Assembly: GCA_019244055.1 (NCBI GenBank)
Contig: JAFATG010000096.1
Coordinates: 1 to 36,813 of the forward strand
Direction: 5' to 3'
Source: Acidobacteriaceae bacterium
GTDB lineage: Bacteria > Acidobacteriota > Terriglobia > Bryobacterales > Bryobacteraceae
Length of the DNA stretch: 36,813 nucleotides
In this document: piece after piece, positions 1-36,813 of the stretch
Layout of the letters: each line of letters begins with the position of its first letter
How positions within the stretch are numbered: the stretch's first letter is position 1
Notes under the pieces: generated by a model
What the model was told of the DNA's origin: nothing
The model's input: the letters and a program-made list of their open reading frames with translations, nothing else
The model's database searches: none
Translations under genes and position numbers: made by a program

Positions 1-1047
1 CTCTACACGAAAGGCGACCACGCGTTCGAAGACCTGGTTGCGAGAGACGATCTGAATCTCGTGGTGATCGCTACCCCCTGGCAGTGGCACGTTCCAATGG
101 CCGTAGCCGCAATGAAAAATGGCAAGCACGCTGCCACCGAAGTGCCGGCAGCAACCAGCCTGGAAGAATGCTGGCAATTGGTAGACACGTCGGAGGCAAC
201 GCGCCGCCACTGCATCATGCTCGAAAACTGCTGCTACGGCGAAAACGAAACGCTTGTTCTCAATATGGTCCGTGCCGGGTTGTTCGGCAATCTCCTTTAT
301 GGTGAAGCCGCTTATCTGCACGACCTACGCGAGGAACTCTTCTCCAATAAAGGCGAAGGGCTCTGGCGTCGTACATGGCTGACCAAAGTCAACGGGAATT
401 GCTATCCCACGCACGGCCTCGGGCCAGTCGCGAATTATATGGGCATCAATCGCGGGGATCGATTCGATTATCTGGTTTCGATGAGCAGTCCGGCGCGCGG
501 TCTAGCCGCCTACCGTGAGGCCCACATACCCAAGGGCGATCCGAAGTGGAACGAGAACTATATCAGCGGCGACATGAATGTCTCCCTGATTAAAACGGCC
601 AACGGCCTTACGATTAACCTGCAGCACGACGTCTCTAATCCGCATCCGTACAGCCGCCTCAACACCATTGCCGGGACGAAAGGTATTTTCAGGGACTATC
701 CTCCGGGAATCTATTTCGACAGGCAGCCCGGTGAAGAGGATTACGCCAGCATCGACCAATACAAAGCGCAGTATGAAAACCCCCTCTGGAAAAAGCAGGG
801 CGAGATCGCGCGCAAGTTAGGCGGGCACGGCGGCATGGATTTCATCGAATGCTATCGCTTGACGGACTGCTTGCGAAAGGGACTTGTGCCGGATCTGGAC
901 GTGTACGATGCAGCAGCCTGGTCCGCTCCCTGGCCCTTAAGCGTACAGTCTGTAGCGGAAGGGAGCACGCCCCAGAAGTTCCCCGACTTCACGCGCGGAA
1001 AGTGGCAAGAACGCAAAGGCTCTCCCATCGCGGAGATCGAAGATTAG
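1..1047 (+). CDS. GH109-type Gfo/Idh/MocA oxidoreductase (3' part)
   Basis: The reading frame is open from the first base, so the 5' end lies outside the window. It starts inside the NAD-binding Rossmann half: the stretch VVIATPWQWH followed by EVPAATSLEECW is the usual hinge of the Gfo/Idh/MocA fold. The C-terminal half contains the HGLGPV motif preceded by an NCYPT stretch, and the tryptophan- and tyrosine-rich substrate half typical of GH109 proteins. Family members described as alpha-N-acetylgalactosaminidases use NAD(H) transiently to cleave glycosides, so a glycoside hydrolase is more likely than a simple sugar dehydrogenase. Any signal peptide (often of TAT type in this family) would be in the missing part. 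The gene converges on ppk2, whose stop lies only 17 nt beyond this one. The family call is firm; the substrate is inferred. Confidence 0.85.
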   Translation, partial: LYTKGDHAFEDLVARDDLNLVVIATPWQWHVPMAVAAMKNGKHAATEVPAATSLEECWQLVDTSEATRRHCIMLENCCYGENETLVLNMVRAGLFGNLLYGEAAYLHDLREELFSNKGEGLWRRTWLTKVNGNCYPTHGLGPVANYMGINRGDRFDYLVSMSSPARGLAAYREAHIPKGDPKWNENYISGDMNVSLIKTANGLTINLQHDVSNPHPYSRLNTIAGTKGIFRDYPPGIYFDRQPGEEDYASIDQYKAQYENPLWKKQGEIARKLGGHGGMDFIECYRLTDCLRKGLVPDLDVYDAAAWSAPWPLSVQSVAEGSTPQKFPDFTRGKWQERKGSPIAEIED

Positions 1048-1064
1048 CAGGTATCTGCGCAGCG

Positions 1065-1958
1065 CTATTTCTCGCGTAGCAGGAATCTCTTCGCAGAGGT
1101 AAGTTCCTTCTGCCTCTGCTTGTCCACCACGGGAAAATGCAGCTTGAGTGATTCCAGGGTATCGATAACGACCGAGGCCACCACCAGGCGAGTAAACCAT
1201 TTGTTATCGCCGGGGACTACGTACCAGGGCGCCTCCAGCGTGGCCGTGTGGCGAATCGCGTCCTGATAAGCCTGCATGTAATCGCTCCAGCGTTCCCGGT
1301 CGTGCACATCCGATTCTGAGAATTTCCAGTTCTTTTCCGGTTCGTCGAGTCGTTGGAGAAAACGGCGCTTCTGTTCGTCCCGGGATACGTTCAGGAAAAA
1401 TTTCCGAATAACAATGCCGTTGCGGCTCAGATATTGCTCGAAATTCCGAATGTCTTTGAACCGCTCTTTCCAAAGCTTCTTTGTAATCAAAGGCTGGGGA
1501 ACGCGCTGTGCTGCGAGAAGATCGGGATGTACGCGCACCACCAGAACTTCCTCGTAATACGAACGGTTGAAAATGCCGATGTGGCCCCGCTGCGGCAAGC
1601 CCTTCGACGCACGCCACAAGTAATCGTGGCTGAGGTCTTCCGCCGAAGGCTGCTTGAACGAGTAGACCTGGCATCCCTGGGGATTCACGCCGGACATGAC
1701 GTGCCGGATCACGCTGTCCTTACCACCGGCATCCATCGCCTGAAAAATCAGCAGAAGAGCCCAGCGATCATGTGCGTACAGCTTCTGTTGCAAATCACTG
1801 AGCCGCTCAATGCCCTGCTTGAGCAAATCGCCCGCCTCGTTTTTGAGATCGAGATTTTGGTGGTCGGCGGGGTCGAAGTCGCTCAGCCGAAAGTTCTTGC
1901 TCCCCGCTAAGCGATACGGCTTAACGAGTTGTGGGAGATCCGTTAATTTGCCCGCCAT
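1065..1958 (-). CDS. ppk2: Polyphosphate kinase 2, class III type
   Basis: This 297-aa protein is a PPK2-family phosphotransferase that moves phosphate between polyphosphate and nucleotides in the cytosol. Visible motifs are the Walker A-like AMDAGGKDSVIRHV (residues 74-87), the NPQG loop (92-95), the Walker B-like FNRSYYEEVLVVRV (130-143), the lid region with DEPEKNWKFSESD (205-217), and a C-terminal PWYVVPGDNKWF (244-255). The length and these motifs resemble class III enzymes such as that of Meiothermus, which phosphorylate both AMP and ADP. The class assignment rests on resemblance only. It follows the DUF2127 gene on the same strand with a 46-nt gap, so the two are probably co-transcribed. 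No strong Shine-Dalgarno sequence is seen before the ATG at 1958. Confidence 0.9.
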   Translation of the reverse strand: MAGKLTDLPQLVKPYRLAGSKNFRLSDFDPADHQNLDLKNEAGDLLKQGIERLSDLQQKLYAHDRWALLLIFQAMDAGGKDSVIRHVMSGVNPQGCQVYSFKQPSAEDLSHDYLWRASKGLPQRGHIGIFNRSYYEEVLVVRVHPDLLAAQRVPQPLITKKLWKERFKDIRNFEQYLSRNGIVIRKFFLNVSRDEQKRRFLQRLDEPEKNWKFSESDVHDRERWSDYMQAYQDAIRHTATLEAPWYVVPGDNKWFTRLVVASVVIDTLESLKLHFPVVDKQRQKELTSAKRFLLREK

Positions 1959-2004
1959 CTACTTGGGCGTGCTGGACCGAAGAACCTCATCCGGCCTTGC
2001 TTCC

Positions 2005-2526
2005 TCACCGTGATTTGGCGAGCCATCCACCCTCGCGAATTCGAATCATGAGCATGTATCCGATGATCAGGAGATTGATTACGAGCACGCCCACTCGCTC
2101 CCAATCCGCCCGTTCCATAATCTTGAGGATCTCCAAAGGCAAGTAGAGAGTACCGGAAAGGAGAGCGAACCACTCTGCCCAGACACGCCGGTGCCACAAA
2201 CCCCAGGCTTCGAGGAATCGAACGGCAGCGTAAACGGCAACCGCCGCCAAAATCGTGATTAGGCGAGCATCACTGACTTTCAAAGCAGCATTCATCAAAG
2301 CTTCGCCGATTCTTCGGTCCACATCTATATGCAGGTGGAACAAGAGATTCTCGGTGAAATCCTCCGCGTGTTTATGGACAAAGACCAGAACAATTCCCAG
2401 TGCCAGGACCACGATCCCCTTGAGTGCTTCGAAAACGGCAACAGTGCGTAAACCTGCTGCGCTTGTGCGCTCATCAACCTGTGCAGGCGGATGAGGGTGC
2501 ACCGGTGGGGTTACCGAAACCTCCAT
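2005..2526 (-). CDS. DUF2127 family membrane protein
   Basis: The protein has about 173 aa with a proline-rich N-terminus followed by four hydrophobic segments, roughly VAVFEALKGIVVLALGIVLV, a segment around LITILAAVAVYAAVRF, a segment near EWFALLSGTLYLPLEIL, and VGVLVINLLIIGYMLMI. This pattern and the motifs AVFEALKG, RFLEAWGLW and LYLPLEI match the DUF2127 family of small inner-membrane proteins of unknown function. The ATG at 2526 is chosen because GGGAG lies 9 nt upstream; a TTG at 2574 would extend the protein by 16 residues but has no ribosome site. It is the likely first gene of a two-gene unit with ppk2. No function is assigned beyond the family. Confidence 0.8.
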   Translation of the reverse strand: MEVSVTPPVHPHPPAQVDERTSAAGLRTVAVFEALKGIVVLALGIVLVFVHKHAEDFTENLLFHLHIDVDRRIGEALMNAALKVSDARLITILAAVAVYAAVRFLEAWGLWHRRVWAEWFALLSGTLYLPLEILKIMERADWERVGVLVINLLIIGYMLMIRIREGGWLAKSR

Positions 2527-2756
2527 GCTTTGATGCTCCCATAAGCTCCAGGCTGGATCCGAGGCAAAATACAAAATTTCGTTTTCCAGTACCCTGCCCC
2601 TACTATTTCTTGTATTTCAAATTTTTATTTGGGGTACAGTAGTACTAACCGGGCGGTGCGCTACAAGGGCATCGCCCTCCTCCGACACAGCAAGGGTCCG
2701 AGGGTAAACTTGGGCCTTTGCTGCGAAAATCCTGAAGCGCACGATAAACTGTCGCC
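2527..2756. other. Intergenic region between divergent genes
   Basis: This 230-bp region separates the DUF2127 gene (-) from the peptidase gene (+). It must hold both promoters. It contains an AT-rich tract at about 2600-2632 and the sequence GGTACAGTAGTACTAACC at 2633-2650. The GTACTAA in it is the same half-site found as a palindrome upstream of the molybdopterin-binding gene. I see no convincing -35/-10 pair and no small gene. Confidence 0.35.
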
Positions 2757-5021
2757 ATGCTGCTCCGGCCAGGCGCTCGGTCACATCTCCGCCTTTTTCT
2801 ATTCGCAGTTGCCTCGGCCAGTGCCGCGGTTGCAGGACCGTCACCTGCGCTCCAGAACCTGCTTCATCAGATCTTCGTCGAGCACGCATATGAGGGGAAA
2901 GGGCCTCCTCAGTTCGACTGGTTTGAGGACGGCGCAGCCTATACGGCTTTGGAGAAGTCGGTAGACGTTCCGGACGGTCAGGATATTGTTCGGTATGAAA
3001 CGAAGTCGGGAGCGCATCAAGTTCTGGTTTCGGCTCGAACTCTCATTGCCGGAGGCGAGAAGAAAGCACTCAACATCGAAGGATACCAGTTTGCGAAGAA
3101 CAAGCTGCGCCTGCTGATCTTCACGAACGCAAAGCCGGTCTGGAGGCAACACACTCGAGGCGACTATTGGTTGCTGGATTTGCACACGAAAACGCTGGAG
3201 AAGCTCGGCGGGGGTGGCGAGCCATCCTCTATGCAATTCGCGAAGTTCTCTCCCGACGGCACTCAGGTCGCCTTCGTCCGCGCGAATGATTTATTTGTCC
3301 AAGATCTTGCGAGGTTTGCTGTTCGTCAACTCACGCACGATGGCTCCCATACGATCATCAACGGTACTTCCGATTGGGTGTACGAAGAGGAATTGGACGT
3401 GCGCGACGGATTTCGGTGGAGTCCCGATGGCCGGCGAATCGCCTTTTGGCACTTCGATTCGAGCGGCGTCGGGGAGTATCCACTGATCGACTACACAGAT
3501 TCTGTTTACCCGACGATCCGGATGATTCCGTATCCAAAGGCTGGAACAACGAATTCCGCAGTAAGTGTGGGCGTGGTAGACATTGCTTCCGACGAGATGA
3601 AATGGATGGCCGTTCCGGGCGATCCGCGTAACAACTATATTGCTCGAGTCGAATGGGCCGGCAATTCAAATGAATTGGCGATCGAGCAACTCAATCGTCT
3701 CCAGAACACAGCGAATTTGCTGATCGCCGATGCTTCCACGGGGAAGACCACGCAAATCTTTCGGGATGAGGGTAAGGCTTGGGTCGATCTGAACGAGATC
3801 CGTCCGATGGGCCAGGACTTTGTCTGGCTGAGCGAGCGAGACGGTTGGCGGCATGCCTATCTGGTGCATCGCGACGGCTCGACACCGAAGCTGTTAACAC
3901 GCGGGAATTTTGATGTGATCGGGATGGCCGGCGCACTGGAGAAGCAGCACGCGATCTATTTCACAGCTTCTCCTTCAAACGCCACGCAATGCTATCTCTA
4001 TCGGGCGGAAGCGACCGAGCCAGGGCCGCCGCGTCGCATCACGCCCGAAAGTGAGCCCGGCTTTCACTTCTATGGTCTTTCTCCTGACGGGAAGTGGGCT
4101 TTGCATCGGTTCAGCCGCTTTGATGATCCCTGGCGCTTCGAATTGATTCATCTCCCTGATCACGAAACAGTACATCTCTTTTCAGATAATTCCGAAGCGC
4201 GCGAGAAAGTCAAACCGCTCCTAGCGAACAAGAGCGAGTTTTTCCAAGTGGAGATCGGTGCCGGTGTGACTCTCGATGGCTGGATGATCCGGCCGAAGGA
4301 CTTCGATTCGAGCCGAAAATACCCGGTTCTGGTCAACGTGTACGGCGAGCCAGCGGGTCAAACTGTGGTCGATCGTTGGGGTGGCAGCGCACAATTGTTC
4401 CATCGTGCGCTCGCCCAAGCAGGCTACATAATCGTCAGCTTCGACAATCGCGGCACACCCGCGCCTAAGGGCCGTGAATGGCGAAAAATCGTGTATGGCT
4501 CGATAGGGCCGCTGGCGACGGAGGACCAGACCAAGGCAATCAAAAAACTTTGCGAAGAACGCCCGTACCTGGATTCGAGCCGCATCGCGGTTTGGGGCCG
4601 GAGCGGCGGGGGAACCGATACGCTGAATCTCATGTTCCGCTCACCGGACGTGTATAAGGTCGGAATGGCGGTTGCACCAGTGCCGGACCAGCGCCTTTAC
4701 GACACGATCTACCAGGAGCGCTACATGGGGCTTCCGCAAAATAATCCGGACGGCTACAAACGCGGGAGCGCGATCAATTTCGCATGCGGCTTAACCGGCC
4801 ATTTGCTTCTGGTACACGGTACTGGCGACGACAACGTGCATTTTCAGGGTTCGCAAATGCTGATTAACAAGCTGGTTGAATGCGGCAAGCAGTTCAGCTT
4901 TATGGAATACCCAAACCGCACGCACGCAATCAGTGAAGGTCCAGGCACCACCATTCACTTGTTTACTTTGCTTTCGAGCTATTTGGAAGACAATCTTGCT
5001 CCGACCCCGATCGCTCGCTAG
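2757..5021 (+). CDS. Secreted dipeptidyl-peptidase IV-like serine peptidase (S9B)
   Basis: This 754-aa protein has an N-terminal signal peptide (about residues 1-26, ending ASAAVAG), an eight-bladed beta-propeller region (about 100-490) and a C-terminal alpha/beta hydrolase domain. DWVYEEEL (206-213) is the DPP-IV double-glutamate motif that holds the substrate N-terminus (E211/E212 by alignment with the human enzyme). The catalytic triad is visible as S616 in GRSGGG, D691 in HGTGDDNVHFQ and H723 in NRTHAI; Y529 in NVYGEP matches the oxyanion-hole tyrosine. The nucleophile motif is GRSGGG rather than the eukaryotic GWSYGG. Such enzymes release N-terminal dipeptides, often X-Pro, outside the cytoplasm. 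It stands alone on the plus strand. The family is certain; the exact dipeptide preference is inferred. Confidence 0.93.
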   Translation: MLLRPGARSHLRLFLFAVASASAAVAGPSPALQNLLHQIFVEHAYEGKGPPQFDWFEDGAAYTALEKSVDVPDGQDIVRYETKSGAHQVLVSARTLIAGGEKKALNIEGYQFAKNKLRLLIFTNAKPVWRQHTRGDYWLLDLHTKTLEKLGGGGEPSSMQFAKFSPDGTQVAFVRANDLFVQDLARFAVRQLTHDGSHTIINGTSDWVYEEELDVRDGFRWSPDGRRIAFWHFDSSGVGEYPLIDYTDSVYPTIRMIPYPKAGTTNSAVSVGVVDIASDEMKWMAVPGDPRNNYIARVEWAGNSNELAIEQLNRLQNTANLLIADASTGKTTQIFRDEGKAWVDLNEIRPMGQDFVWLSERDGWRHAYLVHRDGSTPKLLTRGNFDVIGMAGALEKQHAIYFTASPSNATQCYLYRAEATEPGPPRRITPESEPGFHFYGLSPDGKWALHRFSRFDDPWRFELIHLPDHETVHLFSDNSEAREKVKPLLANKSEFFQVEIGAGVTLDGWMIRPKDFDSSRKYPVLVNVYGEPAGQTVVDRWGGSAQLFHRALAQAGYIIVSFDNRGTPAPKGREWRKIVYGSIGPLATEDQTKAIKKLCEERPYLDSSRIAVWGRSGGGTDTLNLMFRSPDVYKVGMAVAPVPDQRLYDTIYQERYMGLPQNNPDGYKRGSAINFACGLTGHLLLVHGTGDDNVHFQGSQMLINKLVECGKQFSFMEYPNRTHAISEGPGTTIHLFTLLSSYLEDNLAPTPIAR

Positions 5022-5366
5022 CCCGATTCTAACTAGAACAGGTGGAAGAATGGCTATTTGCACTGGCTTACACTCGCCGCAGCAGGCATGGCAAACGTGG
5101 AGGTGTTCAAAATCGCTGGTTTGAAATCGTCCAGCCGACGCGGAAATGGATAACCATCTGTCCGATTCCCACCAGTTCCGAGGCGATGTCCCCGATACAA
5201 TGAACCCCAGCAGCGGCCGGTCATCTTGACCGAGGAGTGCGTCAACAGGAAAAAAGAAAAACCCAGACGCTCTGACTCAACTCTAATGCCGTAAGATTGA
5301 CCTGCGGGTGGCCTCCAGCTTGCCGATTATTCAGTGGCTGCGAGCAACATAGGAGATGACAATTCA
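5022..5366. other. Intergenic region, no gene recognised
   Basis: These 345 bp lie between the peptidase gene and the glycine-zipper gene. Short open frames exist on both strands (for example 5054-5245 on the minus strand) but show no recognisable domain or good ribosome site. There is a purine run at about 5250-5263 (AAAAAAGAAAAACCC). I see no clear terminator hairpin, tRNA or repeat. The region presumably carries the promoter of the downstream gene. Confidence 0.4.
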
Positions 5367-5948
5367 ATGAAAATGAAGACGACGCTTGAGATTATCGCGC
5401 TTCTCGCATCGCTAGGCATCGCGAGCGCGCCGCTCGCCGGGAATGCAGGATCTAAGACGGTTGTTCCCACGGGCACCATTCTCACAGTCAGAATGATTGA
5501 TAACATCGATTCGACTAAAACTGCTCCCAGCGAGCGCTTTCGCGCGAGCATTGACGACCCTGTCGTCGTCAATAATCAAGTGGTCATCCCGCGCGGGGCG
5601 GAGTGCACGGTGCAGGTTGTCACGGTGCAAGAGAACAAGCAGTTGGCGATTAAACTTTACGATGTCACAGTAGGGGGGAAACCGCACGATGTGGCTGCTA
5701 ATTATGCTCAGCTCGAGGCCCAGGGGAGCAGTAAAACCTCGAAAGGCGCCAAGCGTGGCGCTTTGCTTGGCGGAGCTGGGGCTGCGATCGGTGGGATCGC
5801 GGGAGGTGGCAAAGGTGCAGCTATCGGCGCCGTGTCAGGTGTCGGCCTAGGTGCGATTTCCGGGGCAATGGCGCAAGGCAAAACGCTGAAGGTTCCTGCC
5901 GAGACCAGGCTGAACTTTGCGCTTCGTGCGCCACTGCCCATTAGCTAG
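5367..5948 (+). CDS. Secreted glycine-zipper protein
   Basis: The predicted protein has 193 aa and starts at ATG 5367, with AGGAG 11 nt upstream; the open frame extends back to a GTG at 5334 but without a ribosome site. The N-terminus (MKMKTTLEIIALLASLGIASAPLAG) is a signal peptide. The middle part, about 25-115, is a beta-rich region with an IPRGAECTVQV motif. It is followed by an alternating glycine/alanine stretch, GALLGGAGAAIGGIAGGGKG and AAIGAVSGVGLGAISGA (about residues 127-165), which is a glycine-zipper segment likely to insert in or associate with a membrane. The C-terminus LKVPAETRLNFALRAPLPI is typical of similar acidobacterial proteins of unknown function. It is monocistronic. No enzymatic residues are apparent. 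Confidence 0.75.
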   Translation: MKMKTTLEIIALLASLGIASAPLAGNAGSKTVVPTGTILTVRMIDNIDSTKTAPSERFRASIDDPVVVNNQVVIPRGAECTVQVVTVQENKQLAIKLYDVTVGGKPHDVAANYAQLEAQGSSKTSKGAKRGALLGGAGAAIGGIAGGGKGAAIGAVSGVGLGAISGAMAQGKTLKVPAETRLNFALRAPLPIS

Positions 5949-6031
5949 CGTCTGTTCTTCAACCTGGCCGTTGGATACCCGAGCAATCCTGCACGGGGCA
6001 GCTCGACATTCGTGAGCATCCGGTTCTCGTA

Positions 6032-7780
6032 TCAGTGCGCCACGGCAGCGCAGATCAAGTCACAAAGATGATTCAGGCCGCCGGCCAAGTCTTTCCCGAG
6101 ATGGACGCGTAGTGCGCGCCGGTGCCGGTCAAGAAGCACTTGAAAATCGCCACGCGCCTGAGCAGCCTTGACGATGCCAAACGTGTATTTCTGGCCGGGA
6201 ACGGGCAGATCTTCCGGTTCATCGCAGGTAATCTGCAGGAACACCCCGGAGTTAGGTCCACCCTTATACGCCTGACCTGTGCTATGCAGAAAGCGCGGTC
6301 CAAAACCGAGGACAGTAGCCACCTGCTTCGATTCCACGATCTGCCCGCGCATCTGCTCCAATCTGTCTTCGTATTCAGCGAACATCGGGATATAGGCAAG
6401 CAGCCCGAAGTAGTCTCCAGGTTTGAGGCGGTCGATATGCCTCCGGATCACCGCGCCCAATATATTGCTTCCGCCATTTACTAACTCATCCGCATTTGCC
6501 TTATCGGTAAACAGCTTCAGTCCGTCTTGATCCAGAATCGGCGCTTCCGCCGGCAGTGAGCCTGTTTTCTCGAACTCCGAGGTCAACTTCCTCGTCAAAG
6601 TCTTGCTGGCTTCGACATCCGGTTGATTAAAAGCATCAATTCCGATTATCGAACCGGCGACGGCGGCGGCAATTTCCCACTGGAAGAACGTTTGGCCGAG
6701 GTCGCAGAGGTTGTTCAACGTGATGCGGATCACCGGTTCGCCGGCTCTTTCGAGTGCCGCAAGTCGCGACTCTGTTTCACTATCGCCGTCGTTCGCGTAT
6801 TTGATATAGGCGAATACTCGATCGGTGCCGTACGCCTCTGGGCCAAATAGCGGCTCGCGATCTACAGGAATCAAGCCTTTCCCCTGCTTACCCGTGGATT
6901 CTGCAAGCAATTGCTCCAGCCACGCGCCCAAATCGGAAATCGAATCCGAGCAAATCAAGGTGACCTTGTCGCGGCCAAATTTCGCCGCGGCAGTCCCCAG
7001 AATCAGCCCGAGCATCACACCGGGATTCTGCTCCGCTTTGCTCGCCTTGCAGGCGTCGACCATCAGAGCGGTGCGTCTGAGAAACCTCTCGGTATCGAGC
7101 CCCGCTGCTGCGTGCGGCACCAAGCCGAAGTCCGACATCGCGGAATAGCGGCTGCCGATGCTCGGAACGCCATGATACACACGCCGGAATCCGAGTTGGG
7201 CTGCTATTTCCTCGAGTTTCGATCCCGGATCAGTGAGGGCAAGAAAATGATGACCGGCGGCGTCGCCCACCGCCTTTTTCGCTTGTTCATAGAAATACCG
7301 CAGGTAGATGTCGGGCTCGAGCGTCGTTCCAGACTTGCTCGAGACGCAGAACAATGTTCGCGCAGGATCTATTCGGTCGCGAAAGCTCTTGATCTGAACC
7401 GGGTCTGTAGAGTCCAGAACAAGTAGCTCCGGCCATTCGGGCTGCCGGCCGAACGTCTTGCTAAAGACTTCAGGGCACAGACTGGACTCGCCCATACCGA
7501 GCAGCAGCATGTGTGCAAAGCCGTCCTCATGCACTTCGGCCGCCAGCGCTTTAAATTTGGAAACATTGCCGAGTTGCTGATCCACAATATCCAGCCAGCC
7601 CAGCCATTTCCCTTCGTCGTTATTCGTCCAGAGCGACGCGTCCTTCTTCCAGAGCCGCTCAGTGTTCCCGGAACGTTCCCACTTCTTTTTTGCGTCGGTT
7701 ACGGTCTGATTGAGCTCGTAGGGGAGCAAATAAGAAAAACTTTCCAGGTTGGCTATTCCTAGAGCGTTAGCGGAACTCAT
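6032..7780 (-). CDS. pgi: Phosphoglucose isomerase (Tal-Pgi-type isomerase domain, stand-alone)
   Basis: This is a 582-aa isomerase interconverting glucose-6-phosphate and fructose-6-phosphate. The SIS-fold motifs are visible: [21 protein letters not shown] (the phosphate-binding loop), [14 protein letters not shown], and the C-terminal [19 protein letters not shown] with its conserved histidine. The C-terminal [18 protein letters not shown] is characteristic of the isomerase half of bifunctional transaldolase-Pgi proteins, yet no transaldolase domain precedes it. The ATG at 7780 is preferred over a TTG at 7789. It overlaps the end of rpiB by 14 nt, and GAGGAAA, which lies inside rpiB, serves as the ribosome site, so translation is probably coupled. 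The enzyme call is strong. Confidence 0.93.
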
Positions 7781-8222
7781 TTTCCTCAATCGCTTTCACC
7801 TTGTTCAAGCGGCGCACATGACGTTCCTCGCCGCTGAAAGTGGCTTTGAGGAAAGCCTCAGCGGAATCCTGTGCCATCATGGGCCCGATTATGCGGGCAC
7901 CCAAGACAAGCACGTTCATATTGTCGTGCTCCACCCCCTGGTGCGCCGAATAATGATCGTGGCACAGGCCCGCGCGAATACCCTTGAACTTGTTGGCCGC
8001 CACTGAGACGCCTACGCCGCTGCCGCAGACCAGAATGCCCCGGTCCGCTTTACCCGATCGCACTTCTTCGGCCACCAACTTCGCGTAATCCGGATAATCG
8101 TCCGGCTTGTCCGGTGCGAAGGTTCCTACATCGTTTACCGTGTGACCAAGCTTCTCCACAAACTCAATCAACTGCTGCTTCATTTCGTAACCCGCGTGGT
8201 CCGCACCGATAGAAATCTTCAT
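7767..8222 (-). CDS. rpiB: Ribose-5-phosphate isomerase B
   Basis: This 151-aa protein interconverts ribose-5-phosphate and ribulose-5-phosphate in the non-oxidative pentose phosphate pathway. The N-terminal [11 protein letters not shown] contains the conserved Asp-His pair (D8, H9). The catalytic cysteine is C66 in CGSGVGVS, and H99 in [10 protein letters not shown] is the ring-opening histidine by comparison with E. coli RpiB. The full length fits the family. It precedes pgi with a 14-nt overlap and follows the ketoacyl synthase gene by 48 nt on the same strand, so ACP, KS, rpiB and pgi may form one transcript. A few RpiB/LacAB homologues act on other sugar phosphates, but the pgi coupling supports a role in central carbon metabolism. 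Confidence 0.94.
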
Positions 8223-8270
8223 TCCCGTTGTCCTTGCGCGTTCGGTAGTATTATCTCCGTTCGCTGGTCG

Positions 8271-9485
8271 TCAGTTCGGGCCTCGCTTGAGAACCAGAGT
8301 CGCATTCAGCCCGCCGAAAGCGAAAGTGTTAGAAAGCGCGACATCGATGTCAGCCGCCTTTGCCGTGTTGGCCACAATGTTCAGATCGCAGGCCGGATCG
8401 CGAGCTGTGTAGTTGACCGTCGGGGGAATCAGCCGATTTTGCAACGAAAGCACCGTCGCCACGCCTTCGATCGCCCCCGCTGCCCCTAGCGTGTGGCCGT
8501 GCATGGATTTAGTCGAACTCACGAGGATTGAGTCGGCCTTCTGCCCGAAGACAGTGCGGATTGCCTGCGTCTCAATCGCATCGTTGGCCTGCGTGCCTGT
8601 ACCGTGAGCGTTAATATAGCTCACTTGTTCCGGCGCGATTCCAGCGTCCTCAATCGCCCAAGTCATGGCCTTTGCCGGGCCCTCCACGCAAGGTTGCGTA
8701 ATGTGATGAGCATCGGAACTCATTCCGAAGCCGGCGATCTCTCCGAGAATGTTTGCGCCGCGCGCGGTCGCATGCTCCCAATTCTCCAGAATCAGCATAC
8801 CGGCTCCCTCACCCAGCGACAGACCCCGCCGGTCAGCAGAAAACGGCCTGCAAACGTCAGGTGTCACCACCCTCATCGCTTCCCAGGCACGCATCAGCCC
8901 CTCCGCGAATACCGCTTCACTACCGCCCGCAATGGCAGCGATCACTTGCCCGCTACGCACCATCCAGAAAGCCTGACCCAATGCGTGGTTCGAAGAGGAG
9001 CATGCGGTGGAAATCGTGTACGCTGGCCCGCGTATGCCGAACTCGAGCGAAATCCGGCTCGCGCCCGCGTTTGACATCGTGCGAGGAATTGTGAGAGGAG
9101 CGACACGATAATCTTTATTGCGGTACAGGCGGATGTAGCCTTCTTCCTCCGTGAACTGGCCGCCGACGCTGCTCCCGGTGATCACGGCTGAGCGATCAAG
9201 CAGTTTCCCCGTGAAGCGGATTCCGCTCTGGGCCACTGCTTCCCGCGCTGCCACCGCCGCCATTAAAGCGAACCGCTCCAGCAGCACAAGATCCTTTTCC
9301 GTGAAATAATCGAGCGGCCGGAAATCCCAAGCTTCCGCTCCACATCGGATTTTGTATGGTGGAGACCCGGGGTCGCTTAGCGGCAGGATTCGGCATTCCC
9401 CGGCCGCCAACCGTTTCCAGCTCTCCGGTGCATTATTTCCGAGTGCGCAAACCAACCCCAGGCCGGTTACCGCTACACGGTTCAT
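8271..9485 (-). CDS. Beta-ketoacyl-ACP synthase II family protein
   Basis: This 404-aa thiolase-fold condensing enzyme carries the complete Cys-His-His triad: C162 in STACSSSNHA, H294 in NAHGTGTQAND, and H331 in SMHGHTLGAAGA. The N-terminal VAVTGLGLVCALG and the C-terminal NTFAFGGLNATLVLKR are standard for FabF-type enzymes. It elongates acyl-ACP using malonyl-ACP. Its start overlaps the stop of an ACP gene by 4 nt (ATGA), so enzyme and carrier are made together. No reductase, dehydratase or malonyl transferase is nearby, which is unlike a housekeeping fab cluster and recalls the NodF/NodE pairing of rhizobia. It could be the genome's main FabF or a specialised synthase; the sequence alone does not decide. 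Confidence 0.9.
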   Translation of the reverse strand: MNRVAVTGLGLVCALGNNAPESWKRLAAGECRILPLSDPGSPPYKIRCGAEAWDFRPLDYFTEKDLVLLERFALMAAVAAREAVAQSGIRFTGKLLDRSAVITGSSVGGQFTEEEGYIRLYRNKDYRVAPLTIPRTMSNAGASRISLEFGIRGPAYTISTACSSSNHALGQAFWMVRSGQVIAAIAGGSEAVFAEGLMRAWEAMRVVTPDVCRPFSADRRGLSLGEGAGMLILENWEHATARGANILGEIAGFGMSSDAHHITQPCVEGPAKAMTWAIEDAGIAPEQVSYINAHGTGTQANDAIETQAIRTVFGQKADSILVSSTKSMHGHTLGAAGAIEGVATVLSLQNRLIPPTVNYTARDPACDLNIVANTAKAADIDVALSNTFAFGGLNATLVLKRGPN

Positions 9486-9781
9486 GCAGCACCTGGCGGA
9501 ACCGCTTGGCTCTTTTCTTCGACCAGCTTTCGCACACCTTCCACTGTCTGGCGAACCGAGCGCAGGTTCTGCACTCCCTCATCAGGGATCTCGATATCAA
9601 ATTCCTTTTCGATTTCGAACACAATGTTGATGCCATCGAGAGAGTCGATGTTCAGTTCTTCAAAGGTGCTATCGAGTGAAATCGATTCCGGTGGGATGCG
9701 CTGGGTATGCGCGATGACCCGTATCACCCTGTCTGCCAGTTCGTCGGTTTGCACGTGCTCAGGCATGTGTCGAACAAACAT
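9482..9781 (-). CDS. Acyl carrier protein
   Basis: The 99-aa product has the ACP four-helix pattern, with the phosphopantetheine attachment serine S47 in NIDSLDG, followed by the acidic helix INIVFEIEKEFDIEIPDE that docks partner enzymes. It is longer than a typical 78-aa AcpP, with about 10 extra residues at the N-terminus and a tail ending AVPPGAA. An internal ATG at 9766 is possible but has no better ribosome site. The gene overlaps the downstream ketoacyl synthase gene by ATGA. It probably serves that synthase rather than, or in addition to, general fatty acid synthesis. Confidence 0.88.
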   Translation of the reverse strand: MFVRHMPEHVQTDELADRVIRVIAHTQRIPPESISLDSTFEELNIDSLDGINIVFEIEKEFDIEIPDEGVQNLRSVRQTVEGVRKLVEEKSQAVPPGAA

Positions 9782-9970
9782 GATAACGCCTGAGAGGTTC
9801 GTGAGCCGATGCGTGGCGCCTCACTGGAGTACTGGATAAAAAATATGCCGAAAAAAGAAGCCGGGCTCTGCACTGCCCTGGAGGATACAGCGCGATTGCC
9901 CGGCAAAGGAGGAGCCCAGAGCAGCTTAGGAGGTCTACTCTGGTTTTGGAGGAACGACGAAAAATCAGTT

Positions 9971-10942
9971 TTAATTCAGGAGTCCACCGTGTCCTAGACA
10001 CGCGATTTCCCAGCCGGAAATGCGGTACTTCGCAAGCATCGGCGGCAGAATGAGATCCAGCACATTCGGCTTTGCTGAACGGAAGCAGCAGGGCGCCGAG
10101 ACAATCGGGATATCATCCTTATAGGCCAGCAGCATCAGATTTCCAGGTTCGACCGGAGCTAAGAATCGCTCTACTTGCGCTCCCAGGCGGCTAAACGCTC
10201 GTCCGATCACATCTTCCGGGCCTGCCGGCGCCGTGGTCGAGCCGATCAGGATTACAGACGGCTTGGTTCGCAATAAGTGTTGGAGCCCGCGCGCGACGCT
10301 TTCCTCGTCTTCCACTGCTGAAAGCGAATAGCGCAGATTTCCACTCAGGCGCTCCACTCTTGTACGAACGACCGGTTCGAATAGCGTTCGCGCGCGATCG
10401 CCGTGAACTGGGTCAGTGTACAGGACAGCCACACTGGGGTTACGAATCGGTCTGGCCTGGAGGATGGCCCCGCGCTCATTCAGAATTGACAAGACCGCCT
10501 CAAGCTGTGATTTGGCAACGGCAAATGGCGCGCTCTTAATAGTGGCCACGCGCTCTCCCGCTTTTACGTGCCGGTAATTTGCGACCGTCGCTATTACCAC
10601 ACTGGCTGTACAGTTAATCTGCTTCAGCAGCTCGTCATCCACCAACACACACGAGTCGGCGGTAGCAATCAAATTGGCCCTGCCCCCGGCTGCCAAGCGG
10701 ATCTCGACGGAACCGCAGCACATCGCTTCGGCGACCGCCATCACGGCCTCATCTTCACCGACTTCGCCCTCTTCGAGTTCGGTGACCCAGACCTCCTGCA
10801 TCCCTTCGGTCTGCAACAGCCGGATATCCTCGTCACTTAAGACATGGCCCTTTGCCAGCAGCTTCCGGCCGCCCGGCCGAAAAATCGTGCAGCAAAGAAT
10901 ACGACCGGCGGATTCCTGTAAATCGACGGTTAAAGCACGCAT
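9971..10942 (-). CDS. Molybdopterin-binding (MoCF-type) domain protein
   Basis: The 323-aa protein has an N-terminal part with an LSDEDIRLLQTEGMQEVWV segment like that of MoeA-type and related proteins. The C-terminal alpha/beta domain (about 165-323) resembles the MoCF biosynthesis domain, with PSVAVLYTDPVHGDRA, a VILIGSTTAPAGPEDVIG loop and PIVSAPCCFRSAKPNVLDLILP. The terminal CLGHGGLL is common in stand-alone molybdopterin-binding proteins annotated near molybdenum enzymes. It may help handle or insert molybdenum cofactor, although no molybdoenzyme is encoded nearby. The ATG is preceded by GAGGAGGG at good spacing. An unusually regular palindrome lies 49-67 bp upstream. The domain call is fairly safe; the role is inferred. 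Confidence 0.75.
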   Translation of the reverse strand: MRALTVDLQESAGRILCCTIFRPGGRKLLAKGHVLSDEDIRLLQTEGMQEVWVTELEEGEVGEDEAVMAVAEAMCCGSVEIRLAAGGRANLIATADSCVLVDDELLKQINCTASVVIATVANYRHVKAGERVATIKSAPFAVAKSQLEAVLSILNERGAILQARPIRNPSVAVLYTDPVHGDRARTLFEPVVRTRVERLSGNLRYSLSAVEDEESVARGLQHLLRTKPSVILIGSTTAPAGPEDVIGRAFSRLGAQVERFLAPVEPGNLMLLAYKDDIPIVSAPCCFRSAKPNVLDLILPPMLAKYRISGWEIACLGHGGLLN

Positions 10943-10990
10943 TTTTTCTGCCCTCCTCGGGGTAGTAACCCCAGTACTAGGTGTGCTGTG

Positions 10991-11009
10991 GTACTAAGTA
11001 TATTAGTAC
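10991..11009. promoter_or_regulatory. Candidate operator overlapping a -10 element
   Basis: The sequence GTACTAAGTATATTAGTAC is a perfect inverted repeat with 7-bp arms (GTACTAA / TTAGTAC) and a 5-bp centre. On the minus strand its centre reads TATACT, a good -10 hexamer, about 55 bp before the start of the molybdopterin-binding gene. A third half-site, GTACTA, lies at 10974-10979. No good -35 is visible. A repressor or MerR-type site is likely, but the regulator is unknown. Confidence 0.5.
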
Positions 11010-11035
11010 TACGTAGGGAAAGCTAGTAATAAATG

Positions 11036-11101
11036 CAAAAAAGCGCACTTTTTACAAGATTTTGCAGAGAAATAAAGCAGTAAAAGTTACCTATTTTACT
11101 G
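11036..11101 (-). terminator. Candidate AT-rich hairpins at the end of the arg operon
   Basis: Two stem-loops follow one another past argA. CAGTAAAA at 11078-11085 pairs perfectly with TTTTACTG at 11094-11101 around an 8-nt loop and overlaps the argA stop codon. AAAAAG at 11038-11043 pairs with CTTTTT at 11048-11053 around CGCA. On the minus strand both are followed by T-rich sequence. The stems are AT-rich, so termination strength is uncertain; they separate the arg operon from the molybdopterin-binding gene. Confidence 0.35.
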
Positions 11102-11647
11102 ATGCTGGGTGCTCTGGGTGGGGAGTTGTACAAGCTCTCCGTGCTGAAGAGTAATGTAATTCGCATTTTGTAGCGACGGTTTAAGGCGTTTGAGTACGGC
11201 GATTTCGTCGCAATGATGGAATTTTGGGCAACGCAGACAGTCCTTCCACGCTTTTAATGGAAGTTCGCCGCGCTCCACTTCCTCGAAACCCAGCTTTCGG
11301 AAGAACTCGAGCACATAAGTAAACGCAAAAATCGCCTCGAGACCGTTTTCGCGCGCTTCCGCTTCGAGCGCCTCCAGAACAGCACGCCCTACACCTTGTT
11401 GCTTCGCAGCGGGCAGGACCGCAAGAGAGCGGACCTCCGCTGTTGTGGGGGTGTAAAAGTGTAAAGCGCCACAACCCATGAGCACGTTGCCGTCATAGGC
11501 CACTGAGAAATCGCGAATATTTTCCGACATTTCAAATTCAGTACGCGGCAGCATTAATCCCATTGCGGCATAGGAATTGATCACAGAAAGCACGTTGGGA
11601 ATATCGCGCATCGATGCTTTCCGGACGGCGACCTCAACGCGAGTCAT
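11096..11647 (-). CDS. argA: GNAT N-acetylglutamate synthase (ArgA-type acetyltransferase)
   Basis: The 183-aa protein is a GNAT acetyltransferase. Its acetyl-CoA signature is VRSLAVLPAAKQQGVGRAVL (about residues 92-111), with the pyrophosphate-binding QQGVGR loop. AFTYVLEFFRKLGFEEV near the middle and the cysteine pattern CLRCPKFHHC are found in the short ArgA-type synthases that acetylate glutamate in the first step of arginine synthesis. It lacks the amino-acid-kinase domain of E. coli ArgA. The ATG at 11647 has GGGAG 10 nt upstream and overlaps the argB stop by ATGA. Its place directly after argC and argB makes N-acetylglutamate synthase the best call. No argJ is seen here. Confidence 0.85.
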   Translation of the reverse strand: MTRVEVAVRKASMRDIPNVLSVINSYAAMGLMLPRTEFEMSENIRDFSVAYDGNVLMGCGALHFYTPTTAEVRSLAVLPAAKQQGVGRAVLEALEAEARENGLEAIFAFTYVLEFFRKLGFEEVERGELPLKAWKDCLRCPKFHHCDEIAVLKRLKPSLQNANYITLQHGELVQLPTQSTQHQ

Positions 11648-12426
11648 GAGCGCAATGCTCCCGCGAGAATCCGGGTTCCGAGCGGGAGACCGGCCTTTAG
11701 GCTCTCCCACACCTTCGGATCGTGGCCGGGTGCGATTATTACCTCGGAAATTCCGCCCTGCAGAGCTGAGTTGGCAGCCTCTAACTTGGCCTGCATACCT
11801 CCATGCGCCACGCCGGAGCGAAGGAGGTCACTAGCCTCAGTCTCGGTGAGTTGCGGGATCACCTCACCGTGCTTTCCTCTAACCCCCGGTACATCGGTTA
11901 AAAAAACGATAGCCTTGGCAGACCATCCGAGCGCTACCGAAACGGCCATTTGATCGGCGTTTACGTTATAAATGGCGCCCGAAGAATCGCCCGCGACACA
12001 GGCGATGACGGGCAAATATCCAGCCGTGATCAGTAAGTTCAAAAGTGAGCCCTTTGACTTCCGGGGCTGACCGACGAATTGCAATTCAGGGTTGAGCGCA
12101 GCGGCCTCCGTGAGTTGCCCATCAACACCTGAAAGCCCAATTGCCGGGACGCCCTCGGCGATCAAGGCGGAAACGAGTTTCTTGTTAACGCTTCCGGAGA
12201 TTACTTGTGTCACGGCATCGATAACGTTTTCGTCCGAGACGCGGAGTCCGTTGACAAACCGGCTCGAGATCCCGCGTTCTTCGAGAAAGCGCGTCACCTG
12301 CTTTCCACCCCCGTGCACGACCACGACTTCGTGATTCCGCGCAACGACCGCAAGCTGCCGGACGATTGCCCTTCGGCTACCAAGATCATCGAGCAGTGTG
12401 CCCCCGACTTTGAACAAGAATTTCAT
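11644..12426 (-). CDS. argB: Acetylglutamate kinase
   Basis: This 260-aa amino-acid kinase phosphorylates N-acetylglutamate with ATP, the second step of arginine biosynthesis. The N-terminal KVGGTLLDD carries the catalytic lysine, VVVVHGGGKQVTRFLEERG is the nucleotide/substrate glycine loop, and YNVNADQMAVSVA contains the conserved acidic residue near the phosphoryl site. GVAHGGMQAKLEAA near the C-terminus is the usual AGK motif (GGMxxK). The length is close to the E. coli-type hexamer-free enzyme of about 258 aa. It lacks the N-terminal helix of arginine-sensitive AGKs, so feedback inhibition by arginine is less likely. It overlaps argC and argA by 4 nt each. Confidence 0.95.
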   Translation of the reverse strand: MKFLFKVGGTLLDDLGSRRAIVRQLAVVARNHEVVVVHGGGKQVTRFLEERGISSRFVNGLRVSDENVIDAVTQVISGSVNKKLVSALIAEGVPAIGLSGVDGQLTEAAALNPELQFVGQPRKSKGSLLNLLITAGYLPVIACVAGDSSGAIYNVNADQMAVSVALGWSAKAIVFLTDVPGVRGKHGEVIPQLTETEASDLLRSGVAHGGMQAKLEAANSALQGGISEVIIAPGHDPKVWESLKAGLPLGTRILAGALRS

Positions 12427-13445
12427 AACAGCGCTTTTGTCTCCGGAAAGCCCAACATTAAATTCATGTTCTGAATGGCCTGCCCGGCAGCACCTTTGAC
12501 GAGGTTATCTTCAGCCGCTACAATCGTCGCCCGCTGACTGTCCGCGTCAAAAACGAACCCAATGTCGCAAAAATTCGTATGTTGAACGGAGTGCAAATCG
12601 GGCACTTTTCCGGGGGCATATAACCGAACGAATGGCTCCTCGGAATAGGCTTCCTCATAAATTGACAGGAAATCCACAGGTTTTTCCAGTCGCTGTGTTC
12701 GCAGGTAAATCGTTTCTAGTATTCCACGCTTAATCGGCAAAAGGTGAGCCGTAAAAGTGAACTCTCGTTCACCCAAACCGGAATTCTGGAGGACCTCCGG
12801 GACGTGCCGGTGCTCGGCAAACCCATACGCCCCGAAATTCTCGCTGACTTCGCCGAAACTCGTCTTCAAAGACGGTTTTCGTCCGGCACCGCTCACGCCG
12901 GATTTTGCGTCGCAAATGATTCCGCGGTTTCGATCAACAACCTGCGCATCGATGAGCGGACGAATGGCCAAATTCGCTGCGGTCGGATAACAGCCGGGAT
13001 TAGCGACTAGCCGGGCCTCTCGAATCTGACCGCGGTAGAACTCGGGCAACCCATAAACAGCCTCGCCAAGCAGTTCCGGCGCGCCATGCCGCACCCGATA
13101 CCAGCGCGAATACGTCTCGGCATCGCGTAGCCGGAACGCGCCGCTTAAGTCAATAACCTTGATTTGGGCGGCCAGCAGATCCCGAGCCAAGGCGATGGAC
13201 ACCTCAGGAGGCGTCGCGCAGAAGACTAGCTCGATGCCCTCCTGCCGGATTGCCGAAGTTTCAGCCGCGATCGTTTTTGGCGGCTTGTGACCCAGCGGTG
13301 TAAGATGGCCCTCAGAATCGGAGCGATGCTCGAGTAGCACGACCTCGACACCATCATGCCGGGCCAATAACCGAACAAGCTCGTCTCCACTGTAGCCCCT
13401 GAACCCGACAACACCAACCAGGTGCTGTCCTGAGTAATTATTCAC
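12423..13445 (-). CDS. argC: N-acetyl-gamma-glutamyl-phosphate reductase
   Basis: This 340-aa NADPH-dependent reductase catalyses the third step of arginine synthesis. GVVGFRGYSGDELVRLL (residues 11-27) is the Rossmann loop. The catalytic cysteine is C152 in NPGCYPTAANL, and HRHVPEVLQN contains a conserved histidine of the active site. The start is a GTG at 13445; there is no in-frame ATG upstream and no Shine-Dalgarno sequence. A perfect TATAAT sits only 11 nt upstream, so the message may be leaderless. The gene is first in the argC-argB-argA operon and its start codon lies inside a long inverted repeat. The family assignment is secure. Confidence 0.94.
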   Translation of the reverse strand: MNNYSGQHLVGVVGFRGYSGDELVRLLARHDGVEVVLLEHRSDSEGHLTPLGHKPPKTIAAETSAIRQEGIELVFCATPPEVSIALARDLLAAQIKVIDLSGAFRLRDAETYSRWYRVRHGAPELLGEAVYGLPEFYRGQIREARLVANPGCYPTAANLAIRPLIDAQVVDRNRGIICDAKSGVSGAGRKPSLKTSFGEVSENFGAYGFAEHRHVPEVLQNSGLGEREFTFTAHLLPIKRGILETIYLRTQRLEKPVDFLSIYEEAYSEEPFVRLYAPGKVPDLHSVQHTNFCDIGFVFDADSQRATIVAAEDNLVKGAAGQAIQNMNLMLGFPETKALL

Positions 13446-13470
13446 AACAATGAATAATTATACCATTATA
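13435..13470 (-). promoter_or_regulatory. argC promoter and ARG-box-like inverted repeat
   Basis: Arms TAATTATTCA (13435-13444) and TGAATAATTA (13451-13460) form a perfect 10-bp inverted repeat around a 6-bp centre, and the argC GTG lies in it. A related 18-bp site, AATGAATAATTATACCAT (13449-13466), matches about 13 of 18 positions of a Bacillus-type ARG box as I recall it. Two TATAAT hexamers occur on the minus strand (13457-13462 and 13465-13470); no good -35 is seen. Regulation by an ArgR/AhrC-type protein is inferred. Confidence 0.45.
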
Positions 13471-13924
13471 GCTGTTCGGTAGTCGAACGCGCCGCCAGAT
13501 CGCCAATCACGGGCAACCGGACTTGTTCCTGATGTGAGGCTTTGATCAGAAGGTAAATCCAGCAGATAAAAATGACCACCTTCAGGGCGTCGATAAACGC
13601 GTGTTCCAGACCCCAGCCGGGTATTCCAATCAGGAGCACGGGAAGCGCAGAAGATACAATGAGCCACGCAACGAATAAGTAAAGCGCCTGGAAGGCATTG
13701 AACCGGACTTTCACATTCGAGCGAAATTTGTTAGATGCGAGAAAGATGATCGCCGGAATGACGCCAAACACTGGAATGTAGCAGAGAATCGAAGCGGTCC
13801 GATCACTCATTCCCTCGAGGAACTCGGTCGTCGGGGGAGCGCTGCGAGGCTGCGGAGTTCCACAGTTGGTGCAAAAGGCCGCCGATGGCGCAACACCGGC
13901 TCCGCAATTAGTACAAAATGGCAA
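13466..13924 (-). CDS. Zinc-ribbon membrane protein
   Basis: The 152-aa protein begins with a double-CxxC zinc ribbon (C4, C7, C18, C21) within the first 22 residues. A short linker with prolines follows, then three hydrophobic segments: about 45-65 (ASILCYIPVFGVIPAIIFLA), about 76-100 (FQALYLFVAWLIVSSALPVLLI) and about 110-128 (DALKVVIFICWIYLLIKA). The arrangement resembles DUF4870-type zinc-ribbon proteins; the function is unknown. The start is a TTG at 13924 with AGGAG 10 nt upstream. It ends 20 nt before the argC GTG, so the argC promoter lies at its 3' end, or read-through from this gene enters argC. Confidence 0.75.
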   Translation of the reverse strand: MPFCTNCGAGVAPSAAFCTNCGTPQPRSAPPTTEFLEGMSDRTASILCYIPVFGVIPAIIFLASNKFRSNVKVRFNAFQALYLFVAWLIVSSALPVLLIGIPGWGLEHAFIDALKVVIFICWIYLLIKASHQEQVRLPVIGDLAARSTTEQL

Positions 13925-14028
13925 CGATCAGGCACTCCTGTTTTGTGTCTTCAAACAAATGTACGAAATTAGCGAAACCAGAGTTCCCCGGCTCTGTTAT
14001 CCGACGGGCCTTTGATACGATCGGGCCC

Positions 14029-15084
14029 ATGCGGGCCCTGCTCTCGTTAACGCGCATTGCGCTCGGTGGTTTATTGCTCGCGGTCATTGGAAGTGCTGCT
14101 GAAAAACCGCTCGAGATCTTCTTCGTAGATGTGGAAGGTGGGCAAGCCACCCTGTTTGTCACGCCTGCCGGGCAAGCTCTTTTGATAGACACAGGCTGGG
14201 GGTATAACGGCTTCCGCGATGCGAATCGCATCGCCGCTGCCGCCAAAATGGCGCATGTCAAAAAGATCGATTACGTCCTGATCACGCACTACCATGCGGA
14301 CCACGTGGGCGGTGTTCCACAGCTCGTTCAAAAGATCCCCGTTAATACTTTCATTGATCATGGCCCGAACCGCGAAAGCTCAAAACAAAGCCAAACTCTG
14401 TACGCTGAATACCAGTCGGTCATCGACGGTTCGAATCACATCATCGCCAAGCCTGGTGAACACGTCCCGATCAAAGGAATGGACATGGTCATCGTCAGCG
14501 CAGACGGCAACGTGATCGATGATGCTCTTGCCGGAGCTGGCCAAGCGAATCCCAATTGCGAGGGAGTTGAACAAAAGGCCACGGACCCAAGCGAAAACGC
14601 ACGCTCTGTAGGCAGCGTAATCACCTTCGGGAAACTGAGGATCGTCGATTTAGGAGACCTCACCTGGCAGAAAGAGCTGGAAGTAGTCTGTCCGCAAAAC
14701 AAGATCGGGAAAGCGGACATCTTTGTCGTTTCTCATCACGGATTGGATCAGAGTAATAGTCCGGCCCTCGTTCATGCGCTCCAACCTCGGGTGGCAATTA
14801 TTGATAACGGCTCGAAAAAAGGTGCATCCCCCTCCGCGGTCGATATTGTCAAATCATCACCCGGTTTGCAGGACTTGTGGCAATTACATTTCGCCGACGA
14901 AGGCGGCAGCGAACACAACGCCCAAGATCCGTTCGTCGCCAATGTCACCGAAGCGGATACCGGTTATTACCTGAAGATCACTGCACACGAGGACGGAAGC
15001 TTCGAAGTGTATAACCCACGGAACAAGTTTTCAAAAACATATCCGGCGGTTTGGGTCAACGGCCTCGATACTCGCCGCCCCTAA
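14029..15084 (+). CDS. Exported MBL-fold metallo-hydrolase (ComEC-like)
   Basis: The 351-aa protein has an N-terminal signal peptide (about 1-24). The metallo-beta-lactamase motif is THYHADH (residues 86-92), with further metal ligands probably D210 in LGDLTW and the histidines of VVSHHGLDQS (233-242). This arrangement resembles the C-terminal hydrolase domain of ComEC and related stand-alone enzymes. The ATG at 14029 is chosen over upstream starts because it puts the signal peptide at the N-terminus. The stop codon overlaps the dnaJ stop on the opposite strand by 4 nt. Possible substrates are nucleic acid or phosphodiester compounds, but this cannot be told from the sequence. Confidence 0.85.
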   Translation: MRALLSLTRIALGGLLLAVIGSAAEKPLEIFFVDVEGGQATLFVTPAGQALLIDTGWGYNGFRDANRIAAAAKMAHVKKIDYVLITHYHADHVGGVPQLVQKIPVNTFIDHGPNRESSKQSQTLYAEYQSVIDGSNHIIAKPGEHVPIKGMDMVIVSADGNVIDDALAGAGQANPNCEGVEQKATDPSENARSVGSVITFGKLRIVDLGDLTWQKELEVVCPQNKIGKADIFVVSHHGLDQSNSPALVHALQPRVAIIDNGSKKGASPSAVDIVKSSPGLQDLWQLHFADEGGSEHNAQDPFVANVTEADTGYYLKITAHEDGSFEVYNPRNKFSKTYPAVWVNGLDTRRP

Positions 15085-16205
15085 CCGAACAGCTCGCGAA
15101 ATTTCTGGAAGAAGCCTTTCTCGTGCGGAGCATTGTCGGCCGGTAGATGGTTGCGTAGCTCTTCAAATAGTCTGCGCTGCTCTCGGGTGAGCTTCTTTGG
15201 CACCTGTACATCGAGATGCACGTAAAGGTCGCCCCTCGCCCGGCTATCCAAGTGCGGAACGCCGAGACTCCGCAACCGGAACTGGGCGCCCGCCTGCGTG
15301 CCTTCCGGAACCCTGATCTTCTGCGGGCCATCGAGCGTCTCAATGTCGATTTCAGCGCCTAGCGCGGCTTGAGCGACATTGATGGGCAGCGTGCAGTGCA
15401 GATCGTTTTCGCGCCGCTCGAAAATAGGGTGCTCGCGAACCCGGAGCACTACGTAGAGATCGCCCGGCTGACCTCCCGGAGGACCGGGATTTCCTTCATT
15501 CGAGAGCCTCAGGCGCGTACCGGTATCGACACCTGCCGGTATGTTCACCTTCAATTTCTTCTCGATGCGATGGTATCCCTCGCCTCTGCATTGAGTACAG
15601 GCTTGGCGGATCAGTTTTCCCCGGCCGCCGCAGCTCGGACAAGTTTTGCGAATGGCGAGAAAACTCTGCTGGTACATCACCTCGCCGCGCCCATTACACG
15701 TAGAGCAAGTGATGAGCCCGCCATTCGGTTCAGCACCTGTCCCCTGGCATTTGGAGCAGGCCTCGCGTCGCGGGATCTGCAGATCAGCCGCTATGCCGCG
15801 CATCGAATCTTCAAAGCTGATTTCGAGGTCGTAGCGGATGTCTTCTCCGCGCTGCGGGCCGCGGCGCCGGCCACCACGCGAACCGAAGATATCGCCGAAC
15901 AGATCGCCGAGAATGTCGCCGAAATCGCCAAAAGTAGTCTCGTCGAATCCCTGGAACCCACCCTGACCCATGCCGTTCAAGCCCTGATGGCCGAAACGAT
16001 CATAGGCAGCGCGCTTTTGCGGATCGCTCAAAACGGCATACGCTTCGGCCGCCTCTTTGAACTTTTCCTCCGCATGGTGGTCCCCGGGATTGCGATCCGG
16101 ATGGTACTGTAGCGCCAGTTTCCGATAGGCGCTCTTGAGCATCTGGTCATCACAATCGCGCGTGACACTAAGAACTTCGTAATAATCTCGTTTAGCGACA
16201 CTCAT
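15081..16205 (-). CDS. dnaJ: Molecular chaperone DnaJ
   Basis: This 374-aa type I Hsp40 stimulates the DnaK ATPase. The J domain (about 6-71) contains the HPD motif at residues 35-37. A Gly/Phe-rich region follows (about 76-115). Four zinc-binding repeats then appear as CSKCQGTG, CSTCNGRG, CPSCGGRG and CTQCRGEG. The C-terminal peptide-binding domains follow, with RLRLSNEGNPGPPGG and GDLYVHLDV. All four zinc motifs are intact. It lies 25 nt downstream of grpE in the same direction. No dnaK or hrcA is present in the window, so DnaK must be encoded elsewhere. Confidence 0.96.
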   Translation of the reverse strand: MSVAKRDYYEVLSVTRDCDDQMLKSAYRKLALQYHPDRNPGDHHAEEKFKEAAEAYAVLSDPQKRAAYDRFGHQGLNGMGQGGFQGFDETTFGDFGDILGDLFGDIFGSRGGRRRGPQRGEDIRYDLEISFEDSMRGIAADLQIPRREACSKCQGTGAEPNGGLITCSTCNGRGEVMYQQSFLAIRKTCPSCGGRGKLIRQACTQCRGEGYHRIEKKLKVNIPAGVDTGTRLRLSNEGNPGPPGGQPGDLYVVLRVREHPIFERRENDLHCTLPINVAQAALGAEIDIETLDGPQKIRVPEGTQAGAQFRLRSLGVPHLDSRARGDLYVHLDVQVPKKLTREQRRLFEELRNHLPADNAPHEKGFFQKFRELFG

Positions 16206-16230
16206 CGCATTCTATGTGCGGGCAGCACGC

Positions 16231-16785
16231 TCACCGGTTCACCGCGACTTTCACCATCGCTGGGCGAAGCAGCCGCCCTTTAAAGTAGTAACCGCGCTGG
16301 TATTCTTCCAGGATAGTCTGATCAGGGTGCTCTGTAGTGCTCACCATCTCGACTGCGTGATGGACGTGTGGATTAAACAGGGGCACCTCGGATGATATGG
16401 GCTCTAGTCCCAACTTCGTCAACGTCTCGTAAAGGCGCTGATAGATCAGCTCCATACCGCGCGCATATTCCTTATCACTCGTTTCGTGCTTGAGCGCACG
16501 TTCAAAATCGTCGAGCACCGGAAGCAGCGCCTTGACGGTATCCATGGCGGCGTATTCGAATTGCTCGGTACGTTCGCGCTCGCTACGGCGCCGGAAATTT
16601 TCGAACTCCGCTTGTCGCCTCTGCAGCAGCTCCTGTAATTCAGCTTTCTCTTTCACCGCTCGGTCGCGCTCGGCGGAGATTTCAGTCAGGAACGCATTAC
16701 TAGCTTCACGTTGCGGCGCACCATTCGTCACTTCTTCCGGCCGCTCATCAGTCGCAACAGGATTATCGTTGTCTTCGGGTTGCAT
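16231..16785 (-). CDS. grpE: Nucleotide exchange factor GrpE
   Basis: The 184-aa protein has an acidic, disordered N-terminus, a long coiled-coil helix (about 30-85, with ERDRAVKEKAELQELLQRRQ) and the C-terminal beta domain. Family motifs are FENFRRRSERE, LLPVLDDFERAL, MELIYQRLYETL and YQRGYYFKGRLLRPAMVKVA. GrpE is a homodimer that releases ADP from DnaK. No Shine-Dalgarno is obvious before the ATG at 16785, but a short palindrome lies 22-37 bp upstream. It forms an operon with dnaJ. Confidence 0.95.
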   Translation of the reverse strand: MQPEDNDNPVATDERPEEVTNGAPQREASNAFLTEISAERDRAVKEKAELQELLQRRQAEFENFRRRSERERTEQFEYAAMDTVKALLPVLDDFERALKHETSDKEYARGMELIYQRLYETLTKLGLEPISSEVPLFNPHVHHAVEMVSTTEHPDQTILEEYQRGYYFKGRLLRPAMVKVAVNR

Positions 16786-16806
16786 GACTACACCAAGGTG
16801 GGGTGA

Positions 16807-16822
16807 GAGATCGGTCGATCTC
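16807..16822. promoter_or_regulatory. Palindrome upstream of grpE
   Basis: GAGATCG and CGATCTC form a perfect 7-bp inverted repeat around GT. It lies 22-37 bp before the grpE start codon. It is not the classical CIRCE element. It could be an operator or a 5' leader hairpin controlling grpE-dnaJ; no second copy was found in the window. Confidence 0.35.
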
Positions 16823-16879
16823 CCTAAATCTCAGCGTAACAAAGAATTGGAAAATCTGGAACTGCCAGGATAAGCCTTT

Positions 16880-16982
16880 GATCAGCTTAACCTTACCGGC
16901 TTCGAGCTGCGATCGACTGTTTCGCGGTGTCGATGGGCGTAGGTGTGGCCGGCGCGATCTTTTCCGGATCTGATTAATGAAC
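16880..16982 (-). pseudogene. Decayed second copy of the recA 3' end
   Basis: On the minus strand this stretch carries two pieces of recA in the right order. 16951-16982 matches the internal recA stretch at about 18212-18243 (the [12 protein letters not shown] region), and 16880-16954 matches the recA 3' end with its stop codon at about 17723-17801. There are only a few substitutions and a 4-bp deletion. About 410 bp of recA between the two pieces are missing. The copy is in direct orientation with the intact recA and flanks the toxin-antitoxin remnant. It cannot encode a functional RecA. Confidence 0.8.
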
Positions 16983-16995
16983 CTATAACTGCCCT

Positions 16996-17348
16996 TTACT
17001 GAAGCGGTAGATAAATCACACCCGCGGCCCAGTCTGACTCCTGCGAACAGCGGTCGAGAAGCAGGACTTCCTCGATCACTTGTCCAATTGGGAGCGAATC
17101 AGGCACAAGGACGATCGACGTGCATCCGGCCGCCTGCCGGTGTTGAAGCACGAGGGCTGGAACCATTGTTGCTAAATCGTGCGTGAGGACTATGCGCTTA
17201 TTCATCGTTGCCCATGCCAGCAATCTCTCATCGTCACGACCGGCGATCTCAGGAATATCCTGAGCACGGTTAAATCAAGGTCAGGGGAGCGACGCAATAG
17301 CCCTCGAATAATGTCGTTGTCAAAACACTCGTCCGCAAGCCATTTCAC
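16996..17348 (-). pseudogene. Frameshifted DUF5615 PIN-like toxin
   Basis: The gene would start at GTG 17348, overlapping the antitoxin stop by 4 nt (GTGA). It reads VKWLADECFDNDIIRGLLRR, the N-terminus of a DUF5615 PIN-like protein with the acidic DE pair. The frame is lost near 17250: the expected continuation DIPEIAGRDDERLLAWA and the KRIVLTHDLATMVP motif lie in another frame, which runs to the stop at 16996. One inserted base (or two deleted) would restore a full protein of about 117 aa. Such proteins are predicted RNases or toxins paired with DUF433 antitoxins. As it stands the gene is broken unless the sequence has an error. Confidence 0.75.
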
Positions 17349-17718
17349 TGGGGCTTCTGGCGGGCGAGTAGGCGATCTCGAAGGCCCTTTGGCGACCACT
17401 CCGGATGAGAGGCAAGCACTGCCTCCTCGTTCCGCGCGCGAGTTTCAAAGTACTCAGCCAATCGTCCGCATGCTTGAGGTAATACCCAATGACCTGATAG
17501 ACGTCCGACAATTGCAAACTGCAGTACTTCTGCACAATTTCCTCGGCCGTTGCACCCCGGTTGAATGCTCGAACCACAAGATCGAGCGTGATGCGAGTAC
17601 CGCCAACCCGAAACGCACCCTGAGCGTCTCTGGCCAATGGAATTTCGTCAACAACGGCGGTCACGTCTAGATTGTCGCCCAGCGCCTGCGAGAGAAGCAA
17701 GACTCTGTCCAGCCACAC
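17345..17718 (-). pseudogene. Frameshifted DUF433 antitoxin
   Basis: The first two thirds match DUF433 antitoxins: AVVDEIPLARDAQGAFRVGG, TRITLDLVVRAFNRGATAEE and SLQLSDVYQVIGYYLKHADD. The frame then breaks near 17460. The usual C-terminal tail, AEYFETRARNEEAVLASHPE followed by WSPKGLRDRLLARQKPQ, continues in a different frame and stops at 17345, overlapping the toxin start. In the unshifted frame the protein would run on to 17320 with an unrelated tail. The start is a GTG at 17718, or more likely a GTG at 17667 (VTAVVDEIPL). The neighbouring toxin is also frameshifted, so the pair looks dead. Confidence 0.75.
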
Positions 17719-17739
17719 TAATGATCAGCTTAACCTTAT

Positions 17740-18816
17740 TTACCGGCTCCGAGCTGCGACCGACTGTTTCGCGGTGTCGATGGGCGTAGGTGTGGCGGGC
17801 GCCGGTTCGGCGTCGCCGTTCTTGGTCAAACCGAGCGTCTTGCGAAGTTCGGTATCGATCTTGGCGCGGATGTCGGGGTTGTCGCGGAGAAACTGCCGGG
17901 CGTTTTCCCTGCCCTGCCCGATACGTTCGCCCTTATAGCTGAACCAGGAGCCGCTCTTCTCAATGATGTTGTTGGTCACGCCGAGATCGAGCAGATCCCC
18001 TTCGCGCGAAACGCCTTCTCCATAGATAATGTCGAACTCGGCTTCGCGGAAAGGCGCCGCAACCTTGTTCTTCACGACTTTGACTTTAGTGCGGTTGCCG
18101 GTGACCGTTTCGCCATCTTTAATCGCTGCGATGCGGCGAATATCCACGCGTACGGACGAATAGAACTTGAGCGCGCGTCCGCCGGTGGTGGTTTCCGGAT
18201 TGCCGAACATCACGCCGATCTTTTCCCGGATCTGATTGATGAAGATCAGGCAGGTATTGGATTTGGAGACGATCCCGGTGAGCTTGCGCATAGCCTGCGA
18301 CATGAGCCGCGCCTGCACGCCCATATGCGAGTCGCCCATTTCGCCATCTAATTCCGCCTTCGGAACCAATGCTGCGACCGAATCGACCACCAGGACATCG
18401 ATGGATCCGGAGGTGATGAGCGCGCTGGTGATTTCCAGCGCCTGTTCGGCGAAATCGGGCTGCGAGACGAGCAGGTTATCTACATCGACGCCGAGCTGTT
18501 TGGCATAAACCGGATCGAGCGCGTGCTCCACGTCAATGAACGCCGCCATACCGCCCAATCTCTGGGCTTCGGCGACGACTTGAAGCGCGATCGTGGTCTT
18601 ACCAGAAGATTCGGGGCCGAAGATCTCGCAGATCCGGCCGCGAGGGAATCCGCCCACGCCCAGCGCACAATCGAGCGAGATAGACCCGGTGGAGATGGCC
18701 GACACCGGGACGATCGCTTCCTTGGCACCAAGCCGGAGGATCGATCCCTTTCCAAACTGCTTTTCGATCTGCCCTAACGTGAGAGTTAAAGTACGATTGC
18801 GCTCTTTCTCGTCCAT
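17740..18816 (-). CDS. recA: Recombinase RecA
   Basis: This 358-aa protein is the DNA strand-exchange recombinase and SOS co-protease. The Walker A motif is GPESSGKT (67-74). Other RecA signatures are the [12 protein letters not shown]-like Walker B, the [11 protein letters not shown] segment, the [19 protein letters not shown] loop and the [14 protein letters not shown] signature. The C-terminus has a proline- and alanine-rich tail ([11 protein letters not shown]). The ATG at 18816 is chosen because AAGGA lies 6 nt upstream and the sequence [11 protein letters not shown] begins the N-terminal domain; the frame is open further upstream but without family resemblance. A good promoter lies at 18858-18885. 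The 3' end is duplicated downstream. Confidence 0.97.
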
Positions 18817-18857
18817 AGGATTCCTTTCAAAGCGGCGCCGGCGGGGAGGTCTTTCCC

Positions 18858-18895
18858 AGTATACTCCCAAACAAATATCTGCCAAGTTGTTTTGG
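18858..18895 (-). promoter_or_regulatory. recA promoter
   Basis: On the minus strand TTGGCA (18885-18880) and TATACT (18863-18858) are separated by 16 bp, each matching five of six consensus bases. The promoter lies 42-69 bp before the recA ATG. An imperfect inverted repeat, CCAAACAA at 18867-18874 and TTGTTTTGG at 18887-18895, surrounds the -35 and could be a LexA-type operator, but it does not match a known box. Confidence 0.55.
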
Positions 18896-18926
18896 CTAGC
18901 GTTCCTTATCTGGTGTAACAAATTCC

Positions 18927-19598
18927 TCATTGACAGGAAAGCGTACTCTTGCCCGTGACAGGAGGTACCTCCATAATCACATTTGCTTTGTATCCAGAAA
19001 CGAGCCAAATGTCCGATACAACCACGGCATTGTATGTCTTGGGTGTGACCCGGACCTGGTACCTGCCAGCGACAGCGTTAAGAAGCTCGAAACTGCCACC
19101 GCGATCGGTGGACGACGATAGTAAAACGTCGCCGCTAGCCGAATCGAGAAGGTCAACCCTGGCACCGCGCAGCGGTTTGTGCAAGCCAAGTGTCCGAACG
19201 CTTCCGTCAAGAACGGGTGCCCCGGGCGCAGGTACGTAGTGAGGAAGTGCGGCAAGAATGGGCAGATCGCATTTCAAAAACTCCAGAGAAAGGTCAAGAG
19301 GATGGGAAGTACCTTCGGGTACGAGCACATTTGAGACTATTCTTCTCCTAAACCCGGGCCCTAATGCCTGTAACTGGTATTCGCCAGGAGGCACCTGCGA
19401 AAACGCGAACCCACCGTTTGCGTCAGCTATTGTTTGGAATACCTGAGTGGGCGAGAAAAGCGAAACGGCCGCACCGCTGATTCCTGGAGCCCCGTTAAGC
19501 CCCTCTACGGTCCCCGACACCACTGCGTCACGCTGCATCGACAGGCTTGCGGAGACTGAGATGCAACATACGGCTAATACCAATATTCGTGAGGTCAT
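18927..19598 (-). CDS. Secreted carboxypeptidase-regulatory-like domain protein
   Basis: The 223-aa protein starts at ATG 19598 with a signal peptide ([20 protein letters not shown]). Two tandem beta-sandwich domains of the carboxypeptidase regulatory-like type follow. The first has [20 protein letters not shown] and [20 protein letters not shown] (about 28-85). The second has [35 protein letters not shown] and a final strand (about 138-210). Such domains are common as adhesive or structural repeats in acidobacterial exported proteins. The frame is open upstream to 19700, but that part overlaps a gene remnant on the other strand and would hide the signal peptide. No ribosome site is obvious. 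It is divergent from nothing functional nearby. Confidence 0.7.
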
Positions 19599-19658
19599 AA
19601 GGACCGGTTTATAAGATGTTGACGACCAGTAGGCAAAGGCCCATGTTGCCGCCCATCG

Positions 19659-19838
19659 GGAACTCCGATCGTCATTGATGTTAACGGCAGCGGCTTTCAT
19701 CTTACGTCTCTTGAAAACGGAGTCACGTTTGATTTCTTCGGCTCCGGGACGCTAGTGAAAATCTTGGATTTCGACGGGGTCGACGAATGCTTTCTTGGTT
19801 CGCGATCTATGACAACACCATGGTCGGAGTTTGGCTGA
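19659..19838 (+). pseudogene. Remnant of a large secreted protein
   Basis: In frame from 19659 the plus strand encodes TPIVIDVNGSGFHLTSLENG followed by VTFDFFGSGTLVKILDFDGV. This resembles the PIxIDxxGxGFxLT...GVxFDxxGxG module found in large secreted or RHS-like proteins. The open frame has no start of its own, is interrupted at the 3' side and ends at a TGA at 19836-19838; a neighbouring frame continues the resemblance briefly (NAFLVRDL then a stop). It is therefore a degenerate piece of a gene whose other parts are absent from the window. Confidence 0.5.
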
Positions 19839-19885
19839 TTCTCTCGATAAGACTAAACGTGCGCAGCCGCTGCCGAGTTTAGCCG

Positions 19886-20848
19886 CTATACGCTTTCGCG
19901 ACGGGCGTAGTATCCTCTGCGCGCCCGAATCACTAAATCTTTACGGCCTTTCACCTTAATCTGCACCTCATGGTACCGGCCATCGTTATTCAGGGGCTCT
20001 GGACGATAGAAGAGGTTATATTGATGCCGCAGTTCATTGGCGATGTTCTCAAAGGACTGGTTTAAATCTTTCGCCTGGAACGGGAAGAAGCAGACGCCTC
20101 CGGTTTGCTCGGCGAGATATCGCATGACCTTGTCGCCCTCGGTTTCGACGTGGCTGATGTTGGTTGAAATCGTATAGATGACGGTGTCGGCCCGTTGCGC
20201 CATCTCGAGCGCTTGGTCGCGGCTGTAGCGGCTGTCGTTATCTTCGCCGTCGCTCAGAATGACCATGGCTCGGCGGAATTTATACATCGGCTGATCCTTC
20301 ATAAGCTTCTCCTTGCAGGCGTAGTAGATCGCGTCATAAAGAGCCGTGCCGCCACCCGGGCGCAGTCTGCCGATGGCGTTTTCCAGATCGTTGGTGTTGT
20401 TCGTCATGTCCACTGCCAACTCGGCGGCCGTGTCGAAACTGACAACGGTCGCTTTATCCTGCTGGCGAACGACGCTGTTAACAAAGTTCGTGGCCGCTTC
20501 CTGCTGGAAGTGAAACCGATCGCGAACGCTGTTGCTGGTATCGATCAGAATCGCGAGACGAAGGGGCAGATCGGTTTCCGCTGTGAACTCCAGAATGTTC
20601 TGCGGCTTCTTGTTCTCGAATACTTGAAATTCATCCTTCGTCAGATCTGTAACGAAGCGTCCCCGCTTATCCGTAACTGTGAACAGCATGTTGACGCGCG
20701 TGACCTCGGCTCGAATGGGCGTATCCGAGGTGATCTCCGGCTGCTGCCGAGAAACGGGGGGCGCCGGCTTTTGACGCGCCTGCAAAGTGCCGAAAGACAC
20801 CGCACCAGCGGCGGCCAAAACGGCCAAAGGAACTGCTACCGATTTCAT
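19886..20848 (-). CDS. Secreted VWA-domain protein (acidobacterial VWFA-related)
   Basis: The 320-aa protein has a signal peptide (about 1-23) and an N-terminal beta domain with TVTDKRGRFVTDLTKDEFQV (57-76), typical of the acidobacterial VWFA-related family. A VWA domain follows (about 96-290). Its metal-ion-dependent adhesion site is visible as DTSNS (103-107), with the further motifs GGGTALYDAIYYA and MVILSDGEDNDSR. All MIDAS elements are present, so metal-dependent binding of a protein partner is likely. The C-terminus QYNLFYRPEPLNNDGRYHEV matches the family tail. Role and partner are unknown. Its stop is 37 nt beyond a plus-strand remnant. Confidence 0.88.
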   Translation of the reverse strand: MKSVAVPLAVLAAAGAVSFGTLQARQKPAPPVSRQQPEITSDTPIRAEVTRVNMLFTVTDKRGRFVTDLTKDEFQVFENKKPQNILEFTAETDLPLRLAILIDTSNSVRDRFHFQQEAATNFVNSVVRQQDKATVVSFDTAAELAVDMTNNTNDLENAIGRLRPGGGTALYDAIYYACKEKLMKDQPMYKFRRAMVILSDGEDNDSRYSRDQALEMAQRADTVIYTISTNISHVETEGDKVMRYLAEQTGGVCFFPFQAKDLNQSFENIANELRHQYNLFYRPEPLNNDGRYHEVQIKVKGRKDLVIRARRGYYARRESV

Positions 20849-20856
20849 CGCGATGC

Positions 20857-21783
20857 CTATATTTTAGCCCTCAGATCACGTACCTGGCATAGAAAACTCT
20901 GCAGGTCCTGCGGCAATGGACTTTCGACCGCGACCCATTGTCCGCTTGAGGGCGAGCGGAAGCGCAAGCGGTGCGCATGGAGGAAGAAGCGTCCCAACGG
21001 AGCTACGTCCTGGATCGCACTGGGCGCGCCATAAAGCCGGTCGCCGACTATGGGACGGTGCAGGCTCGCGAGGTGAACGCGAATCTGATGAGTGCGGCCG
21101 GTTCCGATTGAAACATCGAGGTAGCTGAAAGGATCGAGCTCCTCCATGACGCGGTAGCTCGTCAGAGCGGTGCGGCCGGAGCCGAGCTTTGTAGTCATGC
21201 GGGTACGGCGGGTGGGATCGCGTGCGATGGGAGTCACGATTTGGCCTTCGAGTTGTTTCATCCGGCCATGCACAAGGGCCCAATAATTCTTCTCGACCTG
21301 GCGATCATGGAACTGCTTAGCGAGGGACTGGTGCGCCCGGTCGGTTCGCGCCACGGCCAGCACGCCGCTGGTTTCCCGATCGAGACGATGTACGATGCCA
21401 GGGCGAAGATCGCCGTTGATCGAGGACAAAGAGCCGAAGTGATAGAGGAGCGCATTGACTACGGTACCATCGGTATGGCCCGCGCCCGCATGCACGACCA
21501 TCCCCGCCGCCTTGTCAACGACGATGACATCCGAATCCTCGTAGAGGATCTGTAGCGGTAGTTTTTCCGGCTCGGCTTTCAGCGGCGTGAGATCTGCCGG
21601 CTCGACTGTTATGTTTTCGCCACCGCGCAATAGATAGGATGCGCGGGCAGTTCCGCCATTCACTAGAACGCGCTCCTGTTTGATCCAGGACTGTAGCCGG
21701 GAGCGGCTGAATTCCGGCAATCGCTCATGCAGAAACGAATCCAATCGCTTCCCCGCGTCGACCGGCTCCGCGCTAAGTATCAC
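20857..21783 (-). CDS. rluD: RluD-family 23S rRNA pseudouridine synthase
   Basis: The 308-aa protein has an N-terminal S4 RNA-binding domain (about 9-60, RLDSFLHERLPEFSRSRLQ) and a RluA/RluD catalytic domain. The catalytic aspartate is D135 in GIVHRLDRETSGVLAVA. Additional motifs are YEDSDVIVVDKAAGMVVHAG, GRTHQIRVHLASLHRPIVGD and FFLHAHRLRF. The two-domain form fits RluD, which modifies positions near 1911-1917 of 23S rRNA, though RluC-like specificity cannot be excluded. The ATG overlaps the stop of the DUF1684 gene by 4 nt, so mutS2, DUF1684 and rluD form an operon-like unit. Confidence 0.9.
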   Translation of the reverse strand: MILSAEPVDAGKRLDSFLHERLPEFSRSRLQSWIKQERVLVNGGTARASYLLRGGENITVEPADLTPLKAEPEKLPLQILYEDSDVIVVDKAAGMVVHAGAGHTDGTVVNALLYHFGSLSSINGDLRPGIVHRLDRETSGVLAVARTDRAHQSLAKQFHDRQVEKNYWALVHGRMKQLEGQIVTPIARDPTRRTRMTTKLGSGRTALTSYRVMEELDPFSYLDVSIGTGRTHQIRVHLASLHRPIVGDRLYGAPSAIQDVAPLGRFFLHAHRLRFRSPSSGQWVAVESPLPQDLQSFLCQVRDLRAKI

Positions 21784-22634
21784 GGCGATTCGGCATATTC
21801 GATGTGCCCTTTGCCGTAGCGCTTCTCGCCTGCGGTAACAGGAAAGGGCAGGGTATTCTCGCGAGGCGGCAAGGGGCAGGTCGCGTAGGGAGTGAACGTA
21901 CAGGGCGGGTTATAGGAACGATTGAAATCGAGATCGACCTTGCCGTTCTCTGGAAGCGGAGTGTTTAGCATGCGGCCTGCCTGGTAGGTTTCGGTCTTAT
22001 TCGTCGGGTCTTTGAAGAGGAAGAATAATGTCTGGCCTTCGTAGATCGGGCGTAGATGATACGACTGGCCGCGATAAGTAAATTCGACGATTCCGGGGCT
22101 CTCTTCCTGGTCGCTTTGACCGACGATGTTGAGGATTGGGATCATCCGCTTATCGGGAACGAATTTGGCCTGAAAGCGGAGCTCAGGATCGACAGGGAAA
22201 TACTTCATACCCTGAAAATTCTTGAGCACCGGGCTGGCGCTGTCGGTTGCGCGAACGGCGAGCCGGTCACTTCGCTTGATAACAAAAAAGGAGACCGTGC
22301 CGGCGTGGATGACGGTTGGTTTGTCTTCGTCATAGGACAGAGGTCGTTGCGAGCCGTCCGGGCTCATGAAGGTGACTTTGTTATTTTCGAGGCGCAACGT
22401 CCCCGCCCGTGCCGGAGCCGACCCTTTGGGCAGAACGAAATTGTTCGAAGCGGCCGAACCGATCGTGTTGTCGCCAGCCTTCAACCAGAACAGGCCGACT
22501 AATGATAGCCAGCCGCTTGGCGAACGCAGCCCTGCATCGCGTTGCTGTTGCCAATCATGAATCGATTCTTGGTAGTTGGACGAAGCCATTATTGTCAAGC
22601 TGAACACCGCAAACCCGATCAAGAATCTCCCCAT
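21780..22634 (-). CDS. DUF1684 family protein, exported
   Basis: The 284-aa protein starts at ATG 22634 with a signal-peptide-like N-terminus (MGRFLIGFAVFSLTIMASS). The DUF1684 hallmarks are visible: an N-terminal W..R...L.SP.GWLSLVGLFWL (about 27-49), an internal GRMLNTPLP, DLDFNRSYNPPCTFTPYATC with its Asn-Pro-Pro-Cys element, and PPRENTLPFPVTAGEKRYGK near the C-terminus. The family has no firmly known function. The gene begins 4 nt after the mutS2 stop and ends in an ATGA overlap with rluD. An upstream start at 22712 would lie within mutS2 and hide the signal peptide. Confidence 0.85.
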   Translation of the reverse strand: MGRFLIGFAVFSLTIMASSNYQESIHDWQQQRDAGLRSPSGWLSLVGLFWLKAGDNTIGSAASNNFVLPKGSAPARAGTLRLENNKVTFMSPDGSQRPLSYDEDKPTVIHAGTVSFFVIKRSDRLAVRATDSASPVLKNFQGMKYFPVDPELRFQAKFVPDKRMIPILNIVGQSDQEESPGIVEFTYRGQSYHLRPIYEGQTLFFLFKDPTNKTETYQAGRMLNTPLPENGKVDLDFNRSYNPPCTFTPYATCPLPPRENTLPFPVTAGEKRYGKGHIEYAESP

Positions 22635-22638
22635 AGAG

Positions 22639-25044
22639 CTATTCTCGCAACTCAACGATGGTCGCCCCCGTCCCGCCTTCGGAAGGTGTGGCGCTATAAA
22701 AGCGGCTGACATGGGGGTTTGAGCCGAGGAATTCGCTCACGGCTTTCCGCAAGATGCCCATGCCGTGACCGTGGACGATACGGACGCGATTCACAGAGGC
22801 TAGTGCGGCGGAATCCAGGAACTTGTCGACTTGCTCGACCGCTTCTTCCGCCCGCTGGCCGATGATGTTCAACTCGCGGTAATCCGTAGTCCAGGCCGGA
22901 CCGGCTTCGACGCGAATGTTCTTGGATAAGCGCGCGGGTTCGAGAGTTTCAGGCACGACCTCGGCGACATCTTCGGGCGGAACCTGCATTTTGAGAAAAC
23001 CGGCTTCGACTTCGAGCAACCCGTTTTTGAGAATGCGCCGGATAGTTGCCACTTCACGAACATCTTTCAGGCGGACGCGCGCGCCCTGCTTAAGGGAAGG
23101 CTGCAGTGATTTCACGGTTTCGGCGGCCGGCGCGATCGCTTCAGCGGCTTCCTCGCGGAACTCGCGTTTGGCTTTCGAAATCAGCCGCTGGGCCTGATCG
23201 GCGGCTTTGCGCTGCTCGGCTTGCTGGGCGAGTTGCTCCATCGCCATTTGCGCGCGCGCTTCAAAACCAGCGATCACGGATTCCGATTTCTTCTCCCATT
23301 CGCGCTGGCGCTGCTGTTCCCGGCGTGCCGCTTCATTCTGAAGCTGAGTCTCGCGAGCGCGAGCGCTGCGGATCGCTTCTTCCAGCTCCTGCGCACGCCG
23401 GGCATTCTCCTCAGTCTGCCGGTGCAGTTCCGTGAGTAACTCCTGGAAATCGGCCTGCATCCGCGGAAGGACGGAGCGCGCATGGACCAGTACTGCCTCG
23501 GGCAGTTCGAGACGAGTGGCGATATCGAGCCCGGCAGACTTGCCCGGTGTTCCCACTCTCAGAAGATAGGTCGGCTGAAGCGTCTCCTCGTTGAAGCCCA
23601 TAGAGGCGTTCAAGACGCCTTCGGTGTGGGCGCCGTACAACTTCAGCGGGAGGAGATGGGTAGAAGCGAGGCAGAACGCGCCGGATTTGCGAAACTCGTC
23701 TAGAATAGCCACACCAAGCGCTCCGCCCTCTTCGGGATCGGTTGCGCGGCCGAGCTCGTCGAGCAGAACTAGGCTGTCGGGCGTAACCTGCTGGAGCATC
23801 TGTTTGACATGAAGCAGGTGGCCGGAGAAGCTGGATAGACTTTCAGCGATCGATTGCTGGTCGCCGATATCGGCCAACACGTCATCGAGCAGCGGGAACT
23901 CAGCTTCCGTGCATGGGACGGGAATCGCAGCGTGAGCCATGAGCGCGAGTAAACCGGTGGTTTTCATCGTGACGGTCTTACCGCCCGTGTTAGGGCCGCT
24001 GATCAGCAGGCAGCGCTGTGATTCCGTTAGCTCGAAAGAGATCGGAACAATGGGTTTGTTCTGTTTGCGCAGGACAGTTTCCAGCAGGGGATGACGCGCT
24101 TCGCGCAGAACCAGCTTCGGCCGCTCACGACTGAAACGCGGGATCACGGCGTCATAGTCGCGGGCGAAAGCGCCTTTGGCGAAGATGGAATCGAACTCGG
24201 CGAGAGTCTCCGCGGTTGCCGCGATTTCGCCCACATGTTCGCGCAGTGCGTTGGTGATCTCGGCGAGGATGTGCTCGATTTCGCGCAGTTCATCTTCGCG
24301 CAAACGGACAAGCTGGTTATTTAGAGCAATCGTTTCGAGCGGCTCGACAAAAAGCGTGCGACCGCTGCCGCTCGACCCGTGAATAACGCCGTCGACCCGA
24401 CCCTTCTGACCGGCAACGATGGGCACAACATAACGATCCTCGCGAATAGTGACGAAGTCTTCCTGCAGAGTACCGTCGCTGCGGTGGGCTCGCAGAAAGC
24501 GCTCCAGTGATTCCTGAATACTGCGCTGCTGGCGCTCGATATCGCGGCGGATTCGGCGGAGGGCAACACTAGCTTGATCGGCCAGGCTGCCGTCGGGAAG
24601 AAACGAGGGCTCATAGCGGCGAGAGAGATCGCGCAGATCGGCGAGAGTTCGAGCGCGTTGAGCCAGCCGAGAATAGCGCTCCGCGACTGAGAGGAGAATC
24701 CCGCGATATTCGCCGGCAATCGCAAGAGTGTGGAACAAGTCCAGGATTTCACGGCCATCGAGCGAGGCCCCTTCCATTCTAAGAATACGGATTGCATTAC
24801 TAACGTCGCGCAATTGATTGAAGCGCAGGCGAATCGCAGCGCCGCTCGAGGCGGTTTGAGCGCTCGATACTTCGCGAAGATAGGCAATCGCTTCGCCCGC
24901 TTCGGCGAGAGCGGATTCGAGAGCTGGGCGGTTGTTATGCGGCTGGAGAGCGAAAACGAGCTCGCGGCCGGCTGCACTGCCGGCATAGTTCGCGAGCAGC
25001 TCTTTCAGCTCGGGAAATTGAAGAAGATCGGTACTGGACAACAC
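22639..25044 (-). CDS. mutS2: Endonuclease MutS2
   Basis: The protein has about 801 aa from a GTG at 25044; a TTG at 25110 would extend it by 22 residues but overlaps the NUDIX gene. It has the MutS core and clamp regions. The ATPase domain carries Walker A GPNTGGKTVTMKT (around residue 348) and Walker B LVLLDELGRATDPEEG (around 423). A long glutamate- and arginine-rich coiled coil (about 515-640) follows. The C-terminal Smr nuclease domain ends with VRIVHGHGMGILRKAV and PSEGGTGATIVEL. The mismatch-recognition domain I of MutS is absent, as expected for MutS2. It acts in recombination suppression or in rescue of collided ribosomes, depending on the organism. It is followed directly by DUF1684 and rluD. 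Confidence 0.93.
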   Translation of the reverse strand: MLSSTDLLQFPELKELLANYAGSAAGRELVFALQPHNNRPALESALAEAGEAIAYLREVSSAQTASSGAAIRLRFNQLRDVSNAIRILRMEGASLDGREILDLFHTLAIAGEYRGILLSVAERYSRLAQRARTLADLRDLSRRYEPSFLPDGSLADQASVALRRIRRDIERQQRSIQESLERFLRAHRSDGTLQEDFVTIREDRYVVPIVAGQKGRVDGVIHGSSGSGRTLFVEPLETIALNNQLVRLREDELREIEHILAEITNALREHVGEIAATAETLAEFDSIFAKGAFARDYDAVIPRFSRERPKLVLREARHPLLETVLRKQNKPIVPISFELTESQRCLLISGPNTGGKTVTMKTTGLLALMAHAAIPVPCTEAEFPLLDDVLADIGDQQSIAESLSSFSGHLLHVKQMLQQVTPDSLVLLDELGRATDPEEGGALGVAILDEFRKSGAFCLASTHLLPLKLYGAHTEGVLNASMGFNEETLQPTYLLRVGTPGKSAGLDIATRLELPEAVLVHARSVLPRMQADFQELLTELHRQTEENARRAQELEEAIRSARARETQLQNEAARREQQRQREWEKKSESVIAGFEARAQMAMEQLAQQAEQRKAADQAQRLISKAKREFREEAAEAIAPAAETVKSLQPSLKQGARVRLKDVREVATIRRILKNGLLEVEAGFLKMQVPPEDVAEVVPETLEPARLSKNIRVEAGPAWTTDYRELNIIGQRAEEAVEQVDKFLDSAALASVNRVRIVHGHGMGILRKAVSEFLGSNPHVSRFYSATPSEGGTGATIVELRE

Positions 25045-25057
25045 AGATGTCTCAAGG

Positions 25058-25522
25058 CTACGGACGGGTGACCTGAGGGCACGTTTTGCGGTCAGAGCAG
25101 CACGCCTCAATCACTTCGCGAGTGCCTTCCGTCATTGTTAGATCTTTTAGCGCCTCGAAATCAAACCAGGCGGCGGAACGGGAGTCATCGCCGGGCTCGA
25201 GCCTGCCTCCGATGATGGAGCAATAGAAATCGATCAGCACGTAGTGGTACTCGCAAGTGCCTGATTGATCGGGCATGATCCTTTCAAAGACGGTGGCGAT
25301 GGAATCAACTGAGATCTGGAAGCCGGTCTCTTCGAGCACTTCGCGAGCAATCGCGCCTTCCAACGTCTCGCCGGTTTCGACGCAGCCGCCGGGCAGAGAC
25401 CAGTAGCCGATTAGCGGCGGTTTGCCGCGCTCGACCAGCAAAACTCGCCCGGAGTCAAAGATCAGCGCGCCGACTCCCAGGACCGGACGAGCCGGATACT
25501 GCCGACCGTTGGATTCGCTCAC
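25058..25522 (-). CDS. NUDIX hydrolase
   Basis: The 154-aa protein carries a complete NUDIX box at residues 46-68 (GCVETGETLEGAIAREVLEE then TGF), matching GX5EX7REUXEEXGU. It hydrolyses nucleoside diphosphates linked to another group. PALIFDSGRVLLVERG-like sequence at about 16-32 and PPLIGYWSLPGG just before the box fit small ADP-ribose/NADH pyrophosphatase-like members. A C-terminal cysteine cluster, CCSDRKTC, is unusual but not a known motif. The gene lies between bcp and mutS2 on the same strand with short gaps. The substrate is not determinable from sequence. Confidence 0.9.
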   Translation of the reverse strand: MSESNGRQYPARPVLGVGALIFDSGRVLLVERGKPPLIGYWSLPGGCVETGETLEGAIAREVLEETGFQISVDSIATVFERIMPDQSGTCEYHYVLIDFYCSIIGGRLEPGDDSRSAAWFDFEALKDLTMTEGTREVIEACCSDRKTCPQVTRP

Positions 25523-25540
25523 TATATTTATGGATGCTAG

Positions 25541-26002
25541 CTAGGGGATTGCGGCCAACACTTCTTCAGCGTGGCCTTCCACCTTCACCTTAGGGAAGAT
25601 CTTTTTGATTTTGCTGTCGGTGCCGATCACGAAAGTGGTGCGCTCGATCCCCATATATTTCTTACCGTACATGCTCTTCTCTTTCCAGACGCCGTAGGCT
25701 TCCGCCGCTTTGTGGTCGTCGTCGGCTAGCAGTGTGAACGGCAGGTTGAACTTCTCCTTGAACCGGGCTTGGGCTTTGGACTGGTCGGGGGAGACGCCGA
25801 CGATGACCGTGTTCGCCTTCGAGAACTTGCTCGAGGTGTCGCGAAACTCGCAGGCTTCCTTGGTACAGCCGGGAGTATCGGCCTTCGGATAGAAGTACAA
25901 AACGACGTTTTTGCCTTTGAGTGAAGATAACTCAAATTGCTCGCCGGAGTCGGTTGCGGCGGTGATTTCGGGCGCAAAGTCGCCTTCTTTGAGGTTCGAC
26001 AT
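25541..26002 (-). CDS. bcp: Thioredoxin-dependent peroxiredoxin, Bcp type
   Basis: This 153-aa peroxidase of the Bcp/PrxQ family reduces hydroperoxides with electrons from thioredoxin. The peroxidatic cysteine is C46 in PKADTPGCTKEACEFRD, and the resolving cysteine is C51, five residues on, giving the helix-alpha2 arrangement of PrxQ. YGVWKEKSMYGKKYMGIERT and FVIGTDSKIKKIF are standard. It precedes the NUDIX gene by 18 nt in the same direction. Confidence 0.95.
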   Translation of the reverse strand: MSNLKEGDFAPEITAATDSGEQFELSSLKGKNVVLYFYPKADTPGCTKEACEFRDTSSKFSKANTVIVGVSPDQSKAQARFKEKFNLPFTLLADDDHKAAEAYGVWKEKSMYGKKYMGIERTTFVIGTDSKIKKIFPKVKVEGHAEEVLAAIP

Positions 26003-26025
26003 ACCTGAGAGAGATGGCTTGGGGA

Positions 26026-26526
26026 CTACACTCTTCTCGATATATGTGACATGATGAGCGCCAGCGCCCCTGCCCCTAGTCCTTGCACAAGTTGCGGATG
26101 TTGCGCATAAAAATTGCTGGCTTGCTCCACAATCGAAGGATTATTTTGCTGAGCGTGCGCCGCCAGTTGTTGAACGGCCTCTGGCGAAATTTGCTCGGCC
26201 TGCTGCGGAGTCACTGTCGCTCCACCTTTCAGGAGACCGGCTAGTGCTCCCAACCCACCCGGCAAACTGGGTCCTGCCGCGCCGAGAAGTTGACTTAGAA
26301 TGCCTGCGCGTTGTTGTCCATTCGACTGGCTGAACAGATTTGACAGCATTTCGGGAAATGCCGGCGTCTGGTTGGAGTTAAACGCTTCGGCCAACCCCGA
26401 GGCCAAGTGCTCTTGTGGGACCTGCTGAGCTACCTTTTGAAAGTCTTGTTGAGCATTAGCCGGCGGGTTGGACGGGCTCGCGCCGGCGTACTGTTGCAGT
26501 ACACCTAGCAAGTTTGAGAGTGACAT
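26026..26526 (-). CDS. Hypothetical protein, helical and Gln-rich
   Basis: The 166-aa product has no recognised domain. It is alanine- and glutamine-rich and probably mostly helical, with segments NLLGVLQQYAG, LLGAAGPSLPGGLGALAGLL and EAVQQLAAHAQQNNPSIVEQ. A hydrophobic C-terminal stretch, LVQGLGAGALALIMSHIS, could touch a membrane. The ribosome site GAGGAGG lies 6 nt upstream of the ATG, so it is well expressed in principle. It ends 23 nt before bcp, in the same direction. There is no signal peptide. The function is unknown. Confidence 0.7.
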   Translation of the reverse strand: MSLSNLLGVLQQYAGASPSNPPANAQQDFQKVAQQVPQEHLASGLAEAFNSNQTPAFPEMLSNLFSQSNGQQRAGILSQLLGAAGPSLPGGLGALAGLLKGGATVTPQQAEQISPEAVQQLAAHAQQNNPSIVEQASNFYAQHPQLVQGLGAGALALIMSHISRRV

Positions 26527-26595
26527 TGTTCCTCCTCACTTGGACTAACTTAATTGTTGATTCTTAGACTCCTCCGACACGTCCATACTTCACCT

Positions 26596-26946
26596 TCACT
26601 TTCCGGCTGACTGTTTTGCGATCACCATGCCGGAGATCTTGTTGTACGTTGCTTGAGGAATGATGTGACGCCGTACCAGGTCCGTTTTCGCCTTGTACGG
26701 TCGTCCGGCGATAATTTTTTGAGAATAGGCTGCTCCGATTCCCGGCAGTGCATCGACCTGCTCCTTTGTCGCGGAATTTAAATCGACCAGATCAGCACTC
26801 GACGCTGTGGCACTCTTGGCTGAGCTCTTCTTAGCGGTGGTCGATTGAGCCGCGGCGAAACCTCTCTCCAACCGATTCGCGGAACTGACGGTCGCCACCA
26901 GAATGAGCGCAAATCCGGCCAACAACACAGTGCGTAAAGTCTTCAT
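26596..26946 (-). CDS. Exported helix-hairpin-helix (ComEA-like) protein
   Basis: The 116-aa protein has a signal peptide (about 1-23) and a low-complexity spacer rich in Ala, Ser, Thr and Lys (32-52). The rest is a helix-hairpin-helix domain, [20 protein letters not shown] followed by [20 protein letters not shown] (54-92), typical of ComEA-type DNA-binding modules. A ribosome site (AAGGAG) precedes the ATG. ComEA proteins bind DNA in natural transformation, but free-standing HhH proteins like this also occur without competence genes. No comEC or pilus genes are adjacent; the ComEC-like hydrolase at 14.0 kb is unlinked. A role in DNA binding outside the cytoplasm is inferred. Confidence 0.8.
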
Positions 26947-26976
26947 GCGCGTTCTCCTTTAGTCTTTTTTCTGCAC

Positions 26977-27522
26977 TTACTTTTGCGCCGACAAGTGATA
27001 CCCCGCTCTTATAGCGTCGGCCTCACTCATGTACTTACCGTTCTTTGTCTTGCCGTACCAGCGATCGCCCGCGCGATGGTACACCTTCGTATCGGTATTG
27101 ACCCAGACCATGCCGCTACCGGCCGGCGGCGGCGTGCGTGCTGCGGAAGTGGAATTGCTTCTCTGGAGCGTTGCTGGCGACGGGGAAGTAGCTGCTGCTC
27201 CCGGCCCGGGCGGGGCCGCTGTAGTGTCTGTCTGCGCAGCAGTTGCTGTCTTCCTGCTTCTCTTCTTCGAAGAAGTTGGCTGTGAAGTGTCCGCCGACGC
27301 CGTGGTAGCGGTCGTAGTCGTGGCAGCAGTAGCCGTATCGGTTGCTGCCTTTTTGCTCCGTTTCTTCTTCGTCGATTTCGAAGCAGTGTCGGTGGCGGTT
27401 GAGCCGGTGTCCTGCGCTTTCAGCGGCCAAATGCCGGCGGGGCTCGACGCAAGCACAACAGAAAACAGTGCGAGGCAGAGCCATGTCCGAAACCCAATCC
27501 TTCCCCGTACTTTCGTGAACAC
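26977..27522 (-). CDS. Secreted low-complexity protein
   Basis: The protein has 181 aa from a GTG at 27522, chosen because AAGGAGG lies 8 nt upstream; a longer frame reaches 27561. A signal peptide (about 10-35) is followed by a long Thr/Ala/Ser linker with lysine and arginine clusters (KSTKKKRSKKAATDT, SSKKRSRKTATAAQ). The C-terminal 45 residues form a compact conserved-looking domain, MVWVNTDTKVYHRAGDRWYG followed by KTKNGKYMSEADAIRAGYH, seen in many acidobacterial and planctomycete-like exported proteins. The function is unknown. The basic linker could bind acidic polymers or nucleic acid. It is the first gene of a run of three small genes. Confidence 0.7.
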   Translation of the reverse strand: MFTKVRGRIGFRTWLCLALFSVVLASSPAGIWPLKAQDTGSTATDTASKSTKKKRSKKAATDTATAATTTTATTASADTSQPTSSKKRSRKTATAAQTDTTAAPPGPGAAATSPSPATLQRSNSTSAARTPPPAGSGMVWVNTDTKVYHRAGDRWYGKTKNGKYMSEADAIRAGYHLSAQK

Positions 27523-27612
27523 CGTAGTGCCCTCCTTGTGATCCCTACCGATATTGCCCAAAAGTGCTCAGACCCGTTAACTATATCCCAACTGGAAGTA
27601 ACTGAGCTTGTT

Positions 27613-27640
27613 GCCCGAAGAGCTCAGTTCTGAGGGCGAT
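27613..27640 (+). repeat. Small hairpin element, copy A
   Basis: The element can fold as CCC-GA-AGAGC-TCA-GTTCT-GA-GGG: a five-pair inner stem with a TCA loop, a GA/GA internal loop and an outer CCC/GGG stem. It lies just upstream of the padR gene. A second copy in the same orientation is at 31681-31708, after the cassette; 23 of 27 aligned bases agree. One difference in the inner stem changes a G-T wobble to a G-C pair, which supports a folded form. Confidence 0.45.
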
Positions 27641-27653
27641 GCCCCACACAAGG

Positions 27654-27659
27654 TATACT
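27654..27659 (+). promoter_or_regulatory. Candidate -10 of the padR operon
   Basis: TATACT lies 14 bp before the padR ATG at 27674. No ribosome site precedes the ATG, so transcription from here would give a nearly leaderless message. A -35 is not clear. PadR repressors usually act on their own promoter, so the operator may overlap this site. Confidence 0.35.
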
Positions 27660-27673
27660 TCCCTTATTCATTT

Positions 27674-28024
27674 ATGGGAAGGAAAGCCCTCGATAAATCG
27701 CGTTCCGGTGATCTCATTCCCGGCACTCTGGACCTGCTCATTTTGAAAGCGCTCGAATCCGGCCCGCTCCATGGTTATGCCGTTGCTGAATGGATTCACG
27801 GGCGTTCGCACGATGTGCTTCAGATCGATGAGGGCGCCCTCTACCCTGCTCTCCATCGGCTTGAGCTTCGTGGCCTTCTTTCTGCCGAATGGGGTGCTTC
27901 AGAAAACAATCGGCGCGCCAAGTTTTACCGGCTTACGGGCCCTGGCCGCAAACACCTTCTATCCGAGCGCGAACGTTGGACACGTCTCGCCGCCGCGGTC
28001 GGGTTCGTCCTGGCGGGAACTTAA
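27674..28024 (+). CDS. PadR family transcriptional regulator
   Basis: The 116-aa protein is a winged-helix regulator. LIPGTLDLLILKALESGPLH (about 14-33), GYAVAEWIHGRSHDVLQIDE and GALYPALHRLELRGLLSAEW are the standard PadR core, with the recognition helix around ALYPALHRLE. The C-terminus is short (AKFYRLTGPGRKHLLSERER), the form found next to ADOP permeases. It is 3 nt upstream of the permease gene and therefore likely controls it. The ATG at 27674 is used; the open frame reaches further upstream, into the hairpin element, without family resemblance. It should repress its own operon until a ligand or stress releases it. Confidence 0.92.
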   Translation: MGRKALDKSRSGDLIPGTLDLLILKALESGPLHGYAVAEWIHGRSHDVLQIDEGALYPALHRLELRGLLSAEWGASENNRRAKFYRLTGPGRKHLLSERERWTRLAAAVGFVLAGT

Positions 28025-28027
28025 GGA

Positions 28028-30726
28028 ATGAGAGAAATGTGGCAGAGCATGCGCGAATTTATTCTGCGAGCGGCGGGGGTATTCAGAAAACGGCGACGTG
28101 AGCGCGAACTCGCCGAAGAACTCGAATTTCATCTGGCTCTTAAAGAAACCAGTTGCCGCCAAAATGGCCTTCCTCCTTCGGACGCAAGCTATCAAGCTCG
28201 TCGAAATTTCGGCGGGTTGGAGCGCTGGAAGGAATGGTGCCGCGATGTGTCCACAATTCCGGTTTTGGAAGATCTGCAACGGGATCTGTGGCTGGCATTT
28301 CGCACGCTGCGCAAGTCGCCAACCTTCACCTGCATAGCTGTCGCTACATTGACAGCCGCAATCGGCGCAAATACAACGATATTCAGCCTACTAAACGCAG
28401 TGCTTCTCAAATCGGTCAACGTTCCTCGCGCAGATCGTCTGATTTTGCTTCGCGTCCAGCCCGGCGATTATGGATATGGCTTCAACTACCCTTGGTTCAG
28501 GCGTATTGAACAAGACTCATCGAGCCTGATGCAGGTATTTGGCTTCATTCGCCGACATCTACGTTTGACAACTCTTAGCGGCATTGAAGACGTTTCGGCG
28601 CAGCTTGTCAGTGGAGGCTACTTTCCCGCACTGCAAGTAGCCCCCGAGATGGGACGCTACATAGTTGCTCGTGACGATCGACCAGGCATACCGGACGGCG
28701 GGTGGCTGTTATCAGCGCAGGATTCTGGCGTTCGCACTTTGCCGCAGACCCCAAAATACTCGGGCGCCAGTTAAAGCTCAATCAGATCGCCTTCACTATC
28801 GTCGGCGTGATGCCTGATTCGTTTAGGGGAATGGATCACGACGAGCATCCCGATGTGTTCATACCTCTTGAATCCGAGCCGTTGGTTGATGCACCATTCA
28901 ACGCCATCGCCGCTGGATATCGGGTCTGGTGGATGTGGATTGGTGCCCGCCTTAAGGAAGGTATTTCCCTTGAACAGGCGGCGGCATTCCTGAAGGCGAA
29001 ATCTTTCAGCTTGACTCACGGCAAGGAAACGCCACTCACCTTTAAGCTCAATGGCTATAAGCTTGAGGATCTTTACGTAACCGCTGAGTCTGGCTTGGCT
29101 GGTTATTCCGCCGTTCGGTTTCGGTTTGCAAAACCCCTGCGAGTGTTGATGGGCCTAGTAGGTTTGGTCTTATTGCTGGCATGCCTCAACCTCGCCACGC
29201 TCCTCATGGCGCGGGCGAGCGCACGTCGCCGCGAAATTTCAACGCGCTTTGCCCTGGGAGCTAGCCGCTCTCGTCTCGTCCGGCAACTTCTTACTGAATG
29301 CCTATTGCTTTCGCTCGTCGGAACCATACTCGGTTTACTGGCCGCATTACTGCTTACTCGCGCACTTGCCCTCCTAATCGCTCCGCAACACGGGATTAGG
29401 AGTGTGCACATCGACAGTGCGCCTGACTTCGTCGTATTTGCTTTTACTGCTGCCGTTGCCCTGGCTGCGACTCTTCTGACAGGAGTGGCCCCGGCGCTAC
29501 GCTCGACCGACCGCCGGTTAGAAAACCTGCGGGAAGCCAGCTTCAGCCTTCGAGCAGTAGAGCGCAGCCGATTCTGGCCGCGTGCGCTACTTGCGTTGGA
29601 AGTAGCCGTGGCCCTCGTGCTAGTGACCGGAGCCAGTCTGCTCGGCTACAGCCTTGTCAAACTACACCAGCTTCCGCTTGGCTTCGATCCAGCTGGCTTG
29701 GTTCATGTCTTCATGGACACCGATCACAGCAGGATTCGCGCGGCATCGCCCGAAATCTATCGCCAACTGACGGAACGTCTCAAACGTTTGCCCTCAGTCT
29801 CCGATGTAAGCATCTGCCAATATGTGCCATTTTCGAGCGCTATCGGGATGACCGAGATAACGGTCCCAGCGAGGGGCCACGAACCGCTTTGGCAAAATTC
29901 CATCGGACCCGGATATTTCAGCACAATGCGCACTTCCCTACGTGAAGGACGCGAGTTTCGTTGGTCTGACAGCGGCGCCAGGGCTAACGTAGTCATTCTG
30001 AACGCCTCGGCTGAAAAGACGCTTTTCCCCGGCGAGCACGCCTTGGGTCAGCACGTTAGCGACGACAGAGGAAAGACCTGGCGCGAAATCGTGGGTGTTG
30101 TCGAGGACGCGAAGTATTCTTCCGTGCGCGCCGCGTCACCACCAACCATTTACTATCCTGCGACGCTGGAACTGGAAAATGGAGTCTCTTCGTGGACGTT
30201 TATGCTGCGGGTCTCAGGTCCGGTGGGTCCGGTCATTTCCTCAGCCAGCAAGGTCATTCATCAGGACGTACCGCAACTTCCAGCGCCCGTCGCGATAAGC
30301 ATGGAAGAGACTGTGAATGACTCGCTGGCTTCAGAGCGTATACTAGCCATGCTCGCCGCCTTCTTCGGTATATTGGCGCTCCTCATTACGGGTATCGGCC
30401 TCTACGGAACACTGGCTTACATCACGGAGCGGCGCACTGGCGAAATCGGCATCCGCATGGCTGTAGGCGCGCGTCCCAGCAACATCGCATTCCTGGTTGC
30501 GGTCGAAAATGGCGCGCTCGCGTTTTCAGGATGCATTGTGGGCCTGACCGTTTCCTTGATGGCATCGAAGCAGGTCGCAAGTTTCCTGTTTGGGATTACG
30601 CCTCGGGATCCTTTCGCTTTTGGAGCGGCAGTCATTGCGGTGTTGTTAGTCGCAGTTACAGCTTCGGTTTCACCCGCGCTGAGGGCGACACGTATTGATC
30701 CACTATCCGCTATTCGCTATGAATGA
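28028..30726 (+). pseudogene. Frameshifted ADOP (MacB-like) permease
   Basis: The permease is split over two frames. The first, 28028-28774, encodes the elongated N-terminal segment (RKRRRERELAEELEFHLALK), the first membrane helix (FTCIAVATLTAAIGANTTIF) and part of the MacB-like periplasmic domain. The second, which must take over near 28700, starts VAVISAGFWRSHFAADPKIL and continues to 30726 with the rest of the periplasmic region, three helices, a second periplasmic domain and the final FtsX-like helices (AFFGILALLITGIGLYGTLA). One base inserted (or two removed) around GGCGGGTGG restores one protein of about 900 aa. No ATPase partner is adjacent, as usual for ADOPs. It is a real break, or a sequence error. 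Confidence 0.85.
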
Positions 30727-31568
30727 TTGATGGCGGAATTGGCACCGCTTCGGCCCGAATGATTCCTCGTGGGCATATAGCAAACATCATTTCGCTGGGT
30801 TGCATACCGTTGTGTTTGATCGCTTGTGCGGCGCGTTTATCCAGAACGTATTTTGAAGTGCTTCCGAATAGCCCCGATTATCTACTGCAATCTCCTGATT
30901 CTCGTCGGACGCCCTTTCCCGAAGTGCTCAAAGCCTACAACGGCTTTGAAGCCGGACACGCGTGGGTAGATCTCGAACCATTGATGGAACTGAGAATTGA
31001 GAACGCCTATTACGAGCCCGGCGGTCCAAGAACCGGTCTGGCAGGCTTCTTGGGGACTGAAGTCGCACGCTACCTTGTCGCGTCGCATGGCCTGCATCTA
31101 CTTTCCGTTCAACCCATGGCGAATCGTCCGAACGATCAGATCCCAGTTCAAGATCTAATTTCACATTCGGAAACAAAATTCAGCCATTACCGGCTGTACT
31201 ACGAGGTAGTTTTTGCTCGACGTCACAATTCACACGGGTCAGTTCTATTGGGCGCGGACTCTCAAGCAGAAATGGATGCGCTGTCGGCGCAGTTGGCACA
31301 TCCAGAGGAAGTCTGTTCTCAACGATCGACTCATTGCATCATTTTCCCGGAGGCTTGTTCCGTGTCGGTGGAGATGCAAGTCATTGTTAACAGCAAACCG
31401 GAATCGGTCCTTTGGGGAGTTACGCTAGAGAGTATCGCCAAGCAGCCGCGTCATCTGGAGATGAAGCGCTTGTACGCAGGGGAGCTAAGGCCGGTTCGAA
31501 TCGATGCGAACGACCCCAAGTCTCTGCTGCTTCCGCTGCTGCCCGGAGATCGAATCACTTGGAACTAG
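30723..31568 (+). CDS. Lipoprotein of unknown function, coupled to ADOP
   Basis: The start ATG overlaps the permease stop by 4 nt (ATGA), so translation is coupled; an alternative ATG at 30759 gives a cleaner signal peptide. The sequence IPLCLIACAARLSRTY has a lipobox (LIAC, C35 in the longer form), so the 281-aa protein is probably membrane-anchored and exported. The rest has no recognised domain: it has a mixed alpha/beta look, with EAGHAWVDLEPLMELRIENA, HYRLYYEVVFARRHNSHGSV, a cysteine pair in CSQRSTHC and a C-terminal LLLPLLPGDRITWN. It lies downstream of the permease, suggesting it works at the same membrane site. The function is unknown. Confidence 0.65.
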   Translation: MIDGGIGTASARMIPRGHIANIISLGCIPLCLIACAARLSRTYFEVLPNSPDYLLQSPDSRRTPFPEVLKAYNGFEAGHAWVDLEPLMELRIENAYYEPGGPRTGLAGFLGTEVARYLVASHGLHLLSVQPMANRPNDQIPVQDLISHSETKFSHYRLYYEVVFARRHNSHGSVLLGADSQAEMDALSAQLAHPEEVCSQRSTHCIIFPEACSVSVEMQVIVNSKPESVLWGVTLESIAKQPRHLEMKRLYAGELRPVRIDANDPKSLLLPLLPGDRITWN

Positions 31569-31680
31569 ATTCGCGGCTCACAATTTAACACTCGCTCCAA
31601 TCCGTTTCGAGCCTTCTCCGTGCTACTGCCTAGCAGGCTTAACGGAACCCCGACCGGCTAAGGAGTGGCCACCAATGGCT

Positions 31681-31708
31681 CCCTGAAGAGCTCGGCTCTG
31701 TGGGCCAT
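31681..31708 (+). repeat. Small hairpin element, copy B
   Basis: This is the second copy of the hairpin at 27613-27640. It can form CCC-TGA-AGAGC-TCG-GCTCT-GT-GGG. It lies between the convergent lipoprotein and second ADOP genes. The two copies are in direct orientation about 4.1 kb apart and bracket the PadR-ADOP-lipoprotein cassette. It may also act as a transcript-end structure for that cassette, although no T-run follows directly. Confidence 0.45.
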
Positions 31709-31765
31709 TTCCGTTGCTTGTCAGACGGACAACTAACGGAACCTATTTTACGGTTTTCGCGGTAT

Positions 31766-34294
31766 CTACTCAGTCCGTAACGCCCGAGCGGGATCGATCG
31801 AGGCGGCGCGTCGCGCGGGAATGGCCCCCGCGAGGGAGGCAGCGATCGACAAAGTGAGAATCGCCGTCACCAGGACCCCAATATTCACACCCTTCATGTC
31901 GAAGAGCTGTGACTCGATAAAGCGAACACAGAGCACCGATGTGGGAATACCGATGGCCAAGCCCAATACAGTCTGGATCATCGCTCCCCGCATCACCATT
32001 CCGACCACTCCGGTTCGTGCAGCGCCAAGCGCCATCCGAATCCCGATCTCGACCGTCCGCGAAGCTGTCGTGTAAGCGGTCACGCCGTAGAGGCCGATCG
32101 TCGCGAGCAGCAACGCCAGAGCGCCGAACAACGTCGTCAGACGCGCCACCATGCGTTCTTCCGTGAACCGGTCCGCGATCTGCTGATCGAACGTTTGGAA
32201 CTTCACGACGGTCAGATTCGGATTAATCGCTGCAAGCGTTCTCTGCGCAATCCCCGCCATCCCGTTCATGCGTGTCTCCGTTTGTACGACAAGCGCGCCA
32301 GCGTAAAGCGACAGGTCCTTTTCAATTGGCTCCTTGTCACTCGGGTCTCGCTGCAAAATCGAAAGGAAATACATTCGATGTTGCTTCCATCGCACGCTCG
32401 TGTAGGTCGTGTCTTCTACTACACCCACTATCTTGTAATCTCCCGCTGATTCGGGCGATGGACCGAAGTAGCGCCCAATCGGGTTCTGGCCGGGAAAGAA
32501 CTTCTTCGCGAATTCCTGGTTCACGACGGCCACCACTGGCGCGCTCAGAGTATCTCTTTCGCTGATGCCGCGCCCCATCAATACATGAGTACCCACCGAA
32601 TCGAAATATTCGGAATTGACCTTCACGACGGAAGCCCCCGCGTGTGGGTTTGCTTGCCCCTTCACCTGTATTCCGGTACCCCAATTGTTGTCCTCCATCG
32701 GTGTATATATGGTGATGCCGACGTTCTTCACTCCTGGGATCGCGTGGAATCGCTCCTCGATCGTTCGGTACAGCAGCTCGAGTTGCGTCTGCGAATAGCC
32801 CGCCGCTTGCGGATTGATGTGTATGATGTACCGGTCCTTGCTCTCCAATCGTAAATTCGAATGTTGAAGCTTGCTCAGGCTCTGCGTGAACAGTCCCGCT
32901 CCGGTCAACAGAACCAGCGACAGGCCCGCTTGCAGCACCACCAACCCGCGCTGCACGAGTGAAGCTCCTGAACCCGTCGAGCGCATTCCCGTTCGCAATG
33001 CATCCACCGGGTTCGTTCGGGACGTAATCCAGGCAGGAGCAATACCAAAGAGAACACCTGTGAGCAGCGCCAGCCCGCATGCGAACATCAGCACCGCCAG
33101 TGACGGCCGGGCATCAACGGGCAAACGTTGGGCATCGCCGAATGCCAGGCCCAGAAGCATGCTCGTTGCCGCGTAGGAAACGGCGAGTCCCGCGATGCTG
33201 CTGAACAGGGCCAGCAAAACGCTTTCTGTCAGCAACTGCCGGATGAGTTGCCCGCGGTTCGCACCCAGAGCTGTTCGCAGCGAGATCTCCTGCTTACGTG
33301 CCATCCCGCGGGCCAGCAGCAGGTTCGCGACGTTCGCACACGCGATCAGGAGCACCAAGCCTGAGATCGCCATGAGAACGCGCAGGTTCGACCCGTACTG
33401 TTCCTGCAAGTCCTGAATTCCGGCGCCCCCGGGCGAGAGGACCACATGTGTTTTCGCCAGTAGCTTCTTGCCTTCGCCCTTCGAAAAAGTTTTCGTCTCC
33501 GCAAAAGATTGCCGGACCAATGCGCTCAGCTTCTGTTGCAAAGGCTTCAATGGCGTGCCCGGCTTCACCCGCCCAACCAGATAGAGCCATCGCACGTCCG
33601 CATCGTGTACGTAAGCCGTCCCCGCTAACGCCTCCATCGACTCGATCGGCAAAAAGAAATCCGGAGGAGTGGTCGACAACCGATCGCCGTAGAATCCGGC
33701 CGGAGCGACACCAACAATGGTCACCGGTTTTGTGTTGATCCAAAACGTGCTCCCGATGATGGAGGGATCCCCCGCATAGTCGCGCTGCCACATCGCATAG
33801 CTCATTACCCCCATGACGGCCGCGCCTTCAACATCGTCGCCATCCCTCAGCAGTCGCCCTGCCTGCGGCCGGAGCCCAAACGTGCGGAAGTAATTGCCGG
33901 AAACGAACTCACCCATTACGGAACGTGCGTCCGCGTGTCCTCGTTCGCGCCGTGCAGTGACAGGTTGGTACGAAAAGCCGGCCTGCATTGCCGCTAGTTC
34001 CTGGAACTCTGGCGTGTCTTTCTTCAAGAGCCGCCACGTTTCGTTCGAAAATAAACTGTAATTGCCCTTGTCGTTCGTGCCGCTATTCACGCAGCATTCC
34101 AATGAGTCTCCAATCCGCAACAACGTTTTCGGATCGGCTACAGGCAGGTTCTTCAGTAACAGCGCGTGAATCAGCGTGAAGATAGAGGCGTTAGCTCCGA
34201 TTCCCAATGCTAGTGTCAGTATGGCCGTGGTCGTAAAACCAGGCGCCTTTCGAAGCTGGCGTATCCCATAGCGAATGTCCTGCATCCAGGTCAT
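31766..34294 (-). CDS. ADOP (MacB-like) permease, intact
   Basis: The intact protein of 842 aa has the duplicated architecture of ADOP permeases. The N-terminal part is MTWMQDIRYGIRQLRKAPGF then helix TTAILTLALGIGANASIFTL. A MacB-like periplasmic domain with VTIVGVAPAGFYGD and three helices (VLMAISGLVLLIACANVANL, with LLLARGMARKQEISLRTALG) follow. A second unit starts with LVVLQAGLSLVLLTGAGLF and a periplasmic domain with DYKIVGVVEDTTYTSVRW. The C-terminus has FGALALLLATIGLYGVTAYT and the final RRAASIDPARALRTE. It starts at ATG 34294 with AGGAG 11 nt upstream. It lacks the elongated N-terminus of the first ADOP and has no PadR neighbour. The cargo is unknown; such proteins may export toxic compounds or peptides. 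Confidence 0.9.
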   Translation of the reverse strand: MTWMQDIRYGIRQLRKAPGFTTTAILTLALGIGANASIFTLIHALLLKNLPVADPKTLLRIGDSLECCVNSGTNDKGNYSLFSNETWRLLKKDTPEFQELAAMQAGFSYQPVTARRERGHADARSVMGEFVSGNYFRTFGLRPQAGRLLRDGDDVEGAAVMGVMSYAMWQRDYAGDPSIIGSTFWINTKPVTIVGVAPAGFYGDRLSTTPPDFFLPIESMEALAGTAYVHDADVRWLYLVGRVKPGTPLKPLQQKLSALVRQSFAETKTFSKGEGKKLLAKTHVVLSPGGAGIQDLQEQYGSNLRVLMAISGLVLLIACANVANLLLARGMARKQEISLRTALGANRGQLIRQLLTESVLLALFSSIAGLAVSYAATSMLLGLAFGDAQRLPVDARPSLAVLMFACGLALLTGVLFGIAPAWITSRTNPVDALRTGMRSTGSGASLVQRGLVVLQAGLSLVLLTGAGLFTQSLSKLQHSNLRLESKDRYIIHINPQAAGYSQTQLELLYRTIEERFHAIPGVKNVGITIYTPMEDNNWGTGIQVKGQANPHAGASVVKVNSEYFDSVGTHVLMGRGISERDTLSAPVVAVVNQEFAKKFFPGQNPIGRYFGPSPESAGDYKIVGVVEDTTYTSVRWKQHRMYFLSILQRDPSDKEPIEKDLSLYAGALVVQTETRMNGMAGIAQRTLAAINPNLTVVKFQTFDQQIADRFTEERMVARLTTLFGALALLLATIGLYGVTAYTTASRTVEIGIRMALGAARTGVVGMVMRGAMIQTVLGLAIGIPTSVLCVRFIESQLFDMKGVNIGVLVTAILTLSIAASLAGAIPARRAASIDPARALRTE

Positions 34295-34521
34295 CTCAGT
34301 AAGTTCTCCTGCTAGCAATTCAAGCTGTTAACCGATCACGGACGGAGAGAGTAGTGCAACTGAATGCCCGAACCGGAACTTCTCTACATTGTTTATCTAC
34401 TATTATTTGGGCAGAACGATGACGGGCCGCCTGTTCTCTCTTGGTTCACCGCGTCGCAAAAGCGGAAAAGCGGCCTGGGTCGAGTAAGCTAGCAGCGAGC
34501 CCGGTTGCGAGGATTTAGAGG
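34295..34521. other. Intergenic region between divergent genes
   Basis: This region separates the second ADOP gene (-) from the PPOX gene (+). It contains an AT-rich part at about 34380-34410, with GTAGATAAACAATGTAGAG on the minus strand, a short direct repeat of GTAGA. I see no gene and no clear -35/-10 pair. Confidence 0.3.
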
Positions 34522-34959
34522 ATGGCTATGACGAAGACCGATCTCTACGATTTCTTGGCGGGTTGTAAACTCGGCGTTCTCGGTACAATTGGCAAAGACA
34601 ATCGTCCACAGTCCTCGCTCGTCGGCATCGCCATCACCAACGAGTTGGAGATTATTTTCGACACTTTAAACAGCACCCGGAAATACCGCAACCTCATCGC
34701 GCGACCGGCGTGTTCTTTCGCAATCGGGTGGACCGGGGAGCAGACCGTGCAGTACGAGGGCGAAGCAACGGAACTCATGGGGACCGAACTGGAGCGCTGT
34801 CAAGAAATATATTTTGAAGCGTGGCCCGAGTGTCGCTCGCACATGAGTTGGCCCGGAATCACGTATTTTGTAGTACGGCCGCGATGGATTCGTTATAGTG
34901 ACTTCGATCAGCGTCCGCCATTCATACGAGAGTTCCTGGAAGAAGATCTACGTAGCTAA
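34522..34959 (+). CDS. Pyridoxamine 5'-phosphate oxidase-fold flavoprotein
   Basis: The 145-aa protein belongs to the PPOX-type flavin-binding family, with a split beta-barrel. KLGVLGTIGKDNRPQSSLVG (about 16-35) is the N-terminal signature, followed by LEIIFDTLNSTRKYRNLIAR (about 43-62), where TRKYRNL matches the phosphate-binding strand-helix of the family. The C-terminus has VVRPRWIRYSDF. Members of this size bind FMN or related cofactors and act as oxidoreductases or as pyridoxine-salvage relatives; the specific substrate is not readable. The ATG is preceded by AGAGG. It is divergent from the second ADOP gene and precedes the GrpB-family gene. Confidence 0.8.
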   Translation: MAMTKTDLYDFLAGCKLGVLGTIGKDNRPQSSLVGIAITNELEIIFDTLNSTRKYRNLIARPACSFAIGWTGEQTVQYEGEATELMGTELERCQEIYFEAWPECRSHMSWPGITYFVVRPRWIRYSDFDQRPPFIREFLEEDLRS

Positions 34960-35084
34960 CCATTTTCGTTCTATGCGTTCGCCTAGCGGAATACCGCGCT
35001 TTTCGCCAGAGGCATTCGCGCAATGGCGGCGAGAGATGCGAGGTCTCTGCGGTGGACTTCATCCGAAACCGGGAACGAATTGTA

Positions 35085-35636
35085 ATGCACAATGAACCAA
35101 GTGGGCTAACAGGAGGCGTCGAAAAGCGCGACATCAAGATCGTCGATTACGACAGCACTTGGCCGCATAAGTTCCACAAGCACGCGAGGATCATCGCGGA
35201 CGCGCTTGGCACCGCGGCCTTGCGCATTGAGCACATTGGGTCAACATCGGTACCCGGTCTCGCCGCCAAACCCATTATCGATATTCTTGTCGTGGTCGCA
35301 GATTCCAGCGATGAACCGAAGTACCTTCCCCACTTAGTGGCAGCGGGTTATGCAATGCGAGTGCGCGAGCCAGATTGGAATGAACACCGGATGTTGCGAA
35401 CGCCCGAGAAGGATGTCCACATTCACATCTACTCGGCCGGGTGCCGGGAAATTGAGCGAAACGTGATGTTCCGGGATCGCCTGCGCCAAAATGCCGGAGA
35501 CCGAAGACGCTACGAGCAGACGAAGCGCGAACTCGCTGACAAAGAGTGGATCGATATGAACGCATACGCGAGTGCCAAAACGGAGGTCATCGAAAAGATC
35601 ATCGAAGCATCCGTAGGCGACGAGCTCTCGAAATAG
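35085..35636 (+). CDS. GrpB family protein (UPF0157)
   Basis: The 183-aa protein has the GrpB family core: IKIVDYDSTWPHKFHKHARI, the nucleotidyltransferase-like IEHIGSTSVPGLAAKPIIDI (with the Gly-Ser and Asp-Ile-Leu residues of the fold), and DVHIHIYSAGCREIERNVMF. GrpB proteins resemble minimal nucleotidyltransferases, and their role is not established; some are thought to act on coenzyme A-related molecules. The ATG at 35085 is used; a GTG at 35052 would add 11 residues. It is 125 nt downstream of the PPOX gene in the same direction. Confidence 0.88.
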   Translation: MHNEPSGLTGGVEKRDIKIVDYDSTWPHKFHKHARIIADALGTAALRIEHIGSTSVPGLAAKPIIDILVVVADSSDEPKYLPHLVAAGYAMRVREPDWNEHRMLRTPEKDVHIHIYSAGCREIERNVMFRDRLRQNAGDRRRYEQTKRELADKEWIDMNAYASAKTEVIEKIIEASVGDELSK

Positions 35637-35849
35637 AAAGTATGAACCGAGGTACTCGGGCCATGTCCAGCGCGGCTTTATCGGTTTTCGGGGCAACATT
35701 CCGAGTACTTGCGCCACATAGTAAGCCCAAACCGCAAGCGCTTCTCCTCACTCTTTGAGCCCGTCCTGGTCGACGTGATCGATTCTCACTTTAGCCATCT
35801 TGCTCGTTGACCTTGCGCTAACCTGAAGCGACTCTGCCCCGCTCGCTCT
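35637..35849. other. Intergenic region upstream of the kinase
   Basis: This region holds a distant inverted repeat, GTACTCGG at 35652-35659 and CCGAGTAC at 35701-35708, with a 41-nt loop. No T-run follows, so it is not a standard terminator. TTGACC at about 35807 could be a -35 for the kinase, but no good -10 matches it. Confidence 0.3.
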
Positions 35850-36813
35850 ATGCTTCCCGGCCAGACAATCTCACATTACCGCATACTGGAGAAACTCGGT
35901 GGCGGCGGCATGGGCGTTGTCTACAAAGCCGAGGACCTCAAGCTCCACCGCTTCGTTGCCCTCAAGTTTTTACCCGAGGAACTGCCAGGCAACGACAGTC
36001 AGGCCCTCGAACGTTTCCGGCGAGAAGCGCAGGCCGCCTCCGCGCTCAACCACCCAAACATTTGCACCATCCACGACATCGACGAGTCGGACGGACACCC
36101 GCTCATCGCGATGGAGTTCCTCGAGGGCCAGACGCTCAAGCATTTCATCGAAGGAAAACGCCTCGACCTCGACCGGCTACTCGATCTCAGCATTCAGATG
36201 GCAGATGGCCTCGATGCAGCGCACGCAAAGGGCATCATTCACCGCGACATTAAGCCCGCCAACATTTTCGTCGCCACCCGCGGTCAGATCAAGATCCTCG
36301 ATTTTGGACTTGCAAAGCTACAAGAGCAGTCCGGCCAGAACCAAGCCAATCCCGATTGCACTGCAACGGCTTTGGCCGCCACGATAGACGCAGACCACCT
36401 CACAAGCCCAGGCACCACCGTCGGAACCATCGCCTACATGTCGCCGGAACAGGCACGCGGCGAAAAGCTAGATACGCGCACAGATTTGTACAGCTTCGGA
36501 GCTGTGCTCTATGAAATGGCCACCGGCCAGCCCGCCGCGTCCGGTAGCACCACTGCCGTCATTTTTGATTCCATCCTCAACAGAATCCCCGTCCCGGTCA
36601 GGGAACTGAATGCGAATCTGCCCGCAGAATTCGACCGGATCATCACCAAGGCCTTAGAGAAAGATTCCGATCTCCGCTACCAGAGCGCCGCCGAGATGCG
36701 AACGGATCTTAAGCGTCTCAGACGCGATGCCACCTCGAGCCGCTCCGCAATCACTGCATCCGCGCCCAGTGCCGCACAACCAACTCCCCCGAATGCGATC
36801 AAGCCGGCTTCGG
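35850..36813 (+). CDS. Eukaryotic-like Ser/Thr protein kinase (5' part)
   Basis: The frame starts at ATG 35850 and is still open at the window end, so only the first 321 residues are seen. The kinase domain is complete: glycine loop [14 protein letters not shown] (16-29), catalytic lysine K39 in VALKF, glutamate in [25 protein letters not shown] (131-140) with catalytic D133, DFGLAK (151-156), and the [20 protein letters not shown] region (198-217), where SPE replaces the more common APE. A proline- and alanine-rich linker follows (about 293 onward). In related proteins the missing C-terminus usually carries a membrane helix and a sensor such as WD40-like or TPR repeats. No linked phosphatase is seen. 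Confidence 0.92.

Follow-up and report, generated by a model that had tools for sequence, protein, structure and literature searches.

Conserved Acidobacteriota lipoproteins that recur behind ADOP permease and BlaR1-type protease genes

In a 36,813-nucleotide stretch of DNA from an Acidobacteriaceae bacterium (contig JAFATG010000096.1 of assembly GCA_019244055.1, referred to here as the window), the start codon of a putative lipoprotein gene overlaps the stop codon of a gene for an orphan permease of the ADOP type. An earlier note, made from the sequence alone, took the protein to be a membrane-anchored partner of that permease, translationally coupled to it. Does the lipoprotein belong to ADOP permeases, and what do the neighbours of its relatives say about its role? 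Phrase and word searches of one literature library returned no paper on ADOP function or on the lipoprotein, and the main text of the Solibacter genome paper mentions no PadR, BlaR, M56 or lipoprotein (PMC3174227).

The lipoprotein gene, its family and its predicted fold

The open reading frame, its ATGA overlap with the permease stop and a LIAC lipobox are all present in the sequence as the earlier note had described them. The features of the gene, in window coordinates, are as follows:

30723–31568, + strand: lipoprotein open reading frame (LIPO), 281 codons for 281 amino acids
30759–30761, + strand: in-frame ATG matching the start of the L002 lipoprotein; the likelier ancestral start, itself within an ATGA
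30816–30827, + strand: LIAC lipobox, residues 32–35, with its Cys as the putative lipidation site
31314–31337, + strand: Cys198 and Cys205, conserved; they could form a disulphide
31359–31565, + strand: C-terminal domain, residues 213–281, predicted to be a beta-grasp

The ATG at 30723 forms an ATGA with the stop codon of the ADOP fragment ahead of it, a stop-start overlap that is the basis for suggesting translational coupling to the ADOP. This start gives the protein 12 residues more than its nearest relative, the lipoprotein of locus L002 from an uncultured Bryobacterales metagenome-assembled genome (66% identical over 270 amino acids), whose start is homologous to the ATG at 30759. Comparison of the two genes gives dN 0.22 and dS 1.19, values which indicate that the lipoprotein gene is under purifying selection. 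The short frame is therefore conserved, as the earlier note needed it to be, and so is its lipobox Cys, which is invariant among nine close relatives. In a wider alignment of 60 relatives, 55 rows have the Cys at the lipobox position and the other five have gaps left by row trimming. A strict leader-plus-lipobox pattern matches 51 of the 60 rows; one of the nine that it misses is the row of the window protein, which was trimmed at residue 14. Cys198 is kept in 59 rows and Cys205 in all 60. By its leader and lipobox the window protein classes as a bacterial lipoprotein, which would carry its lipid at the lipobox Cys and reside at a membrane, in agreement with the anchoring proposed earlier.

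The protein belongs to an unnamed, conserved family of Acidobacteriota cell-envelope lipoproteins. With one sequence as query, relatives turned up in 29 of 299 genomes of the class, and profile searches found them in at least 64 of 237 genomes of the taxonomic family, at least 60 of 399 of the class and at least 6 of 297 of the phylum, few candidates being scored in each genome; with either the lipoprotein query or a profile there was mostly one match per genome. No relative was found in the viral contigs searched. The 71 loci collected fall into two sizes, 27 short (about 270 amino acids) and 44 long (about 400 amino acids). The long branch has additional sequence ahead of the part common to both, and the two branches have the Cys pair and the C-terminal domain in common. 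The alignment (A5) retained 60 of 71 candidate rows after 11 fragments or near-copies were left out (L043, L052, L095, L097 twice, L099, L100, L102 twice, L184 and L189). Two further loci scored too low to be candidates (L101, L190), and L083 and L085 were left out as repeats of L002 and L003.

Some members are divergent. In the window's own genome, sequence search finds one copy and the profile adds a second, shorter and divergent one (L197, positions 6346–7077 of contig C4), some 2 kb downstream of another PadR-ADOP pair. Its match to the family profile stops at position 302 of 375, so it probably lacks the beta-grasp end. Outside the class, two Acidobacteriota encode relatives with no evident lipoprotein leader at L198 (5381–8052, in tandem) and L199 (5638–6888), adjoined by open reading frames of 1260 and 1183 amino acids, respectively. 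A Pfam scan of the 1260-residue product gave nothing at E ≤ 0.01.

Pfam, NCBIfam and PDB sequence searches gave no significant match. Neither Pfam nor NCBIfam matched the window lipoprotein at E ≤ 1, and a PDB search with its single sequence gave nothing at E ≤ 10; a PDB search with the 60-row profile returned one match, at E 2.3. A Pfam scan of 60 members touched 15 families, each matched by one member only, with a best E of 0.012.

The fold, which the earlier note did not recognise, was approached by structure prediction. An AlphaFold model of the full-length protein from three sequences had a mean pLDDT of 38.9, with 60–71 over the C-terminal 65 or so residues. Modelled alone, the C-terminal 89 residues reached a mean pLDDT of 77 in the best model (76–89 from model residue 21 onward); of the five models, two did poorly, with means of 48 and 42. 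The strands and helix follow the beta-grasp order. Foldseek found nothing in the PDB at E ≤ 0.001, and its list for this model is dominated by beta-grasp domains. In VIA-align a multi-ubiquitin protein scored Z 5.9, Wza and WzaB 5.6 and MoaD- and ThiS-type proteins 5.4–5.5, all in the range of 5–6 that unrelated folds also reach. The C-terminal domain is thus predicted to be a beta-grasp, a common fold that singles out no one family, and the N-terminal part gained no assignment.

The SLBB/OPX proteins, such as Wza, are one group of envelope lipoproteins with which the family can be compared, since they too have a beta-grasp domain, which for the C-terminus here is a prediction. Wza (2w8i) aligns with the C-terminal model over 76 residues (Z 5.6, rmsd 3.8), and the family profile scored a probability of 37% (P 3.5e-4) in hhalign against 20 SLBB domains, compared with 0.2–0.3% for three control families. 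However, none of the 60 members matches PF10531 at E ≤ 1, ThiS, MoaD and complex I domains score equally well against the lipoprotein model, and the partly annotated neighbour lists contain no polysaccharide export gene adjoining the lipoprotein. SLBB membership was rejected for want of a PF10531 profile match.

Neighbouring genes across the family

Open reading frames at the 71 loci were tagged with profiles for the lipoprotein, ADOP, PadR, M56, BlaI and DUF3738, and genes within 700 nt were counted. Upstream counts cover 67 loci, four with less than 700 nt upstream being left out (L043, L095, L102 and L193). M56 calls had a counting floor of 100 bits, which dropped several matches of 24–69 bits near TonB-receptor-like open reading frames.

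A same-strand ADOP lies within 700 nt upstream at 14 of 67 loci (13 of 66 without the window) and in 9 of 35 genera. The 14 are the window, L002, L033, L034, L036, L039, L046, L047, L094, L096, L097, L166, L176 and L190; at L165 the upstream ADOP is more than 700 nt from the profile start, so that locus is outside the 14 and is labelled ADOP in the tree. Stop-start overlaps with the ADOP occur in the window, L002, L033, L034 (ATGA), L094 (8 nt) and L166. Partner ADOPs of L033, L034, L002, L039 and L166 pass TIGR03434, and that of L096, cut by a contig end, falls below it. At four of the 71 loci a same-strand ADOP lies downstream (L033, L087, L102, L181). Two of these, L087 and L102 in genome G446, have the order PadR-lipoprotein-ADOP instead of PadR-ADOP-lipoprotein, and the L102 copy is frame-broken.

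The second recurring neighbour is a same-strand pair of BlaI and an M56 protein of the BlaR1 type, found upstream at 9 of 67 loci in 5 genera (L041, L042, L168, L170, L171, L173, L179, L185 and L187). At two more loci (L035, L086) the lipoprotein gene is divergent to BlaI-M56. PF05569 confirms seven M56 neighbours (G194, G346, G296, G063 twice, G127 and G149), and the calls at L168, L170, L173 and L179 come from the in-house profile only. In four genomes of one genus (L170, L171, L173, L179) the BlaI, M56 and lipoprotein genes overlap or are tightly spaced. A BlaI gene also stands directly 3′ of the lipoprotein at L002, L033, L036, L046 and L097, all of them ADOP operons, with each of the five BlaI products scoring above the cut-off of Pfam PF03965. 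The window locus has no BlaI or M56 adjoining its lipoprotein; a BlaI remnant behind the gene was considered and rejected, the sole tblastn match being 15 amino acids that fall within the end of the lipoprotein coding sequence, in its frame. A third recurring context occurs in the window's genus (L091, L092), where the lipoprotein is followed by a protein of about 217 amino acids with a leader and an oxidoreductase-like protein of about 525.

Both links far exceed chance. ADOP background was assumed to be 1.8%, on the basis that the window's genome has an estimated 5,400 or so genes, of which no more than 196 came up as first-look ADOP candidates; M56 background was assumed to be 0.1%, M56 being rare (3–10 per genome in eight genomes). 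Binomial values are 1.7e-10 for ADOP at 13 of 66 loci without the window, 1.8e-6 for ADOP at 9 of 35 genera and 7e-9 for M56 at 5 of 35 genera, all of them rough, given that related loci are not independent and that the ADOP counts are lower bounds in most genomes.

The partnership with ADOP proposed in the earlier note is therefore non-random, but it is not exclusive. That note had held that homologues lying mostly away from ADOP genes would count against it, and formally this is the case: 53 of 67 have no same-strand ADOP directly upstream, and nine follow BlaI-M56 instead. An ADOP-only partner was rejected, since most relatives have no adjoining ADOP. The short branch has an ADOP upstream at 8 of 25 loci and a same-strand M56 at none of 25, and the long branch has an ADOP at 6 of 42 and an M56 at 9 of 42. 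At 42 of the 71 loci, ADOP, PadR, BlaI and M56 are all absent within 700 nt on either side, so the lipoprotein can function without such neighbours or has its partners elsewhere.

The partners have alternated repeatedly. With five context labels, the lipoprotein tree requires no fewer than 20 changes. The ADOP-upstream label alone requires at least 10 on the 60-row tree, where it is weakly clustered (44 of 500 shuffles were as low). One example is L042, an M56 locus that is sister to the ADOP loci L039, L046 and L047 on a starred branch. Some pairings have nevertheless persisted. The ADOPs of L033, L034, L036, L097, L039 and L046 are 46–76% identical to one another, and the L047 ADOP piece is 34–39% identical to them; the lipoproteins of those six loci come from both branches and from two taxonomic families (f1, f6), which argues that this pairing is old. 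L002, L094 and L096 form a second ADOP group at 45–52%.

These loci resemble PadR-ADOP units (TIGR03433/TIGR03434) in that the same pair stands upstream in the window and at several related loci. They differ in having a third gene, for the lipoprotein, and sometimes a fourth, for BlaI, which according to the scans lie outside the family definitions. In eight genomes the number of ADOP matches per genome ranges from 32 to 46 or more (at least 46–47 in seven of the eight). ADOPs thus far outnumber lipoprotein copies, and most of them cannot have a lipoprotein. The likeness to BlaI-BlaR1 units (PF03965/PF05569) lies in the pair upstream at nine loci or divergent at two, whose tested members pass the Pfam cut-offs. 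Unlike the products of such units, the lipoprotein is no beta-lactamase or penicillin-binding protein by Pfam scan, and BlaI also occurs in ADOP operons with no adjoining M56 gene. Judged by adjacency across the family, the lipoprotein gene would count as an accessory gene of BlaI-BlaR1 units.

The permease in the window

Upstream of the lipoprotein, the window encodes a PadR-ADOP pair whose permease frame is broken:

27608–28024, + strand: PadR-type repressor (TIGR03433 padR_acidobact, 135.3 bits, cut-off 101.8)
28028–28774, + strand: ADOP first fragment, with the permease prefix and the start of the first core domain (TIGR03434, 112 bits)
28702–30726, + strand: ADOP second fragment, in another frame (TIGR03434, 609 bits, cut-off 622.3)
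30721–30728, + strand: first copy of the 8-bp repeat GAATGATT, covering both the stop of the present ADOP and the ATG at 30723
30757–30764, + strand: second copy of GAATGATT
30727–30762, + strand: candidate remnant of an earlier ADOP end, 36 nt, reading LMAELAPLRPE-stop in the ADOP frame

The two TIGR03434 scores are for the separate, unjoined fragments. The frame break near 28690–28705 is either real or was introduced in assembling this draft genome, and the ADOP may be inactive or mis-assembled. A second, intact ADOP (31766–34318, − strand, 837 bits) converges on the lipoprotein gene and is about 32% identical to the other window ADOP.

The broken ADOP is probably not the ancestral partner of the lipoprotein. 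It is 25–32% identical to 12 other partner ADOPs and 29% identical to that of L002, although the window and L002 have the most closely related lipoproteins. The best relative of the window's ADOP is found in genome G346; it is 53–54% identical and a single open frame, accompanied by a PadR 74% identical to that of the window. The stretch examined around this relative contains no lipoprotein, and the lipoprotein of G346 (L086) lies on another contig, divergent to BlaI-M56. The window's ADOP partner thus seems to have been replaced, and the 36-nt remnant with the GAATGATT repeat is a candidate scar of the exchange. The last 15 nt of the remnant match the end of the L002 ADOP at 14 positions, a score that no other of the window's 227 ATGA-anchored 15-mers reaches (the runner-up has 12), and nine other ADOP ends match at 6–10; ADOP ends have a common motif, so this match alone is no proof of exchange.

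What the recurring linkage may mean

Most likely, the lipoprotein acts with its membrane partner in the envelope. The reading we prefer, and in which our confidence is about evenly balanced, is that it is an exported accessory or effector lipoprotein of units made up of a repressor and a membrane protein, whose membrane partners are exchangeable. The protein would be exported, lipid-anchored at its conserved Cys and periplasm-facing, with the conserved Cys pair preceding its C-terminal beta-grasp domain. A unit would comprise a winged-helix repressor (PadR or BlaI), a membrane protein (ADOP or an M56/BlaR1-type protease) and the lipoprotein, sometimes with a further BlaI. The membrane protein and lipoprotein genes are presumably co-transcribed and repressed by PadR or BlaI, and release of the repressor would cause both proteins to be made together. 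The beta-grasp domain may then bind an envelope component or contact the periplasmic part of the ADOP or other membrane partner. As the lipoprotein follows an orphan permease at some loci and a BlaR1-type protease at others, the two kinds of membrane protein may have comparable roles.

An alternative, possible though we doubt it, is that the linkage concerns expression only: an independent envelope lipoprotein would come under regulation through its place behind PadR-ADOP or BlaI-M56, and would neither contact nor work with either membrane protein. The 42 loci with none of these genes nearby fit such an arrangement, as do the frequent changes of partner on the tree and the window itself, where the ADOP is not orthologous to that of L002 and its G346 relative has no lipoprotein behind it. 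It accounts less readily for the ADOP group that stays paired with short and long lipoproteins in two taxonomic families, or for neighbour classes that are limited to ADOP and M56 units under the systematic profiles (ADOP, PadR, BlaI, M56 and DUF3738).

A bolder proposal, which we regard as unlikely, makes PadR-ADOP the counterpart of BlaI-BlaR1. The ADOP would be a receptor relaying an envelope signal to PadR and not a transporter, and the lipoprotein would be a ligand-sensing or output subunit shared by either receptor type. If true, this would explain why an ADOP lacks an ATPase, comes with a repressor and trades places with M56 before the same lipoprotein. Slightly less probable still is the reading of the earlier note, in which the lipoprotein would be a subunit dedicated to the ADOP permease, for substrate binding or in an accessory role. 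In its favour are the gene overlaps or tight spacing at several loci and the old pairing with one ADOP group. However, most relatives have no adjoining ADOP, nine loci follow M56, and ADOP matches so outnumber lipoprotein matches, of which there is mostly one per genome, that the lipoprotein serves few ADOPs at most. Very improbable is a lipoprotein client of the adjacent ADOP, released or placed by a LolCE/MacB-like permease: the ADOP fragments do score against such models (TIGR02212, E 2.6e-6; PRK10535.1, E 2.6e-27), both far below cut-off, but the scans made found no ATPase domain in the ADOP and the majority of lipoprotein copies are away from one.

The alternation of this small lipoprotein family between ADOPs and BlaR1-type proteases provides a concrete, testable link to ADOP function. 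Either one envelope response is common to both membrane proteins or the lipoprotein hitch-hikes on regulated operons, and each outcome narrows the role of ADOPs. A lipoprotein repeatedly found behind an ADOP or BlaR1-type gene is thereby a handle on the function of those membrane proteins.
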